A DNA stretch of 64,000 nucleotides from NCBI GenBank assembly GCA_014302835.1, contig CP060294.1, positions 2,381,067 through 2,445,066 on the forward strand, read 5' to 3'. Below, in pieces: positions 1 through 64,000 of this stretch (the first letter of the stretch is position 1; every line of letters starts with the position of its first letter). This DNA comes from Pedobacter sp. PAMC26386 (GTDB lineage Bacteria; Bacteroidota; Bacteroidia; Sphingobacteriales; Sphingobacteriaceae). Below the pieces are notes generated by a model. It saw only the letters and a list, made by a program, of their open reading frames with translations. It did not search any database and was not told where the DNA came from. The translations under genes were made by a program, and so were the position numbers.

Positions 1-1
1 T

Positions 2-115
2 GGGAAAGATAACAAGGAATTTCCCTTTGTTAAAGTCAAAATCGAATGTGACATCTGTCCTGTACGAATGGGTCAAATGTCTAATGCAATATCCTTGATT
101 TCTCCAGACCTTTAA
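2..115 (+). CDS. C-terminal end of an unidentified protein (partial)
   Basis: An open frame runs from the window edge to a TAA stop at 113-115 and gives 37 residues ending in ISLISPDL, with a CDIC pair (two cysteines three apart). The start lies outside the window, so length and family cannot be judged. It reads in the same direction as the next two small frames and could belong to the same transcript. No family recognised; a chance frame is possible. Confidence 0.3.
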   Translation, partial: GKDNKEFPFVKVKIECDICPVRMGQMSNAISLISPDL

Positions 116-134
116 ATTATAGACTGCAAGGAAA

Positions 135-263
135 ATGGATCAGGATCAAGAACTGGTCATCATACCTTGTTTAACTGTAAAAAAGAAAGGAGAGCAGCCA
201 AAAGTTGAAGAAAACAGAACAGCAGCGAACAAAGCTCAGCTGCGCAAAAGAAATCAGAATTAG
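135..263 (+). CDS. possible 42-residue peptide
   Basis: An ATG preceded by AAGGAAA opens a 42-codon frame ending in TAG. The product is hydrophilic and basic in its second half, with one cysteine near the middle of the first half. It sits between the partial gene at the left edge and a small secreted protein, all on the same strand. Coding is uncertain: the only support is the good ribosome-binding context and the close packing. Confidence 0.2.
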   Translation: MDQDQELVIIPCLTVKKKGEQPKVEENRTAANKAQLRKRNQN

Positions 264-336
264 CCGGGCAGAATGGAGCTTCCAGGTTCTAAACGGTAAT
301 CAGACTTACAATAGCTAAGTCATTATAATTAAAACC

Positions 337-666
337 ATGCGTAAATTATTCAAGAATGTGAACATGTTCATATTAATCCCAGTACTCTTGTTAGGTGGTT
401 TAATTTTTACTATGAGTGCTTTTAAAAATGCTCATCCAGAGCGCTATGATACTATCTATTATTTTAATGGAACAGATAACAGTAAAATTCAAAATGTAAC
501 ATCCTGGAGCACTACATTTGATAACACTAAATATCTCTGTGGCAGTGATACAGAAACTTTATGTAAAATTCAGGTTCCAGCAGGCCAGACTCTTCAAAGC
601 TACCTCCAAAGCCATACAGATGAAATGATTATTGAAAATGCACTTTCCAGGAGAGAAGACAAGTAG
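337..666 (+). CDS. small secreted/periplasmic protein, DUF6520-like
   Basis: A 109-residue protein with a basic N-terminus and one hydrophobic segment (about residues 9-28) that reads as a signal peptide or anchor. The mature part is short, polar and has two cysteines (LCGS...LCKI, nine residues apart). Small secreted proteins with a signal peptide, an aromatic-rich middle and a late cysteine pair are very common in Pedobacter and are often labelled DUF6520; the match is by general look, not by a conserved catalytic motif. A strong hairpin terminator follows the stop codon, so the transcript ends here. Function unknown. Confidence 0.6.
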   Translation: MRKLFKNVNMFILIPVLLLGGLIFTMSAFKNAHPERYDTIYYFNGTDNSKIQNVTSWSTTFDNTKYLCGSDTETLCKIQVPAGQTLQSYLQSHTDEMIIENALSRREDK

Positions 667-675
667 AAACGTAAC

Positions 676-720
676 GTAAAATTACGGGATAGATCCATTT
701 GATCTATCCCGTAATTTTAC
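676..720. terminator. bidirectional hairpin terminator
   Basis: A perfect 20-bp inverted repeat (676-695 with 701-720) with a 5-nt loop lies between two convergent genes. A and T runs flank the stem on both sides, so it can serve both the small secreted gene and the susD gene. Confidence 0.8.
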
Positions 721-722
721 AA

Positions 723-2096
723 TCATCTTTTATTCTGTTCCATACCAGAAATTACAATTACATCATCAGGAATCGGTAATGCCGATCTCAAATCATTTGG
801 CAAAAGTTTATAAACTGTATTATTCAAAGTTCTGATCATCGTGATTCCTGCACCTTCTTTGTTTAACCGTTTCACATCCACCCACCTCAGTCCTCTGTTC
901 ACGAGTTCCTTTCTTCGTTCTTTCAGTACTAAACTTAAGGCATCAGCAGGGCTTGTAGCAGCATAAGGAACATAGACCTTTGTCTTATCCCAGCGCGTAA
1001 TCAATAATTTATTCAGTACATCCATACACTCTGTAACCCTCCCCTTTCTGGCCAGACATTCTGCTTTGATCAGGAACATTTCATCCGTAGCAACTCCGCC
1101 AAAATATCCAAATAGGCCTCCATAACTACCAGTAAAACGATAAGTATTATCCGTGTTCTTCTTAAAAAACACACGTTTTCTTAAATCTGATGCATCGTAA
1201 CTATTAAATAGTTCAGGACTGATAATCGCTATAGTATTCACAATAATTGGCGGCGTAGAAATCGATTTGAAATACATAGACTCCTTATTATTCTCGAAAC
1301 TAAAAGGATACTTATCTGTTACAGAAAGTGTATTATAATCAACGAGGTCACTTTTTAAAGACAAACATGAATCAGCGTATTGATACGCATTTTCATAATC
1401 GCGCATGGTTAAATAAGCTCTGCCTAATAGCCCGTAAGCGGCTGGTTTCGAAGGTCTGAATTTAGATAAAGGCACTACCGGGAGTAAAGGAATCGAAGCC
1501 TTGATATCGTGGATAAGCTGATCAAAAGTCTGTTGTACATTTGCCCGGACAGAAACTTCACTAAAATTAGTGTTTAGACGCAATGGCAAACCTAAGTCAG
1601 CCCCTGATGATGCCGGATCATAAGCCAGACTCCATACATTTACCGCTTCCAGATAACTGCTTCCCCGGCAATAATACGCCTGCCCCTTAACATTATCCCA
1701 ATCCGGTGCATTGGCAGGTGTCCTGGGAATAGTACTCAACCCTTCCAAAACAGTATTACTGTAATAAATTACCATATAAACCTTTGACCAATCATTAGAC
1801 GCTCTAGCAAACAAATTGTCTTTTTCCCAGTTGTACATTCTCCGCTGTTCTATTTCAGCAATACTCGCCCATTTTGCATCAGTCAGGTAATAATCATCCG
1901 TACTTATTTCCCCACTACAAGGAGAAGAAGAGTTTATCTTAGATGGATTGTCCATTAAAGCTTGCAGATCACTTATAGTATTTGGGACAGCCAGTTTTTT
2001 ATTTGTCTTTTCATCCAGAAATTTTTTACAGCCTGAAAAGCAAATCAAGCAACCTATCACCAGAATGGTTACCGCATTTTTATATTTTCTATTCAT
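723..2096 (-). CDS. SusD/RagB-family nutrient-binding outer-membrane lipoprotein
   Basis: A 457-residue protein with a lipoprotein signal: hydrophobic stretch then FSGC with the lipidated cysteine at residue 23, followed by KKFLDEK, the usual start of mature SusD proteins. The body has the TPR-rich SusD layout, including AAYGLLGRAYLTMRDYENAY near residue 220 and the C-terminal KERRKELVNRGLRWVDVKRL block typical of the family. SusD proteins sit on the cell surface as a lid over the SusC channel and capture oligosaccharides, peptides or other ligands. The gene lies 7 bp downstream of susC, in the same operon. At 457 residues it is at the short end for the family. Substrate unknown: no carbohydrate-active enzyme lies nearby. 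Confidence 0.93.
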   Translation of the reverse strand: MNRKYKNAVTILVIGCLICFSGCKKFLDEKTNKKLAVPNTISDLQALMDNPSKINSSSPCSGEISTDDYYLTDAKWASIAEIEQRRMYNWEKDNLFARASNDWSKVYMVIYYSNTVLEGLSTIPRTPANAPDWDNVKGQAYYCRGSSYLEAVNVWSLAYDPASSGADLGLPLRLNTNFSEVSVRANVQQTFDQLIHDIKASIPLLPVVPLSKFRPSKPAAYGLLGRAYLTMRDYENAYQYADSCLSLKSDLVDYNTLSVTDKYPFSFENNKESMYFKSISTPPIIVNTIAIISPELFNSYDASDLRKRVFFKKNTDNTYRFTGSYGGLFGYFGGVATDEMFLIKAECLARKGRVTECMDVLNKLLITRWDKTKVYVPYAATSPADALSLVLKERRKELVNRGLRWVDVKRLNKEGAGITMIRTLNNTVYKLLPNDLRSALPIPDDVIVISGMEQNKR

Positions 2097-2103
2097 TTTC
2101 TGT

Positions 2104-5100
2104 TTAGTTTAAGTTAGCCCTGATACCCAGGGAAAAGGTTTTCGCAGGCTTTAAAACGTTATCACCTTTATAATCAGGATCTATATGTTCTTTATTTGCT
2201 GTCCATATTAAACCCAGATTAGCCGCATTCACATAAACAGACATACTTTTAAAAGGAAGGAATTTCAACCTGTTATGGTCTAACTGATAAGAAAGGTTCA
2301 CGTATTGCAACCGGATATGATCCCCACGGTCTACCAGTACCTCAGAGCCTGCATAAAAGTTATCCCGCAAGCTATTCCAAGGATAAACCATAGAAGGGAC
2401 ACTAGTTTTGAGTTCATCGCCGGGACGCTGCCATCTCTTGCCGTAATCAGCATGAGCATTATTTTTATCAAACAAGCTTCCATAATTTATAGATGGCTTT
2501 CTGAAATAATACCCTAATTTATAAGTCAGCCTTGCTGTTAAACTAAAATCTTTATAGGTGAAGGTGTTGCCCAAAGAACCGTAAAACGTAGGTAAAGCTG
2601 AGCCATGATAATTCAGGTCTTCAAATTTTGTAGCTGTACCAGCCAGTAAGGTATAGTTATCACTCACTTCTCCATTCACATAACCTCTGGGATTACCATT
2701 CTGAGGATCAAGGCCAGCCCATTTATAAGAAAATATCGCATAAACAGGTTTACCCGCTACTCCCGAAATGATAGGACTGATATTCAGATAAGCACCTGCA
2801 CGTTGTTTGGGCAGATAATACTGGACTACTTTATCCTGATAAAAGCTCGCATTCAGATTACTTGTCCAGCTAAAGTTTCCTACAATAATATTCCGGCTGT
2901 TTAATTCTACATCAAATCCATAGCCTTTGGTACTGGCTGCGTTTTTCACGATCTCTGAACCTATACCCCCGGTATAATCCAATAGCTCTCTTCCAAAAAG
3001 GTTAGTTCCTCTTTTACTGAAATATTCAAGACTACCATTTATCCTGTTTCCTTTGAACCTGAAGTCAAGGCCAAAGTTTAGCATTGCAGAACTTTCCCAG
3101 GTTAAATCAGGGTTCCTGAAATTTCTAAATGCAGCATAAGGAGAAGGTGTATAGTCAGAATTGCCTACATAAGCGATTGTAGTCACTGCACTCATAGCCG
3201 GATCTATATTTCCGCTCACACCATAAGTTGTCCGCAGTCTTAAATAAGGGACCGGGCTGAAATGATAAAACCTTTCTTTACTCAGTTCCCACGATGCGCC
3301 GGCAGACCATAAAGGATTCCATCTGGAATTAGCTGTAAGCCCAAAAAGGTTAGAAGCATCACTCCTGCCACTTATGGAAAGCGTGTATTTACCGTTATAG
3401 GTGTAAGCTGCATTTGCATAAGCAGACACAAAGCGGTTCAGGTTTTCTTCCAGATTTCTATTGTCTGTAAGATAACTTGATCCTCCGCCCAAAAATTCTG
3501 GCATTGGGGTCAGGTAATCTACATTTCCATAATTGAGTAACAGGTCATCATAACCGTATACCCTGCTCTGATCAGAGATGGATTTTGAGCTCTTAATTTC
3601 AGCACCTGCAATAGCTGTGAGCTGATGTTTGCCCCATTGCTGATTGTAATTTAACTGACCTCTTAAATTACTGGCTTGTAATACATTGTTAGATAAATCC
3701 AGGATACCACCTTTGGGTACTTTATAGATAATCTCATTTCCGGGTTTAAGCTGCGTGTAGGTATTGATCAGGTTTCTGGCGAAATAACTGTTGATATCAC
3801 TCAGGTTTCTACCCCCGGTTTGTTGCCGCTCGTATTGGTATTTCAAATCTGCTGTTAAACTTTTCATCAGTTTGTAGCTAATCCCGGCATTGAATACCAC
3901 GTCACTCACACTGATTGTATTGACTACATGTTTATAGTCTTCAAGCGGGTAATATCTCGAGTCCAGCAGCCTTCCCCTACCTGCGGTATCAATATAACCT
4001 ACCCGCCTACCACGCATTACAGCGAGCGAGTTTCCTTGCTGATCAGCTAAACGTGCGTAGGGAAACAAAGCTATTCCAGGTTCGTTCCCCCCATACGCCG
4101 GCCTGCCAGAACCACTTTTACTCTGCGTATAAAAGATACCAGTCTGTATTTCTAGGTTCTTAACCGGACGCATGGTATTTTGAAACCGTACATTGAACCT
4201 GTTGTACTTTTCATCCAGTACAGAAGAATTATGGTCATAGCCTGTAGATAAGCTCCATGCATGATCACGTGAACCGCCTTTAAAACTCAGCGCATACTGC
4301 TGGTTCAATCCTTGTTTGTAAAGATATCTGCTAAATTGATCTCTGAGACTGACTGTACTCAGATCAGCTTTTGCCGCGTTGTAAGCGCTTTCTGATAGTT
4401 CGCCCTGTCTCTTTCTCACTAGTAGTTCAATGATCGGTGTAAGCCCTTGTTTATAGATAGAATTGATCTGATCATCATACTTCCTTTTAGCAAATAGATA
4501 TTCTTCTACGCCAATAAAATCAGCAGAAGTTATTTGTTTCAGATAGCCCAGATCAGGTTTGGTCAGGATAGTACTGTTTACATTGAAATCAATGGCTAAT
4601 GGCTGGTTGAAGTTTCCTTTTTTTGTGGTAATCACAATCACGCCGTTACCCGCTCTTGCACCCCAGATCGATGTAGCTGCGGCATCTTTGAGCACAGTGA
4701 TATTTTCAATATCATTTGGGTTGAGGTTATCCAGATTTCCTTCATAAGGGAAATTATCGAGTACAATTAAAGCTCCTTGCGGCCCTCTGATGGTGCTCAG
4801 CCCTCTTACAATCAGTTTACCGTCACCTGCCATCGTACTCCGATCTGCAAATAATCCGTTAGCTACAGCTTCCAATCTGGAGAGTACGGTGGTTCCGACC
4901 TGCTGGTTAAAGGTCTTTTGCCCGATATAGCTAAATGAGCCTGTAGCTCTTTCTTTAGGTAGTTTTTGGTAACCGGAAGACACGATATTGACTTCTTCTA
5001 AAACTTGTTCCTGCAGTTCTAGTTTTACTATTAGAGTAGCGAGGGTATTAGGATTAATGGCGATTCTTTTCTTCCGGTAACCCAGGTGAGAGAATTCCAG

Positions 5101-5301
5101 TGTATCGGTTGTGGTACTCAGAATCAGGTTAAATGAACCAGTTCCATCTGTATGAATGGTAGTTTTTTTAAGAGTTAGCCTGATCGTTACCCCGGTTAAT
5201 GGCTTTGCATCTGTTTCAGATACCACCTTGCCGGTAATTTTGTACTGTGCATTTACCTGAAAAGTGAAAGCAAGCAGTATGATTATGAATAAGTTCTTCA
5301 T
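2104..5301 (-). CDS. SusC/RagA-family TonB-dependent outer-membrane transporter
   Basis: A 1065-residue protein with a signal peptide ending near residue 18 (FQVNA then Q). A carboxypeptidase-D-like regulatory domain follows at about residues 22-105 (ITGKVVSETDAKPLTGVTI). Then comes the plug domain with ERATGSFSYIG and the hallmark LNPNDIENITVLKDAAATSIWGARAGNGVIVITTKKG around residues 190-230. The rest is a 22-stranded beta-barrel ending LGIRANLN. It imports a ligand delivered by the SusD partner using TonB energy. It lies between a TlpA-like thioredoxin gene (7 bp upstream) and susD. No FecR anti-sigma or ECF sigma gene is visible on the upstream side, so regulation is not evident. Confidence 0.95.
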   Translation of the reverse strand: MKNLFIIILLAFTFQVNAQYKITGKVVSETDAKPLTGVTIRLTLKKTTIHTDGTGSFNLILSTTTDTLEFSHLGYRKKRIAINPNTLATLIVKLELQEQVLEEVNIVSSGYQKLPKERATGSFSYIGQKTFNQQVGTTVLSRLEAVANGLFADRSTMAGDGKLIVRGLSTIRGPQGALIVLDNFPYEGNLDNLNPNDIENITVLKDAAATSIWGARAGNGVIVITTKKGNFNQPLAIDFNVNSTILTKPDLGYLKQITSADFIGVEEYLFAKRKYDDQINSIYKQGLTPIIELLVRKRQGELSESAYNAAKADLSTVSLRDQFSRYLYKQGLNQQYALSFKGGSRDHAWSLSTGYDHNSSVLDEKYNRFNVRFQNTMRPVKNLEIQTGIFYTQSKSGSGRPAYGGNEPGIALFPYARLADQQGNSLAVMRGRRVGYIDTAGRGRLLDSRYYPLEDYKHVVNTISVSDVVFNAGISYKLMKSLTADLKYQYERQQTGGRNLSDINSYFARNLINTYTQLKPGNEIIYKVPKGGILDLSNNVLQASNLRGQLNYNQQWGKHQLTAIAGAEIKSSKSISDQSRVYGYDDLLLNYGNVDYLTPMPEFLGGGSSYLTDNRNLEENLNRFVSAYANAAYTYNGKYTLSISGRSDASNLFGLTANSRWNPLWSAGASWELSKERFYHFSPVPYLRLRTTYGVSGNIDPAMSAVTTIAYVGNSDYTPSPYAAFRNFRNPDLTWESSAMLNFGLDFRFKGNRINGSLEYFSKRGTNLFGRELLDYTGGIGSEIVKNAASTKGYGFDVELNSRNIIVGNFSWTSNLNASFYQDKVVQYYLPKQRAGAYLNISPIISGVAGKPVYAIFSYKWAGLDPQNGNPRGYVNGEVSDNYTLLAGTATKFEDLNYHGSALPTFYGSLGNTFTYKDFSLTARLTYKLGYYFRKPSINYGSLFDKNNAHADYGKRWQRPGDELKTSVPSMVYPWNSLRDNFYAGSEVLVDRGDHIRLQYVNLSYQLDHNRLKFLPFKSMSVYVNAANLGLIWTANKEHIDPDYKGDNVLKPAKTFSLGIRANLN

Positions 5302-5307
5302 CTTGTT

Positions 5308-6609
5308 TTAATTTTTGTCTCTTAACACGAATAGGTCTAATGCTCTCACCTGTTCTGAGAGTTCCAGATCATAAAGCTTTAATGATTTTTGTAATGCCGC
5401 CAGATCTGCGCCTTTATGAATTTGCAGATCAACAGGGCTTTGATATCCTGTTTCATCAACCAAAGGGACTGTGATGAAAGGAAGTTCACTGATGCGCATT
5501 AACAGGTAGCTTAATGGATAATTGATCAGTTTGGAATCCGGGTGAGTAAACAGTAGGTTTTCTGGCGTCCCTCCGCTGGTCTTTATTTTATCGGCTTTGC
5601 TTGTTCTTCTTAGTACCAGGCATTTTACTTTTTGCTTTTCTATGCTTCCTCTATAGTCAGAGTAGCGGTTCAGCTCATCAAAAATATATTGGTATAGGCC
5701 GGCACTGTCTAAGCCAGAGGCGTTACAAGCATAGGTGTAGGAATTAGTTTGACCTGCTCCTTTTTTATAGGTAATGGCAGCAGGGTCTTTAACCAGAATC
5801 AGGCTTCTGGTTTTGTTAAAGGTTTGACCACGCTGTTTAAATAAACCAGATACGATCAGGTTATAGATAGACAGCAAGGGTCTATTGGTGATGGCCAGGC
5901 CAGTTTGTTTACCTGCTTTGTTCACTGTTCTATTTACTCCTGACCCTAAGCCGTCATAACTGCCTTTTAAAAAGATAGAATAATGTTTGAGTTCGTTGTT
6001 TTGGAGCAGATCATTTTGGATAAACAAGGGTTTGGACGCATCCAGATCTACTTTCGTTCGCATGTTACCGGTGTTGTCATTACTTAAAAACTGGTCAATG
6101 TTTGCTGAGGTAATTTGATCGGCATTAGTAGCTGCGATTACTTTACCAGTTTGATCCAGCCATACGTAATGAGGTAGGTAGATATGAGGGAAGAGTTCAT
6201 GGAGTGATTTGTCATCGGTGATGACCGGGATGGCTGAAGGTTTCTCTTTGTGGAGCTTTTCCAGAAAAGAGATCACTTCTACTTTTGGCTGATAGGTAAC
6301 TTTCAAGAACTGTACTTCTTCTCCGTATTGCTTTTGGAGTTCTTCCATTTTAGGGAAATTAGAGAGACAGCTTGTGCACCAGGTAGCCCAAAAATCAAGG
6401 ATGATCAGCTTTACTTTGAAGTCTGAAAGATTGGTTTTTGTGGTTTTGTAATTGTAGATGTTGGTTAGGGTAATGTCAGGGATTCTGTCTCCGATTTTGA
6501 CAGGTTTGAACGTAGGGTTTGGCTGTTTGAGTTGAGTCTGGGCTATAACTTTGATGGTTAAAAAAAGGCAAAGCGCGGCCATGGCGATTAATGAGATCGT
6601 TTTTTTCAT
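5308..6609 (-). CDS. TlpA-like thioredoxin with a DUF3738-like C-terminal domain
   Basis: A 433-residue exported protein: signal peptide ends near residue 23 (VIAQ), then a TlpA/AhpC-type thioredoxin fold with the active site DFWATWCTSC (C78, C81), a thiol-disulfide motif. Residues from about 200 onward are a separate domain. Its end (LLMRISELPFITVPLVDETGYQSP ... LKLYDLELSEQ) resembles DUF3738, where a conserved V-x-D-x-TG is followed by a final strand. Fusions of this kind occur next to SusC/SusD pairs in Pedobacter relatives. It is the first gene of the susC-susD operon. Likely periplasmic; it may help fold or reduce the uptake partners, but that role is inferred. Confidence 0.8.
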   Translation of the reverse strand: MKKTISLIAMAALCLFLTIKVIAQTQLKQPNPTFKPVKIGDRIPDITLTNIYNYKTTKTNLSDFKVKLIILDFWATWCTSCLSNFPKMEELQKQYGEEVQFLKVTYQPKVEVISFLEKLHKEKPSAIPVITDDKSLHELFPHIYLPHYVWLDQTGKVIAATNADQITSANIDQFLSNDNTGNMRTKVDLDASKPLFIQNDLLQNNELKHYSIFLKGSYDGLGSGVNRTVNKAGKQTGLAITNRPLLSIYNLIVSGLFKQRGQTFNKTRSLILVKDPAAITYKKGAGQTNSYTYACNASGLDSAGLYQYIFDELNRYSDYRGSIEKQKVKCLVLRRTSKADKIKTSGGTPENLLFTHPDSKLINYPLSYLLMRISELPFITVPLVDETGYQSPVDLQIHKGADLAALQKSLKLYDLELSEQVRALDLFVLRDKN

Positions 6610-6630
6610 GTTGTGTTAAGCTTGAGTTTG

Positions 6631-6661
6631 AGCTAGCTGTATTTTGTTTAAACAGCTAGCT
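6631..6661. promoter_or_regulatory. inverted repeat in the leader of the tlpA-susC-susD operon
   Basis: AGCTAGCTGT (6631-6640) pairs perfectly with ACAGCTAGCT (6652-6661) around an 11-nt spacer, about 22 bp upstream of the tlpA-like start codon. It could be a repressor site or a leader hairpin; position near the start favours regulation over termination of another gene. Confidence 0.4.
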
Positions 6662-6813
6662 TGGTTATATTGGAATTGTTTTTAAGAGTGTATCATTTTG
6701 TTGTTGAGGATGTTGGTTTATTGAATTGGTTAGTTGTTTTTGATATATAGATATCTAGATGTCAAAAACTGGCATTGAGATGCTCTGATCAGAAGCGGTA
6801 TTGGTGGGATGTT

Positions 6814-7284
6814 TTATGCAGAAGTAGTTTGCTGGAGAATATAGTTCTCCATGATTATTGCACTTTGAGAAAAGGGGAAATGGTAGTAGTAATCATCAAG
6901 GATGATTTCAAGAGTGAGTCTTTGTTTGTGGTTAATGCAATTGATCCAGATTAAAAGATTGTACAGGCTTTTTTTAGATTCATAGTCGTCTGGTTTTTGA
7001 GGGATTATTTTGCGGACCAGAGAGATGTTTTGGGTGATTTTAGCTTGGCATACTTTTCTTATAGATTCTGAGATTTCAGGAGAATCGAGTAAGGTGACAA
7101 TTGTGCGAGCGAAGTATTCAATACTTTTTTTGTCGACATCTTTTAGACAGGATAAATCACTGCTTCCAAGGATACGGAGGATGGTTTCATGGAATACACA
7201 GATTTGATTGTAAGTATATTTTGAATTGATTGAATCGATTGCTTTTTGCCCTTTGAGAGAGCTGGGATTATTTGGCTTTTTCAT
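6814..7284 (-). CDS. hypothetical cytosolic protein, 156 residues
   Basis: A mostly helical, soluble protein with no signal peptide, no membrane segment and no motif I recognise. The N-terminus is rich in lysine, proline and serine. The sequence CLKDVDKKSIEYFARTIVTLLDSPE and LLIWINCINHKQRLTLEIILDDYYYHFP suggest packed amphipathic helices. It stands alone between the sus operon and a structured upstream region with an XRE regulator beyond it. The ATG at 7284 follows a short A/T-rich leader. Codon use resembles the neighbours. Function unknown. Confidence 0.6.
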   Translation of the reverse strand: MKKPNNPSSLKGQKAIDSINSKYTYNQICVFHETILRILGSSDLSCLKDVDKKSIEYFARTIVTLLDSPEISESIRKVCQAKITQNISLVRKIIPQKPDDYESKKSLYNLLIWINCINHKQRLTLEIILDDYYYHFPFSQSAIIMENYILQQTTSA

Positions 7285-7337
7285 GTTTAATTTAATTTTA
7301 AAATTTAAATCAAGACGAGCCTCAAGAATAATAAAAA

Positions 7338-7481
7338 CAGGGATGAAAACTTACCACTATTGCCCTTCGTTGACACCCAGACCCTAGTTCACGGCAAGAC
7401 CCATCCCTGTAAAAAACAAATATATGCTTTTTAAGTTGTGGGTTTTAACTTACCGTCTCGCGTCTTGGGTGTCAAACGAAG
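7338..7481. repeat. nested inverted repeats between a hypothetical gene and an XRE regulator
   Basis: This gene-free stretch (7285-7617) holds two inverted repeats. ACAGGGATG at 7338-7346 pairs with CATCCCTGT at 7406-7414. CTTCGTTGACACCCAG at 7365-7380 is repeated in reverse at 7462-7481 (reads CTTCGTTTGACACCCAAGAC on the other strand). A small stem GTCTCG/CGAGAC encloses the second copy. The copies could be operator half-sites for the XRE protein at 7618 or parts of a structured RNA. No gene is seen here. Confidence 0.4.
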
Positions 7482-7617
7482 AGATTCGAGACTCTTAAAC
7501 CTTTTAATTAAAATAAAAGGTAATTATATTTATTTCATAAACATTTAATTTCAACCACAAATATATAATACATGTATCATAATACCAAGTTATATTTTGT
7601 ATTCTTTAGTAGCGTAT

Positions 7618-7860
7618 ATGGAAAACGCACTTTTAACCCCTATTGAGCAATATATTATCGACTTTATTATTAAGCTAAGAATCGATAAAAATCTAAATCA
7701 AGCAGATATAGGTTTTGTCATTGGAGTGACTCAATCTTTCATTGCGAATGTCGAAAATCCTAAAAAAAGAGCAAAATATAACATTAACCATATCAACAAA
7801 CTCGCTGATCATTTCGGATTATCCCCAAGAGATTTCCTACCACCAAAACCACTTTTTTAA
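7618..7860 (+). CDS. XRE-family helix-turn-helix regulator, controller-like
   Basis: An 80-residue protein that is almost entirely one HTH_3 domain: ADIGFVIGVTQSFIANVENPKKRAKYNINHINKLADHFGLSPRDFL. The ATG at 7618 is preferred; an upstream TTG at 7597 would add seven residues. It lies 75 bp before the SRA-like/HNH restriction gene on the same strand. Small XRE proteins next to a restriction gene often act as C (controller) proteins that delay or limit nuclease synthesis; that role here is inferred from position. The inverted repeats upstream are candidate operators. With the nuclease gene now broken, this regulator may be a leftover. Confidence 0.8.
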   Translation: MENALLTPIEQYIIDFIIKLRIDKNLNQADIGFVIGVTQSFIANVENPKKRAKYNINHINKLADHFGLSPRDFLPPKPLF

Positions 7861-7935
7861 CTGTACTAGAAGTAATAGATTCCTAAAGTCTAGATATTCC
7901 CATTCAAAATCTCTCTCTTAAAAACGCTTATCATT

Positions 7936-8320
7936 ATGTTTAAATTTAAAATCCACGAAGAATATTTTCGTGAAGATGTCCTTGAATTCGTTGGCAGCGG
8001 ACAACAGCAATCCGGCATCATCTGGGGCCCAAAGGAGCCGCGATGTGTGATAGTAACATCTGGCGGGAGTTACGGCAAAAAATCAGGTTACGAAGATAAA
8101 AGAGAAAAAGATGGTACTTGGATTTATATTGGTCAAGGATCAAAAGGTGATCAAAATCCACATAATTATGCAAATGGTTTATTAACAAGCCAACAAAGGA
8201 ATGTTTTATTGTTTAGCACAAGAGATTCTACTTCAAAAGAGATCAGAGAAAGAGGTAGTCGCAAAAACAGATATAAGTTTGAAGGTATTTTTGATGTCCT
8301 TTCATGGGAAATGAGAAATG
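7936..8320 (+). pseudogene. 5' part of a modification-dependent restriction endonuclease gene (SRA-like domain), cut by an IS
   Basis: Encodes the N-terminal 128 residues of a gene whose remainder is at 10993-11462. The part holds an SRA/YDG-like base-reading domain of the ScoMcrA type: WIYIGQGSKGDQNPHNYANGLL then LLFSTRD and KFEGIFDVLSWEMRN. SRA-HNH enzymes cut DNA carrying modified cytosine, for example 5-methyl- or 5-hydroxymethylcytosine, or phosphorothioate in the ScoMcrA group. Removing the IS and one AAATG copy joins the frames exactly (385 + 470 = 855 nt, 284 residues), reading ...WEMRNVDEGERKGDKL... across the junction. The present frame instead runs into the IS and stops at 8385. 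Confidence 0.85.
8316..8320. repeat. target-site duplication, left copy (AAATG)
   Basis: AAATG directly before the IS left end is repeated at 10988-10992 directly after the right end. A 5-bp duplication fits the IS21 family, which makes 4-8 bp duplications. Confidence 0.9.
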
Positions 8321-8380
8321 TGGATATTCCACTACAAATGGGACCACCTAATGGTGCAATGTATCCCACCAAGTTCGGGG
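8321..8380. repeat. IS21 left terminal inverted repeat
   Basis: Pairs with 10929-10987. The shared core runs from ACAAATGGGACCACC to AAGTTCGGGG without mismatch. Confidence 0.9.
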
Positions 8381-8569
8381 CCTAGCGTAACAGTAAAAAG
8401 GTTATAATTTGATCAATTATTCCGCTGGAAAGTACCCCACCAGAAATAGTTGAATTTGTAAAGGACTGACATTCCGGCACAAAGTACCCCACCTTTACGC
8501 ACCTGTTTCCACTAAGAGAGAGTTAAGGGCTAATACCTAGGTTTGGTTAGTATTACCTAATCCGAAAGT

Positions 8570-10141
8570 ATGGCCAACAAACTGCTTAGTATGAACAAAA
8601 TAAGACAGATACTCATTTTTTTTGAACGGGGGGCCTCCCTGAGGTCCATAGAGAATGAGCTTAAGACAAACAGAAAAACGATTAGGCGTTATCGCGATAA
8701 ATTTCAGCAAACAGGCCATAGTTTTACTGCATTACTCCAATTAAAGGACCATCAGCTTGATGAAATCCTGGGGCTTAGCAAGCCAAAGGTAATTGAATAC
8801 CCTGAGCCCCGTAAAGCTTACTTCTCTAGTCAATTAAGCTATTATCATGAAGAATTAGCCAGGGAGGGTGTAAGCCGTCAATTGCTGTGGGGAGAATACA
8901 TCAAAGACAATCCTTCGGGCTATAAATACTCCATGTTTTGTGAACTTTTACGGGAGCATAATAAAGTTCGTAATGCTGTAATGCGTTTTGAACACCGTCC
9001 AGCAGAGATGATGCAGGTTGATTTTGCAGGAGCCCCGCTTCATTATGTGGATACTTTAACCGGAGAGCTCGTAGCCTGTCCTGTTTTTATCGCTGCATTG
9101 CCCTTCAGCAGCTATGGTTATGTGGAAGCCTTACCGAATGCAAAACTTCCCCAGGTAGTAAAAGCATTGAATAATACCCTGGAGTATCTGGGTGGGGTAC
9201 CATTAGGTGCCAAATCGGATAACATGAAGCAATGGGTAACCAAGAGCTGCAGGTATGAGCCAACCTTTACAGATATGTTAGCACAATGGGCCAGCCACAA
9301 CAACATTGCTTTATATGCCTCAAGGCCCTACAAGCCAAAGGATAAGCCAGCCGTAGAGAACTCGGTGAAGATTGCTTACCTGCGTATTTATGCTACGTTA
9401 CGGAACCAGACTTTCTATAGCCTGGCTGAGCTGAATAAGGCCATAAAAGAGAAGTTGGAGCTGCATCATAAAATGAACTTTCAGAAAAAGACCATCAGTC
9501 GTGAAGAATTATTCATGGAACAGGAAAAGTCACATTTACAGGCACTTCCCCAATCGAGCTATACGATCAAACACTATACAAAATCAAAAGTTCAGAAGAA
9601 CTACCATGTAATTGTTGGTGAAGACTGGCACTTTTACAGCGTTCCCTGCCGCTATATCGGTAAAGAGGTGCGTATTACATATTGTGCTGACACCGTTGAG
9701 ATCTACCACGATAGCCACCGGATTGCCCTGCACACCAGAAGTTACCGGAGCCATCACTATACCACTATTAAGGAACACATGCCAGAATCCCATCAGGCAT
9801 TCTCAGCGCAGCGTGGCTGGAGCCCGGAATATTACCTGCAAAAAGCAACGGATAATGGCCCCAGCACTTATGACTTCATGATGAAAATCATGGAAAGCAA
9901 GCAGGTTATTGAGCAGGCCTATTCCTCTTGCATGGGCATACTCCGGCTGATCAAGGCCTATGGTCCCATTCGTACCGAAGCGGCCTGTAAAAGAGGATTA
10001 AAAGGATCAAAGTTCCGCTATACAGTTATAAAAAACATCCTGGAGAACAATATGGATCAGTTGGAAGATCAACCCTGTCAGGAATACCGTATTCCGGTTC
10101 ATGTCAACCTAAGAGGTCCGGAAACCTATCATAACAACTAA
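8570..10141 (+). CDS. istA: IS21-family transposase IstA
   Basis: A 523-residue DDE transposase. An N-terminal helix-turn-helix (about residues 9-45, FFERGASLRSIENELKTNRKTIRRY) precedes the rve catalytic core, with the acidic triad at D151 (MMQVDFAG), D217 (GAKSDNMKQW) and E263 (KPKDKPAVENSVK). A beta-barrel C-terminal part follows (YHVIVGEDWHFYSVP). It cuts and joins the element ends, with IstB as ATPase helper. All three catalytic residues are present and the frame is intact. istB starts 14 bp downstream. Length is normal for IstA. Confidence 0.97.
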   Translation: MANKLLSMNKIRQILIFFERGASLRSIENELKTNRKTIRRYRDKFQQTGHSFTALLQLKDHQLDEILGLSKPKVIEYPEPRKAYFSSQLSYYHEELAREGVSRQLLWGEYIKDNPSGYKYSMFCELLREHNKVRNAVMRFEHRPAEMMQVDFAGAPLHYVDTLTGELVACPVFIAALPFSSYGYVEALPNAKLPQVVKALNNTLEYLGGVPLGAKSDNMKQWVTKSCRYEPTFTDMLAQWASHNNIALYASRPYKPKDKPAVENSVKIAYLRIYATLRNQTFYSLAELNKAIKEKLELHHKMNFQKKTISREELFMEQEKSHLQALPQSSYTIKHYTKSKVQKNYHVIVGEDWHFYSVPCRYIGKEVRITYCADTVEIYHDSHRIALHTRSYRSHHYTTIKEHMPESHQAFSAQRGWSPEYYLQKATDNGPSTYDFMMKIMESKQVIEQAYSSCMGILRLIKAYGPIRTEAACKRGLKGSKFRYTVIKNILENNMDQLEDQPCQEYRIPVHVNLRGPETYHNN

Positions 10142-10155
10142 AAAACACTTTAAAA

Positions 10156-10887
10156 ATGAATACACAAAACACATTAGGGCAGTTAAAAACGCTCAAACTA
10201 AATGGGATGGCTAAACGTTACGAGGCCATTCTTTCACTTCCTGTACACGAGCTGCAGGATGTGCACTCCCTGTTAGGGATAATCACCCAGGCAGAGGTAG
10301 AGCACCGGGACCACACCCGCACAAAAATGCTGCTTAAAGTGAGTAAGCTCCGTTATCATGCCCTCCCTGAAGACATACTTTGTAATGCGGAAAGGGGAAT
10401 TACCAGGGAACAGGTACTGAGATTATCTGATGGAATGTTCATTGAAAAAGGACAAAATGTACTCATATCCGGTGCGACTGGTTGCGGTAAAAGTTTTCTG
10501 GCCTGCGCTCTGGGACGCAGTGCCTGCCTGCTTGGATACCGAACCTTATACTTTAGCATGAACAAGTTTCTGGAGGCGCTGGCCCAGGCCAGGCTGGATG
10601 GAACTTACCTGAAGTGGATAAAGGGTATTTCAGCCAACCGCTTGCTCATACTGGATGACTTTGGACTCAAAGAACTCACCAATGATGCTCGGATTGCACT
10701 GTTGGATATCCTGGAGGACAGGTATGGTAATGGGGCCACCATCATTACTTCTCAGCTCCCTACAGACAGCTGGTATACTTTCATTGATGAACCAACGTTA
10801 GCCGATGCAATAATGGACAGATTGTCAGCTTCTGCACATAGAATTACTTTAACTGGAAAGTCTCTGAGGAATAAAAAAAATCATTAG
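10156..10887 (+). CDS. istB: IS21-family helper ATPase IstB
   Basis: A 243-residue AAA+ ATPase of the DnaA/DnaC-like IstB group. Walker A is GATGCGKS (residues 106-113) and Walker B is LLILDDFGL. A sensor region ATIITSQLPTDSW and the C-terminal ADAIMDRLSASAHRITLTGKSLR are standard IstB features. IstB regulates target choice and activates IstA. The gene is complete and follows istA in the same element. Its C-terminal block helped identify a second, fossil istB near 15.6 kb. Confidence 0.97.
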   Translation: MNTQNTLGQLKTLKLNGMAKRYEAILSLPVHELQDVHSLLGIITQAEVEHRDHTRTKMLLKVSKLRYHALPEDILCNAERGITREQVLRLSDGMFIEKGQNVLISGATGCGKSFLACALGRSACLLGYRTLYFSMNKFLEALAQARLDGTYLKWIKGISANRLLILDDFGLKELTNDARIALLDILEDRYGNGATIITSQLPTDSWYTFIDEPTLADAIMDRLSASAHRITLTGKSLRNKKNH

Positions 10888-10928
10888 GTTTACACACACC
10901 ATTCTCGCTTAATAGCGACAGGTTCCGA

Positions 10929-10987
10929 CCCCGAACTTGGTGGGATACATTGCACCATTAGGTGGTCCCATTTGTGCGGAATATCCA
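10929..10987. repeat. IS21 right terminal inverted repeat
   Basis: Reverse complement of the left end at 8321-8380; ends in CCA at 10985-10987, right before the second AAATG. Confidence 0.9.
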
Positions 10988-10992
10988 AAATG
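10988..10992. repeat. target-site duplication, right copy (AAATG)
   Basis: Second copy of the 5-bp duplication, immediately followed by the rest of the interrupted host gene. Confidence 0.9.
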
Positions 10993-11462
10993 TAGATGAA
11001 GGAGAAAGAAAAGGTGATAAACTAGTTGCATGTACTTTAAATCCAGTAAACAGTATTTTTAATGATTTTGAGATTGAATGTTTAAAACCACTAGAAAAGA
11101 AAATTAGTCTGGCTGAATTGGGTAGGAAAATTATGGCTAATCAGAAACCTATTGATTCAAACAAAAAATATACGGTTCAAGAATATAGAGAAAGAAGTCA
11201 GGATGTTAAGACATATGCGCTTTTGAGAGCAGATGGTATTTGCGAATTATGTGATAAGCCCGCTCCTTTTATTGTTGGAAATGGAGTTCCTTTTCTAGAA
11301 GTTCATCATATTTTTAGATTAGCGGATGATGGCCCTGATCTCCCTAAAAATGTTGCTGCTTTATGCCCAAATTGTCACAGAGAGGCTCATTTTGGATGGA
11401 AAAGAGAAAAGTTAAAAAATAGTTTGTATGAGAAAATAAGTTTAAAAAATAGATACATCTGA
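10993..11462 (+). pseudogene. 3' part of the interrupted SRA-HNH restriction endonuclease gene
   Basis: Continues the frame broken at 8320. It encodes a linker (VDEGERKGDKLVACTLN) and a complete McrA-like HNH nuclease domain: CELC, then FLEVHHIFRLADDGPD, NVAALCPNCHREAHFG. The two CxxC pairs bind structural zinc and the HH/N/H residues form the catalytic ββα-metal site. An ATG read out of the IS end (10962) could still give a 166-residue HNH protein, so a fragment with the nuclease but without the reader domain might be made; this is speculation. TGA stop at 11460-11462. Confidence 0.85.
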
Positions 11463-11935
11463 ACTTTGGTCTGAGCTAAAAGGAAAACAAACTAGTATTT
11501 TAACTTTTTACACATATTTGGGATTAGGTTTATTCTGCAATAACACGCCATAATGGAAACGCAGTCGTTAGATTATCTTGAGATATGTTACACACGAAGA
11601 TTTAACATATGATAATATGTATAGTTGAATTAGACTACAAAATAAATAAGTTCTATTACCTTTTCCACAGAAATTTGATTATACCCAAAGTGATACTTTA
11701 ATTCTTGAATAAGCACCTTGAGGACACCTCTAATAGCTTTCTCTAAAAACCTAAACAATTAATCTTTGATTTACGTCATTTCTCTTGTCAAAAATAACTG
11801 CCTATTTTCCACCAGTGTTGATAAGATGATATTATTGAATGAAATGAAGAGATTATATTTGTATTAATGAAAAAGAGCCAGTACTCGTAATACCGGCTCT
11901 CAGTTTAATGTAATTAACCATTTAAATTTTAGCGT
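11463..11935. other. intergenic region, no confident gene
   Basis: About 470 bp of A/T-rich sequence after the restriction gene. I see no open frame with coding character. A short imperfect hairpin (GAGCC near 11879 with GGCTC near 11898) lies close to the right end, without a T run. Probably the leader or promoter of the small frame at 11936. Confidence 0.4.
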
Positions 11936-12124
11936 ATGAGTTTCACCCTCACAACCAAAAAAGGTACTGAAGTACCTAATGTTTACACTTTCAAAGTTAA
12001 CGTAGAATTCGTATTAAATCAAAATTTGATACGACATAGTTTTGAACAATTTATCTATTGGGGCCTATATAAGGTTTTAATGTTAATTAAATTAAAACTA
12101 TTACCAACTCCTTACATTATGTAG
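11936..12124 (+). CDS. possible 62-residue protein
   Basis: An ATG-started frame with a strong terminator just after its stop codon, which is the main support. The sequence starts MSFTLTTKKGTE and has an aromatic, hydrophobic second half (HSFEQFIYWGLYKVLMLI). No signal peptide and no family recognised. It could be a real small gene or the remnant of a longer one. Confidence 0.35.
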   Translation: MSFTLTTKKGTEVPNVYTFKVNVEFVLNQNLIRHSFEQFIYWGLYKVLMLIKLKLLPTPYIM

Positions 12125-12126
12125 TG

Positions 12127-12178
12127 GTTATAAAAAGTAAAAGACAGCAATAACAGGCAGTCTTTTACTTTTTATAAC
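12127..12178. terminator. strong hairpin terminator
   Basis: A perfect 19-bp inverted repeat (12127-12145 with 12160-12178) with a 14-nt loop; the stem carries an A run on one side and a T run on the other, so it can work in both directions. It follows the small frame ending at 12124. Confidence 0.8.
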
Positions 12179-12742
12179 ATTTTTAGGCCTGGCTAATTAT
12201 TATATAAACAATTAAATAGAGTCTGGAAATAAATATTGTTTACTTAATTATTGTAAGTCGGCTCATTATAATCTGCCCGCCACTAAGGGTAAGTTGCATC
12301 TGTTTAATCTCTAGTTTGTTCGTATTGGTTGTTAGTGTTTAGCTCTATTGCATCGTTGCACTTTACTAAGAAAGTCAAAACAGAAATAGGCATTTACAAA
12401 GGTTAGTCTAGATTACGTTTTAGCCACTTTTTCCTATCCAGGAACAATGAAACTTATTTAAGTCAGGCCCCACTAGGTCAAATCGCCGGTAATAGGTGTG
12501 TGCCAGGGCGGCCTCTAATTCAAACCAATTTGTAGCTGAATTGATTGAAATAGGTGGTTTTCGAAGATTAAGAATAATTTCACTTCATCATTGATGTGAA
12601 CAAAATCATCCTACGGGAAACCGTAAATTTCATCTATTAAGTCTAACTATTTTAGCGTTATGAAAAACGTATAATATGCTTTGGTATTAAACCCGTTATT
12701 CTTATCGACCAAATACAACAATAAAAACTTAAAATTAATCTA
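12179..12742. other. intergenic region upstream of a secreted-protein gene
   Basis: About 560 bp without a supported gene. It holds the palindromic 14-mer described at 12612. The sequence is A/T rich with a more G+C-rich patch near 12470-12530; no IS end or RNA gene was recognised. Confidence 0.4.
12612..12625. promoter_or_regulatory. palindromic motif TACGG-GAAA-CCGTA (copy 1)
   Basis: Exact copy of a 14-mer also found at 43300-43313 and, in reverse, at 44391-44404. It ends about 117 bp before the start codon of the secreted-protein gene at 12743. TAC...GTA arms fit the kind of site bound by NarL/LuxR-type response regulators, and such a regulator is encoded at 43631. Confidence 0.45.
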
Positions 12743-13387
12743 ATGAAAAAAAAGACCTTACTATTTCTGTTTACCCTTTTGTTAATAACTTCTGCTTTTG
12801 CCCAAAAAAGAACTACAAGTGTAAAAAGCTATTATAGAAAAGATGGCACTTACGTTAGTCCACATACAAGGGGTTATACGGCCGGATCGAGTACAACTTC
12901 ACAATATAGTTCCAGTAGTAGTGGCATTTCAAAAGATGATAAAATCGGACTCACCACTTTGAAATTCTCTAATAGCAGTGAAACCAATTTAGGTTCCGAT
13001 AATAACATCACCACCAAATATAAAGGGCAAAAAACAGCATTAACCAAATTGAAATTCATTGGCGAAGAAGCTGTCAATGATACCATTAGTTCGAAGGAAA
13101 AGAAAATTAGATTAGATATAGTTTTCTATGTCTCAGTATTACGGTATAAAGATAAGACTTTAGACGTTTGCCCCATTCCAAGAGTTTATAGCGATTGGTC
13201 TTTTGAAAAGGTAGAGCATAAATTTGATAAAAAACTCCTCAGTACAGAAGATGCCCTAGATCTTATTTCCAATTATGGTTGGCACATTTATAACGACCAG
13301 ATAAGTAAGGATTTTTCAAATAGTTATAATGACAAGGGCTTTCCATCATACCTTACTAAAACAACCGAAGCCATTAAAATTGAATAA
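12743..13387 (+). CDS. hypothetical secreted protein
   Basis: A 214-residue protein with a clear signal peptide (MKKKTLLFLFTLLLITSAFAQ, cut after residue 20). The mature start KSYYRKDGTYVSPHTRGY matches a short motif, YYRKDGTYVxPHxR, common at the start of secreted Bacteroidota proteins. A serine/threonine-rich linker follows (about residues 48-65) and then a 130-residue domain of unknown fold. Likely periplasmic or surface exposed. It has its own promoter region with the TACGG-GAAA-CCGTA palindrome, which hints at control by the same regulator as the ter operon. Function unknown. Confidence 0.75.
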   Translation: MKKKTLLFLFTLLLITSAFAQKRTTSVKSYYRKDGTYVSPHTRGYTAGSSTTSQYSSSSSGISKDDKIGLTTLKFSNSSETNLGSDNNITTKYKGQKTALTKLKFIGEEAVNDTISSKEKKIRLDIVFYVSVLRYKDKTLDVCPIPRVYSDWSFEKVEHKFDKKLLSTEDALDLISNYGWHIYNDQISKDFSNSYNDKGFPSYLTKTTEAIKIE

Positions 13388-13627
13388 AGTAAGACAACTA
13401 ATATATTTCTTGATGATTAGACACAATAACATAATTAAATATTAAAATGGCAAATTACAATAAATAGTTAACTTGGTATAAATACTCTCATATATGCATT
13501 ATACAATCAGAAACTCTAATCAGATTATCCTTTTGGATTTTATCCAAATTGACATCCGAAAACCTAAGGTTTCAATGGACCTAAATAGGAGCTTATACAC
13601 TTTCATTCTACAATCACACCTTTTGTC

Positions 13628-15223
13628 ATGACAGCGATTAAACCCACAATCTATTTGATTAAGGACACAATAAAAGATCCAAAGCAAATATTTAAAAATA
13701 AATCTGGTTTAAAATCGGAAGAAAAAGATGGTATTACCCTATTCTATAAAAAAAGTCACACCATTACACCCGATTGGGCATATTTTCTCGCATCCCATTT
13801 TACCGTAGGCATGAGTCCGTTCAAGAACTCCTCATCCTATGCTGTATTAGTGCTTGAGGTAGAAAAAAGATTGCTAGCTATACCCCTTGGATATGGGTTG
13901 CATTTAATTGATTTGACTAAAACGGAATACAATTTCGGATTAAAGACGGCACTTAATTGTATTCCAAAGGAGGAGATAAGGCAGGTCGACACCACCACCC
14001 CAGAAATTAATTCGCAGAAAACAAAAAAACAGGCAGTACTTGGGTCGACTCCAGAACAGTTCGGCATCAACAAGCAAAAAGATATTCTTCGGGGTATCGT
14101 AGGCAAATTACCGAAAGATCACGAACTAGGTGAAGCACTAGATGGCAAGGATAGCTTAAAAGTCGGAAAAGGCATCGAGGGATTTGGCAAACTGAAATCA
14201 TTATGCAAAAAAGTCCTGACTCACTTTGCCTCTAACCACTACAAAACCGATTATGCCTGGATTGATAACATCGCCATGGTTCGTGATAATTCGCTTGTTG
14301 AAAAACTGGTTAAACAACTTGCAAAAAACCTAAAAGGGGCAAAATTCGAAAATATGTTTTTCTCCCCACCTATTTACTATGAAACGATCTTCGATTGTAA
14401 TGGCTTTGTATTTTCTACTGGCGATGGATCAAGGCTTATCAAGAAAGAGGCACTTGCCATGCCAGAAATGTCGGATTGGAAAAAAAGCGTTGGTTCGGAA
14501 ATCAAGGAAATGTCTTATGAAAATATAGACAAGTTCAAGGTGAACATCCTAAGTGACAAAGATGTCAAGACTATGGATTGGCCACTTCAACGTTGTCTTT
14601 CTTGGGAGACTGAAATAAGTGGAACAAAATATATTCTATCTGAAGGGTCTTGGTATGAGGTCGCCCCATCTTTCTTTAAAGAAATCGAGAATTTTTATCA
14701 AGCCAGAATCCTTGATCCACATGACTTTCCAATTGCTTCAAAGAGTAAGATCAAGGAAAGTGATTATAATGCAGAAATATGTGCTTCAAAGAGTAATGAC
14801 AGGTTTCTATTCGACTTGGGAAATCCAAAGTCTAAGACGCTTAGCTTGGGCAAGGACGGAAATGAAATTTGCGACGTGTTCGATATTGTGACCAAAACTT
14901 TCGTTCATATAAAGATGGGAAAAACGTCTCCATCTCTGAGCCATCTCTTCAGGCAGGGGTCCTTTAGCGGTCAAGCCCTAAAAAAGAATGAAACATATCG
15001 AAAGGATTTTGATAAATATCTTACTGCATATGGTTGTGCCCCCAACTTCATCACCGAACCTTATCTTTCATCCGATTACAAAATTATATTTGGAATCGTA
15101 CTCGGTAAAAAGCAAAAAAAGAACATCCCTTTTTTCAGCAAGGTATCTTTTAAAAACGTCGCAGATAATGATTTGGAAATATTAGGGTATGATTGCAAAT
15201 TGACTTATATTATACTTCCATAA
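13628..15223 (+). CDS. TIGR04141/DUF6119-family protein, sporadically distributed, defence-island type
   Basis: A 531-residue protein. The opening TIYLIKDTIKDPKQIF followed by YAVLVLEVEKRLLAIPLGYGLHLID and FGLKTALNCI is the typical start of the TIGR04141 'sporadically distributed' family (DUF6119). Other features are the SHLFRQGSFSGQAL segment near residue 440 and a C-terminal IIFGIVLGKK strand. Members turn up patchily in accessory islands, often near restriction or phage-defence genes. No catalytic role is established that I know of. The next frame starts 7 bp downstream, so the two are probably co-transcribed. The family call rests on pattern memory and needs a profile search. Confidence 0.7.
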   Translation: MTAIKPTIYLIKDTIKDPKQIFKNKSGLKSEEKDGITLFYKKSHTITPDWAYFLASHFTVGMSPFKNSSSYAVLVLEVEKRLLAIPLGYGLHLIDLTKTEYNFGLKTALNCIPKEEIRQVDTTTPEINSQKTKKQAVLGSTPEQFGINKQKDILRGIVGKLPKDHELGEALDGKDSLKVGKGIEGFGKLKSLCKKVLTHFASNHYKTDYAWIDNIAMVRDNSLVEKLVKQLAKNLKGAKFENMFFSPPIYYETIFDCNGFVFSTGDGSRLIKKEALAMPEMSDWKKSVGSEIKEMSYENIDKFKVNILSDKDVKTMDWPLQRCLSWETEISGTKYILSEGSWYEVAPSFFKEIENFYQARILDPHDFPIASKSKIKESDYNAEICASKSNDRFLFDLGNPKSKTLSLGKDGNEICDVFDIVTKTFVHIKMGKTSPSLSHLFRQGSFSGQALKKNETYRKDFDKYLTAYGCAPNFITEPYLSSDYKIIFGIVLGKKQKKNIPFFSKVSFKNVADNDLEILGYDCKLTYIILP

Positions 15224-15230
15224 AATCAGA

Positions 15231-15511
15231 ATGTTGTATTTCGTAGAGGGCAATGTAGATGACTTTGAGTCTAGACATTTATTAAAAACAAAGATTAAAG
15301 CAGGTTACCGAGAATCCTCTGTAGATATCATTGCCCCTTCTTCATATATTGATTACTTTAAAAAATATGGTTTGGAAACACTTTACCAAAAAGTGCTTTC
15401 TAAATTTCCAAGGTCATTTTCTAAAGACTTGTCACTTGTCTGTATATATCACCGATACGACTGGCCCATCTTCAAGCGATACGCTTGGCCCGAAATCACC
15501 GATATATACAC
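15231..15511 (+). pseudogene. truncated partner gene of the TIGR04141-family protein
   Basis: Starts 7 bp after the upstream gene and encodes about 93 residues of its own (MLYFVEGNVDDFESRHLL ... ITDIY). It then runs into the fossil istB sequence at 15512; the open frame ends at 15569 with a tail (ARRLLLPVNCQL) that is istB read in the wrong frame. So the native C-terminus is lost. A direct repeat of CGATACG[AC]YTGGCCC lies at about 15454-15492, inside arms TGTATATATC and GATATATACA, right before the junction. Family not recognised. Confidence 0.55.
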
Positions 15512-15677
15512 ATTGAAGATAGGCACGCTTGCAAGGCGACTATTATTGCCAGTCAACTGCCAGTTGTAAGTTGATGTAATTGGTGAAAATACAATTATCG
15601 ATGCACTGCTCGACAAAATGGTGCATACATCCTACAGAATTGAACTAAAAGGTGAAAGTCTAAGAAAAAAGAGGTGA
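15512..15677 (+). pseudogene. fossil istB (IS21-family) 3' end
   Basis: Conceptual translation, with one frame change near 15570-15580, gives IEDRHACKATIIASQLPV then GENTIIDALLDKMVHTSYR and IELKGESLRKKR, which is the standard IstB C-terminal sequence. The frame ends at a TGA (15675-15677). Everything upstream in the element (istA and most of istB) is gone. It is clearly a different IS21 lineage from the intact element at 8.3 kb. Confidence 0.85.
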
Positions 15678-15770
15678 AATTGTCAGGTCATCAAACTCGA
15701 TGAACTAAAATCCAACTGGGGGACAGTATCCAGAATGGGGGTCAACATCGCCAGAATATCCAAATTGCTC
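15678..15770 (+). mobile_element. right-end remnant of the fossil IS21-family element
   Basis: Two tandem copies of a GGGGG-(10-11 nt)-CAGAAT unit lie at about 15718-15757 (GGGGGACAGTATCCAGAAT and GGGGGTCAACATCGCCAGAAT). Subterminal repeats of this form mark IS21-family ends in Bacteroidota. The exact outer tip cannot be set because the left end is lost; ATATCCA near 15758 is a candidate. Confidence 0.6.
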
Positions 15771-15867
15771 ATCTACACTTAACATAACTAATGATAAGCG
15801 CCAACAATATTTTTGATATATATAACCAAGAAGTTATCCTGATAATTCATAGGAAACAAAAATTCTT

Positions 15868-17775
15868 CTACCCTTTCCTTACCCTACTCCTAAAATATCT
15901 TTCTGTATCCTTATCCATAAAATAAACATAACAAGCTTTCATTCCGCGTCCCAAAAGAACCCGATAAGTATTCTTCACTAATTGCAGAAAATCCTGGCTA
16001 CTCTTCACCTGACTATCATAACTATTTCCAGAAAATCCTTCCCACTCACCAATATCAGGGTTATACTTAAGATCCTTCCCAAAGATAATTCCAGCATACT
16101 CAAATTCAAATCCTTGAGCAGTATAAACACATCCAATCTGATCAATCCCACCAGCTTCATAAGCCCAGAACTGTGATTTAGGAATTCCCTTTCTCATCCC
16201 CGTCAAACCTTCCTGCGCGTTCCATGGACGTTTAAATTCATCTATTTCGACATCGTTGATTAAATCATTATTTTCATCAAGTCGTTTAGACCACGGCCAG
16301 CAAAAACCAGCCATAACTCTTGCTGTATACCCTTCTTCAGCTCTAGCTCTTATTGCTTTTTCTAAGGCATCCGGAGAATCCATGATAACAAACTCAAAAT
16401 CAGGTTCATTTATCCACTCTGTAGTAGCTGTTTTTCTGATATGTAAAGTATGATCAATCCAATCGCTATATCGCTCAGAACCTCCATTACGAAATTGAGC
16501 TTCTAAATCATATTCATATACTTTACATCCTGCTAATTCTGCTTGCTCTTTTATAAAAGCAGAAGATCCTATCTCTCCTTTACGAACAGCCTGATAATCA
16601 TCGATAAAGAAAACTGATACCTTAGCGGCGTTCAACAGATCTTGAACTTGTGGTTTACCAGTTGATTTAAATGGATACCCGGTTTTCTCTCTGATCCGGT
16701 GCGCTTCATCCATAAGTAGTACATCAATCTCATTTGGCTTAGCCTCTCCATAAGACATAAAATACTTTAATAAGCTCTTTGAGTTATCTCCTAATATTTT
16801 CCTTAAAGTCTCAGTAAATGCTTTTGAACCTGTTGCATATTGAGTATTGAAATTCAATGCAGCAAGATCAGCTAGTAATTGCAAACCAATAACAGATTTA
16901 CCCGTTCCTGCACCACCTTTAACTATAATTGCATGCTTTTGTTTATGTTCTAACCCTTTGCGTACAATACTCATTACGGTATCATATACAATCAATTGCT
17001 CATCAAGAAGAATATAATCTTCTTTAGTTTTAACAGTTCCAAATAGTTTTAATTCTCCTTTAAGCTTTTGTTTAATAACAGTAGAAACCTGTTTAAGTAG
17101 CTTTTTAGAGGGGCGCATTCGACTTTGCTCAATTTCGGCAAGAATATCCATACCATCACCTTGATCTACCTTTTCGGTGATGAAAGCAGTTAACTGCAAT
17201 CGATCCTCAGAAGAATACATAGGGAAACAATTAATACTCTTTTGAAAACGACTATCAGTAAGAACATCGTCCTTCTCAATAGTATAATTATGAAGATAAC
17301 TGCATGCAGAAAGTCCTATTGGAGAATCACCCTCATAAAATACAGTACTGTTATCTTGAAGATAATACATATAGTTCCCTACCTGTACACTAGGATGCAA
17401 TAAAGAGCGATTACCTCCTCCTACCCATGTAACAACATAATCGCTATCATAATCAGTTAGTGTACACTGCTCCCACTGTTTGAGTTCTATAATCACAGCG
17501 TTTCTCTTTTGCTCTTTGTCTTTACCGCAAATAATCACATCGATACGCTTTCCGCTTAGCGGAAGTTTATACTCGACCATTATTCCCTGGTCAGTAAGAT
17601 TTGCACGTTCTAAAACATCAGATAGACGAAAAAGAGAGTTTCTCCATGACCTAACCTCGTTAATAGATGGTTTATAACCAAATTGTTTCAAGAACTCAGT
17701 TTCTAACAGACCTGCTATTTGATTGTCAACATTAAGCGCTATAAAATTGGCCGATGAGCCCGCATATAGCCTCAT
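15868..17775 (-). CDS. DUF2075 P-loop ATPase with N-terminal nuclease-like domain
   Basis: A 635-residue protein. The N-terminus resembles a PD-(D/E)xK nuclease: KRIDVIICG (D79) and AVIIELKQW (E97, K99). The C-terminal half is DUF2075, a superfamily-1-type NTPase: Walker A KGGAGTGKS (residues 287-294), Walker B LLMDEAHRIREKTG (D356, E357), FFIDDYQAVRKGEIG, the arginine region LEAQFRNGGSE, and QGFEFEYAGIIFG plus NTYRVLLGRGMKACYVYF near the end. It probably acts on DNA or RNA with ATP; substrate unknown. It follows the MazG-like gene with a 4-nt overlap, so the two are translationally coupled. That pairing in a defence-like island suggests an anti-phage role, as inference. Confidence 0.85.
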   Translation of the reverse strand: MRLYAGSSANFIALNVDNQIAGLLETEFLKQFGYKPSINEVRSWRNSLFRLSDVLERANLTDQGIMVEYKLPLSGKRIDVIICGKDKEQKRNAVIIELKQWEQCTLTDYDSDYVVTWVGGGNRSLLHPSVQVGNYMYYLQDNSTVFYEGDSPIGLSACSYLHNYTIEKDDVLTDSRFQKSINCFPMYSSEDRLQLTAFITEKVDQGDGMDILAEIEQSRMRPSKKLLKQVSTVIKQKLKGELKLFGTVKTKEDYILLDEQLIVYDTVMSIVRKGLEHKQKHAIIVKGGAGTGKSVIGLQLLADLAALNFNTQYATGSKAFTETLRKILGDNSKSLLKYFMSYGEAKPNEIDVLLMDEAHRIREKTGYPFKSTGKPQVQDLLNAAKVSVFFIDDYQAVRKGEIGSSAFIKEQAELAGCKVYEYDLEAQFRNGGSERYSDWIDHTLHIRKTATTEWINEPDFEFVIMDSPDALEKAIRARAEEGYTARVMAGFCWPWSKRLDENNDLINDVEIDEFKRPWNAQEGLTGMRKGIPKSQFWAYEAGGIDQIGCVYTAQGFEFEYAGIIFGKDLKYNPDIGEWEGFSGNSYDSQVKSSQDFLQLVKNTYRVLLGRGMKACYVYFMDKDTERYFRSRVRKG

Positions 17776-18101
17776 AGTTCGTTATATTTTTTTGATGTTC
17801 CTCTAGATTTATCTACAGGATATTTTTCTGCATTCTTTTTGATCTTATTTGATACAATTTCATTAATATCCAGATCATATTTCTCTGCAAGGAGTAATGC
17901 ATAAGCGAATATATCAGCAAGTTCCTCTTTGATTTTCTCAATGTCAGCTTCCTCAGACTTTTTCCACAAAAATACCTCATTGAGTTCTGCCGCTTCTATT
18001 GATAAGGCAAGTGCCAGATCTTTAGGATTATGGAACTGCTCCCAGTCCCTATCATTCCTGAATTTTATTAATTCGCTTTGTAATTCTTTCCAGTTATTCA
18101 T
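17772..18101 (-). CDS. MazG-like nucleotide pyrophosphohydrolase
   Basis: A 109-residue all-helical protein of the MazG-like/dCTPase (RS21-C6) group. The metal-binding signature is EAAELNEVF (E36-E39 region) and KEELADIFAYALLLAEKYDLD, that is, the ExxE...ExxD layout that holds magnesium. The family hydrolyses (d)NTPs to monophosphate and pyrophosphate. The gene ends inside the start of the DUF2075 gene (ATGA-type overlap). In a defence context it could deplete or sanitise nucleotides, including modified ones used by phages; inferred only. Upstream is a 310-bp A/T-rich spacer shared with a divergent HNH gene. Confidence 0.85.
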   Translation of the reverse strand: MNNWKELQSELIKFRNDRDWEQFHNPKDLALALSIEAAELNEVFLWKKSEEADIEKIKEELADIFAYALLLAEKYDLDINEIVSNKIKKNAEKYPVDKSRGTSKKYNEL

Positions 18102-18414
18102 TGATCATAAAGATATCAAATTCAAAGAAATTTATACCATCCTGTCAGTTATTCTATATTATCATGAAAAATTACAGATTAGATTAATATCAATCAATAG
18201 TCAATAACTATTACATTTAATAGGCATTACGTATATTTTTTGTCAAATAAAAAAATACATATAGGTGTTTAATTAACTTTGTTGAAAATGAGAATTCAAA
18301 TTGCAAACATCAATAACCAAATCATATGACCTATTACTCACTTTAGATTCTTCGGATTCTAAATGAATTAGTTAATCAATCATGATAATAGTTTACAAGT
18401 AATAGCTAATCTAA
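18102..18414. other. divergent promoter region
   Basis: About 310 bp of very A/T-rich sequence between the divergent MazG-like and HNH genes. No frame or RNA gene seen. TAATTAACTTTGTTG near 18270 resembles Bacteroidota promoter -7 elements (TAnnTTTG) for the HNH gene. Confidence 0.35.
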
Positions 18415-19515
18415 ATGAACAATCTACCAGCTGATAAAGCCCTGCCCGTTCACATTCTGTCTTCTTGTTTTAACAATACCTCAGCAACATATAAGTTCTA
18501 CTGGTTTTTATCAATTATAGAATCTATTGAAAAAGGCAGTTATAAAATCGATAAACAGACACTCTTTGCTAGAATGGTAGCCAATGCTTGGTATACGGTT
18601 AACTATTTCCACCTTTCTTTCGGTGCACAGGATCAGTTTCAAATTGCTATTAAGTTATTGATTGAATTAGAGGGTCTAGCTATTGATGAGAAGAAAGACA
18701 AAATAATTCAAAAGCTAATATTCTCTGATAAAAAGGATACTATAAAAACACTTAAGCATTTTGATGGGGAGGTCCCCTATCGTTTCTTAAGCCCTTGGTT
18801 TAACAATATAAAAGGGAATAAACAAGCCACATATAATCTGTCTCAATCATTTAGTAACGATTGTCTCTATGCTGTAAATGAGAGTTCAGTGATTATCAAT
18901 CCTAAATGGATTTCCTATTTAACTGAGAATAGCGGAATCCTAAAAGCATTTTGTTACTGGCATCTATGTCTTTACGTACAGAAACATAATCCAAATGTAC
19001 CCGATATTGCTAACAAGCTATTTAAACCACCACATAGAAATAGTTTACTGAAACCTAGAAAGGAATTTTGGGATATTGTCATTAAAAAAACTGGCGCTGT
19101 GAAATGTATTTATACAAAGAACAATCTAGACATTAATGAATATGTTGTCGATCACTTTGTTCCGTTTGCATTTGTGTCACATGATTTGATGTGGAATCTA
19201 ATCCCAGCAGATAAAAGTTTCAATTGTAGCAAGTCAGATAAACTTCCTCCCTTTGATGAATATTTCAATGGATATTTTGACCTACAACAGCTAGCATTAA
19301 AAACAGTAAATGATTTATTCCCTAAGAACATATTCCTACAAGACTACTTAACTATCCTGCCTGATTTATCTTCTTTAAATAATTTAAGCAAGGATGAGCT
19401 TAAAAACAGGTTTAAGGATAACATATATCCCTTGATTACTATCGCTGCAAATAATGGCTTTGAATACATGACTAAAACTACCGAGTTAGACTACTACGAA
19501 GATGGTCTTTCTTGA
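18415..19515 (+). CDS. HNH endonuclease-domain protein
   Basis: A 366-residue protein. The first 220 residues are helical with no motif I know. The HNH nuclease lies at about residues 235-285: CIYTKNNL, then VVDHFVPFAFVSHDLMWNLIPADKSFNCSKSDKLP, with the DH, N and N/K positions of an HNH finger but without the second CxxC pair. Proteins with DHF[IVL]P[WF]xFV.HDxxWNLxP are common in accessory islands of diverse bacteria. It stands between the MazG/DUF2075 pair and a membrane protein. A short sequence near its 3' end (19341-19382) recurs at 20627-20668 in a rearrangement scar. Confidence 0.75.
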   Translation: MNNLPADKALPVHILSSCFNNTSATYKFYWFLSIIESIEKGSYKIDKQTLFARMVANAWYTVNYFHLSFGAQDQFQIAIKLLIELEGLAIDEKKDKIIQKLIFSDKKDTIKTLKHFDGEVPYRFLSPWFNNIKGNKQATYNLSQSFSNDCLYAVNESSVIINPKWISYLTENSGILKAFCYWHLCLYVQKHNPNVPDIANKLFKPPHRNSLLKPRKEFWDIVIKKTGAVKCIYTKNNLDINEYVVDHFVPFAFVSHDLMWNLIPADKSFNCSKSDKLPPFDEYFNGYFDLQQLALKTVNDLFPKNIFLQDYLTILPDLSSLNNLSKDELKNRFKDNIYPLITIAANNGFEYMTKTTELDYYEDGLS

Positions 19516-19686
19516 TATTCCAAATTCTTTGGACTTGGCTTTATAAATATTGATATGGCAATGAGGTCATATTTGCATATAAAACATTCGACCTCATGCT
19601 ATTCCCGAAATAAATTCCTACTATAAACACTTAAAATATGGCAATAACACAATAAGAAATCATAAATATAACGATAAACTCAAGAC

Positions 19687-20466
19687 ATGGAAAAATCAAA
19701 CATCAAACAATCATTTTTAGAAAATTCAAAGTCGAATGCTATAGAGCTTTTAAAGAGCAAAATAAGCAAAGGGACTGGTCCAACTATAACAGGAATCACA
19801 GCTTTTGTAGCTCTTATAGCCTTCTTATATGGATGTACTTATTTATATATTTATTATGAATCAGGCTTTGGAATTTCAATTTTCAACTATATAGAAATCA
19901 CCGAAATTATACAACATGCAATTTCTTCACTATTTAATATAACAATAATTGGAGGAATGATCTTATTCATCACAATCACACTGAGACATTCATATCATGA
20001 AAAGAAGCAACTATATTATAAGGTCGTAATTGTTTTATCTCTTTTAATAATTACGTTTGGAGTTTTTGGCTATGTATATGCATTTTCGAAAGGACAAACA
20101 TTCAACTACTCATCTAATGTACTTAGTATAAGAATGGTACAAACACTCATCACATTTATATTGGTTTTAATCGTATTAGCAATCTTAGACTCTAAATCTA
20201 TTTTCACAATCTATTTACTTTTTCTAACTATTGTGTCTTTTTATATGTTTTTAGCTTTCACAAATGCAACCGTTGATAAAATGCACGTCTCCTTATCTTC
20301 TAGAACTCCAAATATCGCTATACATATTAATGAGGATAATAATATTAAATCGAACTCGAAAGTAAAATACATTGGAAGAACCAAAAATTACATATTTTTT
20401 CAAATTGAGAATGGATGGAAAAGGATTTACTCTCTTGAGAAAGAAACGATAATTGATTTCAAATAA
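19687..20466 (+). CDS. hypothetical integral membrane protein
   Basis: A 259-residue protein with about five membrane segments (near residues 34-54, 73-95, 109-130, 144-165, 168-190). A soluble C-terminal tail of about 65 residues ends ...KYIGRTKNYIFFQIENGWKRIYSLEKETIIDFK, a small beta-rich module often seen after membrane domains. The N-terminal 30 residues are polar and lysine rich, so they probably face the cytosol. Very A/T-rich codon use, like the nearby HNH gene. It sits between nuclease genes in the island and could be an envelope effector or anchor; function unknown. Confidence 0.65.
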   Translation: MEKSNIKQSFLENSKSNAIELLKSKISKGTGPTITGITAFVALIAFLYGCTYLYIYYESGFGISIFNYIEITEIIQHAISSLFNITIIGGMILFITITLRHSYHEKKQLYYKVVIVLSLLIITFGVFGYVYAFSKGQTFNYSSNVLSIRMVQTLITFILVLIVLAILDSKSIFTIYLLFLTIVSFYMFLAFTNATVDKMHVSLSSRTPNIAIHINEDNNIKSNSKVKYIGRTKNYIFFQIENGWKRIYSLEKETIIDFK

Positions 20467-20496
20467 GGTCGGATACCCCGTCTTTTTTTAATCTAT

Positions 20497-20620
20497 GGTT
20501 ACTTCCTCCTCTTAAAACAACTCTTTAGCTAAAGTTATTTCACAGAAGATCAAACAACTATGCCGGAAAATATATTACCAAAACTAAAAGCATCGAGAAA
20601 AGAATTGCTTGATCTCGATA
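20497..20620 (+). pseudogene. truncated duplicate of the DUF4011 gene start
   Basis: This segment matches 20780-20902, the upstream region and first 20 codons of the DUF4011 gene, at roughly 85 percent. Its ATG at 20561 starts MPENILPKLKASRKELLDLD, then homology stops and the frame closes at 20636. It is a leftover of a second copy of the large helicase gene. Confidence 0.8.
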
Positions 20621-20626
20621 AATTAG

Positions 20627-20668
20627 AGACAACTTAGCTATCCTGCCTAACTTATCTTCTTTAAATAA
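20627..20668 (+). pseudogene. fragment similar to the 3' part of the HNH gene
   Basis: Forty-two bases match 19341-19382 of the HNH gene with four differences (shared core CTATCCTGCCT...TTATCTTCTTTAAATAA). Joined directly to the truncated DUF4011 start, it shows that a deletion fused two former genes. Confidence 0.7.
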
Positions 20669-20670
20669 AT

Positions 20671-20711
20671 GGAATGCACCCATAAAGTGTCTAAGTTTAT
20701 GGGTGCGTTCC
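20671..20711. terminator. long hairpin after the rearrangement scar
   Basis: GGAATGCACCCATAAA (20671-20686) pairs with TTTATGGGTGCGTTCC (20696-20711), one G-T mismatch, 9-nt loop. No T run follows, so it is either a terminator without a clear tail or the mark of an excised element. Confidence 0.5.
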
Positions 20712-20841
20712 ACTTCCAAACCCCAAATCTTGCTTATCTCCCCATAATCAATTAGCTTTGAAACAACCATAAATTCCATGGTCCACCTACCTCTTAAAAC
20801 AATTCTTTAGTTAAAGCCGTTTTACAGAAGATCAATCCACT

Positions 20842-23800
20842 ATGCAGGAAAATATATTACCAAAACTAGAAGCCTCGAGAAAAGAATTACTTGATCTCGG
20901 TATGCGTAACACACTTTTGAACTATAAAACACCTAAAGCAAGAGGCCTGCGGATTGTTCAGGAAAAGTCTTCTTCCATCTACGAAATTCTGGTCAAACAA
21001 AATAAAGCCATGACTTTCTTGGGAAGACCAGGTAAAGACGACGATGATGATCTGCTTGAATTACCAGAACTTACCGTTGAAGAACTAAAAGACGCTCAGG
21101 AAGATACACGCCTTCAAACAAATGAAAAGGAACAGAAGCTTCAAACAAAGATTCTCAACACCTATTATTTCGCAAAATCAAGCATAGAAGAACAAGGTGT
21201 AAACATTCTATACCTAGCCTTAGGTATGCTAAACTGGTATGAAAAAGGAAATACAGAAGATTCCCGGATAGCACCACTCCTATTAATTCCTGTTACATTG
21301 GAACGCTCCAGTGCCAATGAAAGATTTAGAATACGTTTTACCGGTGGTGATATTGGTGCTAACATTTCACTTCAAGCTAAAATGATGGCTGATTTCAATA
21401 TCACCATCCCCGATCTCCCTGAACCAGATGACTTCAATGTAAATGACTATTTCACTGATATAGAAAAAAGAATTGGCCATCAACCATCATGGAAAATAGA
21501 GACTGATGCCATGGAGCTAGGCTTCTTTTCTTTTGGAAAGTTCATGATCTACCATGATTTAGATAGTAGTAAATGGCCAGAAGACAATAAACCTTTTGAC
21601 CACCCCATTCTTAAATCATTATTCGGAGAAGGCTTTAATGAGTTACAACCCACCGCTACCGAAGAACATAATCTAGATGCAGATACCCAAGCACATGAAC
21701 TATTTCATGTTGTTGACGCAGATAGTTCACAAGTATTAGCCATGCTAGCCGTAAATGAAGGCCGTAACATGGTCATCCAGGGCCCTCCAGGAACAGGTAA
21801 ATCACAAACCATAACAAACATCATAGCCAACGCAGTTGGGCAAGGTAAAAAAGTCTTGTTTGTTGCAGAAAAAATGGCCGCTCTTGAAGTTGTAAAACGA
21901 AGATTAGATTCAATTAATCTGGGTGAAACCTGCCTGGAACTTCATAGCCATAAAGCCAATAAAAAAGACTTGCATGAGGAACTAAAAAGAGTCTTAGACT
22001 TAGGAAAACCATTTTTAACTCACCTGCAAGATGAAATTTCTCAACTAGACAGTTACAAGGAATCCCTTAACAGCTATTGCAACGCCGTTAACGGACTAAT
22101 TGAGCAAAGCGGACTTTCTGCGCAAAAGATTATCGGTTACTTACTGGAAATCAATGAGCAATATAAAGGTGCTACACTTCCTTCCATTCCGATTGACAAT
22201 ATAGAATCATGGAATGCAGATACAATGCGTCAGGCATCAGCTATGGCAGATCTGATTGAAGCCAGATTAAAAGATATTGGTGCTCCATCCAAATTACTTT
22301 TCTACGGAACAAGATTAACATTATTCTTGCCACATGAAAGTGATGCCACCATTCAAATTCTAGACAATTCCGTTACAGGAATCCACAACTTACTCATACA
22401 AACTGGTGAAGCCTCTAAATTTATCGGAATAGAAATCCCATCATCTACAACACTACTCTCAAAACTAGTCACCCTAATGGAATTTCTGGCCGAAAGTCCA
22501 GATTTGAGAGAAATAGCTGTAAAAGATCCGGCATGGGTACAAAACCATGAAGACGTATTAGAGTTATTTCAAACGGGTAAACAGATTGCAGAACTCCATT
22601 TAAAATACGAAAATATCTTTCAACCAGAAGCATGGAATCAAGATGTTCTCATGTTACGCCAAACCTTAGTTGATAACGGACACAAGTGGTATAAGTTTCT
22701 GATTGGAGATTACAAAAGAGCTGTTAAACAGTTAGCATCTTTTACAAAAACAGCTTTACCAAATGACCTGGATAGCAAATTAAAATATATTGACGATATC
22801 CTTCTAGCAAAACGTTTAGGCTATACATTAGATGAGAACTCCAGTCTTGCCAGTCGCTTATTTGGTAACAGATGGAGAATGCTAAAAACCAATTGGGATG
22901 CTCTCGAAGGTGTCTTGGTTTTCATGTCACAGCTACACCGCAATATTTCAGAAGGCAAATACCCCACCCTTGCTTTAGATTTTTTAAGTCGGAACGAAAG
23001 CCCTTCGACAACCAAAGAAATCCTGAATAAACTAAAAAACCTAATCAGCGTTTATCAAACTAATACCACTGAAGTATTAAAAAAGCTCGATCTGGATGAA
23101 AAAATATCAGGCACAGATCAATCTTTCCAGGATTTACCATTTAATGATCAAGTAATAAAACTGGGTGAATGGAAATCAAGACTGAACGAGATCCAACAAG
23201 CCGTTCAGTGGAACAATCTTACTCAATCTGCACAGAAAGAAGGTTTCGACAACCTAATTAAAGCGTCACTGAACTGGGACGATGCAGCGAACCACCTAAA
23301 AGTCTCCTTACAAAAAACATGGTATGAATATCTGATCAAAAAGATAATGACTGAAAGTCTGCCTTTACGCGGATTTGAACGGACATCACATGAAGAAATC
23401 ATAGAAAAGTTCAATAAACTTGACTTGTTAAACCTCCAATATAACAGAGCTAAAGTTGCGCTTAAACATTACGAATCTGTACCTAAACAAGAAGGCGGTG
23501 GTCAATGGAACATCCTTCGTGGCGAGTTTAACAAACGTGCGCGCCATATGCCAATCAGGAAATTAATCCAGGAAGCCGGGCTTGCCATTCAGACAATTAA
23601 ACCCGTCTTCATGATGAGTCCAATGTCTATTGCAAGTTTCCTATCTCCTGGAAGCATAGATTTTGATTTGGTCATCTTTGATGAAGCCAGTCAGGTTAAA
23701 CCTGTTGAAGCGCTAGGTGCTTTACTTAGAGGTAAACAAATCGTTGTTGTTGGCGATACGAAGCAGCTCCCTCCTACCAGTTTCTTTGATAAAATGAACT

Positions 23801-25509
23801 CTGAAACAGAGGATGAAGAAAATGTCACCGCGGATTTAGAAAGTATTTTAGGCATGTGCGATGCTCAGGGTGTTCCGCAGCGGATGTTACGCTGGCACTA
23901 CAGAAGTAGACATGAATCATTAATCAGTCTTTCTAACCATGAATTTTACGAGAATAAACTAGTCATCTTCCCAAGTCCCGGATCTAAACACCGAATGGGC
24001 CTAGCATTCCATTATTTACCAGATGCAGTCTATGATCGTGGTAAAACCCGTACTAATCCAAAAGAAGCAGAAGCAGTTGCGCTTGCAGTCATACAACATG
24101 CTTTAAAAAACCCAAAACAAACGCTTGGCGTAGTTGCATTTAGTACTGCTCAAATGCAGGCCATCCAAAATGCAGTGGAGATTAAAAGAAGACAAAACCC
24201 AGAAACTGAAAACTTTTTCAGAAGTCATAGTCATGAACCATTCTTTGTCAAAAATCTGGAAAACGTTCAGGGTGATGAACGGGATGTGATCTATATCAGC
24301 ATTGGTTATGGAAGAACCGAGGATGGTAAAGTTCCAATGAGCTTTGGACCTCTAAACAACGAGGGCGGAGAAAAACGACTAAACGTATTGATAACCCGTG
24401 CAAAATACAGATGTGAAATCTTTACAAACATCACTTCTGATGATATCAACCCTACCGCCACTACCAAATTTGGCATCAAGTCTTTAAAAAGCTTCTTATA
24501 TTATGCGCAACATGGAGCATTTGAGACAGAACAAGATTTACCAATTCCTATTAAAAGCCCTTTTGAAGATCTGATCTATGAGCGTTTAACAGCGCTGAAT
24601 TACATTGTTCGGAAGAAAGTTGGATCGGAAGGGTTTTACATTGATCTGGCTGTAGTAGATGCAGAGAACCCAGGTCGTTATTTAATTGGCATAGAATGCG
24701 ATGGAGAGTCTTATAGCAAAGCCAAATCAGCCAGAGACCGTGATAGGCTGCGCAGACAAGTCTTAGAAACCATTGGGTGGAAGATCTTTAAGGTATGGAG
24801 TACAGAGTGGTATAGAAACCCGGAAAGAGAGCTGCAAAGACTTATTGCTGCAATTGAAAAAGCTAAAGAGCAAACATCTTTAGATGATCAGGTAAAAGAA
24901 GAACTTCAACAAGAAACAACTGCTCTAGTACGAGAGGAAAAAGAAGAAGTAACGGAAGAAACCCTAACTTACAATCAAGCTGTCCTTCCAGCTGAATTAT
25001 CAGCTCAGGAGCTACATTTAGTCCCTTTTGGTAAACTGGCCGAATGGATTAGACAAGTTGTAAAGATTGAAAGCCCAGTTCATGTTGAAGAAGTAGCAAG
25101 GAGAATAGCAGATGCTTCTGGTGCATCAAAAATTGGCTCCCGTATCAGATATACGCTAAATGCTGCTACTGATTTTGCTATCACTTCTAAAATCATAGCA
25201 AGATCAGGAGATTTTTTATGGCTTCCAGAGATGGATGCTCCTGTTATTCGTGAAAGAAGCGGACTCGCTGCAAGTTCAAGAAAAATCAGCTTTATCCCAC
25301 CAGAAGAGATAGATTTAGCGGTTAAAAAAGTTGTAGAAAACTCTATTGCCATACAACAGGAAGTTGCAGTGCCTTTAGTTGCGAAGTTATTTGGAATTAA
25401 CAGGGTAACAGAAGATATCCGTAAAGAACTTTCAAGTGCAATAGATTTGACTATATCAAAAGGAATTGTGATTAAAGACGGAGAATATTTGAAGGTTAGT
25501 GCTAATTAG
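20842..25509 (+). CDS. DUF4011 / SF1 helicase / Vsr-like nuclease / DUF3320 giant protein, defence type
   Basis: A 1555-residue multidomain protein. DUF4011 covers about residues 5-200 (ELLDLGMRNTLLNYK is its hallmark). The helicase has Walker A IQGPPGTGKSQT (around 312), Walker B VIFDEASQVKP (about 940-950), VVGDTKQLPPTSFF (about 970) and late motifs NVQGDERDVIYIS (about 1140) and RLNVLITRAK (about 1178). A Vsr/DUF559-like nuclease follows at about 1240-1340 (YFIDLAVV-like FYIDLAVVDAE, IGIECDGESY, RDRLRRQVLE). DUF3320 lies near 1390-1440. I recall this architecture being reported as a single-protein anti-phage system (hhe-type), not checked here. All motifs are intact; a terminator follows. 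Confidence 0.92.
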   Translation: MQENILPKLEASRKELLDLGMRNTLLNYKTPKARGLRIVQEKSSSIYEILVKQNKAMTFLGRPGKDDDDDLLELPELTVEELKDAQEDTRLQTNEKEQKLQTKILNTYYFAKSSIEEQGVNILYLALGMLNWYEKGNTEDSRIAPLLLIPVTLERSSANERFRIRFTGGDIGANISLQAKMMADFNITIPDLPEPDDFNVNDYFTDIEKRIGHQPSWKIETDAMELGFFSFGKFMIYHDLDSSKWPEDNKPFDHPILKSLFGEGFNELQPTATEEHNLDADTQAHELFHVVDADSSQVLAMLAVNEGRNMVIQGPPGTGKSQTITNIIANAVGQGKKVLFVAEKMAALEVVKRRLDSINLGETCLELHSHKANKKDLHEELKRVLDLGKPFLTHLQDEISQLDSYKESLNSYCNAVNGLIEQSGLSAQKIIGYLLEINEQYKGATLPSIPIDNIESWNADTMRQASAMADLIEARLKDIGAPSKLLFYGTRLTLFLPHESDATIQILDNSVTGIHNLLIQTGEASKFIGIEIPSSTTLLSKLVTLMEFLAESPDLREIAVKDPAWVQNHEDVLELFQTGKQIAELHLKYENIFQPEAWNQDVLMLRQTLVDNGHKWYKFLIGDYKRAVKQLASFTKTALPNDLDSKLKYIDDILLAKRLGYTLDENSSLASRLFGNRWRMLKTNWDALEGVLVFMSQLHRNISEGKYPTLALDFLSRNESPSTTKEILNKLKNLISVYQTNTTEVLKKLDLDEKISGTDQSFQDLPFNDQVIKLGEWKSRLNEIQQAVQWNNLTQSAQKEGFDNLIKASLNWDDAANHLKVSLQKTWYEYLIKKIMTESLPLRGFERTSHEEIIEKFNKLDLLNLQYNRAKVALKHYESVPKQEGGGQWNILRGEFNKRARHMPIRKLIQEAGLAIQTIKPVFMMSPMSIASFLSPGSIDFDLVIFDEASQVKPVEALGALLRGKQIVVVGDTKQLPPTSFFDKMNSETEDEENVTADLESILGMCDAQGVPQRMLRWHYRSRHESLISLSNHEFYENKLVIFPSPGSKHRMGLAFHYLPDAVYDRGKTRTNPKEAEAVALAVIQHALKNPKQTLGVVAFSTAQMQAIQNAVEIKRRQNPETENFFRSHSHEPFFVKNLENVQGDERDVIYISIGYGRTEDGKVPMSFGPLNNEGGEKRLNVLITRAKYRCEIFTNITSDDINPTATTKFGIKSLKSFLYYAQHGAFETEQDLPIPIKSPFEDLIYERLTALNYIVRKKVGSEGFYIDLAVVDAENPGRYLIGIECDGESYSKAKSARDRDRLRRQVLETIGWKIFKVWSTEWYRNPERELQRLIAAIEKAKEQTSLDDQVKEELQQETTALVREEKEEVTEETLTYNQAVLPAELSAQELHLVPFGKLAEWIRQVVKIESPVHVEEVARRIADASGASKIGSRIRYTLNAATDFAITSKIIARSGDFLWLPEMDAPVIRERSGLAASSRKISFIPPEEIDLAVKKVVENSIAIQQEVAVPLVAKLFGINRVTEDIRKELSSAIDLTISKGIVIKDGEYLKVSAN

Positions 25510-25560
25510 TATATCCAGAATATCCACTCGTCCCTGAAAGTACTAAGAATACCTAACGAA

Positions 25561-25590
25561 ATACAAGATCAGACAAAACTGATCTTGTAT
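25561..25590. terminator. hairpin terminator of the DUF4011 gene
   Basis: ATACAAGATCAG (25561-25572) and CTGATCTTGTAT (25579-25590) pair perfectly around a 6-nt loop, followed by TTTTC. Confidence 0.8.
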
Positions 25591-25714
25591 TTTCAACTTT
25601 TAATATAATTCCTTGATTTGATCGTTTAAGAAAGAAGTCCATCTAAATAAAGGAACCTTGCCAAATATATGTGTTTACCTAACAGAACCTTAAACTCCCA
25701 AAACCTACACAAAA

Positions 25715-26044
25715 TTATTCTAGTATTATAAGAGCAGCTTCCAGACCTCTGGATGTAGTAACAACGTAGTAGCTAGCTGACGTGCCTATTGCAACTGTTT
25801 TCGGAGAACCTGATACAGAATTATAGGTGAAATAGATGAGTGCACCACCATCCTCAGGTTGAATATATCCATCCTTATAAAAGTTATTGACAGATGTTAC
25901 AACTCCATTTTGACGGACAAACTCTGTAGGATCACTCTCATAGTGAGTCTTCGTAACTTTCAAGTTCTCAACAGGAAGCCCTGCTGAAGATAACAACATC
26001 ACGCTTAGTGATCCAATCGCAATTAAACCTAGAATTTTTTTCAT
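25715..26044 (-). CDS. small secreted protein, DUF6520-like
   Basis: A 109-residue protein with a signal peptide (MKKILGLIAIGSLSVMLLSSAGLPVE). The mature chain of about 85 residues is beta-rich with no cysteine (TSVNNFYKDGYIQPEDGGALIYFTYNS). Small Bacteroidota secreted proteins of similar size and layout fall in DUF6520, but the typical cysteines are missing, so the family call is weak. It is a single gene after the defence-like island. Function unknown. Confidence 0.6.
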   Translation of the reverse strand: MKKILGLIAIGSLSVMLLSSAGLPVENLKVTKTHYESDPTEFVRQNGVVTSVNNFYKDGYIQPEDGGALIYFTYNSVSGSPKTVAIGTSASYYVVTTSRGLEAALIILE

Positions 26045-26194
26045 AAAATTAATTTAATGGTTATAAGTATTTACAATATACTTAATTAATCTTATCTTCT
26101 AGAATTACACTCAAAAAGCAAATAGTATTACCAGATAGTAATTAATTTAACGAAAATATAAACCGAACTATTAATATCGTTTACACTCAAAAAA

Positions 26195-26620
26195 CTAATG
26201 CATCACTTGATTTCTACTAGCAGCCTTAATGAAATGAATCAGGTTTCGTTTCTGACAATCATCAAGACTATCAATTCTCTTTAAAACAGCAGGGAACACT
26301 TTTTTATACATTCCATTATGCTTACCGACGAAAATAAAATTACTGAGTTTTAGACTGTCCATCCCGGCTAACTCTTTCCATATAGGAATGTTCTTTTTAA
26401 ACCTTGGAACATCATTTCTTAGATGACAATAACGACATTCACCCAAGTTTAATACTACAGCTTCACCTTTAGATAAATCTAGTCTACAAGAGTCCTTTTG
26501 AACAATAATTACACTTTTGACTTGTTTTGACTGACTATTATTACAAGCAAATAAGCTACAGAAAATTATTAAGCTACCTAAACTTAGCTTTATTATATTT
26601 AAACCCATTGGAGGTATCAT
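26195..26620 (-). CDS. lipoprotein with a c-type haem motif
   Basis: A 141-residue protein with a lipobox (IIFCSLFAC, lipidated C26) and one haem-attachment motif CRYCH (C62, C65, H66). The flanking ECRYCHLRND and later KHNGMYKK, with a possible methionine axial ligand, fit a small mono-haem cytochrome c anchored in the envelope. The domain is shorter than usual. An extra cysteine pair (C45 and C119-region) could bond. The gene starts inside the end of the metzincin-like gene (47-nt overlap on the same strand), which suggests co-translation. Electron-carrier or sensor role is inferred from the motif alone. Confidence 0.65.
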   Translation of the reverse strand: MIPPMGLNIIKLSLGSLIIFCSLFACNNSQSKQVKSVIIVQKDSCRLDLSKGEAVVLNLGECRYCHLRNDVPRFKKNIPIWKELAGMDSLKLSNFIFVGKHNGMYKKVFPAVLKRIDSLDDCQKRNLIHFIKAASRNQVMH

Positions 26621-27371
26621 TTAAAAAGGTTCTTAATTGGTTCACAGTATTATTACCAGGGTTAGAGTAATTCGACCTCGTCATATTCCTAAGATCGTAC
26701 ATAATAAATTGATTCATGATTGCTTTCTCTTTATTAGTAACGTTACTACCTACTTTACCAAGGTGATACATCAATCTATTTTCAAGACCATTTTCTTCTA
26801 AATCCAAAAGCCCCAAGGTGTGAAAGAATTCATGTACACCAATAAGGTTGTCTTTTTCCCATTCACTATAAATAACTGTTGCCGGGCCTCCGCTAGCTTG
26901 CGTCAGACCACCAGAGGCATGTTTTCTTCCATAAATATCCGTAAAGCGATGCCCAATATCATCTACCAATGCCAAAACAAAATCATTACCACTTAACTGG
27001 CTCAAGCTATTAATTTGGATAACCCTGGCGGTATAACTAAAATTATATCTAATACTATAAGTATGCTGTTTATTCGTAAAACTTCTTTTTGCTGAATTAT
27101 ATTCGTAAAAAATTGCCTGTTCACCATAGGCCCCACCTCTTAACTTACTCATTATCGTTTGTTCGGTAAATTTCATTAGGCTTTGGAGACGAGAGGTACT
27201 GTAAGAAGTAAGATCCAAAACTTTTAACGTAATTAAAATATCACCAGATAATGTTAATTGACCAGATCCATTGTCAGTGATCTTCAAGTTTTTACCCATT
27301 ATACCTCCAGACATATTTCTATTCTGAGCGGACGACAGACTATTATTAATTTGTTCTAAAAGCATAAACAT
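26574..27371 (-). CDS. metzincin-like zinc metalloprotease, possible toxin module
   Basis: A 265-residue protein with HEFFHTLGLLD at residues 180-190. This is the extended zinc site HExxHxxGxxD, and NRLMYHL about 10 residues later could be the Met-turn, so a metzincin fold is likely. There is no signal peptide or lipobox. The N-terminus (NGSGQLTLSGDILITLKVLD) is beta-rich and resembles the stretch before C-terminal toxin tips of RHS-type proteins, so a detached polymorphic-toxin domain is possible. The lipoprotein gene overlaps its 3' end by 47 nt. Substrate unknown; the role as toxin is inference. Confidence 0.65.
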   Translation of the reverse strand: MFMLLEQINNSLSSAQNRNMSGGIMGKNLKITDNGSGQLTLSGDILITLKVLDLTSYSTSRLQSLMKFTEQTIMSKLRGGAYGEQAIFYEYNSAKRSFTNKQHTYSIRYNFSYTARVIQINSLSQLSGNDFVLALVDDIGHRFTDIYGRKHASGGLTQASGGPATVIYSEWEKDNLIGVHEFFHTLGLLDLEENGLENRLMYHLGKVGSNVTNKEKAIMNQFIMYDLRNMTRSNYSNPGNNTVNQLRTFLNDTSNGFKYNKAKFR

Positions 27372-27644
27372 TACTAATTAAACACAAAATACTCATTCAA
27401 CTGGTATAAATGTTATTTTAAAAATTAAAAACAAGAAAATCCCATTAAGTTTGAGGTTTACAAGGAATTAATGATTATTAAATCGAGTGAACATTATCTC
27501 GAAATACCGGCGCAGGAACTGACTTCAACTACCCCTCACTACCTTTATTTTCACAACATTGAGTATAAAAGACCAAAGAACAAACATTTTATATCTAGCT
27601 TTATATCTACAAGTTAGCAGTCATTTTAAAACAAAACGCTGAAC

Positions 27645-28502
27645 ATGGAACAAAATAAAAACAAACCAGAACCTGATAACACAGCGGTAAGAACAGCATT
27701 ATGGAGAGCTTTGCACGTTCAAGTTGATGCAAAACCACATATACTCGAAGATGAAGTAGGATTAAAACTAATAGCACCAAATAGCGATTGGCAACAACGT
27801 CCTGATATGCATCCAGAATTCACAAAACGTCTTCGCGCATCTGTTGTGGCCCGTTCTCGTTTTATTGAAAACTTAATTATTGAGCAAAGCAAATTAGGGA
27901 TTAGTCAGTATATCATTCTCGGTGCAGGGCTAGACACCTTTGCTCAACGCAGACCAGATATTGCATCCACACTTCAGTTATACGAAATTGACCAGCCTGA
28001 CACGCAAACATGGAAACAACAACGATTAAATGAACTCGGTTACGGTATTCCTGAATGGCTGCATTTTGTTTCCGTTGATTTTGAGATTTCTTCTTGGTGG
28101 GATCAGCTCTTAAAAGCAGGATTTGACCTCAGCAAACCCGCAGTTGTTGTCTGCACAGGGGTGACTTTATACCTTACAAAAGATGCAATTACTGATACAC
28201 TACATCAAATTTCTACAATGGCATCCGGATCAAAACTTGCTATCGCATTTTATTTACCCATGGAACTGCTTGATGAAGAAGATAAACCTTTGCAACTCAT
28301 AGCAGAGAAAGGTGCTCGAGAAGCAGGAACACCATTTGTAAGTTTTTTCACACCAGATGAAATACTCGCTTTAGCTAATCAGCAAAATTTTAAGGAGACA
28401 AAAATAATATCTACAAAAGACCTGAAACAATATTATTTTTCAAACAGAACTGACAATTTTTCGCCAGCAAGCGGAGAAGTATTTCTAATGGCAACCACGT
28501 AA
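27645..28502 (+). CDS. class I SAM-dependent methyltransferase, leucine-carboxyl-methyltransferase (LCM/TIGR00027) family
   Basis: A 285-residue protein. It opens with NTAVRTALWRALHVQVDAKPHILEDEVGLKLI, typical of the LCM-like family. The SAM-binding loop is QYIILGAGLDTFAQRRP (motif I), followed by YEIDQPDTQTWKQQRL (motif II acid) and VVVCTGVTLYLTKDA. These enzymes methylate carboxyl groups of small molecules or proteins; the bacterial substrates are mostly unknown and include polyketides. Single gene with its own promoter, on the strand opposite to its neighbours. No biosynthetic genes are nearby. Confidence 0.88.
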   Translation: MEQNKNKPEPDNTAVRTALWRALHVQVDAKPHILEDEVGLKLIAPNSDWQQRPDMHPEFTKRLRASVVARSRFIENLIIEQSKLGISQYIILGAGLDTFAQRRPDIASTLQLYEIDQPDTQTWKQQRLNELGYGIPEWLHFVSVDFEISSWWDQLLKAGFDLSKPAVVVCTGVTLYLTKDAITDTLHQISTMASGSKLAIAFYLPMELLDEEDKPLQLIAEKGAREAGTPFVSFFTPDEILALANQQNFKETKIISTKDLKQYYFSNRTDNFSPASGEVFLMATT

Positions 28503-28546
28503 ACAACAAGTTTAAACGTACCAAATTTCTTTAAATCACAGACCTG

Positions 28547-28786
28547 TTAGTAGCAAATCTTACATGGTCTATACCCCATTTTGACAGCCTCTTCTTTCCT
28601 CATCTTCCTTATTTCATGAGTACAACGATTTAATCCATAGCATTTACGACTATGATATTTTGCTGCTCCTTTACTGATGCAGACGTATACCAGTCCAGAC
28701 ACACCTGTTTTAGAGACAGCAAAAGTAGCGGCACTGGTTATATTAATAATGATAAAAACAGAAATAAATATCAGCGCTTTTTTCAT
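28547..28786 (-). CDS. small secreted cysteine-rich protein (paralogue of the one at 42451)
   Basis: A 79-residue protein with a signal peptide (about residues 1-22) and a compact Cys module: VYVCISKGAAKYHSRKCYGLNRCTHEI...GYRPCKIC. The pattern VYVC-S-x(3-4)-K-YH-x(3)-C-x-GL-x-C is shared with the 70-residue protein at 42451-42663, which sits in the ter operon. Four or five cysteines suggest a zinc knuckle or disulfides; it resembles small surface-exposed metal-binding modules fused to nucleases or peptidases elsewhere. Function unknown. Confidence 0.65.
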   Translation of the reverse strand: MKKALIFISVFIIINITSAATFAVSKTGVSGLVYVCISKGAAKYHSRKCYGLNRCTHEIRKMRKEEAVKMGYRPCKICY

Positions 28787-28919
28787 AAAAAAATTATCCC
28801 TATAAGTTATACTTTTAGAACCTAATATTTACATTAATACTTAGATAGGCCTTCATTATCTTCGAACCCTGCTTTATATCCAAAAGCATTAGCAGTATAA
28901 TCCTTCCTATATCAAAAGT

Positions 28920-28963
28920 ATTAATTTACCAAGTCTAGTAGTAACTGGGCTTGGTAAATTAAT
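28920..28963. terminator. hairpin terminator after the DUF3892 gene
   Basis: ATTAATTTACCAAG (28920-28933) pairs with CTTGGTAAATTAAT (28950-28963), 16-nt loop, just downstream of the minus-strand DUF3892 stop. Confidence 0.75.
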
Positions 28964-28968
28964 TAATC

Positions 28969-29253
28969 TTAACATTGAGGCAATTTCAAAAGATTGTCCT
29001 TTTGTGTATGATCAGGAATTGTTTTGATGAATGCATTGCGACCGGCTGGTCTTTCAACTTTTACATCCGCTTTACTAGACCCAGCACTTACATAAAATTC
29101 TACACTGTTAGCATCAATACGTTTGATAGCCTCTGAAACAGTAATGGTTACTTTTGGTTTTAAACTAGATTCATAATACCCAATATGAGTAATATGTTCA
29201 TGAGAACTGTTTACATTAGGTTTAGTAATACAGATAACTTGATAACTTGCCAT
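28969..29253 (-). CDS. DUF3892-family protein
   Basis: A 94-residue protein with the DUF3892 layout: YQVICITKPNVNSSHEHITHIGY at the start, VSEAIKRIDANSVEFYV in the middle and the end VERPAGRNAFIKTIPDHTQKDNLLKLPQC. The family is a small alpha/beta protein found as a stand-alone gene in many bacteria; it often occurs near stress or resistance genes. No active site is known. It lies downstream of terC, separated by 125 bp with a small hairpin, so it may be a separate unit. Confidence 0.8.
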   Translation of the reverse strand: MASYQVICITKPNVNSSHEHITHIGYYESSLKPKVTITVSEAIKRIDANSVEFYVSAGSSKADVKVERPAGRNAFIKTIPDHTQKDNLLKLPQC

Positions 29254-29378
29254 AAGAATTTATTTAATTATGTGAGGTGTAAATCAATCAATTAAATAGT
29301 GTTATTTATTACGGTTAACCAGAAGTGCTGAAATTAGCACATAAATTAAATAAAAAGAGTTATCATTTAGTCAGCTAC

Positions 29379-30194
29379 CTAACTCTTACCCAATACTTCT
29401 TGTGCTTGTTCGGCGACATCTGCTTCTATAATATTCTTCTTCGGGTAATTGAAAAGTATCGAAGTAACTACAGGAGTGATAAACACTGCTACCGTAAAAA
29501 TTGACACAAACAGATCTGTCTTCTCCCCTTCTATCACTTGAGAGATAGGTGATGCAGGATAAAAATGTGTAAATAATGAAGAGGTTAGTTTAATGCCCAA
29601 TACTCCTATTACAATAAATGCAACAGTTTCTAAAAAAGTAAACTTCTCCATTAGTTTTACAAATGCCTGTGCTACAAAACGCATAGCAAGAATTCCGATA
29701 AAAACACCAATATAAATTAGCCAGATGTGATCAGTAAACGCAACAGCTGCAAAAACATTATCTATAGAAAATGCTAAGTCCATTACTTCGACTAATGCGA
29801 CAGTTGCCCAAAATGTTCCAATCAAACCCACCGTAGATTTATAAATCCAGCTTTTACTCTTATCAATTTCTTCCTCTCCACCTTCTTCCTTAGCATTCTT
29901 TTTCTTAAAATAATCAAAAGCCAGGTATAAAAGATAGATTCCGCCAAGAGGCTTTAACCACCAAATCGTAACAAGCCAGGCAGCTAGGAATAAACAAATA
30001 CCGCGAAATACATAGGCACCAATAATACCGTATTTCAATGCTTTATCTCTTTGGTTTTTGGGAAGATCCATTACCATGGTAGCCAAAACCGCCGCATTAT
30101 CTACAGAAAGCAAGCTTTCTATAACAATCAAATTCAAGACAACCAGTAGTCCAGCCTGAATATCATCGCCTAAAATAGTGTGTAAAAAATCCAT
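29379..30194 (-). CDS. TerC-family integral membrane protein
   Basis: A 271-residue membrane protein with about seven helices. The TerC signatures are near residues 22-45 (NLIVIESLLSVDNAAVLATMV) and near 140 (MDLAFSIDNVFAAVAF); both pairs of aspartate-asparagine lie in membrane segments and are typical of metal-ion handling in this family. An acidic cytosolic loop (KKKNAKEEGGEEEIDKS) sits between helices 3 and 4. TerC proteins act with TerD proteins in tellurite resistance, in metal export during protein secretion and in stress response. It is the last gene of the long ter operon. Function here inferred from the family. Confidence 0.92.
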   Translation of the reverse strand: MDFLHTILGDDIQAGLLVVLNLIVIESLLSVDNAAVLATMVMDLPKNQRDKALKYGIIGAYVFRGICLFLAAWLVTIWWLKPLGGIYLLYLAFDYFKKKNAKEEGGEEEIDKSKSWIYKSTVGLIGTFWATVALVEVMDLAFSIDNVFAAVAFTDHIWLIYIGVFIGILAMRFVAQAFVKLMEKFTFLETVAFIVIGVLGIKLTSSLFTHFYPASPISQVIEGEKTDLFVSIFTVAVFITPVVTSILFNYPKKNIIEADVAEQAQEVLGKS

Positions 30195-30254
30195 AATATA
30201 TTATTATTTAATCTGTTGGGTTAATATTGAGTTTGATTGGTGAATTGATTATAA

Positions 30255-30467
30255 CTATACCTTTCTAAGGGCTGACTTTAATGCTGACAATAGAAAAACA
30301 ATGAAAAATGCAATAATCACAGGAGCAAAGACCTCTAACCAGCCAATGCTACCTGTAATAACTTTTATTATAAAAAGAATTACACTAAATAGTATTCCCA
30401 ATTGAATTAAAACTTGCTTAATCCCTGTTTGTCTAGTCCCGGTTCTCTTAGTTCTTCTTTTTGCCAC
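30255..30467 (-). CDS. small two-helix membrane protein of the ter operon
   Basis: A 70-residue protein with a strongly basic N-terminus (MAKRRTKRTGTRQTGIK) and two membrane helices (about 22-40 and 45-63), ending in a basic tail (SALRKV). The positive charges on both ends put both termini in the cytosol. It lies 23 bp after the OmpA gene and 60 bp before terC. It may help anchor or assemble the Ter complex; no family recognised. Confidence 0.7.
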   Translation of the reverse strand: MAKRRTKRTGTRQTGIKQVLIQLGILFSVILFIIKVITGSIGWLEVFAPVIIAFFIVFLLSALKSALRKV

Positions 30468-30490
30468 AAGGAGTATTTTTATTGGTTAAT

Positions 30491-31231
30491 TTATGGAAGT
30501 GTAATTTCTACTCTCCTATTCTTTTTTCTGCCAGCATTACTATCATTCGATGCAATTGGATTTTCAATTCCTTTCCCCGATGCTACTATCCTACTTTCAG
30601 CAATATTCCTTGAAACCAAATATTTCTTGAACGCATCAGCTCTTGCCTGAGATATGGCTTGGTTAACCTCTAAAGGTCCATCACTACTCGCATACCCATT
30701 TACATTTATAACCGTATTCGGATTCTTAGTTAAATAAGCAACTATTCGTTTGATCAATAATTGATCTACCCTTACGAATGAAGAAGATCCTTGTCTAAAA
30801 GTGGCGGGGATTTTATGATTTAAAACCGCTGCGTTTTTATCGCCAGAAGCTGTTTCCACAGAAGGAATAGCTGTATTTTCAACAATCGGTTTTTCTATAG
30901 TCTGATCAGTTGATGGAGTTGCAACAGGTGAAGGGTTTTTAATAGCCGTATCTGGAACCACATTATCAGATCGCACCATTGCCTGAGCTTCAGGCATAAC
31001 TGTCTCGATTGTATCTGATGGCACACCCTTAGTTAATAAAGAATACCAAATTCCACCACCAATTATTAAAATCCCAATTAATCCTATTATCCACGTCTTC
31101 GACTTTGAAGAATTCTCTGACACTGTAGTGCTTTTTGTTTCTCCTTTTGAAAGATCAAATTTAGATGAAGCTGAAACTTTATTCGATAAATCCTTACTAG
31201 ACCCATCATTTTTATTTAAATCAAATGCCAT
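30491..31231 (-). CDS. OmpA-family protein with TerD-like N-terminal motifs
   Basis: A 246-residue protein. Residues 1-45 are cytosolic and polar with two short motifs, FDLNKNDGSSKDLSNK and FDLSKGE, that copy the N-terminus of TerD proteins (FNLSKGDRFSLSK in the neighbour). One membrane helix follows at about 48-66 and then a Pro/Thr-rich linker. The C-terminal OmpA domain (about 145-246) has NVNGYASSDGPLEVNQAISQARADAFKKYLV and ends NRRVEITLP, the peptidoglycan-binding fold. So it can tie the cell wall to something in the cytosol, probably the TerD proteins encoded next to it (inference). Confidence 0.85.
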   Translation of the reverse strand: MAFDLNKNDGSSKDLSNKVSASSKFDLSKGETKSTTVSENSSKSKTWIIGLIGILIIGGGIWYSLLTKGVPSDTIETVMPEAQAMVRSDNVVPDTAIKNPSPVATPSTDQTIEKPIVENTAIPSVETASGDKNAAVLNHKIPATFRQGSSSFVRVDQLLIKRIVAYLTKNPNTVINVNGYASSDGPLEVNQAISQARADAFKKYLVSRNIAESRIVASGKGIENPIASNDSNAGRKKNRRVEITLP

Positions 31232-31243
31232 AATTTCTATTTA

Positions 31244-31897
31244 TTAGGTATACATATCCACTAATGTTTGCAAACTGCCCGTATGCGCTCTGCCCATGGC
31301 CTCAAATTCCCACGTATCACCTACTCGAAACAACCGCCCAAACTCTACAGCATCTTCATTAGTGTACTGATCTTTTAAATCGTAACGAAGAATCTCATCG
31401 CCCTTGCTCTCATCAACTATACGGATATAGCAATCATTTACCTGCCCAAAGTTTAGATCCAATGTTCTACGGTCTTTTTTATTATCATGAGGATATTTAC
31501 AGATCGTACAGCAAATAATAATTTGCTCAATCTTATGGCTGACTTTTGTCAGATCAATAAACATATCTTCATCATCATCACCATCACTTCTGGATCCATC
31601 CGGATCATCAATTGCTCCAATGATTGCCCCGTCCTCAGTAAGTGGTCTGAACAAACCTTTCTCTATTTTGTCCGCAATTTTATTCCCCATACGGATTTGG
31701 CCATAAAAGGTGAAGTAGGAATCTGAAGGGATCTTAAAATCACTACCTATTGAAAATGCAGATACATCAAGATCAAATTCTGGTCCGCCAGGTTCATCAT
31801 TAGGGTCCCATCCCATTCCAATTTTCACAATTGTTAGTCCAGGCGCTGCCTTGGAAAGAGAGAATCTATCCCCCTTACTTAAATTAAAACCGCTCAT
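31244..31897 (-). CDS. TerD-family calcium-binding stress protein (217 residues)
   Basis: TerD fold: it starts FNLSKGDRFSLSKAAPGLTIVKIGMGWDPND, then EFDLDVSAFSI and the calcium-binding acidic run DDPDGSRSDGDDDEDMFIDL, and ends with GDTWEFEAMGRAHTGSLQTLVDMYT. TerD proteins bind calcium with conserved aspartates and are part of tellurite, metal and phage-related stress responses. This copy has a cysteine-containing insert (IIICCTICKYPHDNKKD, about residues 125-142) that the second copy lacks. It lies 12 bp downstream of the other terD and 12 bp upstream of the OmpA gene. Cytosolic or membrane-associated. Confidence 0.93.
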   Translation of the reverse strand: MSGFNLSKGDRFSLSKAAPGLTIVKIGMGWDPNDEPGGPEFDLDVSAFSIGSDFKIPSDSYFTFYGQIRMGNKIADKIEKGLFRPLTEDGAIIGAIDDPDGSRSDGDDDEDMFIDLTKVSHKIEQIIICCTICKYPHDNKKDRRTLDLNFGQVNDCYIRIVDESKGDEILRYDLKDQYTNEDAVEFGRLFRVGDTWEFEAMGRAHTGSLQTLVDMYT

Positions 31898-31909
31898 ACT
31901 TATATTTTT

Positions 31910-32476
31910 TTATTGATATAATTCTATTAGTGTATTTAAACCACCAGAAAAAGCTTGTCCAAGTGCTTCTACATGCCAATTCCCTCCATTCCTGGAAATA
32001 GATGCAATCAGGATAGAGTCTTCATTTGTGAAATCGTCCTGTAGCTTGTATTGGCACAAAATTGAATTGTCCGCAGCATTTCTGATATTGATATAAGAAT
32101 TCTGCACATGACCAAAATTATGGCCCCTTTCTGTGCTCTGATCAATGGTTACTGTGAAATATAGGAATTCAACCTTTGAGTCTATTTTAGACAAATCTAT
32201 ATTGATGATCTCATCATCTCCTTCCCCTTCACCACCCCTGCTATCTCCAGGATAATTGGTAGACCCATCAGGACTTGTCGGATTGTTATAAAAAACGAAA
32301 TATTCATCTGCTACCAATTTTCCGTTTTCACCCAACATGAATAAGGAGAGGTCGAGATCTACAGCATGTCCATTCACTTGCGCAGGATCCCAGCCTAATC
32401 CTGCTACAATGTTATTCAATCCTGGTTTTTCTTTTATAATCGAAATTGGTTTTTTCTTTTCTAGTTGTATAGCCAT
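31910..32476 (-). CDS. TerD-family calcium-binding stress protein (188 residues)
   Basis: Starts IQLEKKKPISIIKEKPGLNNIVAGLGWDP and continues AVDLDLSLFMLGENGK, YPGDSRGGEGEGDDEIINIDL (acidic calcium loop), NFGHVQNSYINI and VEALGQAFSGGLNTLIELYQ, which is the standard TerD/TerE order. The length is normal for the family (about 190). It differs from its neighbour mainly by lacking the cysteine insert. The pair probably arose by duplication and may form mixed assemblies. It is the fourth-last group of the ter operon. Confidence 0.93.
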   Translation of the reverse strand: MAIQLEKKKPISIIKEKPGLNNIVAGLGWDPAQVNGHAVDLDLSLFMLGENGKLVADEYFVFYNNPTSPDGSTNYPGDSRGGEGEGDDEIINIDLSKIDSKVEFLYFTVTIDQSTERGHNFGHVQNSYINIRNAADNSILCQYKLQDDFTNEDSILIASISRNGGNWHVEALGQAFSGGLNTLIELYQ

Positions 32477-32502
32477 GTTTGTATATTAATATATGTAATC
32501 CA

Positions 32503-33804
32503 TTATGAACCCTTTTTAGGAGGAAGCGGTGGAGGTTTTACTGGGTTAACTTTTACTTTGTTTACAGGTTTTATTTCAGGTAACCTTGGGACGTTTATTT
32601 TAGGTAGTGAAATACTTATCTCTTTTTTCGGTGGCAATGGAGGTGGTGGTTTTGGTATCGGACGTGGCGGTGTTGGTATTGATGGTCTTGCCAAAATAGG
32701 TGGTGTACTGGGTGCCTTTGATTTAACACTATAATTAGAATTAGAAATTTCGGCAAAAACAGCTTTCATAGTATCCTTGATATCAGCAGCCTTCACCTCT
32801 TTTACATAATGATATTTTTTGAGCAACTTATTAGAAAAATAAGGAGTACTGATTTCCTCTGTGCCTAATAAAACAACTACGTTCTGTACAGTTAAGTCGT
32901 TCAATTTCAAAAGATCATCTATGGCAGTATAGATCATACTATCATTTGAATAATATTGAAGTCTGTCACTAAGATTCCTCTCATTGACTTTAAACCAATA
33001 CTTATTTCCATCAGAGAGTTCCGCATCACCTTTTATTATAGGACTTGTATTCTCCAGCAGACCTACACAAAAAGGGAGTAAGACAGCGACCTCTACCTCT
33101 TTATCGATTGATAAATAAGAATTTTGAATAATAATGTATTCAACAATCATGTCGGCTAAAATCTTCACTCTTGGATCTGCTCCTTGTCCTTCTAGTTTAA
33201 AAGAGCCAATTGCCTCGGCGTTTATATTCTTATGCAATCTTAAATACAGTACATCATCAATACCACTGAGTAACAAAACAGCTTTCTCTATAGGCAAGAC
33301 TCCTTTTTGAGTTAATACGTCAAATAATACCTTATTGAAATGAACACGGTCTAAATTAAAGTAACCAGCTTCTCTAAACAGATGTTCTATTAGTGATTTC
33401 TCATTGTCTTCTATATCTGTGTCAAATAAAAAACGAAGTGGAAAGTGCTGCCTATGAGACTCAATGGAGTCACTTTTATATAAAACAGTATTCAAAAAAT
33501 AAGATAGATATTGCTCAATTCCATAATAGAATAGCTGTTTAACCGGCTTTTTGTTATTGTATATAGTGAAATGCTTACCTGGATCTTTTATAATTTCAAA
33601 ATAGTTACCATAAGCATTTGGATCATGCCTGTTAAAAAGGTCTCTTGCAGCACTTCCAAAAAGAAAATCATTCCCATTCACATAAAAGTATAAGGGAATT
33701 TCATTTGATTCCTTTATACTTAATGGTGCATAGGCATTACTATCTGATTGATACCAGAAAGAAACCGACCGCCTTGATATTTTTGCTAATACACAGAATT
33801 TCAT
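32503..33804 (-). CDS. ter-operon protein with a proline-rich tail; possible degenerate actin/Hsp70-fold partner
   Basis: A 433-residue soluble protein. The N-terminal 350 residues include PLYFYVNGNDFLFGSAARDLFNRHDP and EKAVLLLSGIDDVLYLRLHKN, which vaguely recall Hsp70-like ATPases (FYV..N..LVG..A), but the phosphate loops are not evident. The last 80 residues are a proline-rich tail with repeated PPPPLPPKK and PPPLPPKK motifs. That tail may bind SH3-like or EVH1-like domains or span a crowded space. The gene ends 26 bp before terD and starts 5 bp after the large Hsp70/actin-fold gene. Family not recognised with certainty. Confidence 0.7.
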   Translation of the reverse strand: MKFCVLAKISRRSVSFWYQSDSNAYAPLSIKESNEIPLYFYVNGNDFLFGSAARDLFNRHDPNAYGNYFEIIKDPGKHFTIYNNKKPVKQLFYYGIEQYLSYFLNTVLYKSDSIESHRQHFPLRFLFDTDIEDNEKSLIEHLFREAGYFNLDRVHFNKVLFDVLTQKGVLPIEKAVLLLSGIDDVLYLRLHKNINAEAIGSFKLEGQGADPRVKILADMIVEYIIIQNSYLSIDKEVEVAVLLPFCVGLLENTSPIIKGDAELSDGNKYWFKVNERNLSDRLQYYSNDSMIYTAIDDLLKLNDLTVQNVVVLLGTEEISTPYFSNKLLKKYHYVKEVKAADIKDTMKAVFAEISNSNYSVKSKAPSTPPILARPSIPTPPRPIPKPPPPLPPKKEISISLPKINVPRLPEIKPVNKVKVNPVKPPPLPPKKGS

Positions 33805-33809
33805 CTTTG

Positions 33810-36800
33810 CTATTGTTTTTGAATTCCTTTAAGCAAATGTTTTTCAAAGAATTTCATCCCTTCTAAAATGATAATTGGAGCCACATAGTCAAACTCTTTC
33901 TGATCATCATGTTTTCGCTTCTGTGCTCTAATAAAACCAGGTTCTCCTTTAATATAATTTTCAATGTTCATATCCTGAAAACCAGCCATAAAATCTGCGG
34001 AATTCATTTTTAAGCCAAACATAGTGGATGAAACTTTATAGAATAAATCTGCGAAATCCATAAATCTAGGGCAATGTGGCTTCCCTTCCGGAGGTAGGCA
34101 GATAAAGTGATTCCCTATATGCTCTAACATCTCAGGAGTGATAGAATTGGTTGATTCTAGGTATTTAAGCTCACCAGTAGGTGTAACTACACAGAAATTA
34201 TCTTCCCCAAGTATCTCAATAGCTTGTTTATTGGTTGGCACCAAAATACTCGTGATATTAGTCGGAATAGCCAACCCTTTTGACACTTCATATTTAACAT
34301 CAGCATTATTGATTCCACGTTGTGAGTTAATATCAATTATTTTTAAGGGATTAGTATTAATTGGCATAATTGTTTGTCTGGCTACAGCTTCTCCCCCCAT
34401 TCCCCTGATAAACATTTGTGTATAATAATCATCCGCAGCTTTTGGGTTTACTGCTGTAAACCAATCAAATATTCTTGACCCTTTTCCTGCAAAAGCAATC
34501 TTAATTTTAGGAGGATTAGCTTTAACAACTGGCGGAGCATCTTCTGATTTTACAATCTCATTTCTTAATTTATAAGCTAACTGACCAGCATAGAACATAA
34601 TTAAACCTGTAACATAAAGATTAATGCTCATCATCTCTTTACATTCTGCGGCTATCAAAAGATAAAAAGTTTCAAAATCTGAAGCTTCCAACCGATCAAC
34701 AACCTGTTCAAAATAATAAGGAGCAGTATTTTCAGAAAACTTATTGTTGCCGTTATTTAATCCCTGAATGGAGATATTCTTCCTTTCACACATCTTCAAC
34801 AAGACATTTTTGAAGTTTGGAGAAAATTTAGTCGCCTGGGCGACTCTTTCCGCCGCAAAACGGATAGAATTTTGCTTAATCATTGCCTTTCCATCCCCCA
34901 TCTGACATAATGCAGTAATATCAGTTGTACTACCACCTATATCAAAGCAAAGAACCAGCTCTCCAGGATTAATGGAATAACCTCCATTTGGCCTAACTAA
35001 ATAATTCGCCACAGCACATGCTTCAGAAAGTGACTCTTCATTACTTAATCTTCTGAAATCAAACCGGACTGGTGCTGTTTCCGTGGCTATGTTTATTGGA
35101 TTAACAGTTTTCGTTAAAGAATCATTCCCCCAACCACCAGTAACCACTGGAACCTTAGTTTCATTTCCCCAACCTTTGTTGTTGGTTTCGGCCGCCCCCC
35201 AACCTGAAGCTGGTACAGCAGACTCAGTAACATTATTACTACCCCAACTTGCATCAGCATCGGGTGTGCTCCAAGTATTACTGCCAGTAGTGTCGCCAAT
35301 ATCAGAGAGATCTGAAGGAGGGTAGGTTTTTAATTTAACGTTGCCTACAATCGGCGAGATCTCTTTAAGTGAATCCCATATTCCTCTGTATTCGCTCAAC
35401 AGCTCTTTCCCCATTGAAGATGGATAAGACCATTTTAAAGTATGCGGCTCATGACCTTCGATGAATAATTGCGCATACACATGTAATAACAATGAGCTTA
35501 AATAAGCAGTTTTATAACTCTTATCAATGGGCTGAGTAGACCATTTCATGTTGTAAACTAACTCTGCTCTCCCTACCCTGGTGTAACTTAGAATATAACG
35601 GTTATCTTCTGCGTTTTCAATGGGCAGGTTCTTTTCAAAACAAGGGAAACCACCTTTTACAGCTTGTGCCATTATTGAATCGTTCAGAATATTACTGTCA
35701 TTCACAATTCTTCTAGAGTCATGGATAGTTAGTACTGATTTGATAGAGTTGGTTAGAATTTCATCATTTTGGAAAAAGAAGATCTCATCTTCCATAGCCG
35801 GACGTTTGTCATTATTTTTAGCGTCCGTAGATAACAGTGAAACTCTTTTATTAGTCAATTTTAAACTTTCACACACCTCATTTTTGTGGTCAGAAAAATA
35901 AGCGATTGAAGAGTTGGTACTCCCAAAGTCAACTCCTAGAAATGCTGGAGATAATGTTCTTGGAGAATTTAACATATTGACCGGTAAAGATTGTGTATTG
36001 CCTGACCCATCGTAACGAATAATCCCAAAACCGCAATCAACTCCTGCATGTGCAAATTTCACTCCTTTAAAAGGCTTATTACTTTCGTAAATTTCATATT
36101 TGTACCTATTATCGGCTACAGCATTATTTGAAGTTATATGCAGTTGGGCTTTAATATCTCCATACTTTTCAGGAATAATAGCGGCTCTGCCATTGCTGGC
36201 CAAATACAAGGGAACTCCTTTTTCATCGAGCACTATTCTGAAAAAATCATCATCTACATTCCCAATAAATGGCGTGGCCTGAAACTTAGCGTCATTATGT
36301 GGGATTTCTGAATAAAGAAAGTATCGATTCCATTGTTTAGAAATAAAATTAGGCCACATTAGAATGTCCTTTCCTTCGATAGATGCCGCTGTTATTTTAT
36401 AGATTACCTCTTTAATAATCTCATTCCCCATTTCTGTATATAGTTTTAGGTTGACAGTTAAACGTTCACCATCCTTATCATTTGGATCATAAATAGCAGT
36501 GATCCTCGATTTCACATTTGAAGTATCTGATATACCAACCAATGCGTCCAGTGTAGCCCCAAAAACATTTAGAGCCAATGGAGTTAATGGTAAAGTGAAA
36601 TAAGCATAATTATTTGGCTGACCCTTAGTTTCTGCAGCTAATAATAAAATAGGCTTAGATTTCAGATAGTTCCTGGTTTCTATTCCCTCTCTACCAAAAT
36701 CTATCTGAGCAATCTCTGTCGTATCTGGCAACAGTAAATCTTTAGGATCAAAAACTATTCTTCCTTCTTTCGATTCACTGTATATAATACCTTCTGAGCC

Positions 36801-37724
36801 AAATAATTCTGTAGAATAATTAAATAGAATACTAAATGGGTAATTGAAAAGAGAACCAACTTCTGGCGGTGTTTGATTATCTAGTTTTGGATATGATTTC
36901 TTTTGTTGATAGTCAACCATTTCATCAATCCAAACTTGAAGGCAAGCAGACATATTACCATATTCCGGTCTGATTAACTCTTCTAAGCCAGCATAATTTG
37001 ATCTGAATTTCTCAATATTTTCAAGAATATGTTTAGCATAACCATATAGTGTAAACAGCTCTTGTGGATTTAATTCTGATTTTAATGGATCAATAAATTT
37101 ACCATTCTGTACATTTACAAATGGCAGTTTGTCTTTAAGATGATAAGCTACAGAGGTAAATAAAAAGCTGTCGGGCGAGGTCCCGCCAACAACGCTCCCC
37201 TTAAACGAAATCACATCAATAAATGGTATTTTATCTGCATTATTAGCTAGCGATTGATCACACCATAATGGTTGCCTCTCAAACAGCATATTTCCGAATG
37301 CACCAATAGGCTCATAGATATTCGCCGTATCGATGAGTTGTTGCCCATCAGAATATGCTAAGTGAATTCTATTAACCTCTATATCTTTATAGTTTAGTGC
37401 AATACAACTAATAAAGCCTTTCCATTCACTAATCAAAGATTTGTAAAACAGCATTAACCCTGAGACTGCCGCATCTTTGTCCTGAATATTATCGAGTGCG
37501 CTTTTAAACAGATTGGCTCTCGCAAATACTGAAGGTATTCCAGAAACAATAGTCCCTATGTTAACAGAAGAGTTTCCATCTTTATCAGCAGCTATTTCCG
37601 GTATTAAAATGTTTTTAGTAAAAACTTCTAATTGAGGGATTTTATCCCAGGCAAATTCAACCCCATTTGGTTCCGTTTTAGCGTGAACTTTTATCGCCAG
37701 TGCTTTTATTCTTTTATCTGACAT
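33810..37724 (-). CDS. giant Hsp70/actin-fold ATPase, SrfB-like
   Basis: A 1304-residue protein. Two nucleotide-binding loops of the actin/Hsp70 fold are visible: phosphate-1 SPAFLGVDFGSTNSSIAYF near residue 600 and phosphate-2 LVLCFDIGGSTTDITALCQ near 925. A later FAGKGSRIFDWF near 1075 fits the adenosine motif. It resembles 'virulence factor SrfB' proteins but is longer, with a 590-residue N-terminal domain of unknown type. Between the loops (about 840-890) is a linker with four or five Trp-Gly repeats. ATP binding is likely. It follows the tubulin-like gene by 6 bp in the ter operon. SrfB assignment is from pattern memory. Confidence 0.75.
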   Translation of the reverse strand: MSDKRIKALAIKVHAKTEPNGVEFAWDKIPQLEVFTKNILIPEIAADKDGNSSVNIGTIVSGIPSVFARANLFKSALDNIQDKDAAVSGLMLFYKSLISEWKGFISCIALNYKDIEVNRIHLAYSDGQQLIDTANIYEPIGAFGNMLFERQPLWCDQSLANNADKIPFIDVISFKGSVVGGTSPDSFLFTSVAYHLKDKLPFVNVQNGKFIDPLKSELNPQELFTLYGYAKHILENIEKFRSNYAGLEELIRPEYGNMSACLQVWIDEMVDYQQKKSYPKLDNQTPPEVGSLFNYPFSILFNYSTELFGSEGIIYSESKEGRIVFDPKDLLLPDTTEIAQIDFGREGIETRNYLKSKPILLLAAETKGQPNNYAYFTLPLTPLALNVFGATLDALVGISDTSNVKSRITAIYDPNDKDGERLTVNLKLYTEMGNEIIKEVIYKITAASIEGKDILMWPNFISKQWNRYFLYSEIPHNDAKFQATPFIGNVDDDFFRIVLDEKGVPLYLASNGRAAIIPEKYGDIKAQLHITSNNAVADNRYKYEIYESNKPFKGVKFAHAGVDCGFGIIRYDGSGNTQSLPVNMLNSPRTLSPAFLGVDFGSTNSSIAYFSDHKNEVCESLKLTNKRVSLLSTDAKNNDKRPAMEDEIFFFQNDEILTNSIKSVLTIHDSRRIVNDSNILNDSIMAQAVKGGFPCFEKNLPIENAEDNRYILSYTRVGRAELVYNMKWSTQPIDKSYKTAYLSSLLLHVYAQLFIEGHEPHTLKWSYPSSMGKELLSEYRGIWDSLKEISPIVGNVKLKTYPPSDLSDIGDTTGSNTWSTPDADASWGSNNVTESAVPASGWGAAETNNKGWGNETKVPVVTGGWGNDSLTKTVNPINIATETAPVRFDFRRLSNEESLSEACAVANYLVRPNGGYSINPGELVLCFDIGGSTTDITALCQMGDGKAMIKQNSIRFAAERVAQATKFSPNFKNVLLKMCERKNISIQGLNNGNNKFSENTAPYYFEQVVDRLEASDFETFYLLIAAECKEMMSINLYVTGLIMFYAGQLAYKLRNEIVKSEDAPPVVKANPPKIKIAFAGKGSRIFDWFTAVNPKAADDYYTQMFIRGMGGEAVARQTIMPINTNPLKIIDINSQRGINNADVKYEVSKGLAIPTNITSILVPTNKQAIEILGEDNFCVVTPTGELKYLESTNSITPEMLEHIGNHFICLPPEGKPHCPRFMDFADLFYKVSSTMFGLKMNSADFMAGFQDMNIENYIKGEPGFIRAQKRKHDDQKEFDYVAPIIILEGMKFFEKHLLKGIQKQ

Positions 37725-37730
37725 GTCCCT

Positions 37731-39374
37731 TTAGTTTATATCGAAGTTTTGTGAAATAGTAAGTGCATTAAAAATATGAGCGAGGAATTTCTCTTTTGTA
37801 GTGTTTACTTTTTGCTCATCTTTAGGATTGGTATCAATCAGTTTTTCAACAAAAGTGCCATATCTGTTACCAAAGACCCCTCCTTTTGACCAATGATGTT
37901 TTTCGTCAAGGAAGATTGTTCCTACGTCTAATTTTTTCAGTTCTATTGGATTATCTGGAAATGCTTTGCTGTCAAACAGGAATCTACCCGGAGCTACAGA
38001 ATTTCTTACCTGGTACAACCAGCCGGGTATAAACTTCGCATCTTTAAAAGTGTACGCAAACAGCTTGAAGTATTCATTGATATCTTTACATTCTGCGTCT
38101 GTGATGGTACTATATTGAAATAATTTCTGCTTCTCACATCTGGTAATAAACCCTTTAATACCAGAATCATCAAAAGCAGCCCCGTTAACAGTCAACGAGA
38201 TATGTGCCAGAGAAAAGAAGGCCCCCAACTTATTGACGAAAATTTCACCAGCCCCATTTTCTTTACCAATAAAATCATCAAAAGAAAAATTGAATGAATT
38301 GTCCTTAAATTCTACTGCCTTATATAAATAGTCTGCCTTTGCACTATCAAAACCGTCAGTTCTGGTAAAAAAATCATAGGATGCGCAGGCGCATAATAAT
38401 TCTGTGATATGGCATGGATTCTTTTGTTCACTCCCACCGGTTATAGTTTTGTTTGAGGCATTGTTCTCATCAACCCTTTTACTTTCTATTGGCCAGCCAA
38501 TATGATATAGTAGTTTGTAGCATTTCTGTACAGTTGGATCACTTTGGTAAAATTGTAACGCAGCCTGACTATTTAGTGGAAAGAAGGACGAATCTGCAAT
38601 AACGCTATTAGCTTTACTCGACTTTTGTTGAGCATCTGGTTTATTAAATGTAAAATATTCTGTAAGTAAAGTAGAGCCAAACTTTGCCTTAGAAAAATCT
38701 ATACTTGCAGTTCCATTGGAACGAATCTTTACAAAATCCTGAAGTGCTTTGGGTATCACAGGAATAGAAGATGCCCCAGTTCCTCCAAATACGGATCCGA
38801 AAATAAATACCCTGGAAGCAGCACCTGCTTTTTCCAGTTTACCCATAAAAGAATCCAGTTCCCGTTCTTGAGATTGCACTGCAGATCCTTTTAAAATGTT
38901 TCTTGCTGCTTCAACAATACCATGATACATTAGCATAGAGCCTAAATGTGTTTGCGCACGATAGCCATGTTCTAAAGCAAATTCTTGTACAGACTTTGTA
39001 TCGAGAAACAAATCGGAGATCAATTTATTAGCCTTTTGCTGTTCTGGTGTACCCGTTGAAATTTTGCTTATGTTTTTATAATTCTCTCTTCCAGGACCAG
39101 AATAATTAGTCCAGAATCTATGTAAATTAAGCTTTGCTGAAAAGAAAGTGTTTGCATTAGGTGTGCCGCCTAAAGCTGTGCCAGAAGTTTTGATTCGGTT
39201 GTATAAATTGATAAGTTCTTCAACTCTACCCTTATTACCGTTATTCTGATCAGTATCTAACGTTAACACTTCTATTTCCTGGTTATCAAACATTCCAATA
39301 CCACACAAGTGGGTGAAAGATTCTAAACAGCGCATTCCAGTACCGCCTATTGCGATTACAAATAATTTATCCAT
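37731..39374 (-). CDS. tubulin-like GTPase-fold protein (Tubulin_2 type)
   Basis: A 547-residue soluble protein. It starts LFVIAIGGTGMRCLESF, a nucleotide-binding glycine motif, then LTLDTDQNNGN, and the tubulin signature appears as SVFGGTGASSIPVIPKAL with GGTGAS at residues 197-202 (tubulin/FtsZ G-box is GGGTGT/S). Members of Tubulin_2 are bacterial tubulin-like proteins of unknown job, often next to VWA, TerD or Hsp70-like genes. It could polymerise with GTP. It lies 20 bp downstream of a small membrane protein and 6 bp upstream of the Hsp70/actin-fold gene, so tubulin-like and actin-like proteins are made together. Confidence 0.82.
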   Translation of the reverse strand: MDKLFVIAIGGTGMRCLESFTHLCGIGMFDNQEIEVLTLDTDQNNGNKGRVEELINLYNRIKTSGTALGGTPNANTFFSAKLNLHRFWTNYSGPGRENYKNISKISTGTPEQQKANKLISDLFLDTKSVQEFALEHGYRAQTHLGSMLMYHGIVEAARNILKGSAVQSQERELDSFMGKLEKAGAASRVFIFGSVFGGTGASSIPVIPKALQDFVKIRSNGTASIDFSKAKFGSTLLTEYFTFNKPDAQQKSSKANSVIADSSFFPLNSQAALQFYQSDPTVQKCYKLLYHIGWPIESKRVDENNASNKTITGGSEQKNPCHITELLCACASYDFFTRTDGFDSAKADYLYKAVEFKDNSFNFSFDDFIGKENGAGEIFVNKLGAFFSLAHISLTVNGAAFDDSGIKGFITRCEKQKLFQYSTITDAECKDINEYFKLFAYTFKDAKFIPGWLYQVRNSVAPGRFLFDSKAFPDNPIELKKLDVGTIFLDEKHHWSKGGVFGNRYGTFVEKLIDTNPKDEQKVNTTKEKFLAHIFNALTISQNFDIN

Positions 39375-39394
39375 TAAAATATTCTTTTGGGAAA

Positions 39395-39733
39395 TTAAAA
39401 CCAGTGACCAATTTTGCCGTTAGTAAATACTTTACTCAATATGAAGCCTAAAAGGATGTATAAGACAAACCCAATAGCTGTTCCTATGCTTAAGGCATTT
39501 ATATAATTGTTTAAGACCATCACGTTTGCATCAGGCTTGAAAACAAAATAACCTAATAAGAAGCCCACTGCCGGATTCAAAATTGCCAAAATCCAAAACC
39601 AGGTCCTCCGCGATTGCGGATCTTTAGGATTACTGCCCCCTTCAAATTTTATAGCATTTGAAATTATTGCCGCAAATAGAAGAAAGATTAAGGCTGCAAT
39701 TATTGAGATGATGTAAGCTGTTGTAGATTCCAT
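39395..39733 (-). CDS. membrane protein of the ter operon
   Basis: A 112-residue protein with three membrane helices (about residues 6-26, 45-63 and 82-103). The polar loop after helix 1 (KFEGGSNPKDPQSRRTW) is cytosolic if the basic residues obey the positive-inside rule. No motif for transport. It sits 28 bp after the lipoprotein gene and 20 bp before the tubulin-like gene and may anchor that filament or complex to the inner membrane. Family not recognised. Confidence 0.7.
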   Translation of the reverse strand: MESTTAYIISIIAALIFLLFAAIISNAIKFEGGSNPKDPQSRRTWFWILAILNPAVGFLLGYFVFKPDANVMVLNNYINALSIGTAIGFVLYILLGFILSKVFTNGKIGHWF

Positions 39734-39761
39734 TTTATAATTTATTATGAGTTGCGATTAA

Positions 39762-41306
39762 TTATTGTTGAGTTTTGATGTAGTATGAATAGATTACTTT
39801 ATTAGTAGGTTTAAGTTCTTGTAAAGTATTCTTTATAGATTCAAACAAAGCTATATTAGGTACATGCTTAACATTAACCCACCGAAATTTCGAAAGCTTT
39901 GTACTTACAAGATTAGGCGTAGCGGTATTTAATACGATATCTACCTTAACTATCCCATCTGGATTTTGAATGTTTTTCAGATTGAAATTCGGGTGAAAAG
40001 ACACTCCGAATTCTGCATTTTTATTATTTGAGCTTTTGGTGTTTGTAAACAGATTTTTATTTAATGTAAAAACCTCATTAATAGGATTTCCAGGTCCAGG
40101 CTTGAAGATCCATTTCTCTTTTAATTTTCCATCAGTATTGTAACAGTCTAAAGCGACAACATCAGTCTCATTATCAGCAAACTTAGCCTCACCGCTCCCT
40201 CCTTTAGTCAATTTTGGTTTATGTTTTTTAGCTTCAGCAGATTTGGAGAAATTTTCAAAATCTGATGTGACATCTGAAACTTTCACATCAAAATCGCCAT
40301 ATGTATAACTATCCTCATTACTTAGATCAATGTGTAGCTTTCTAAAGAAATCATTAAATTGATTCTGACTCGAATAGGTGGTGTGAAGCTGAACTATTGT
40401 TTTCCAGTCTACGCCTAAAGGATAGAATTCAAAATGATTTCCATTTTTAAGTCCATTTACATAATTATCCTTTAAATCCAGAACATTTTTAGCTTTATCT
40501 GACTTACCGCTAGCATCATAAAACACTCCTCCTACCTTCTCACCAGCATACTCTGTGCTTAGTTTATATGCTTTATTAGATAAATCAAACCTTGTTGTTA
40601 ATGGTCCCAGTTTAGACTCGAGTTTGGAAATCATACTCGATGCATTTGGATTACCACAATTAAAAACTGTGAAATAAAGGTGTTTATTAACAGTACCTTC
40701 CTTATAGTCTGCAATAAAGAAGTGGATTGTATTTCCTTTCTCTAGCCATTTAGAGAATGGTATTTTCAGAAAAGCTGTATTAGTGACCTCGATGTTTTTT
40801 TGCCATTCTTCAAAGTCAGTAATTAGTAGTGCATCATTATTATCTTCTACAATTTTTTCAACCGCAGACTGGATTGGAGCCCAGATATCGACATATTGCT
40901 TCGGGTCACTTACTTGCTGACCAAGTTCAGTTGTATTTGTAATATTTAAAGGTGTTATTTTATTGGAACCCAGCTTATAAACATCAAATTTTTGAGCCAA
41001 AACAGTATTGAAACAGTTAGTCATCATTCCTTTAATACCTGGATCAGCAAATGCTTTATTAATACCAGACGAAAAATCTATATATAAGGCAGGATTACCA
41101 CTTTTTGAATTGGCATTATTTGGAGCAATAATATTATTATAGGCTTCTATGCGCTTACCCAATTCCTGATCATAAGGGTTAAATTTTATAGTTGCGAATG
41201 GATCTTCTGATACTCCAGAATTACTTCCTCCGCAAGCAGCTGCGATTATTAATAGTCCAAATACTCCTGTGCCTCTGAAAAAACTCAGAGTCTTACCTAT
41301 TTTCAT
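39762..41306 (-). CDS. ter-operon lipoprotein with a possible VWA-like fold
   Basis: A 514-residue exported lipoprotein (GLLIIAAAC, lipidated C25, followed by GGSNS). The region from about 74 to 167 looks like a von Willebrand A fold: ALYIDFSSG (D77, a changed MIDAS DxSxS with G at the last place) and DALLITDFEEW (T163, D164) at the place of the TDG loop. The rest is mixed, with a C-terminal beta-rich half (FGVSFHPNFNLKNIQNPDGIVKVDIVL). VWA proteins are frequent partners of TerD families. The lipoprotein is outside the cytosol, so it would sense or bind envelope ligands. The VWA call is inference. Confidence 0.7.
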   Translation of the reverse strand: MKIGKTLSFFRGTGVFGLLIIAAACGGSNSGVSEDPFATIKFNPYDQELGKRIEAYNNIIAPNNANSKSGNPALYIDFSSGINKAFADPGIKGMMTNCFNTVLAQKFDVYKLGSNKITPLNITNTTELGQQVSDPKQYVDIWAPIQSAVEKIVEDNNDALLITDFEEWQKNIEVTNTAFLKIPFSKWLEKGNTIHFFIADYKEGTVNKHLYFTVFNCGNPNASSMISKLESKLGPLTTRFDLSNKAYKLSTEYAGEKVGGVFYDASGKSDKAKNVLDLKDNYVNGLKNGNHFEFYPLGVDWKTIVQLHTTYSSQNQFNDFFRKLHIDLSNEDSYTYGDFDVKVSDVTSDFENFSKSAEAKKHKPKLTKGGSGEAKFADNETDVVALDCYNTDGKLKEKWIFKPGPGNPINEVFTLNKNLFTNTKSSNNKNAEFGVSFHPNFNLKNIQNPDGIVKVDIVLNTATPNLVSTKLSKFRWVNVKHVPNIALFESIKNTLQELKPTNKVIYSYYIKTQQ

Positions 41307-41317
41307 AATTTATAATT

Positions 41318-42430
41318 TTAATAGCTATTATTTAACTGTTGATCGGTTTGGATCACTTTGACTTTGGTACTTTCTAATCTCACAACAACCTCATTCAAAA
41401 TATTTGCATGCTTATATAAATCATCAAGAGATTGTATTTCATATTTGATTTCCTTCTTATTCTCATCAAGAACTGCTAAATATTTTTTGGTGTTCAGATA
41501 TAGCCTGCAAATTGTCTTACGATTGTTATCATCCAATAGAATTGCAAAATAGGAAAGTGCATCCCTGTAAGTAATCCTTTTAGAATCGATAGTTTCTCTA
41601 AGAATGGATTTAACAACGAAAAATCCTTCAATCTCCTCTTCAGTTGTTACTATTCCAGATTCTGGCTCAACACCTATAACCTCTTCTATTTTAGCAGCCT
41701 CTGCTGCATCTTTGTCTTTTTCCTGGTTAAGAGCAGATTTTAAACGCTCGCTAATTGCATCACTGATTAACTGATTAAAAGAGCGTTTAATAATAGGTGC
41801 AAATTGTTCTTTAACCTTAGCTGTGATTACCTTAGGATATACCTGTTTGGTGAAAAAGGTGATAAAACCATCTGAAGGATCAGCAACCTCTTTATGGAGC
41901 AGGCTTTTCAGTTCGTTCAAATATTTCAATTCACTTGCAGTGTTTGTAATATTCTCTACATCAAAATATGACTTATGGAATTTTTTCAACTCCGCTATTT
42001 CTGCATCCTTAATTTCGGCTAGTTTGAATTCAAAAAATGGAGTACTATCCATTTTATTCTTTTCAACCAGATCTGTATAAAAGCGATATACCAACCCATT
42101 AGTCAGTAAACCAAACTTAGCCTTAGTCGTATGGAAGTACCTAAACAACTGAGAATTGTGAGGATCTAAATTTTCCAGATGATGCTTGCACTCGATTAGT
42201 ATAGTTGGCTCCCCATCTTTCATAATTGCATAATCAACCTTCTCCCCTTTTTTAATCCCCAAATCAGCAATGTATTCAGGATTCACTTCAAATGGATTAA
42301 AGACATCATATCCCATAATTTGAATGAAAGGCATAACCAAAGCATTTTTAGTAGCTTCTTCTGTTTGTATTTGTGGCAACATCTTCTCTACACGAGAGGC
42401 TAGCTGCGCAATCTGATCTTTAAAATCCAT
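41318..42430 (-). CDS. HsdR_N-like PD-(D/E)xK endonuclease
   Basis: A 370-residue protein. The first 140 residues match the N-terminal nuclease domain of type I restriction R subunits (HSDR_N_2): TEEATKNALVMPFIQIMGYDVFNPFEV, then KVDYAIMKDGEPTILIECKHH (D then ExK catalytic core) and SQLFRYFHTTKAKFGLLTNGLVYRFY. There is no helicase part. The C-terminal half is helical plus a small beta domain (TYRDALSYFAILLDDNNRKTICRLYL). So it is a stand-alone nuclease or DNA-binding protein. It lies 11 bp upstream of the lipoprotein gene within the ter operon. Linking a DNA-processing protein to TerD genes fits earlier descriptions of Ter systems. Confidence 0.82.
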   Translation of the reverse strand: MDFKDQIAQLASRVEKMLPQIQTEEATKNALVMPFIQIMGYDVFNPFEVNPEYIADLGIKKGEKVDYAIMKDGEPTILIECKHHLENLDPHNSQLFRYFHTTKAKFGLLTNGLVYRFYTDLVEKNKMDSTPFFEFKLAEIKDAEIAELKKFHKSYFDVENITNTASELKYLNELKSLLHKEVADPSDGFITFFTKQVYPKVITAKVKEQFAPIIKRSFNQLISDAISERLKSALNQEKDKDAAEAAKIEEVIGVEPESGIVTTEEEIEGFFVVKSILRETIDSKRITYRDALSYFAILLDDNNRKTICRLYLNTKKYLAVLDENKKEIKYEIQSLDDLYKHANILNEVVVRLESTKVKVIQTDQQLNNSY

Positions 42431-42450
42431 TGAGTTTTTTATTTAGTATT

Positions 42451-42663
42451 TTATTTCTCCCAGCCACATAAAGTCCTTCCTTTACTTTTCGCTTTCACTA
42501 AAGTTGTTGTCAGAATCCTATACTGACAATTACTCAAGCCCCGGCAATTCGACTTATAATGGTATTTTTTGGTTTTACTACTACCACAGACATATACCGT
42601 TCTTGAGTTTTTGTGAATGACATTATTAAAAAGAAGGGAAACCAACAGTAAAATTATTTTCAT
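42451..42663 (-). CDS. small secreted Cys protein of the ter operon
   Basis: A 70-residue protein, signal-like hydrophobic start (about 1-16), then VYVCGSSKTKKYHYKSNCRGLSNCQYRI and LCGWEK at the end. The same VYVC...YH...C-GL..C module occurs in the secreted protein at 28547-28786. Cysteines at about 26, 41 and 47 could hold a metal. It sits 20 bp before the nuclease gene and 41 bp after the YidD-like gene. Function unknown. Confidence 0.6.
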   Translation of the reverse strand: MKIILLLVSLLFNNVIHKNSRTVYVCGSSKTKKYHYKSNCRGLSNCQYRILTTTLVKAKSKGRTLCGWEK

Positions 42664-42704
42664 CAGTATATAGTTATTTGGACATTATAACTGTTAGTCT
42701 ATTT

Positions 42705-42992
42705 TTAATATCTTTTGATAAACCTCTCTGAAATTTCGTCTTCTTTAAGAACCTGGCCGTTTTGTAGTATCATGGTTTTACATCCGTCTATGGGGTTCTC
42801 AAAAATGTGAAAGCCATTCCTGCAATTTTGGAACCTATATCTCAGTGCTACTAGGCCTTTTTGAAGCCCCTCTTTTTTTGATGTTTGATACACATGTTGA
42901 GAGCAACTGGTTCTGAATATACATTGGCGTCTTTTGCTTTCAGGAAAAATAGCCCAGTAAGACCTAATCACCAGAAGGAGTAGAATTTCCAT
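42705..42992 (-). CDS. YidD-like membrane-insertion efficiency factor
   Basis: A 95-residue protein with the YidD pattern: IRSYWAIFPESKRRQCIFRTSCSQHVYQTSKKEGLQKGLVALRYRFQNCRNGF, where CxFxxSCSxY and RxxxCxxG are the family marks. The first 15 residues are an amphipathic or membrane helix. The housekeeping yidD lies next to rnpA and yidC; this copy sits in the ter operon, so it is a second, accessory homologue. It may help place one of the operon's membrane proteins. The DUF4177-like gene ends 2 bp upstream. Confidence 0.8.
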   Translation of the reverse strand: MEILLLLVIRSYWAIFPESKRRQCIFRTSCSQHVYQTSKKEGLQKGLVALRYRFQNCRNGFHIFENPIDGCKTMILQNGQVLKEDEISERFIKRY

Positions 42993-42994
42993 GA

Positions 42995-43225
42995 TTAACC
43001 CCTACTGAAAACAACCATCTGATATGCTGCTAGATGCCCTGGTTTTCCCCCTCCAAAACATCCTGAAACTGGTTGGACATATGTGGATACACTTTCTAAT
43101 CTGACATATTCCCAACCTTGATGATTGAATTGCGCAATTAAGCTTTCTAACTGTTCGGCAACAGCGCTTATCGTTTCCTTCCGTTGGTTTAGAGTTGCTG
43201 TGAATGGTACTACTTTATATTCCAT
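42995..43225 (-). CDS. DUF4177-like small protein
   Basis: A 76-residue protein: MEYKVVPFTATL, then a helix AVAEQLESLIAQFNHQGWEYVRLESVSTYV and a C-terminal strand YQMVVFSRG. This strand-helix-strand plan with Q/NxxGWEYVxxE is the DUF4177 pattern. An insert with a cysteine and several glycines (VSGCFGGGKPGH) is unusual. First gene of the ter operon as I read it; the TACGG-GAAA-CCGTA palindrome lies 73 bp upstream of its start. Confidence 0.65.
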   Translation of the reverse strand: MEYKVVPFTATLNQRKETISAVAEQLESLIAQFNHQGWEYVRLESVSTYVQPVSGCFGGGKPGHLAAYQMVVFSRG

Positions 43226-43297
43226 GATAACCTTATTTTGAGTGAGTATCTTTTAATTATTCAACACATCAAAAGTATACAGGCCCGGGGGGCTTTC

Positions 43298-43315
43298 CTT
43301 ACGGGAAACCGTAAG
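43298..43315. promoter_or_regulatory. palindromic motif CTTACGG-GAAA-CCGTAAG (copy 2)
   Basis: Seven-base arms around GAAA. The inner 14-mer (43300-43313) is identical to 12612-12625 and to the reverse of 44391-44404. It lies in the spacer upstream of the first ter-operon gene. An outer GGCTT/AAAGCC arm with a bulge extends it, so an RNA hairpin is possible too. Confidence 0.5.
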
Positions 43316-43323
43316 CCGATAAA

Positions 43324-43548
43324 TTATTTGAGAAAGTAAATATCCCCAAATGGGTATCTTCTATGACTGCTTATTAAACATATTGCATAGCCACAGGGTA
43401 AGCACATAATATTTTTCACTGCTATTTTTTTGTTAAGCTTCTCAAGAATATTATAACCACAAACGACTTCCTTACGGCCATCTGTAAAACAATAATTTGT
43501 TGTCGAAAATTTCAACTTGGACTTAGGATTGAAAAAACAGCAAACCAA
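43324..43548 (-). CDS. doubtful 74-residue cysteine-rich frame
   Basis: Opens with TTG, has no ATG start until late, and begins about 14 bp downstream of the response-regulator terminator, so there is little room for a promoter. The translation has several cysteines (VCCFFNP, YCFTDGRKEVVCGY, MCLPCGYAICL). It could be a remnant of a small Cys-rich secreted protein like those at 28547 and 42451. Reported at low confidence. Confidence 0.2.
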   Translation of the reverse strand: MVCCFFNPKSKLKFSTTNYCFTDGRKEVVCGYNILEKLNKKIAVKNIMCLPCGYAICLISSHRRYPFGDIYFLK

Positions 43549-43561
43549 AAATATTTTATAA

Positions 43562-43595
43562 AAAAATAGCCAACTGATATCAGTTAGCTATTTTT
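43562..43595. terminator. hairpin terminator of the kinase/response-regulator genes
   Basis: AAAAATAGCCAACTGA and TCAGTTAGCTATTTTT pair with one bulge, near-palindromic, A run before and T run after. It lies 36 bp downstream of the response-regulator stop (minus strand) and separates the two-component genes from the ter operon. Confidence 0.75.
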
Positions 43596-43630
43596 CACAA
43601 AAACACACCTGTAATTCCTAAACAGAAGAA

Positions 43631-44299
43631 TTAAATAATGCCCATATCTTTACAATAAGCAATTAGTTGTTCATTATTGGAGAATTCCAATACCTCTCTC
43701 ATGAGATTAAAACGTTTTTCAACACTACTTAAACCAGACGGTTTAATATTATTTTTCTGTAAATAAATTGGAATCTCCTTTTGAATTATTCCTTTAGAGA
43801 GCAAGGAGATAATAGTGATGTCGTAATCTGTTAACTCGTAAGAATTTTTGTCTTTTATAGCCTGCCTTAAATCCACAGAAGTATAAGTTTTGTTTTTATA
43901 AACACAATCTATAGCTTTTTTAAGTTCTTTAGCATCATTACGTGCTTTACGTACATACCCATTGATTCCCAACTCTTTAAAAAGAGCAGCAATAACTACT
44001 TGCTTATTTTCTGCGGAGAAAACAATAGTTTTCAAATCAGATTGCATATTTTTCGCCGCTTTTATAAGTTCAGTACCCGCTGATATTTTCTGTTGCTGGT
44101 GGTCTTCCTCGAAAGAAAGATCAGTAATGAGCAGATCATATGGATCATCATTTTTTAGTGCCTTCTGTATACGAGTTAAAGCATCATCGCAATAAAATAC
44201 ATAATCGGCAGGTGGTATTCCAAGATCTGCTAATGTTTTTTGTACAGAAATATTGGCACTTTCGTGGTCTTCGGCAATTAATACTTTTTTGAACATCAT
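43631..44299 (-). CDS. response regulator, receiver plus LuxR/NarL-type HTH
   Basis: A 222-residue protein. The receiver has the acidic pair ED at 10-11, phosphoacceptor D60 (DLLITDLSF), T/S at VFSAENK and the conserved K in GYVRKARND. The C-terminal helix-turn-helix (about 155-215, LTDYDITIISLLSKGIIQKEIPIYLQKNN) is of the LuxR/NarL kind, though divergent. The partner kinase ends 8 bp upstream. A TACGG-GAAA-CCGTA palindrome sits 92 bp upstream of its start codon, inside the kinase gene. It likely controls the ter operon directly downstream (inference). Confidence 0.88.
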   Translation of the reverse strand: MMFKKVLIAEDHESANISVQKTLADLGIPPADYVFYCDDALTRIQKALKNDDPYDLLITDLSFEEDHQQQKISAGTELIKAAKNMQSDLKTIVFSAENKQVVIAALFKELGINGYVRKARNDAKELKKAIDCVYKNKTYTSVDLRQAIKDKNSYELTDYDITIISLLSKGIIQKEIPIYLQKNNIKPSGLSSVEKRFNLMREVLEFSNNEQLIAYCKDMGII

Positions 44300-44307
44300 C
44301 TATCGTT

Positions 44308-46020
44308 TTAAGAAATAGGAAAGGAAATTTTAATTTTCAACCCTTTTTCAGCTTTTGTGTCAAAGATAATTTCCCCATGGATGTTTTTTATACGGTTTCC
44401 CGTATTGTTAAGTCCATTCTTAAATTGCGTTTCTTCTGCTATACCAACTCCATTATCAGCGTAATAAATATTAATACAATTATTCTTTTGCTCAAATCTA
44501 ACAGCCACATTATTTGCCTTACTGTGCTTTTTCATGTTTACCATGAGTTCTTGGAGAACATGCTCGATCTCATACTTTGCTTCCACATTCACTTTTCTCC
44601 ATGAATCCACAGTATTTCCCATGTAAACCAAGACCTTAGTAGTTTCAGTAGCAAAAGATTTCAATAGATCTGATATTTTTTCTTGAAAGTTTTGATCTGT
44701 AAATTGTAGTTCTTCATAAGATATATCACGGGATTTTTCATACATATCTTCTAATTTATCCAGTATTCGATCTCTGTCTAAACTATCCTGATTTTCAATC
44801 TCCGCCATTACCCGGTATAATCCATTCGCTACCACATCGTGTACTTTTTTTGATGTTTTCAATTGATTTTCACGAATAGTATTTTTAGCTTCTAGTTGCA
44901 ACTTCTGTTTCCTTCTCCTATACCAAAGAATACTTGCAACAGATCCCGTAAGAATCAGTAAAAATGTAAAAACCAGTAATACTCTTTGTTTAATGATCTG
45001 GTACTTTTTCTCAGTATTGTCTTTCTGAAGCTTTAGATTATCCGCTTTATTTTTCTCCGCTTCATAGCGGACGACTGCGAATTGATTCTTGGCGGCATTA
45101 CGTGCAGTTTGTAAACTATCATCCAATTTCCGATAAGTTATAAAATACTGTTTCGTCTCTTTGGGTGGGCTAAGCCCTATCAGTTTTTTCAGCGCTTCAA
45201 TTTGATCATCAGGATTTTTTATTTTTTTTGCCACCAGATACATTTTACCAGCATAAATCAGTGCGGAATCTGGTTGTGTTTGAGCGTAATAATCAGCAAG
45301 ATGAGCAAAACTGGCATTTTGTCCCCAGACATCGTTTTCTTTTTCACGAATACTTAGTGCTCTTAAAAGATCAGGAGCCGCATTATAGTTCGGATTTTGA
45401 AGCCATTTTGTCTTAGCAATATTGGATAGCACTCTTGCGTATTGTTTTTGATCCTTATTAATTTTGGGAATAACTTCATTGAAAATTTTAAGAGCCTGTA
45501 TGTATCTTTTCTCTTTTTGATATGCCAATGCTTTATTATTCAGAATCTGTAATTTAATGTCATTGTTATTGGGACGCTTAAATACCTTATTATAATAATT
45601 CATTGCCTTATCATAATAATTTATCGACTTATCATAATAATCAATCGCAATATCATACTTTTTTAAAATAACACTAGTTAGTCCAAGTTCATTATAATTT
45701 GAGGATAAACAGCTAAGGTCTTTACCCTTTTCCCCATCTAAGAAGTTTAGCGATATCATTAAACTCTCCTGGCCTCCAAAATAATCGCCGGCATCGGATT
45801 GTAATGCCGACATATAGTTATAGGCCATGGCGACTTTTAGGCTATCTTTAGAATTTATGACAACCTTATTAAAATAATAAAAAGCTGAATCATTGTTTTT
45901 ATCAACAAATGATTCAGCTATATCATAATTAATATCTTTACTAAAAATCTTGGTGTCATGTTTTTTATTACAGGCAAAAATGCCGAAAACAAAAACTAAG
46001 AGGAGGAGCGTTTTTTTCAA
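44308..46020 (-). CDS. lipoprotein TPR sensor histidine kinase
   Basis: A 570-residue kinase of the Bacteroidota type. It has a lipobox-like start (VFGIFAC, C17), TPR repeats at about 45-290 (for example YYFNKVV, AIDYYDKSINYYDKAM, QALKIFNEVIP), one membrane helix (about 347-366), a coiled coil and a HisKA_3 dimerisation helix with H394 (KKVHDVVANG). The ATPase domain ends with HVLQELMVNMKKHSKANN, DNGVGI and the GNRIKNIHGEI G2-box. It senses an unknown envelope signal through the TPR part and phosphorylates the response regulator whose gene follows at 8 bp. Confidence 0.9.
   Translation of the reverse strand: MKKTLLLLVFVFGIFACNKKHDTKIFSKDINYDIAESFVDKNNDSAFYYFNKVVINSKDSLKVAMAYNYMSALQSDAGDYFGGQESLMISLNFLDGEKGKDLSCLSSNYNELGLTSVILKKYDIAIDYYDKSINYYDKAMNYYNKVFKRPNNNDIKLQILNNKALAYQKEKRYIQALKIFNEVIPKINKDQKQYARVLSNIAKTKWLQNPNYNAAPDLLRALSIREKENDVWGQNASFAHLADYYAQTQPDSALIYAGKMYLVAKKIKNPDDQIEALKKLIGLSPPKETKQYFITYRKLDDSLQTARNAAKNQFAVVRYEAEKNKADNLKLQKDNTEKKYQIIKQRVLLVFTFLLILTGSVASILWYRRRKQKLQLEAKNTIRENQLKTSKKVHDVVANGLYRVMAEIENQDSLDRDRILDKLEDMYEKSRDISYEELQFTDQNFQEKISDLLKSFATETTKVLVYMGNTVDSWRKVNVEAKYEIEHVLQELMVNMKKHSKANNVAVRFEQKNNCINIYYADNGVGIAEETQFKNGLNNTGNRIKNIHGEIIFDTKAEKGLKIKISFPIS
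44391..44404. promoter_or_regulatory. palindromic motif TACGG-GAAA-CCGTA (copy 3, reverse orientation)
   Basis: Exact 14-mer within the kinase coding sequence (it encodes the TGNRI of the G2-box), 92 bp upstream of the response-regulator start. May be autoregulation or coincidence of codons; see the separate finding. Confidence 0.35.
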
Positions 46021-46050
46021 GGATGATAAATTATTTGCTCAAATATAAAA

Positions 46051-46080
46051 AAATTAAGGCAGTAAAAACTGCCTTAATTT
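46051..46080. terminator. bidirectional hairpin terminator
   Basis: AAATTAAGGCAGT (46051-46063) and ACTGCCTTAATTT (46068-46080) pair perfectly around AAAA, with A and T runs outside. It ends the 57-residue gene that starts at 46259. Confidence 0.8.
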
Positions 46081-46085
46081 TTGAG

Positions 46086-46259
46086 CTATGGAAATTTTGG
46101 CGGAATGTGTGTGCCTTCTCCACCTGTATCAACAGGTTGTTCTCCCATCATTTTTACATTATCATGAGTACTATCATTAGTACTGTTATTAGTACTGTTA
46201 TTAGTAGTATATCCTGGGCATGCTAATCCCAATAAAAAAGCAATCATTAATTCAACCAT
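46086..46259 (-). CDS. 57-residue small secreted protein with Asn-Ser-Thr repeats
   Basis: ATG at 46257-46259 and TAG at 46086-46088 frame a 57-codon gene followed by a strong terminator. The product has a hydrophobic start (ELMIAFLLGLACPG) that fits a short lipoprotein or signal peptide. A repeat NNSTNNSTNDST follows and a polar tail VDTGGEGTHIPPKFP. The repeated codons appear in DNA as ATTAGTACTGTT twice. It lies just upstream of the kinase gene. Function unknown; the opposite-strand frame (46023-46226) is a shadow. Confidence 0.5.
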   Translation of the reverse strand: MVELMIAFLLGLACPGYTTNNSTNNSTNDSTHDNVKMMGEQPVDTGGEGTHIPPKFP

Positions 46260-46260
46260 T

Positions 46261-46623
46261 GTTCAAAAATTTAAAAGTGAAATACTCTGTAGTTCCTTGC
46301 GAAACCGATCGCAAGGAGAGCTACAACTGAAATAAGAAGCGCTTCTTAAATTTTTGGGAAGTGGTGAGAATCAATTGCGGGAGCTAATAACTGCTTCCCA
46401 AACCGGATACTAGCTCCCGCTCTTTCATCTCATTATGAAATCAGTTTTGTACATTTACTGCGACAGCTAATCGAAGCTTTAATTGATTTCTGAGACAAAT
46501 GTACAAGGAGCTAAATCGCTAATTATCAAACCATTCCGATAATTCCGATGATTCCGATAGAATTCCGGAAATGATTGAGGGATTCCGTAAATTCCGTTTA
46601 ACTTTATTTAATATTTTTGGAAA
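46261..46623. promoter_or_regulatory. repeat-rich upstream region (ATTCCG repeats and an inverted repeat)
   Basis: Six ATTCCG copies begin at 46533, 46542, 46551, 46562, 46582 and 46591, mostly 9 bp apart, ending 27 bp before the start of the next gene. Upstream, TTGTACATTT (46447-46456) is inverted as AAATGTACAA (46497-46506). A further hairpin CCTTGCG/CGCAAGG lies near 46295-46315. No gene here; likely operators for the gene at 46624 or a leader. Confidence 0.45.
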
Positions 46624-47583
46624 ATGTTTGATGACTATAAAGAAAAAGTAATCCTTGCTTATCAAAAGAAGAGAAAGGCCAACGCTATTTCTATCAATTT
46701 ATTACGACCAAGTCCAGGGAAACTGAAAACTGAGTGTCTTAATGTTTACGGAGAAAGACGTTTAAAGAAGGACGAAAAGATATTCAGGTCATTCTTTGGC
46801 TCAATAGATAATGCTACCGATTATGGTCAAAACATTAAAGCTTTTGATATTGATAAATTCAGGCCCTTAATAAACTTTCTAAATGGAAAAACGACCGATC
46901 CTGAAGAAAAAAACATTGAACTACTTGCCTGGCTGATAGATTTTGAACCAAGACCTTATCAATTTGGATATAACTATAAAGAAGATGTAAAAAGTGAGAG
47001 CACAGTGGAAAGTTTTGATAATCCTGAGAAGATTGAAGATGATATTAATGGAATTTCTCCAATTACACAAAATGATGAAAAGGATAGTTTTGTAAATAGA
47101 TTACCTGGAGAAGAAGAAAGACTAAATGATGAGATCGAAAAAGTCGAGACCATTGCATGGAAACTTCAACCTGCCTCTGGGCAAATTAACTGGTCAAAAA
47201 AAACAATATCAAGGTCAAAAATCAAGAATGCTATTTTTTCTTTTATGGTAATAGTAACAGCAAGTAGTGGGGCGTATCTATTTATGAGTAATAAGAATCA
47301 GGAATGCATGTATTGGACAGGTGATCACTATCAACCCATTTCTTGTAATCAAAAAGTTGGCGACACCTCTGTAATTGCCTTGGATACAACAAAAGTAGCT
47401 CACCTAAAAAAGATTACTCATCCTGATACGCTTACAAAAAACTGTTTGGGTAAAGTTTGGTACGTAAAAACAGATGACGGACTGGAATTTTATACATCAG
47501 ATGGTTTTCACCCCATCTATAATGAGAAAAGGCTAAGACCAGTTACAATGTATATTCTAAATAAGTACATCATCAGAAACTAA
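46624..47583 (+). CDS. hypothetical single-pass membrane protein
   Basis: A 319-residue protein. The first 200 residues are cytosolic and acidic (DEIEKVETIAWK). A membrane helix lies at about 204-222 (AIFSFMVIVTASSGAYLFM). The outer part begins with CMYWTGDHYQPISCNQKVGDT and ends SDGFHPIYNEKRLRPVTMYILNKYIIRN, a sequence I have seen often in hypothetical Pedobacter and Mucilaginibacter proteins. Two cysteines in the outer part may form a disulfide. The N-terminal half resembles membrane-anchored regulators. Upstream repeats suggest tight control. Function unknown. Confidence 0.65.
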   Translation: MFDDYKEKVILAYQKKRKANAISINLLRPSPGKLKTECLNVYGERRLKKDEKIFRSFFGSIDNATDYGQNIKAFDIDKFRPLINFLNGKTTDPEEKNIELLAWLIDFEPRPYQFGYNYKEDVKSESTVESFDNPEKIEDDINGISPITQNDEKDSFVNRLPGEEERLNDEIEKVETIAWKLQPASGQINWSKKTISRSKIKNAIFSFMVIVTASSGAYLFMSNKNQECMYWTGDHYQPISCNQKVGDTSVIALDTTKVAHLKKITHPDTLTKNCLGKVWYVKTDDGLEFYTSDGFHPIYNEKRLRPVTMYILNKYIIRN

Positions 47584-47674
47584 CATTATTAATCGCCCTG
47601 ATTCATATCGGTTCTTTCAATAAATATTTGGCTAAAAACTAGCCCAGTCAACCCTCCATTTTTTTGCAAAAAAA

Positions 47675-47707
47675 ATGGGCCGCTGATATCTCTATCAGCA
47701 AGCCCAT
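47675..47707. terminator. hairpin terminator
   Basis: ATGGGC..GCTGATA pairs with TATCAGC..GCCCAT (47675-47707), preceded by an A run that becomes a U run on the minus strand. It serves the small secreted gene at 47730. Confidence 0.7.
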
Positions 47708-47729
47708 TTAGCTCATAATCATGGTGTGA

Positions 47730-47963
47730 TTAGTGTTTCTTAGCAGGAGCTACAGTTTTTGTTGCAGGAGCAGCTGGAGCAGCCATTTTTGAATCTTTAA
47801 CAACAGCTTTAGCTGGTTTTGCAGCAGCCATTTTTTTAACCGAGTCTTTCTTAGCTGGCTTAGTTTGCGCATTTGCAACCATACCAACAGACATTAAACC
47901 GCAAACAGCAGCAGTAAACATTGTACCTTTTAAAATTGATTGAATTTTTGAAATTGTTTTCAT
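47730..47963 (-). CDS. small secreted Ala/Lys/Pro-rich protein
   Basis: A 77-residue protein with a signal peptide (about residues 1-32, ending MVANAQ) and a mature chain of only about 45 residues made of Ala, Lys, Pro and Val (KPAKKDSVKKMAAAKPAKAVVKDSKMAAPAAPATK). Low complexity and strong positive charge resemble histone-tail-like or cell-wall-associated peptides of Bacteroidota. Terminator directly downstream. Function unknown. Confidence 0.65.
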   Translation of the reverse strand: MKTISKIQSILKGTMFTAAVCGLMSVGMVANAQTKPAKKDSVKKMAAAKPAKAVVKDSKMAAPAAPATKTVAPAKKH

Positions 47964-48059
47964 AACGGTTTTATTATTATTTAAGGATTAATTGTGTTTT
48001 ACATTAGTGGTTTTAGCGCACAATGAGCCACCCCGAATTTCTTCTTCCGGGAATTTCAT

Positions 48060-48173
48060 TCAGCTGAGATTAAGATATAAGTAATCGTTGATTAGGACAA
48101 TGTAGCACACTAAACCAAATAGGAATATTGTCTTTTTTGGAATGTCTTTGTTCAGCGTGATCAATTTTCTCAT
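48060..48173 (-). CDS. possible 37-residue membrane peptide
   Basis: ATG to TGA frame in the spacer between two minus-strand genes. Basic start (MRKLITLNKDIPKK) then one membrane helix (TIFLFGLVCYIVLINDYLYL). Similar tiny single-helix proteins are found in Bacteroidota genomes but are hard to separate from chance. No clear ribosome-binding site. Confidence 0.35.
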   Translation of the reverse strand: MRKLITLNKDIPKKTIFLFGLVCYIVLINDYLYLNLS

Positions 48174-48311
48174 TAATATGGAACTATTAGGATATTTTTC
48201 TATGTAACAAATATTATACAAGATAACGTATTTAGTTATAAGACAGTATAAATTTTCAAAAGTCCTATAGGTTTTTTTTATTATTTACGAAGTTGGAATC
48301 CACCATTAAGA

Positions 48312-50744
48312 TCATAATCTTTGATTTTCATTTTGCAATCCTGATTCACGACTATCTTTTGCTTTAACCTTGCTATTTCCAAACCGGTATGTAAAATTCA
48401 ATTTCACCTGCCTGTATTCCCCGCGATAAGTGGTATGCAGAATCAAACCATTCAGTTTACTGTCTGTATTATACCTATTCCCATTATAAATATCCGTAAC
48501 AGCAAGACGCAAAGTCCCCTTATCTCCCATCACATTCTTCTGCAAACCAAGATCGATCTGCGAACTGCTCCTGACATAAGTATTTAACCCTGATAAAGAT
48601 TTCGAATTAAAAACTCCTGCAATTTCCCCCGCAATCTGATAAGGCAGTTTGAAAGTTTGCTGTGTACTTAATGCTCCAGCCAGCCGTGTGGGGTTATAAT
48701 AGCCATATTGCACCGTACCAACTTTATTCTCCAGGTAATATCCAATCAATGTAACGCTCATATTCCACCAGTTGTTTACTTTAACCTGCTGGGTAACATT
48801 CAGATTGTAATTGTTTTGCGATCCAATATTTAAAGGTACCATGATAATTCTATTCCCGTCGGCCACTTCACTAACACCACCAGTCAGGTCTGTTGTATGT
48901 ATATACCCAAAAGATGCAATAGTATTTTTATAACTATACTGCAAGGCAATTGAATTGGCATATTGAGGTTGCAGAAATGGATTCCCTTTCCAGTAAGACA
49001 ACTCATCTACCGGAGATAAAAAAGGATTCAGATCATTATATGCTGGCCGGTCAATACGACGAGAAAAACTAAGGTTATAAGTACCCGATTTTTCCGTCTT
49101 GTAAGTAAGACTTGCCGTAGGAAACAGATTCAAATAGTTTCTTTTTATGGTAACAGGTTCCTGACTGCTGCCAGGTAATGGTAATAATAGACCATCAGAA
49201 CTAGTATTTTCTGCTCTCAAACCTGCATCAAAACTGAGTTTACTACTGATTGCTCCTTCATATTTCAAATAACCTGCTGCAATTTGTTCTTTGTAAGCGA
49301 ATGTATTGGAAACATCTCCATCTAATACATCTGCATCCCCGATGACTTTATATTGATTAAAAATATTATTAGCAGATACGCTGGAATATTTGGCTCCTAT
49401 ATTGATCTGTCCACGCCCTAACTTTAAACCATAATCAGCTTTAAACGCATACAACTTAATATCTTTACTGTTTACTACACGGAAATTGTTAGCAGACTGG
49501 AATTCCCCTTCGGGCGAATAAAAAGTATTAGTATTCAAATTCTTTGATTTACTATCAAAGAAGCCATAATCTGCATCCAGACTCAAAGTATGACCTGAAC
49601 CATCTTTATAACGGTAATTCACATTTGAATTATAGCGGTTAGCTAGCTGATGATAATAGCTGCTTTGACTTTTAAGTACCTGTAAAAGCTTGCCTGATTC
49701 CTGATCGTAAATATTGGTTACCGGAATTATTGTTCCCGGACCATTGAATAAGCTTCCATTAAACACTATCCCAATAGTCTGTGTGGTATCAATATTGTAA
49801 TCTGCCCCTAAAGTTGCCCCCATACGATAACGTTTATCGATATCACTATTCGGATTTAAATAGATTTTTCCGTTGGTGATACGATTATTGTCATAATCCA
49901 TGGCAAAACTCCCGAAATTATGATTGTAACCGCCAAAAAGGTTAAGCTTACCACTGCGCAGGTTTAGATTCAGATTTGTATTTTGTTTTAAAGTCCGGCC
50001 ATACGCCACTCCGTTATTGATGCTTCCGTTAAACCCATCACCTTCAAGCTTTTGCAGCACAAGATTGATAATTCCACCAGAACCAGCGGCATCATATTCA
50101 GCAGAAGGATTTTTGATGATTTCTATAGATTTTATATCCGAGGCTGACATGGATTTAAGTAGCTGTCCCAATTCACTTGCCTGCAAATAGGTCTGCCTTC
50201 CATTAATCATCACCAGCGTACCATTGACGCCGTTTAAGCTAATTACGTTATCCTGACTGACCATGACGCCAGGCGTTTTTTTAAGCGCTTCCAGAACGTT
50301 CGATCCCTGAGCCGTAACACTATTCTCTATATTGTATACCAGTTTGCGCCCCTCTACCTGTATAAGCGTTTTTTTCCTTGTTCCTTTTACCAGTACCTCT
50401 CTTAGGTCAATATTTGCAGTCTTGATAGGAATACTCCCTAAATCTTTATCTGCGAAAAAATCTATGACTTCAGATTTATAGGAAAGGCTGCCAAGACAAG
50501 TGACAATCAATCTATATTTCCCCGGACTAGCTGTCATTGAAAATGTTCCATTCAGATTGCTTACTGTTTGACTGATTACCTCTTGATCATTCCTTAACAG
50601 GATAGTAGCACCGTCAACGGGCTTATGTACAGCAGATTCAACAATTCCTTTAATCTTTACAGTATTTTGAGAAAAAACAGGCTGATAAACTATGGAAAGA
50701 GATAAAAATAATAAGATATAATACTTACAGCTGGAAGATGTCAT
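48312..50744 (-). CDS. outer-membrane beta-barrel receptor (TonB-dependent receptor-like)
   Basis: An 810-residue protein with signal peptide (about 1-25), a carboxypeptidase-D-like domain (about 30-110, KIKGIVESAVHKPVDGATILL) and a plug-like region (VLEALKKTPGVMVSQDNVISLNGVNGTLVMINGRQTYL, then IKNPSAEYDAAGSGGIINLVL). The rest is a barrel of the 'outer membrane beta-barrel family' kind ending FTYRFGNSK. The spot NPSAEYDAAGSGGIINL is diagnostic. It probably transports or binds a siderophore, peptide or other ligand; no SusD partner follows. An AraC-type gene lies upstream on the same strand. Confidence 0.9.
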   Translation of the reverse strand: MTSSSCKYYILLFLSLSIVYQPVFSQNTVKIKGIVESAVHKPVDGATILLRNDQEVISQTVSNLNGTFSMTASPGKYRLIVTCLGSLSYKSEVIDFFADKDLGSIPIKTANIDLREVLVKGTRKKTLIQVEGRKLVYNIENSVTAQGSNVLEALKKTPGVMVSQDNVISLNGVNGTLVMINGRQTYLQASELGQLLKSMSASDIKSIEIIKNPSAEYDAAGSGGIINLVLQKLEGDGFNGSINNGVAYGRTLKQNTNLNLNLRSGKLNLFGGYNHNFGSFAMDYDNNRITNGKIYLNPNSDIDKRYRMGATLGADYNIDTTQTIGIVFNGSLFNGPGTIIPVTNIYDQESGKLLQVLKSQSSYYHQLANRYNSNVNYRYKDGSGHTLSLDADYGFFDSKSKNLNTNTFYSPEGEFQSANNFRVVNSKDIKLYAFKADYGLKLGRGQINIGAKYSSVSANNIFNQYKVIGDADVLDGDVSNTFAYKEQIAAGYLKYEGAISSKLSFDAGLRAENTSSDGLLLPLPGSSQEPVTIKRNYLNLFPTASLTYKTEKSGTYNLSFSRRIDRPAYNDLNPFLSPVDELSYWKGNPFLQPQYANSIALQYSYKNTIASFGYIHTTDLTGGVSEVADGNRIIMVPLNIGSQNNYNLNVTQQVKVNNWWNMSVTLIGYYLENKVGTVQYGYYNPTRLAGALSTQQTFKLPYQIAGEIAGVFNSKSLSGLNTYVRSSSQIDLGLQKNVMGDKGTLRLAVTDIYNGNRYNTDSKLNGLILHTTYRGEYRQVKLNFTYRFGNSKVKAKDSRESGLQNENQRL

Positions 50745-50909
50745 TGAACAGAGGAACTAATAAAATTAAGTTTGTTTGAGGATTCTGCTTTAAAATTTCA
50801 ATTATAACCAGTTATATTAATCATAAAGTAATTATAATTCCTTTGTAAGATAGACAAGAATTAAATGGTATCATAATTATGTTTAAATGGCAGCGTTTTT
50901 TGAAGGGAA

Positions 50910-51689
50910 TCAAATAGCTTTAATAAAACTACCTGGTGTTACACCAGTATAGTGCAGAAAACTATGATGGAAATGGCTCTGATCATAAAAACCGGCTTCC
51001 AGCGCAGCTTCTACAATCGGATAATGAAGATTCATTAGCTTTCTTGCCTTTTCAATTCTCAGAATAGTTAAATAAGTATTTGGTGTTACCCCTTTATGCT
51101 TTTTAAACTGTCTGATAAGCTGAAACTTATCAACCTGGAACCTTACCGAAAGCTGATCAAGATTAAGCTTATGGTTCAATTGTTCGGATAAATAAGTAGT
51201 AATATCGATGATCTTGTTGGGTACAAGAACCGTTGACGGCTCATCATCACTGACGGCCAAACGTTGATATAAATTCACTAAAAATGCACCAAACTCTTTT
51301 TCTTTGGGAGCTGTTTTCTGTTCATGAAGCTTTAAAAACTCCTGAGCTAAAGATTGATCCTGAATAATCGGATTAAAAGAATGACGCTCCTGAATACCAG
51401 CATGCTGAAGCAGATAGGTCATCAAATCAGGGCTGAGATAAATACTTTTAAAACTCCAGCCCAGATCTGCTATAGGATAATGTGCATGTAGCTGACCGGG
51501 CCTGATTAGAAAAACAGAAAGCGGTTCTACAAAAAAACTCTTCTCCATTAAGTCAAATCGCTGTATCCCTTTAACAGCCACACCAATTGTATATTCTTCA
51601 TGAAAATGATCAGGAAAACTGTGCTTGAAATTCTCACCACTAGTATAATTGATACTATCTAAACAAGAATTTTTCCAGCTATTGATCAT
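50910..51689 (-). CDS. AraC-family transcriptional regulator
   Basis: A 259-residue protein. The N-terminal part is a cupin-like AraC ligand-binding domain (HSFPDHFHEEYTIGVAVKGIQRF, VFLIRPGQLHAHYP). The C-terminal 100 residues are a double HTH: LNLDQLSVRFQVDKFQLIRQFKKHKGVTPNTYLTILRIEKARKLM and IVEAALEAGFYDQSHFHHSFLHYTGVTPGSF, a textbook HTH_18. Its gene lies 165 bp upstream of the receptor gene, both on the minus strand, so it may control it. Ligand unknown. Confidence 0.92.
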   Translation of the reverse strand: MINSWKNSCLDSINYTSGENFKHSFPDHFHEEYTIGVAVKGIQRFDLMEKSFFVEPLSVFLIRPGQLHAHYPIADLGWSFKSIYLSPDLMTYLLQHAGIQERHSFNPIIQDQSLAQEFLKLHEQKTAPKEKEFGAFLVNLYQRLAVSDDEPSTVLVPNKIIDITTYLSEQLNHKLNLDQLSVRFQVDKFQLIRQFKKHKGVTPNTYLTILRIEKARKLMNLHYPIVEAALEAGFYDQSHFHHSFLHYTGVTPGSFIKAI

Positions 51690-51785
51690 TATAGTAGATT
51701 CAGTAATTCAATTTATCAAATTAAAACCAGACACGCTGTAATTGCGAAATCATATTTTGCCCCGAACAGGAAGATTCTGTTTTAC

Positions 51786-52169
51786 TTAACTAACCCTTTG
51801 TGCTATTCCCTCACCGAAAGACCAGTTTTCCCAGGAAATCTCATTTAAAATAATAATCACATCATTCGTACTGATCTTTGTACGCTCATTAATCTTTTGT
51901 GCAATTGACGCATACAATTCCTTTTTCATTTCCATGGTCCTCCCTGTTCCACAGGTAATGTGAATATAAATCAGATCTGCGGTATGCGGTATATCGAGAT
52001 AACGCTCAGGAAAAATCAGGTGTTCCAGGTCCATTGCATGAATTACCTGGAAATAATCGTTTTCGGGAATACCGAAATTCTCCATTAAACTGTGATGTAC
52101 AGAAAGAGAGATCTCTTTTTTAACTTCTGCTGTAAAATTCGCTGGCAAATATATATTGACAAATGGCAT
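51786..52169 (-). CDS. tautomerase-family protein
   Basis: A 127-residue protein beginning MPFVNIYLP, so proline becomes the first residue once methionine is removed; Pro-1 is the catalytic base of 4-oxalocrotonate tautomerase-like enzymes. AEVKKEISLSVHHSLMENFGIPENDYFQVIH is the family's first half and MKKELYASIAQKINERTKISTNDVIIILNEISWENWSFGEG the second, making a fused double unit (Tautomerase_2 type). Substrate unknown. Single gene between the AraC gene and a divergent MarR gene. Confidence 0.88.
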   Translation of the reverse strand: MPFVNIYLPANFTAEVKKEISLSVHHSLMENFGIPENDYFQVIHAMDLEHLIFPERYLDIPHTADLIYIHITCGTGRTMEMKKELYASIAQKINERTKISTNDVIIILNEISWENWSFGEGIAQRVS

Positions 52170-52358
52170 AGATTTATGATTTTGTATACCTCAAATTTAA
52201 CCTGCTTGAACTTCCTGGTCTTGTAAAATATTGCGCTACGCACCAACTATATTTCTCCTTTACTAACCCCTCACCTCCCTCCAAAATTCTAAATATTTAT
52301 TTTGAAATAAGAATATAATCTTTATACTTGGTAAATATTTACGTTAACACTTACATAA

Positions 52359-52835
52359 ATGAAAGCTAACATTATTGATGAGCTTGGTGTCTTGGCAATT
52401 GGCTCTAGAATGCGCAGACTATATGATAATTTATCTAGCGATACTGCCCGGATTTATGCAGATCACGAATTGCAATTCGAGATTAAATATTTCACTCTAT
52501 TCTATATTATAAGCAGAAGAAAACAAATTGGCATCGTAGATATTGCACAGGAACTGAGCGTTACACACCCTGCTATCATCCATTTGGCAAAGGGCTTAGA
52601 AAAAAAAGGTTATATCGAATCGGTGCGTTCTACAGATGATAGCAGAAAAAGGATGTTACAACTTTCCAATAAGGGTAAAAAATGCCTCCCAGAATTCGAA
52701 AAGGTGTGGGATAAAATTCAGGCTTTAAACCAAGAGTTATTCGCTGAATTGCACCCCTTATTACAAACTATGTCAGCTATTGAGCAAACCTTAGAAGAGA
52801 CATCTTATTACAAAAGATATCAGAAATTCAACTAA
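52359..52835 (+). CDS. MarR-family transcriptional regulator
   Basis: A 158-residue protein with a winged-helix domain: FTLFYIISRRKQIGIVDIAQELSVTHPAIIHLAKGLEKKGYIESVRSTDDSRKRMLQLSNKGKKCL, where DDSRKR is the wing and LSxxG the following helix. MarR dimers repress genes and release DNA when they bind a small molecule. It is 52 bp upstream of the acetyltransferase gene and probably co-transcribed. Confidence 0.92.
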   Translation: MKANIIDELGVLAIGSRMRRLYDNLSSDTARIYADHELQFEIKYFTLFYIISRRKQIGIVDIAQELSVTHPAIIHLAKGLEKKGYIESVRSTDDSRKRMLQLSNKGKKCLPEFEKVWDKIQALNQELFAELHPLLQTMSAIEQTLEETSYYKRYQKFN

Positions 52836-52887
52836 CTAAGAATTCCAGTAATTACCAATCAACTCATTACAGCCTAAAACCTATTAA

Positions 52888-53577
52888 ATGAAGACTAACT
52901 ATCAATTAGATAATCCAATATGGCATGCACTAAACAGTACACATAACAAATTCGCTCTCGGCGAACAAACCATGCTGCGCTACCCTGCTGATATTCTACC
53001 TTTCATGGCTTTTGAGCATTCCGATGAATCTCCTTTAACCAAAATCGAAAGCCAGATGGGAACCAATGAAAAAGCGTTTATAGTTGGAAAACTCCCTGCA
53101 ATCCCTACGAACTGGTCCGTATTTTCAAAACTGGAATGTCTTCAAATGATCTGCCATCAGCCTATAAATTTCATCAAAAAAGAGGATTATGATATAGTTC
53201 AGCTGCAACCTGAAAATGCAGACGAGATGGTTGAATTTATCAATGGTATTCAACCTGGATATTTTGAAAGAGGCACTCCTTCATTAGGTAATTACTATGG
53301 AATAAGAGTAAATGGCAAACTAATAGCCATGGCAGGCGAAAGACTTAAAATGACTGGATACACAGAAATCAGTGCTGTTTGTACAGATCCGGCTTTTACT
53401 GGTAAAGGCTTAGCCCAATATCTGATCACTCAATTATGTAATGAAATACGGCAAAGAGATGAGGTTCCATTTCTACATGTAGTAGATACGAACACGAGAG
53501 CTATCCGTCTTTACGAATTTCTGGGTTTTGAAAAAAGAACCACGATTCCTTTTTGGCTGGTGGGATTACAAAATTAG
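52888..53577 (+). CDS. GNAT-family N-acetyltransferase
   Basis: A 229-residue protein whose second half is a GNAT (FR47-like) fold: YYGIRVNGKLIAMAGERLKMTGYTEISAVCTDPAFTGKGLAQYLITQLCNEIRQRDEVPFLHVVDTNTRAIRLYEFLGFEKR. The acetyl-CoA loop is FTGKGLA (Q/RxxGxG/A) and NTRAIRLYEFLGF is the late helix. The N-terminal half is a degenerate GNAT-like region. Acceptor unknown. It follows a marR gene and is likely under its control. Confidence 0.9.
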   Translation: MKTNYQLDNPIWHALNSTHNKFALGEQTMLRYPADILPFMAFEHSDESPLTKIESQMGTNEKAFIVGKLPAIPTNWSVFSKLECLQMICHQPINFIKKEDYDIVQLQPENADEMVEFINGIQPGYFERGTPSLGNYYGIRVNGKLIAMAGERLKMTGYTEISAVCTDPAFTGKGLAQYLITQLCNEIRQRDEVPFLHVVDTNTRAIRLYEFLGFEKRTTIPFWLVGLQN

Positions 53578-53592
53578 CAGGAAAATGGAGCA

Positions 53593-54300
53593 TTATTTAT
53601 AGTTAGACCTGGCAACAAGTTTTTCTATATTCCTGACCCATATTTTGCGGCCTTCTGTAGTAATGATTTCTTCCGATTTAAACTCTTTTAATAGTCTGAT
53701 TACGTTTTCTTTCGCTATGCCAGCAATATTGGCTAAATCACTCCTGGAGATATCAATAATGATTTCCCGTCCCTCTTCTGTTTCTATTTTAAATTTTTCT
53801 CGAATGACAATCAGCGCTATGGCTAACCTTTCTACAGCCGTACGCTGCGCAAAAACTGATATATTATTTGCAAGTACAGCGTATTCATGGCTCAGTGTTT
53901 TCAATAACCGATTAGCTAATAAGGGGGATTTACTCAAAACGGATAGAAAATCGTCTTTAGGAATAAAACTAATTGTGCTTGTTTCTAAAGCCGCTGCAAA
54001 ATCTGGATAACGTTCTTCAGATAAAACGGCATGATAGCCTATCAATTCCCCTTTATTAGCTACATAAATGATTTGTTCCTTACCTGTCTGGTCAACTTTA
54101 TATTTCTTGACCATGCCATGGTGAATATAGAATATACCCGACGGGACAACTCCCTCTCTGAAAATAATCTCTCCCTTTAAATATTTCTGTTCTCCTTGTC
54201 TGGCGATCAAAATGTCATACTCCTCGTCAGAAAGGATTGACAAAATAGATTGAGTGGTAAAATTCCATTTATCAATTGGAAATATTCCTGATAAGCTCAT
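53593..54300 (-). CDS. Crp/Fnr-family transcriptional regulator
   Basis: A 235-residue protein with an N-terminal cNMP-binding-like beta-barrel (LKGEIIFREGVVPSGIFYIHHGMVKKYKVDQTGKEQIIYVANKGELIGYH) and a C-terminal Crp HTH (SRSDLANIAGIAKENVIRLLKEFKSEEIITTEGRKIWV). There are no cysteines for an Fe-S cluster, so it is not a classical Fnr. It is convergent with the GNAT gene. Target genes unknown. Confidence 0.9.
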   Translation of the reverse strand: MSLSGIFPIDKWNFTTQSILSILSDEEYDILIARQGEQKYLKGEIIFREGVVPSGIFYIHHGMVKKYKVDQTGKEQIIYVANKGELIGYHAVLSEERYPDFAAALETSTISFIPKDDFLSVLSKSPLLANRLLKTLSHEYAVLANNISVFAQRTAVERLAIALIVIREKFKIETEEGREIIIDISRSDLANIAGIAKENVIRLLKEFKSEEIITTEGRKIWVRNIEKLVARSNYK

Positions 54301-54356
54301 TCAGTAAAGATACAGTTTATTAAAAAGGATACGGTTTATTGAAACCTATAGAAAGG

Positions 54357-54611
54357 TTATTTTTTCCGGAAAACTACGTAATTATGTAAGTAGATCAGTG
54401 CATATCTAAAACAACTGAACTGAGTGCTGTTTAAATCTATAGGAGATAGGTTTTCTATTTTCTTCTCTAATTCATCCACGTATTCCTGCACAATATATTT
54501 TTTGTCTTTCAGCTGATCTACTGAGTTCACAATAATTGTTTCCACCTGTGGATAATCTTTTGCTGTACCTATCTGATCCAGTACAGATGTGATGTGATTT
54601 TCTAAAGTCAT
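54357..54611 (-). CDS. hypothetical 84-residue helical protein
   Basis: Start at the ATG 54609-54611 (MTLENHITSVLDQ) is preferred. A longer frame starting at 54710 would overlap 86 nt of the upstream methyltransferase gene and adds a sequence (MKFLRVMKWWSRTKQ) that looks like a frame-shadow. The product is helical with an acid-rich middle (DELEKKIENLSPIDL) and ends YLHNYVVFRKK. It follows the methyltransferase by 13 bp and is likely co-transcribed. Function unknown. Confidence 0.6.
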   Translation of the reverse strand: MTLENHITSVLDQIGTAKDYPQVETIIVNSVDQLKDKKYIVQEYVDELEKKIENLSPIDLNSTQFSCFRYALIYLHNYVVFRKK

Positions 54612-54624
54612 TTTTGATATTCTT

Positions 54625-55221
54625 TTATTTTCTGAGCCACATTTTAAGAGGCTTTGCTTCGTCCTGCTCCACCATTTCATAACCCTTAGGAATTTCATGT
54701 TCATATCCATGATAAGTGACCAATCGTGTTCCTCTGGATTTATTAACTAGTGCATTACCTAGATAATTAGCGTAATAGGTATATAGACCCGTAGAATAAT
54801 CAACAGAATCATCAATCCGGGCAACATTAATTAAATTCTCGGCAAAGGCATTATAGAAATAGATACCATCATAAGTATCGAGATTCAACTGAGTGAAATT
54901 GCCATGAATAAAAAGCACATTACTAACCTCACTTCTTTGTTGTGCTTTTATGGCAAGGTCAAATAGATCTTTTCTTTGTTCCACACCGTGGAATTCAGAT
55001 TCAGGAAAAAAATGCGCCGCCGCAATACAAAACTTTCCAACTCCACTTCCAATATCCAGAATTTTAGATCCTGGTGCTGGTGCTAAAAAAGAAGCAGCCT
55101 TCTTTGCAATCCCCAATGGAGTCCAGTGTATTCTTGAAATCTTTCTTATTCTATCGGGGAAAAAGCTGTCAAAAATAGTATCATTGTGATAGTAATCTAA
55201 CGGTAACAAACTGGATTTCAT
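54625..55221 (-). CDS. class I SAM-dependent methyltransferase
   Basis: A 198-residue protein with motif I GSKILDIGSGVGKFCIAAAHFFP, then ESEFHGVEQRKDLFDLAIKA (motif II) and NVLFIHGNFTQLNLDTYDGIYFYNAFAEN (motif III/IV). Such small enzymes methylate small molecules or proteins (Methyltransf_25/31 group). No neighbour reveals the substrate. It precedes the 84-residue gene. Start chosen at the ATG near 55221; the stop overlaps the doubtful longer start of the next gene. Confidence 0.82.
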   Translation of the reverse strand: MKSSLLPLDYYHNDTIFDSFFPDRIRKISRIHWTPLGIAKKAASFLAPAPGSKILDIGSGVGKFCIAAAHFFPESEFHGVEQRKDLFDLAIKAQQRSEVSNVLFIHGNFTQLNLDTYDGIYFYNAFAENLINVARIDDSVDYSTGLYTYYANYLGNALVNKSRGTRLVTYHGYEHEIPKGYEMVEQDEAKPLKMWLRK

Positions 55222-55295
55222 GAGATAATATTTAATCCCTTTATAAGGACAGATAAAAATGGACTGAACATTGAATAGATATACAATTGGAAATC

Positions 55296-55433
55296 TTACA
55301 TTAAAATTAGTAGTCCAAGAAAAATTCCAGCAACCATAATTACGTATAGTAAAATCTCTGTAATTGCAAAATCCTTATACTTAGCCCAGAATGAAAGTTC
55401 TTCTGAAGGGGCTTTCTTTTTATGCATAGACAT
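55296..55433 (-). CDS. small single-helix membrane protein (45 residues)
   Basis: ATG at 55433 reads MSMHKKKAPSEELSFWAKYKDFAITE and one membrane helix (ILLYVIMVAGIFLGLLILM) to a TAA at 55296-55298. The basic/amphipathic start and single helix make a coherent small membrane protein. A second in-frame ATG lies two codons later. It lies in a 320-bp spacer between two minus-strand genes. Function unknown. Confidence 0.45.
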   Translation of the reverse strand: MSMHKKKAPSEELSFWAKYKDFAITEILLYVIMVAGIFLGLLILM

Positions 55434-55541
55434 GTAAATTCAACAAAGAGCTCTAATGATCTCATAAAGTAAAATTACCACTAATCAGTCTACGTTTTAT
55501 AGAAACATATCAGCTTGAAAGTTGATAATAATCACTTTTTT

Positions 55542-56285
55542 TTAAGATTTAATAACCCGTTTCACAGCTATGGTAGTTTTTTGATAATACCGCATGGCCT
55601 TTATTCTGAATATATCATAGAGTAATGCATAAATCAAAATGCCTATAGGTACAAAAAAAGCTTTGAATCCAAAATGAGTATAGAAATAAGCACCGGCAAT
55701 AGCTCCTGTCATAAAAAAGAAGATAATAACCAGTCTGAGTTTAATTTTAGCCCGAAGTGCCTGAGTACGCTTTTCTTTACTAAAAAGTTGCGCCAGCTCA
55801 ATTCCAAGATCTGTAAAAGTACCGGTAAGATGTGTTGTTCGTACCACAGAGCCAGAAATCATGGAGACCAGAGAATTCTGCAAACCCATTGCAAAAAGTA
55901 AGCTTCCTGCAAAAATCTCTTTAGAAACTAAAGTTCCATCATAATGTACGCCATATAACCCTGCAAAAAGTAGGATAGTTATTTCAATAAAAATGGGAAT
56001 AGAATAAGAATAACGTTGATTATGTCCGGTAAATGAAAGTATTAAACTTGAAATAAAAGCACCTGCTAAAAAAAGAAACATCCACAATGCAATAACCTGG
56101 GCTGTCTTCCAATCCTGCAAAGCAATCCTTTCTGCAAATAAGGCAGCATGACCAGTGACATTGGTAGTTAATACTGAGAATCCTAAAAAACCTGCTGCAT
56201 TTACAAAGCCCGCAGTTAGTCCAAGTAAAGTTGCTAATCTGAGATTATGTTCAGGCGTGCGCTTCGCCCCTAAGTGTCTTAACAT
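55542..56285 (-). CDS. YoaK/DUF1275-family membrane protein
   Basis: A 247-residue protein with six membrane helices. Family signatures: ATLLGLTAGFVNAAGFLGFSVLTTNVTGHAALFAERI near the start and FAGSLLFAMGLQNSLVSMISGSVVRTTHLTGTFTDLGIELAQLF in the middle; TTHLTGTFTDLG is typical of DUF1275. The family is widespread, of unknown transport or signalling function. Single gene on the minus strand with its own promoter region. Confidence 0.9.
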   Translation of the reverse strand: MLRHLGAKRTPEHNLRLATLLGLTAGFVNAAGFLGFSVLTTNVTGHAALFAERIALQDWKTAQVIALWMFLFLAGAFISSLILSFTGHNQRYSYSIPIFIEITILLFAGLYGVHYDGTLVSKEIFAGSLLFAMGLQNSLVSMISGSVVRTTHLTGTFTDLGIELAQLFSKEKRTQALRAKIKLRLVIIFFFMTGAIAGAYFYTHFGFKAFFVPIGILIYALLYDIFRIKAMRYYQKTTIAVKRVIKS

Positions 56286-56477
56286 GGCTGTTATTAATGC
56301 TAAAAGATGCTACTATCTGGTTGGCAAGCTAAACATAATGAAGATAGCTTAAAACATCTCAGGCTACTATTTCCTGAAAACTGATAATTATCACATTTGG
56401 CAATGATTTCTTGCAGTAAAATGAGGTGATCTACCTGATAGATTTGTAGATGAACCAAGACTGGGGGTTAATTAGCA

Positions 56478-57716
56478 ATGAATTTATTAGAAAAGAACTT
56501 ATTAAAATTAGGGCCATTAGGCATGCATGCACACTATGCTCATGGATATTTCTCTTATCCAAAATTGGAGGGCGAGCTAGGGAATCAAATGTTCTTTAAC
56601 GGAAAGCAAAAATTGGTTTGGAGTCTGAATAATTATCTGGGTCTGGCAAATTGTACTGAAGTACGAAGAGCCGATGAAGAGGGTGCAAGACAATATGGTC
56701 TGGCCTATCCCATGGGGGCAAGAATGATGACTGGAAATACCATTCTGCACGAACTTCTGGAAGAGAAACTTTCAGCATTCGTCAATAAAGAGGATACTTT
56801 TCTACTGAATTACGGCTATCAAGGCATGTTATCCATTATTGACAGTCTTCTTGACCGTCATGATGTAGTTGTATATGATTCTGAGTCACATGCCTGTATT
56901 ATAGATGGTTTAAGACTACATATCGGCAAACGCTTTGTCTACAAGCACAATGACATTGAAGATTTTGAAAAGCAATTAATCAGAGCCCAGAAACTTACCC
57001 AAGTGAGTAATGGAGGAATTCTTGTCATTACTGAGGGTGTATTTGGTATGCGGGGAGATACCGGAAAGCTAAAAGAAATCAGTGCATTTAAACAAAAATA
57101 TGATTTTACTTTTCTAGTTGATGATGCCCATGGCATTGGTGTTATGGGATTTACAGGTGCTGGTACCGGAGAAGCACAGGGCGCACAAGACGATATCGAT
57201 CTTTATTTTGCAACCTTTGCTAAGTCTTTTGCTGCTATAGGTGCATTTGTTTCAGGAAAGAAGGAAATTATACAATATCTGAAATATAATATGCGCTCAC
57301 AAATCTATGCTAAGGCATTACCTATGCCCTTAGTATATGGACTACACCAGCGTCTTAGCCTGATTAAGAACAAACCGGAATTGAGAAGTAAGCTTTGGGA
57401 GATAACCCATCTGCTTCAAAAAGGCTTAAAAGAGGCCGGATTAGACATTGGAAACACAGAATCTCCTGTTACACCTGTTTATTTGGAAGGTACACTGGAA
57501 CAGGCAACGTCATTGGTGAGAGACTTAAGAGAAACCCATGATATATTCTGTTCATTAGTGGTGTATCCGGTAGTTCCAAAGGGAGTGATCATGCTAAGAC
57601 TTATACCAACTGCTATTCATACCATTCAGGAAGTGGAACGGACCATTGAAATCTTTAAGGAAATCAAAAATAGTCTGGCCGCAGGAAAATATGACCACAA
57701 ATACCAGCTGTCCTAA
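56478..57716 (+). CDS. PLP-dependent alpha-oxoamine synthase (AONS/serine-palmitoyltransferase family)
   Basis: A 412-residue fold-type I PLP enzyme. NNYLGLANCTEVRRA, ARMMTGNTILHELLEEKLSAFVNKEDTFLLNYGYQGML, SESHACIIDGLRLH, VDDAHGIGVMGFTGAGTGE (D that binds pyridine N) and ATFAKSFAAIGAFVSG (the PLP-bound lysine in FAKSF) are all present. The family joins an amino acid with an acyl-CoA, as in biotin, haem and sphingolipid starts; serine palmitoyltransferase is a likely candidate in a Pedobacter-like cell, but the true acyl and amino acid are unknown. It opens an operon with pckA and a gcvH-like gene. There are no biotin genes nearby. Confidence 0.88.
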   Translation: MNLLEKNLLKLGPLGMHAHYAHGYFSYPKLEGELGNQMFFNGKQKLVWSLNNYLGLANCTEVRRADEEGARQYGLAYPMGARMMTGNTILHELLEEKLSAFVNKEDTFLLNYGYQGMLSIIDSLLDRHDVVVYDSESHACIIDGLRLHIGKRFVYKHNDIEDFEKQLIRAQKLTQVSNGGILVITEGVFGMRGDTGKLKEISAFKQKYDFTFLVDDAHGIGVMGFTGAGTGEAQGAQDDIDLYFATFAKSFAAIGAFVSGKKEIIQYLKYNMRSQIYAKALPMPLVYGLHQRLSLIKNKPELRSKLWEITHLLQKGLKEAGLDIGNTESPVTPVYLEGTLEQATSLVRDLRETHDIFCSLVVYPVVPKGVIMLRLIPTAIHTIQEVERTIEIFKEIKNSLAAGKYDHKYQLS

Positions 57717-59289
57717 TCAAATCGAACAGTATAAAAATCAGTTTATGACAGCTTCATCATTAGAATATACGGGCATTAAAAACAGTAAACCTATCCACTG
57801 GAATCTTTCAGTCTCTGAATTAATTAAGGATGCCGTTCTGGCAAAACAAGGAGTACTGACTAAATCTGGCGCCCTTGCCTGTAATACTGGTCAGTTTACA
57901 GGACGATCACCAAAAGACAAGTATATTGTAGTGGATAGTCTGACTGAAAGAACGATTTGGTGGGGAGAAGTAAATCATAAACTTTCAATCACATCTTTTG
58001 ACCGTCTATACTTAAAAATAACAGCTTATTTATCAAACCAAGACCTTTATGTCAAAGATGTATCTGCCTGTGCGGCTGAAAAATACAAAATGAACATCAG
58101 ACTGGTTACTGAGTATGCATGGCAGGGTATTTTTGCACATAATCTTTTTTTAAGACCAGAGGCTGAGGAATTGGTTAACTTCAAAGAAGACTGGCTCATT
58201 CTCTCTGCTCCAGGCTTCACCGCCGATATTAAAGAAGATGGCCCGTCATCAGAAAATTTCACGATCATCAATTTTACAAAAAAAATAATTCTCATTGGTG
58301 GAACGGCTTATACTGGGGAAATCAAAAAGGCAGTATTTACGGTCTTGAATTATAGCTTGCCACAAGAGAAAAATGTTTTGCCCATGCATTGCAGTGCAAA
58401 TATAGGAGAACGTGGAGATACCGCCATTTTCTTTGGCTTATCAGGGACAGGAAAAACAACACTATCTGCAGACCCAGCCAGGAAATTAATTGGAGATGAT
58501 GAACATGGATGGGATGCCAATTCCGTCTTTAACCTGGAAGGGGGATGTTATGCAAAATGTGTCAATTTAAGCCAGGAAAAGGAACCTCAGATATTCAATG
58601 CAATCAAATCCGGCACTTTACTAGAGAATATTAGTTTTTACCCCGACAGTATAGAAGTCGATTATACGAATACGGCTAAAACCGAAAATACAAGAGCGGC
58701 CTACCCTATTGATTTTATGGAAAACACGGTTAAGCCTTCGCTGGGTAAACCGCCAGAAAATATATTTTTCCTGACAGCGGATGCATTTGGCGTACTGCCA
58801 CCAATTTCAAAACTAAATATTCACCAGGCCATGTATCATTTCATTTCCGGATATACCTCAAAAGTTGCAGGAACGGAAATCGGTATTACAGAACCACAAA
58901 TTACCTTTTCAGCTTGTTTTGGCAAACCGTTTCTGCCGCTCAACCCAATTCGTTATGCTTCAATGTTAGGCGAAAGACTTAAAAGCACATCCATAAATGT
59001 ATGGTTGATCAATACCGGATGGACAGGTGGAAGTTATGGAACTGGTGATCGTATTCAATTGAAATATACCAGGGCAATGATAACCGCGGCCTTAAATGGG
59101 GAACTGGACAAGGTTACTTTCCAAAAACATAGAATATTTGAATTAGATATGCCCATAAGCTGTCCTGGAGTTCCAGCAGCACTTTTAGATCCGGAAAGTA
59201 CCTGGACAGATAAAATGGAGTACCGTATCAAAGCTGAAAACTTAGCTTACAAGTTCCAGGAAAATTTCACCGAATATAGAAGACATTAA
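57691..59289 (+). CDS. pckA: ATP-dependent phosphoenolpyruvate carboxykinase
   Basis: Converts oxaloacetate and ATP to phosphoenolpyruvate, CO2 and ADP. The preferred start is the ATG at 57691 (preceded by GCAGGAAAAT), giving 532 residues, close to the family norm; a frame from 57646 would overlap the upstream gene more. Motifs: NTGQFTGRSPKDKYIV, MHCSANIGERGDTAIFFGLSGTGKTTLSAD (kinase-1a, P-loop), IGDDEHGW (kinase-2), EGGCYAKC, and TAYTGEIKKAVF. All catalytic residues are visible. It overlaps the end of the synthase gene by 26 nt, indicating coupling. Confidence 0.95.
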   Translation: MTTNTSCPNQIEQYKNQFMTASSLEYTGIKNSKPIHWNLSVSELIKDAVLAKQGVLTKSGALACNTGQFTGRSPKDKYIVVDSLTERTIWWGEVNHKLSITSFDRLYLKITAYLSNQDLYVKDVSACAAEKYKMNIRLVTEYAWQGIFAHNLFLRPEAEELVNFKEDWLILSAPGFTADIKEDGPSSENFTIINFTKKIILIGGTAYTGEIKKAVFTVLNYSLPQEKNVLPMHCSANIGERGDTAIFFGLSGTGKTTLSADPARKLIGDDEHGWDANSVFNLEGGCYAKCVNLSQEKEPQIFNAIKSGTLLENISFYPDSIEVDYTNTAKTENTRAAYPIDFMENTVKPSLGKPPENIFFLTADAFGVLPPISKLNIHQAMYHFISGYTSKVAGTEIGITEPQITFSACFGKPFLPLNPIRYASMLGERLKSTSINVWLINTGWTGGSYGTGDRIQLKYTRAMITAALNGELDKVTFQKHRIFELDMPISCPGVPAALLDPESTWTDKMEYRIKAENLAYKFQENFTEYRRH

Positions 59290-59312
59290 ATCCAATTAAC
59301 AACAATTAAATC

Positions 59313-59705
59313 ATGAAACATCCCGATAACCTGTTTTATACTAAAGACCATGAATGGATTAGTTTTGATGATAAATATGCCATTATAGGTATCACAGATT
59401 TCGCACAAAAAGAGCTGGGAGATATTGTCTATGTAGATATACCTACTTTAAATTCAATAGTCAATAAAGAGGAAGTTTTTGGCACTGTAGAAGCTGTTAA
59501 AACGGTATCCGATTTGTTTATGCCAATTACAGGTATAATCGTTGCCGTGAATCCAGAAATTGAAAAAAAACCTGAAATTGTAAATCAAAACCCCTATAAC
59601 AGCTGGATGATCAAGGTCTTGGTAAATGCACCTGAAGAAAAAGAATCACTTTTAACTGCCGACCAATATAAAGACCTGATTGGAGCTAATACACATGCTT
59701 ATTGA
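59313..59705 (+). CDS. gcvH: glycine cleavage system H-like protein
   Basis: A 130-residue lipoyl-carrier. DHEWISFDDKYAIIGITDFAQKELGDIVYVDIP is the family start. The lipoylation lysine is in VEAVKTVSDLFMPITG, and NPYNSWMIKV ends the domain. It is normally the shuttle for the GcvP/GcvT/Lpd glycine cleavage enzyme, but those genes are not in this window. Here it follows pckA by 23 bp in one operon, so it may be a second, specialised H protein. Confidence 0.9.
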   Translation: MKHPDNLFYTKDHEWISFDDKYAIIGITDFAQKELGDIVYVDIPTLNSIVNKEEVFGTVEAVKTVSDLFMPITGIIVAVNPEIEKKPEIVNQNPYNSWMIKVLVNAPEEKESLLTADQYKDLIGANTHAY

Positions 59706-59737
59706 TTCCATTAATGTAGTCTATTTTGATAAAGATA

Positions 59738-60970
59738 TCAGCTATGTTCCCATATCTTTTTTGCAGCTGGGTTACAAAACATCCTTGAAATTATAATTAC
59801 AGAAGAGCATAGCGTAAGTATACCAATCACTAGAATTGCAAAATCAATACTGATCAGATCTGCAAAAACTCCTGTAATCAGGGCCCCAATAACATAACCA
59901 AGGTCTCTCCAAAAGCGAAATACACCTAAACTCTTTGCCCTTTGTTTTGGATTAGTATCTTCTGCTATGCTTGACAAAAATGTAGGATAAACAATTGCAG
60001 TACCAATACCCAATACAATTGAAATCGTAATATAGTGGGCTATGGTGCTTGAAAAAATGAGAAATATAATCGCAATTCCTTGTATCAGCATGCCTAAAAA
60101 GAGCAAATCCTTTTTACAATATATATCCGCTAATTTACCTGTTATCAATTGACCAAAGCCCCAAACAATTGGATAAATTGCAGTGATAATCCCTATTTGC
60201 TCTATCCCAAAGCCTCTGCCTGCTAAAAGCACCGGCATTATTCCCCAAATCATTGCGTCATTGAGGTTATTGACCAAACCCGCCTGTGTTACGGACCCTA
60301 AATTCCTATTGTACCATGATGTTTCTTTAAATACATTTTCCAAAAGAGGAACAGTATCATTTTGCTGAATTTCTTTTTTCATATGTCCTGAGGTATCCTT
60401 TACCAAAAAGTAAGATAATAGTGTACCCATGATGACTAAAACTCCTCCAATCATAAAAGGATAAGGCCGCAGTCCAAATTTATTCGCAATACTGCTGGTT
60501 AAAAGCGCAATCAATCCTACAGAGGCATAACCGGCAAATTCATTTAATCCCATTGCAAAACCTCTTTCCTTTTCCCCTACCAGGTCAATTTTCATAGTCA
60601 CTGTGCTGCTCCATGTTAGCCCCTGGTTTATCCCCAATAGAATATTTGCAGCTATAATCCAATTCCAACTACTGGCATACATCAAGATAAAAGGAATAGG
60701 TAAACCAACCAGCCAGCCAAAAACCAGCAATTTCTTTCTTCCAAACCGATTTGCAAATGCGCCTGTAAAATAATTGGTGATTGCTTTAAATAGCCCAAAC
60801 ACGACAATAAAAGACAAGATAACTGAAGCCGATTTAAGATGAAATTCTTTGGCTGCTATCTCAGGTAATAATGTTCTTTCCAAACCGATCATGCCGCCAA
60901 CAAGCCCATTGATAAGAACCAGCAGCCAAAATTGCCTCCAGTTCTCTTTTAATCCTAACCGTATATCCAT
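59738..60970 (-). CDS. MFS transporter
   Basis: A 410-residue membrane protein with 12 helices. ANRFGRKKLLVFGWLVGLP is the MFS loop 2-3 signature, and ITGKLADIYCKKDLLFLG the matching loop in the second half. The N-terminus QFWLLVLINGLVGGMIGLERTLLPEIA and TIVYPTFLSSIAEDTNPKQRAKSLGVFRFWRDLGY fit the group of MFS proteins found with rhodanese and sulfur genes. The ATG at 60970 is preferred because a longer start (60997) would overlap the rhodanese gene by 16 nt. Substrate unknown. Confidence 0.88.
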   Translation of the reverse strand: MDIRLGLKENWRQFWLLVLINGLVGGMIGLERTLLPEIAAKEFHLKSASVILSFIVVFGLFKAITNYFTGAFANRFGRKKLLVFGWLVGLPIPFILMYASSWNWIIAANILLGINQGLTWSSTVTMKIDLVGEKERGFAMGLNEFAGYASVGLIALLTSSIANKFGLRPYPFMIGGVLVIMGTLLSYFLVKDTSGHMKKEIQQNDTVPLLENVFKETSWYNRNLGSVTQAGLVNNLNDAMIWGIMPVLLAGRGFGIEQIGIITAIYPIVWGFGQLITGKLADIYCKKDLLFLGMLIQGIAIIFLIFSSTIAHYITISIVLGIGTAIVYPTFLSSIAEDTNPKQRAKSLGVFRFWRDLGYVIGALITGVFADLISIDFAILVIGILTLCSSVIIISRMFCNPAAKKIWEHS

Positions 60971-60981
60971 CTTATTGTTCT

Positions 60982-62085
60982 TTATGAAATAGCACATCTG
61001 TTTGGACCTGCTTCCAGCTCAACGGAATTGATCTCACTGAAATCTCCTTTGAGGTTCTTTTCTACAATAGACAGATAGTTAGTGGGTACAGGAGGAATCC
61101 GCAGTAAAATAGTTTCAATAAAGTCTTCTTCACTGAACCTGAATATGATATTGTTTTTGACAATGCCTATGGTTGTTTGAATAACTGTATTGTCAAAATT
61201 TATTGGTTGACTAATATGCCCCGGTATCATGATAATCTCTTCAGGAAGGGCTAATATGATCCGCAATGATTGATAAAGCATGACTGACCTGAGCTGGGCT
61301 TCATCAATATCGGCCTTCAAATCTGGCCTGCCAACCCCATTGATAAATAAAGTATCTCCAGTAAGTAATACCTGGTCATTGACTAAATAACAGGTACTTT
61401 CTAATGTATGCCCCGGAGTATGAATGGCTTGAATCCTGATCTGCCCCAGCGCTAAAACAGTTGTTGCATCTATCGGTATAAAATCAAAGTTCACCTGATT
61501 AGGCATAGGCAGATGGAGCGATACCTCATTCATTTCTGCTAATTGTTTTGATCTTGAAAGATGATCTGCATGAATATGTGTTTCTATGACATACTTCAGC
61601 CTGAGATTTTGTTTTTGTAAGATTTCTTGATAAACTTCTACTGGTAATGAAGCGTCAACCACAATAGCCTCACCGCCAGTTGCAATCAGGTAGGATAAAC
61701 ATCCTTTCCCTGTTCTTCTCAATTGAATAACCTTAAAGTCCGGAAAGGAAATTTCCGCCGTATTCCAGGATAAACTCCATGCTTTCATTCCTCCCTTTAA
61801 AGAATAAACTTCAAATCCCTGTTGCTGAAGAATATTTGCGGCAAGAAGACTTGTTTTACCGCCCGCACAGACAGTAACAACAGGAATAGTCTGGTTCAGT
61901 TCCATATCTTTGAAAATATCAAGAGCATTTGCCTTAAGCTGATCATAAACATCGAAGTGGATGCTGCCTGGAATAAACCATTCTTCCCGTTCCTGGGCTG
62001 GTCTAACGTCGATTATTAAAACTTCTTTTCCTGCTGCCAACCAATTTCTGAGTGTATTGGTGTCGATCTCGTTGATGCCTTCCAT
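60982..62085 (-). CDS. rhodanese - metallo-beta-lactamase fusion protein
   Basis: A 367-residue protein. The N-terminal rhodanese domain (about residues 1-115) has the active cysteine in VTVCAGGKTSLLAA. The metallo-beta-lactamase fold (about 120-330) has ETHIHADHLS (THxHxDH zinc ligands), HTPGHTLESTCYL and LLTGDTLFINGVGRPD. Such proteins handle persulfides or sulfane sulfur (ETHE1-like sulfur dioxygenases with rhodanese). In most fused relatives the MBL domain comes first; here rhodanese is first. The MFS gene is 11 bp downstream on the same strand, and a Crp-type regulator lies upstream. Confidence 0.88.
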   Translation of the reverse strand: MEGINEIDTNTLRNWLAAGKEVLIIDVRPAQEREEWFIPGSIHFDVYDQLKANALDIFKDMELNQTIPVVTVCAGGKTSLLAANILQQQGFEVYSLKGGMKAWSLSWNTAEISFPDFKVIQLRRTGKGCLSYLIATGGEAIVVDASLPVEVYQEILQKQNLRLKYVIETHIHADHLSRSKQLAEMNEVSLHLPMPNQVNFDFIPIDATTVLALGQIRIQAIHTPGHTLESTCYLVNDQVLLTGDTLFINGVGRPDLKADIDEAQLRSVMLYQSLRIILALPEEIIMIPGHISQPINFDNTVIQTTIGIVKNNIIFRFSEEDFIETILLRIPPVPTNYLSIVEKNLKGDFSEINSVELEAGPNRCAIS

Positions 62086-62152
62086 ATTGCGAATTATTAT
62101 TTCACAAAAATGGAGGCTATAAATTGCTATTCGTTTAACATAGGATAAATAA

Positions 62153-62743
62153 TCACTTCATTCCCCTGATCCGGCTAAGACTAACCTGTGTAATGCCTAA
62201 ATAAGAGGAAATGTATTTCAACGGTACTCTTAAAATAACGTTTGGAGCGTCATTAATCAAAGCATCATATCTTTCTTCGGCCGAGTGAAATTGTATCGCT
62301 TCTATTCTATTGACAGTGTCGACATAAGCTGCTTCAAAGATCTTACGAAACAACCTTTCTATCTCCGGGTAAATATCATAGAGTTTGAATAATTGTGTAG
62401 CATTGATCGCTACAACCTCGCTATCTTCTAAAATCTGTATCGCCTTTCGGCTTGTTTTCCCAGTCAGCAAGCTTTCTACCCTTGCTATAATGTTATTCTC
62501 AAAAGCAAAGCTTTCTGTGATATCAATCCCGTCTTTGAAATAGTGAATGCGGGCAGAACCTTTATTGATAAAATAAATTGTTCTGCAAGTATGACCTATA
62601 GATTGCAGATCTTCATTTTTTTTAATAGCAATTAGCTTACTGATTTCTTCAATAGCATCTTCAGCCTCTTTAGAGAGTCGGTTATACTTCCTGAAATATT
62701 GAAATAGCAAATCCATCACATCCATTTTGTCTGTCTTAACCAT
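62153..62743 (-). CDS. Crp/Fnr-family regulator
   Basis: A 196-residue regulator: cNMP-like barrel with LQSIGHTCRTIYFINKGSARIHYFKDGIDITESFAFENNIIARVESLLTGKTS and C-terminal HTH at RVPLKYISSYLGITQVSLSRIRG. It is typical of the short Bacteroidota Crp proteins. The gene lies 67 bp upstream of the rhodanese/MBL gene and probably controls it and the MFS gene. Its first 36 bp (62708-62743) recur at 63734-63769 (33 of 36 identical). Confidence 0.88.
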   Translation of the reverse strand: MVKTDKMDVMDLLFQYFRKYNRLSKEAEDAIEEISKLIAIKKNEDLQSIGHTCRTIYFINKGSARIHYFKDGIDITESFAFENNIIARVESLLTGKTSRKAIQILEDSEVVAINATQLFKLYDIYPEIERLFRKIFEAAYVDTVNRIEAIQFHSAEERYDALINDAPNVILRVPLKYISSYLGITQVSLSRIRGMK

Positions 62744-63235
62744 TTATATTTTGCAGCACTAAATGGGTGACTTCAAGATACAGATAATCCATAAAGATCA
62801 ATTACAATTCTTTTTTGATCTGAGGGGCCAAAACAAAAAGACAGGCAATAACTGCCTGTTCTTAATTGGTATCGAGCAGTTATTTAACGGATAATATTTT
62901 AATTCCATTACTTCTTAGGACTAAGTTAATAATAGGGATAGGGTATTCACGTCAGTTATCCAACTGATTTCCTTCAGATACTATTTGTCATCTACTACAT
63001 TTTTGATCTTCCCTATCCCTCTTTAGGCCCAAACTTAATTTATCAACGGCTCTTATCGTTTAATGATAAAAAAGTTGTGCAGGCCATATTTAACGCATCT
63101 ATGGTCAAAAATAGAATGAAATAAATTAATTACAAGAAAAATGGATACTCAATACTACTCAATCAAAACGAAATTCGGAATAATAGTAAAACAAAGACGA
63201 AAGACTATCCTTATACTAGCAATTTCTGCATCCTA
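62744..63235. other. gene-free region with hairpins
   Basis: About 490 bp. ACAGGCA/TGCCTGT at 62841-62859 forms a small terminator-like hairpin. AGGGATAGGG (62934-62943) is inverted as CCCTATCCCT (63013-63022), a 10-bp stem closing about 70 nt, somewhat like the ACAGGGATG...CATCCCTGT pair at 7.3 kb. No frame seen. An sRNA or leader is possible. Confidence 0.4.
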
Positions 63236-63574
63236 CTATCTTTGAGACATCTCTTCAAATAGTTCTATTATTTTTTTCAGCAAACGTTCTATTTCCTGAT
63301 CCTTTCTAATCAACTCAGCTTTTAATTCTAATATCTCATGTTGCTTTTGATTACTAGACGATTGATCGAGAAAAAAATCCTCATAAGAAATTTCAAATAA
63401 CTTAGCTATTTTTTTCATTCTATATACAGAACGCTCAATCCTGCTATGTTCTATTCTTGAGATTGTGACCATTGAGGTGTTTAATCTGTCGGCCAACTCT
63501 TCCTGACTCCACTGTTTCCTTAAACGTAATTCTTTGATTTTTTTGCCAACAATGTTTGTCATATTTTTCATCAT
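63236..63574 (-). CDS. XRE-family regulator with C-terminal coiled coil
   Basis: A 112-residue protein. The HTH_3 domain is IKELRLRKQWSQEELADRLNTSMVTISRIEHSRIERSVYRMKKIAKLFEIS, and a coiled coil follows (ILELKAELIRKDQEIERLLKKIIELFEEM), probably for dimerisation. The start is at the ATG 63572-63574; a TTG at 63586 is less likely. It sits between the crp gene and a duplicated fragment of it, so it may have come in with an insertion. Target unknown. Confidence 0.8.
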   Translation of the reverse strand: MMKNMTNIVGKKIKELRLRKQWSQEELADRLNTSMVTISRIEHSRIERSVYRMKKIAKLFEISYEDFFLDQSSSNQKQHEILELKAELIRKDQEIERLLKKIIELFEEMSQR

Positions 63575-63733
63575 TTCTAATCTCAATAATTAATGGACAT
63601 TTTGAATATTCTTACGATTTGAAAGCTTTTAATGCAAAGAAAAAAATTATTAGATAATTAACGAAAATTATTAATACTTAAAAATACTCAAGAACAGAAT
63701 AATCAATAATCTGAAACGATTCATGGAATAAAT

Positions 63734-63769
63734 CAAACCCATCACCTCCATTTTGTCTGTCTTAATCAT
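63734..63769 (-). pseudogene. fragment of a crp/fnr gene start
   Basis: Matches 62708-62743 in 33 of 36 positions. It begins with ATG (63769) overlapping the TGA of the DoxX-like gene (ATGA) and reads MIKTDKMEVMGLIY, against MVKTDKMDVMDLLF of the complete regulator. So a crp gene was once coupled to the DoxX-like gene and its start was duplicated. Confidence 0.7.
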
Positions 63770-64000
63770 CTCCGCCATGTGCTCCATGCACCGGTACACC
63801 ACAATGCCCAGATGACTAATACTGGTTGAAAGCATAACCTGATTCCACGTAGCAGATCTGAATGAAGACCAAAGGCATCAGTATGAGTCACATACTGGGA
63901 AATATTCCCCGGGAAAATAAGGACAAAAAACAGCGCAGCTGCCCAACCGGTCTTTGCACGCTGGCTGCTCCAAAATAATAAAGAAAGACCCAATGAAATC
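63766..64000 (-). CDS. DoxX-like membrane protein, C-terminal part (5' end beyond window)
   Basis: A frame open to the right edge encodes at least 78 residues ending GAWSTWRR. LGLSLLFWSSQRAKTGWAAALFFVLIFPGNISQYV and RLCFQPVLVIWALWCTGAW are two or three membrane helices in the arrangement of DoxX/MauE-like proteins (conserved FPxNI and RxPxQxxLIxWA). The start lies outside the window. It ends with an ATGA overlap with a crp gene fragment, so it was in one operon with that regulator. Redox or respiratory role is only a guess. Confidence 0.65.
   Translation of the reverse strand, partial: ISLGLSLLFWSSQRAKTGWAAALFFVLIFPGNISQYVTHTDAFGLHSDLLRGIRLCFQPVLVIWALWCTGAWSTWRR

What the first reader, a model, noticed from the sequence alone, without database searches (positions are those of the whole stretch)
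15868..18101. Coupled MazG-like pyrophosphohydrolase and DUF2075 nuclease/ATPase: candidate anti-phage pair
The genes overlap by 4 nt. The second protein has a D79/E97-K99 nuclease-like core and complete P-loop motifs. One enzyme hydrolyses nucleotides, the other is likely to act on nucleic acid. I know of the two families being neighbours in other bacteria but no assigned function for the pair.
Basis: partly seen in the sequence, partly recalled or inferred. Interest (0 to 1): 0.6.

Follow-up and report, generated by a model that had tools for sequence, protein, structure and literature searches.

The report
dCTP-destroying enzyme paired with nuclease-helicase
Two overlapping genes in a bacterium, one probably destroying a DNA building block and one probably cutting DNA, travel together across bacteria and archaea and tend to sit among virus-defence genes, so they look like an untested defence system.

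Summary
MazG (17772-18101, -) and DUF2075 (15868-17775, -) overlap by ATGA; the D79/E97/K99 triad and helicase motifs are intact and conserved.

The tools sharpen it. The MazG is of the dCTP pyrophosphatase 1 (DCTPP1/RS21-C6) kind with its catalytic residues. DUF2075 is a PD-(D/E)XK-like nuclease fused to an SF1 helicase. MazG is the direct neighbour of 48 of 62 helicases of this class, in bacteria and archaea, and of 17 of 17 of a second class in which GIY-YIG replaces PD-(D/E)XK; a third class has it in 0 of 20. In Sphingobacterium gobiense, 91%-identical MazG DNA is followed by one nuclease-helicase or the other, the homology ending at the junction. Around 20 pairs, neighbours match 83+34 PADLOC models, against 5+9 around control sites; McrBC lies within 10 kb in 3 of 7 cases. 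The pair is patchy (16 of 145 genomes of the genus) and moves as a unit.

Best reading: an uncharacterised two-enzyme anti-phage module, a dCTP or modified-dCTP hydrolase plus an exchangeable DNA-cutting helicase. Defence and substrate are inferred, not shown. I found no paper on the pair.

The parts
17772..18101 (-). MazG-like all-alpha NTP pyrophosphohydrolase of the dCTP pyrophosphatase 1 (RS21-C6) kind, 109 aa; E36, E39, E60, D63 and W20, H24, W46 conserved
   Evidence: Pfam PF12643 2.4e-18; PDB dCTP pyrophosphatase 1, 6sqw, 1e-17; residues conserved in 59-64 of 65 paired MazGs
15868..17775 (-). DUF2075 / Schlafen-group-3 nuclease-helicase, 635 aa
   Evidence: Pfam PF09848 1e-85; AlphaFold2 model pLDDT 86.7
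17161..17775 (-). N-terminal PD-(D/E)XK-like nuclease domain, about residues 1-205, D79/E97/K99 plus Q100, W101, H127, P128, Q131, Y135
   Evidence: conserved residues; model pLDDT 90.2; VIA-align matches mostly nucleases that I know as PD-(D/E)XK, best Z 7.4
15871..17004 (-). SF1 helicase core, about residues 258-635
   Evidence: PF09848 at residues 280-621; UvrD 2is6 Z 22.1, SLFN11 7zep Z 19.4, RecD2 3gpl Z 17.7
17772..17775 (-). ATGA stop/start overlap (translational coupling inferred)
   Evidence: sequence; -4 is the commonest spacing, 24 of 63 upstream MazGs in classes A and B
18415..19515 (+). context: HNH_4 endonuclease, divergent from the pair; its relative lies on the other side of the pair in another genome of the genus
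   Evidence: 3.5e-8; DNA match L128 10626-11672, 79%
20842..25509 (+). context: ProA-type DUF4011 helicase-nuclease, a named anti-phage protein family, 2.7 kb from the MazG start
   Evidence: NCBIfam NF058533 antiphage_ProA 1546 bits, cut-off 1500; PADLOC PDC-S37 2063 bits

Best explanation
The pair is a mobile two-enzyme anti-phage module. DUF2075 is an ATP-driven helicase that loads on invading or replicating DNA and cuts it with its N-terminal PD-(D/E)XK domain. MazG is a dCTP pyrophosphatase of the DCTPP1 kind that works on the nucleotide pool: it hydrolyses dCTP and probably C5-modified dCTP to the monophosphate, so that the phage cannot repair, replicate or chemically shield (modified cytosine) the DNA the partner attacks. 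MazG acts through a metabolite, not as a tailored binding partner, which is why one MazG can serve exchangeable effectors (PD-(D/E)XK-helicase, GIY-YIG-helicase). Shown here: linkage, conserved active-site residues, effector swap, mobility, placement among defence genes. Inferred: enzyme activities, substrate, phage protection. My odds: defence role about 0.75; dCTP-type substrate about 0.7; removal of modified dCTP as the main purpose about 0.3; plain dCTP starvation about 0.3.
For: Two-way linkage: MazG next door in 48 of 62 class A and 17 of 17 class B helicases, 0 of 20 class C; of 29 MazGs of this type in 198 Bacteroidia genomes, 17 lie beside a class A or B helicase, two of these broken; 14 of 14 intact class A copies in the genus have it. 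Catalytic residues kept in both proteins. MazG is closest in PDB to dCTP pyrophosphatase 1 / RS21-C6; the human enzyme hydrolyses dCTP and 5-methyl, 5-formyl and 5-halogenated forms (PMC7162842, passages). Effector swap: S. gobiense L031 12612-12982 matches L005 9632-10002 at 91.4% DNA identity and stops at the helicase start codon. Defence neighbourhood: 83+34 versus 5+9 PADLOC models; McrBC within 10 kb in 3 of 7 places, 0.03 expected; ProA in the window. Mobility: DNA homology to Pedobacter caeni covers 15873-18102 only; 16 of 145 genomes of the genus.
Against: 14 of 62 class A helicases have room for a MazG but none next door, and 12 of 29 MazGs of the type have no such helicase. PADLOC counts are of models, many of which hit one protein; control sites were chosen by me, not drawn at random, and are probably mostly ordinary chromosome, so part of the contrast may be accessory versus core DNA. 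Type I methylases: 0 of 22 near the pair, though only 0.11 were expected. SRA domains: 2 in 37 genomes, neither near the pair. Two of the three nearby McrBC loci (G048, G664) are near relatives, and McrBC was picked after I had seen McrB-like neighbours in other genomes. Neither protein is claimed by a whole-protein PADLOC or NCBIfam model. I know of no activity or phage test.
Confidence: 0.55

Rival explanations
1. Nucleotide-gated nuclease, working like Gabija: high (d)NTP restrains the nuclease-helicase; MazG, or the infection itself, lowers dCTP and releases it.
For: GajA is a nuclease inhibited by NTP and dNTP and proposed to be freed on their depletion (PMC8136825, abstract). A dCTP-hydrolysing partner fits such a switch, and the coupling is tight.
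Against: MazG is shared between unrelated nuclease domains, so a tailored gate would have to arise repeatedly; Pfam shows no nucleotide-sensing domain besides the helicase.
Confidence: 0.15
2. DNA repair or replication-fork maintenance module: the helicase-nuclease processes damaged DNA, MazG cleans the dNTP pool. No role against phages.
For: UvrD/RecD2-like helicase; DCTPP1 keeps the nucleotide pool in human cells (PMC7162842).
Against: Patchy presence (16 of 145 in the genus) with broken copies in G018 and G675, movement as a unit, placement among defence genes.
Confidence: 0.15
3. Toxin-antitoxin-like pair: the nuclease-helicase is toxic and MazG neutralises it by direct binding.
For: Small upstream gene overlapping a larger effector, a common TA layout (recalled).
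Against: MazG keeps its catalytic residues in 63-64 of 65. A and B MazGs are interleaved in the tree and swap partners; distances of MazG and helicase hardly correlate overall (r 0.03). 14 of 62 class A effectors stand without it.
Confidence: 0.1
4. Competition module of mobile elements (plasmid against plasmid, or stability of an integrative element) and not anti-phage as such.
For: Occurs on plasmids: 37 plasmid records hold a relative, 22 of them over at least 80% of the query.
Against: The window's copy lies on a 4.8 Mb contig; neighbours elsewhere match phage-defence models. Chromosomal and plasmid copies were not counted against each other.
Confidence: 0.1

Closest known systems
DCTPP1 / RS21-C6 dCTP pyrophosphatase (all-alpha NTP-PPase, MazG superfamily)
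   Same: Closest solved relative by sequence; the WEQFH motif, E-x-x-E, W and E-x-x-D positions align
   Different: Ours is a compact 109-residue form in an operon with a nuclease-helicase; DCTPP1 is a stand-alone pool enzyme
Schlafen group 3 helicases (SLFN11, SLFN14)
   Same: Helicase domain in the Pfam family of that name; SLFN11 Z 19.4 (386 aligned, rmsd 15.8)
   Different: N-terminal half is a PD-(D/E)XK-like nuclease, not the Schlafen RNase core (the latter recalled)
Nhi and AbiO (PADLOC)
   Same: Weak matches over the helicase part (2.5e-10, 1.8e-11)
   Different: Partial matches only; that those systems lack a MazG partner is recalled
Gabija (GajA nuclease + GajB helicase)
   Same: Nuclease plus UvrD-like helicase, nucleotide theme
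   Different: GajA is a nuclease with an ATPase-like domain (PMC8136825 abstract; its TOPRIM fold is recalled). Here nuclease and helicase are fused and the partner is a dCTPase-like protein
Anti-phage dNTP depletion (dCTP deaminase, dGTPase; recalled, papers not held)
   Same: Would act on the dNTP pool
   Different: Here pyrophosphate removal, and tied to a DNA-cutting helicase
Predicted MazG defence domain in DefensePredictor (PMC13092281, section 8 read)
   Same: A MazG domain is named among predicted, unvalidated defence domains
   Different: The text names no partner and the figure was not visible, so identity with this pair is unknown

Membership tests
DCTPP1/RS21-C6-type dCTP pyrophosphatase | Sequence similarity over the catalytic core | tested here: met
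   6sqw_A E=1e-17, residues 13-109; a chain called only 'pyrophosphatase' (4qgp) 2.4e-17; dUTPases from 6.6e-6
DCTPP1/RS21-C6-type dCTP pyrophosphatase | E-x-x-E ... E-x-x-D metal site and the two Trp positions | tested here: met
   E36, E39 63 and E60, D63 64 of 65; W20 63, W46 59 of 65; roles recalled
DCTPP1/RS21-C6-type dCTP pyrophosphatase | Hydrolysis of dCTP | not testable with these tools
   needs enzyme assay
SF1 helicase, SLFN-g3/DUF2075 | Pfam PF09848 over cut-off and SF1 motifs | tested here: met
   288.6 bits, cut-off 24; conserved GGxGxGK, DExHR, QFR, TxQG, R610
PD-(D/E)XK nuclease | D...(D/E)xK motif on the strands of an alpha-beta core | tested here: met
   D79 on strand 78-85, E97/K99 on strand 91-99; 62 of 62 conserved
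PD-(D/E)XK nuclease | Fold match to solved members | tested here: inconclusive
   VIA best Z 7.4 (Cdn1, 130 aligned, 3.6 A), most rows nucleases of this fold (fold names recalled), but Foldseek E over 0.3
Known PADLOC/NCBIfam defence system | Whole-protein match to a model of the system | tested here: not met
   MazG none; DUF2075 only partial weak hits in PADLOC and none in NCBIfam
Anti-phage system | Genomic enrichment among defence genes | tested here: met
   83+34 versus 5+9 PADLOC models; McrBC 3 of 7 within 10 kb; type I methylase 0 of 22 and SRA 0 of 2
Anti-phage system | Protection from phage | not testable with these tools
   experiment needed

The most novel reading that the evidence does not exclude
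A modular defence in which a constant dCTP pyrophosphatase strips modified (or all) dCTP from the infected cell while exchangeable DNA-cutting helicases (PD-(D/E)XK, GIY-YIG, perhaps others) are swapped in behind it. Cytosine modification by phages would be countered at the precursor level, alongside McrBC-type enzymes that cut modified DNA. In the GIY-YIG version, a LexA/UmuD-like C-terminal domain with an invariant Ala-Gly, Ser and Lys would make the effector switchable by DNA damage.
Probability: 0.25. Interest if true: 0.85.

Novelty: new variant of a known kind. Interest (0 to 1): 0.6.

Why it matters
Nuclease-helicase defences and dNTP-depleting defences are both known (recalled), but a dCTPase tied by gene overlap to a DNA-cutting helicase, across bacteria and archaea, would join the two. 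It would give bacterial DCTPP1-like MazGs a defence role, and would suggest a way to fight phages with modified cytosine before the DNA is made. The effector swap at a fixed MazG gives a direct test of whether MazG acts through a metabolite.

Tried and rejected
MazG-DUF2075 fusion: L047 looked like a fusion, but it joins MazG to DUF2075 residue 394, skipping the nuclease and Walker A; read as an internal deletion or assembly fault.

Housekeeping E. coli-type MazG: set aside because the closest solved relatives by sequence are dCTP pyrophosphatases, then dUTPases. E. coli MazG itself was not compared.

Phage origin is not supported, nor excluded.

Type I restriction neighbours: 22 N6_Mtase places in 30 pair-bearing genomes, none within 20 kb; expectation only 0.11 within 10 kb, so uninformative. 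SRA domains: nothing near the pair.

Tight co-evolution of MazG with the helicase: Mantel r 0.03 over all 65 pairs (542 of 2000 permutations as high), 0.20 in A (7 of 2000), 0.42 in B (0 of 2000); so weak overall.

Structure: Foldseek gave no significant hit for the N-terminal domain; VIA rows are consistent but below Z 8. P0001 has no relative of known structure by sequence at E<=1.

HEC-06 proximity (3 loci of about 9 within 10 kb in 20 genomes) was chosen after seeing it in the neighbour scan, so its P value is biased. Some of the same places also match an 'Orf5' model.

Papers: searches for DUF2075 with MazG, with defense, alone, and related terms found nothing on the pair (listings, with passages of three papers). 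PMC4678834 and two dNTP-depletion papers were not held.

Full report
WHAT IS THERE. The window is G000:C1:2381067-2445066 of a single-contig 4.8 Mb genome. The genus is Pedobacter by inference: G058, of the same genus, has the pair on a contig of 1707455 bases, the length of the Pedobacter caeni contig of L002.

MazG. Pfam MazG-like 2.4e-18. The best solved relatives are dCTP pyrophosphatase 1 and RS21-C6 (1e-17) and a chain named only pyrophosphatase (2.4e-17), then dUTPases from 6.6e-6. The E-x-x-E / E-x-x-D residues E36, E39, E60, D63 are kept in 63, 63, 64 and 64 of 65 paired MazGs, W20, H24 and W46 in 63, 63 and 59 (where printed numbers are one lower). [quoted passage not shown] That the Glu/Asp bind metal and the Trp residues hold the base is recalled.

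DUF2075. PF09848 (SLFN-g3_helicase) covers residues 280-621, 1e-85. The AlphaFold2 model (pLDDT 86.7) matches UvrD (Z 22.1, 312 residues, 3.7 A), SLFN11 and RecD2. The N-terminal 240 residues modelled alone (pLDDT 90.2) match mostly nucleases that I know as PD-(D/E)XK: Cdn1 Z 7.4, Can2 7.1, Kpn2I 6.7, EndoMS 6.3, a McrBC chain 5.6. Each is weak alone (Foldseek E over 0.3), but D79 and E97/K99 lie on neighbouring strands and are D, E, K in 62 of 62.

LINKAGE. I collected helicases by the DUF2075 sequence or PF09848, not by MazG: genome contigs (57 loci), 99 relatives, 395 genomes of the phylum (41 strong hits, of which G459 at a contig end was not fetched), and 8 of the 41 plasmid and phage records hit. 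From 125 long hits (those under 560 aa or not reaching the helicase end dropped) 102 remained after removing copies with identical last 400 residues; they are not phylogenetically independent. Classes were set by score against a profile of the window's class. Class A (PD-(D/E)XK, like the window): 46 with MazG directly upstream, 2 downstream, 14 without, 1 with no room. Class B: 17 of 17. Class C: 0 of 20, plus 1 with no room. One odd protein (L125) has none. Of the class A misses, L023 has a MazG 1.5 kb downstream and L036 one 3.6 kb upstream. Spacing is -4 in 24 of 63 upstream cases. Class A with MazG occurs, by record titles and often in metagenome bins, in Bacteroidota, Bacillota, Omnitrophota, Nitrospirota, Acidobacteriota, Actinomycetota and Pseudomonadota and in Woese-, Aenigm- and Micrarchaeota.

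The reverse: in 198 Bacteroidia genomes 29 MazGs of this type were found. By my reading of the neighbour table 17 lie beside a class A or B helicase (L127, L168-L177, L179-L181, L183-L185); in L173 and L180 the helicase looks broken, in L180 about 0.55 kb off. The 12 others: L178 (short contig), L182, L186, L187, six (L188-L193) beside a 349-350 aa gene that in L188, the one scanned, is MraW, and L194, L195. So not all MazGs of the type are pair partners. In the window's genus 16 of 145 genomes hold a class A helicase; 14 are intact and all 14 have MazG.

EXCHANGE OF THE EFFECTOR. Class B proteins (mostly about 730 aa) carry GIY-YIG in front and an S24 peptidase-like domain behind the same helicase (Pfam on L070). 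In 16 of 16 full-length class B proteins an A-A-G (596-598 of L070), S634 in GESM, and K679 are invariant, the pattern I recall for LexA/UmuD self-cleavage. The MazG tree mixes A and B within Bacteroidota: supported branches force at least 5 label changes for A and 2 for B (110 columns for 72 rows, poorly resolved). MazG identity between A and B averages 0.57, more than within A (0.51), while helicase identity is 0.27 between and 0.47 within A. In one contig of S. gobiense, L031 (class B) 12612-12982 matches L005 (class A) 9632-10002 at 91.4% DNA identity and ends at the helicase start codon; a class A fragment (L031 10001-10894) lies 1.7 kb away. So the nuclease-helicase was exchanged behind a retained MazG, or MazG was reused. 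L182 has TPR - MazG - ResIII-type helicase, and gut Bacteroidales (L036, L037) and a Microcystis phage record have a TPR gene in front of MazG. A MazG that serves unrelated partners most likely acts through a small molecule.

DEFENCE NEIGHBOURHOOD. Twenty pairs (10 A, 10 B; 20 genomes) were taken with about 7.5 kb on each side (L137 cut by a contig end), and 20 control stretches from the same genomes at positions I chose. ORFs of 130-1800 aa, without the pair and without ORFs at the edges, were scanned against PADLOC at 1e-20. Pair side: 83 models for 90 proteins and 34 for 87, among them pAgo with SIR2, Cas1, a type II methylase, HEC-06 (3 proteins), PD-Lambda-2_B (2), HerA, SIR2, ThsB, capP, RdrB. 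Control: 5 for 120 and 9 for 123 (ShosA, GlgB-like, PsyrA, PDC-S03, PDC-S20, CARF_2OG, PifA, mad3). Models are redundant, repeats between the two scans were not removed, and only the first 25 were listed on the pair side, so this is a ratio of models, not proteins; controls were not matched for accessory DNA. McrBC (PF10117) occurs 7 times in 37 pair-bearing genomes; 3 lie within 10 kb (G048 and G664 at 4.4 kb, near relatives; G162 at 8.6 kb), 0.03 expected; the other four are at 40, 107 and 156 kb or on another contig. I chose McrBC after seeing McrB-like neighbours in L036 and L080, which are not among the 37. N6_Mtase: 0 of 22 within 20 kb (0.11 expected within 10 kb). In the window the pair is 2.7 kb from a ProA anti-phage protein. 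Among the public records a Priestia pair follows an MrcB_N gene overlapping MazG by 4 nt, beside type I restriction genes; two Hymenobacter DUF2075 genes without adjacent MazG follow a restriction endonuclease and a DNA methyltransferase; a Methanosphaera DUF2075 without MazG lies near BREX-4 genes and a broken Hymenobacter one near Druantia DruA. The Halalkalicoccus (with MazG) and Streptomyces (without) records show no plain defence system nearby by name.

MOBILITY. DNA similarity of the window to the P. caeni locus covers 15873-18102 only (77.5%). With P. foliorum (74%) and G012 (82.8%) other genes of the window are shared in other positions.

MECHANISM. I commit to a two-enzyme anti-phage module: DNA-cutting helicase plus dCTP or modified-dCTP hydrolase. 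The DCTPP1-like site and the McrBC neighbours make modified cytosine an attractive reason, but the McrBC numbers are small and SRA domains are not near the pair, so I hold that version at about 0.3. Rivals: Gabija-like gating (PMC8136825, abstract), repair, toxin-antitoxin, plasmid competition.

NOVELTY. Neither protein is claimed by a whole-protein PADLOC or NCBIfam model of a named system. Full-text searches found no paper on the pair. DefensePredictor (PMC13092281, section 8 read) lists a MazG domain among predicted, unvalidated defence domains without naming a partner; this pair may be in its figure, which I could not see. I therefore call it a new variant of a known kind.

Noticed in passing
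window 7936-8385, 8570-10887, 10962-11462 (+): An ORF with a weak SAD/SRA match (2.9e-4, below cut-off, not recovered genome-wide) and an HNH ORF matching type IV restriction models (2.2e-21) flank an IS21 pair (IstA/IstB); this may be an SRA-HNH modification-dependent nuclease interrupted by the insertion sequence.
   Followed up: partly
window 13628-15223 (+): TIGR04141/DUF6119 'sporadically distributed' protein of unknown function, about 0.6 kb from the 3' end of DUF2075.
   Followed up: no
window 15512-15571 (+): Short IstB-like remnant (60% over 20 aa, E 0.012) near the 3' end of DUF2075: a possible old IS21 scar.
   Followed up: no
window 26195-27371 (-): Two small unknown genes (141 and 265 aa, no Pfam match) whose relatives lie directly upstream of the pair in G012 (L128 6147-7307), which suggests reshuffling of the same island genes.
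   Followed up: partly
L069-L076, L117-L124: GIY-YIG - DUF2075 - S24 proteins (Pfam run on L070 only) with invariant A-A-G, Ser and Lys in the tail: a possible LexA/UmuD-like self-cleaving switch on a nuclease-helicase.
   Followed up: partly
L037 7742-13583; L038, L039, L042, L045; L036 3715-13692: Gut Bacteroidales carry a four-gene run TPR protein - MazG - DUF2075 - second SF1 helicase (Pfam run on L037; the others by gene sizes). L036 has two further genes between MazG and DUF2075, one an AAA_5 protein that I read as McrB-like.
   Followed up: partly
L182 2-3314; L194: The same MazG type with other partners: TPR - MazG - ResIII-type helicase in L182, and a TIR-domain gene beside MazG in L194.
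   Followed up: no
L005, L031, L041 (one contig of Sphingobacterium gobiense): Three MazG copies in about 90 kb with an intact, a swapped and a broken helicase partner: a hotspot of effector turnover.
   Followed up: partly
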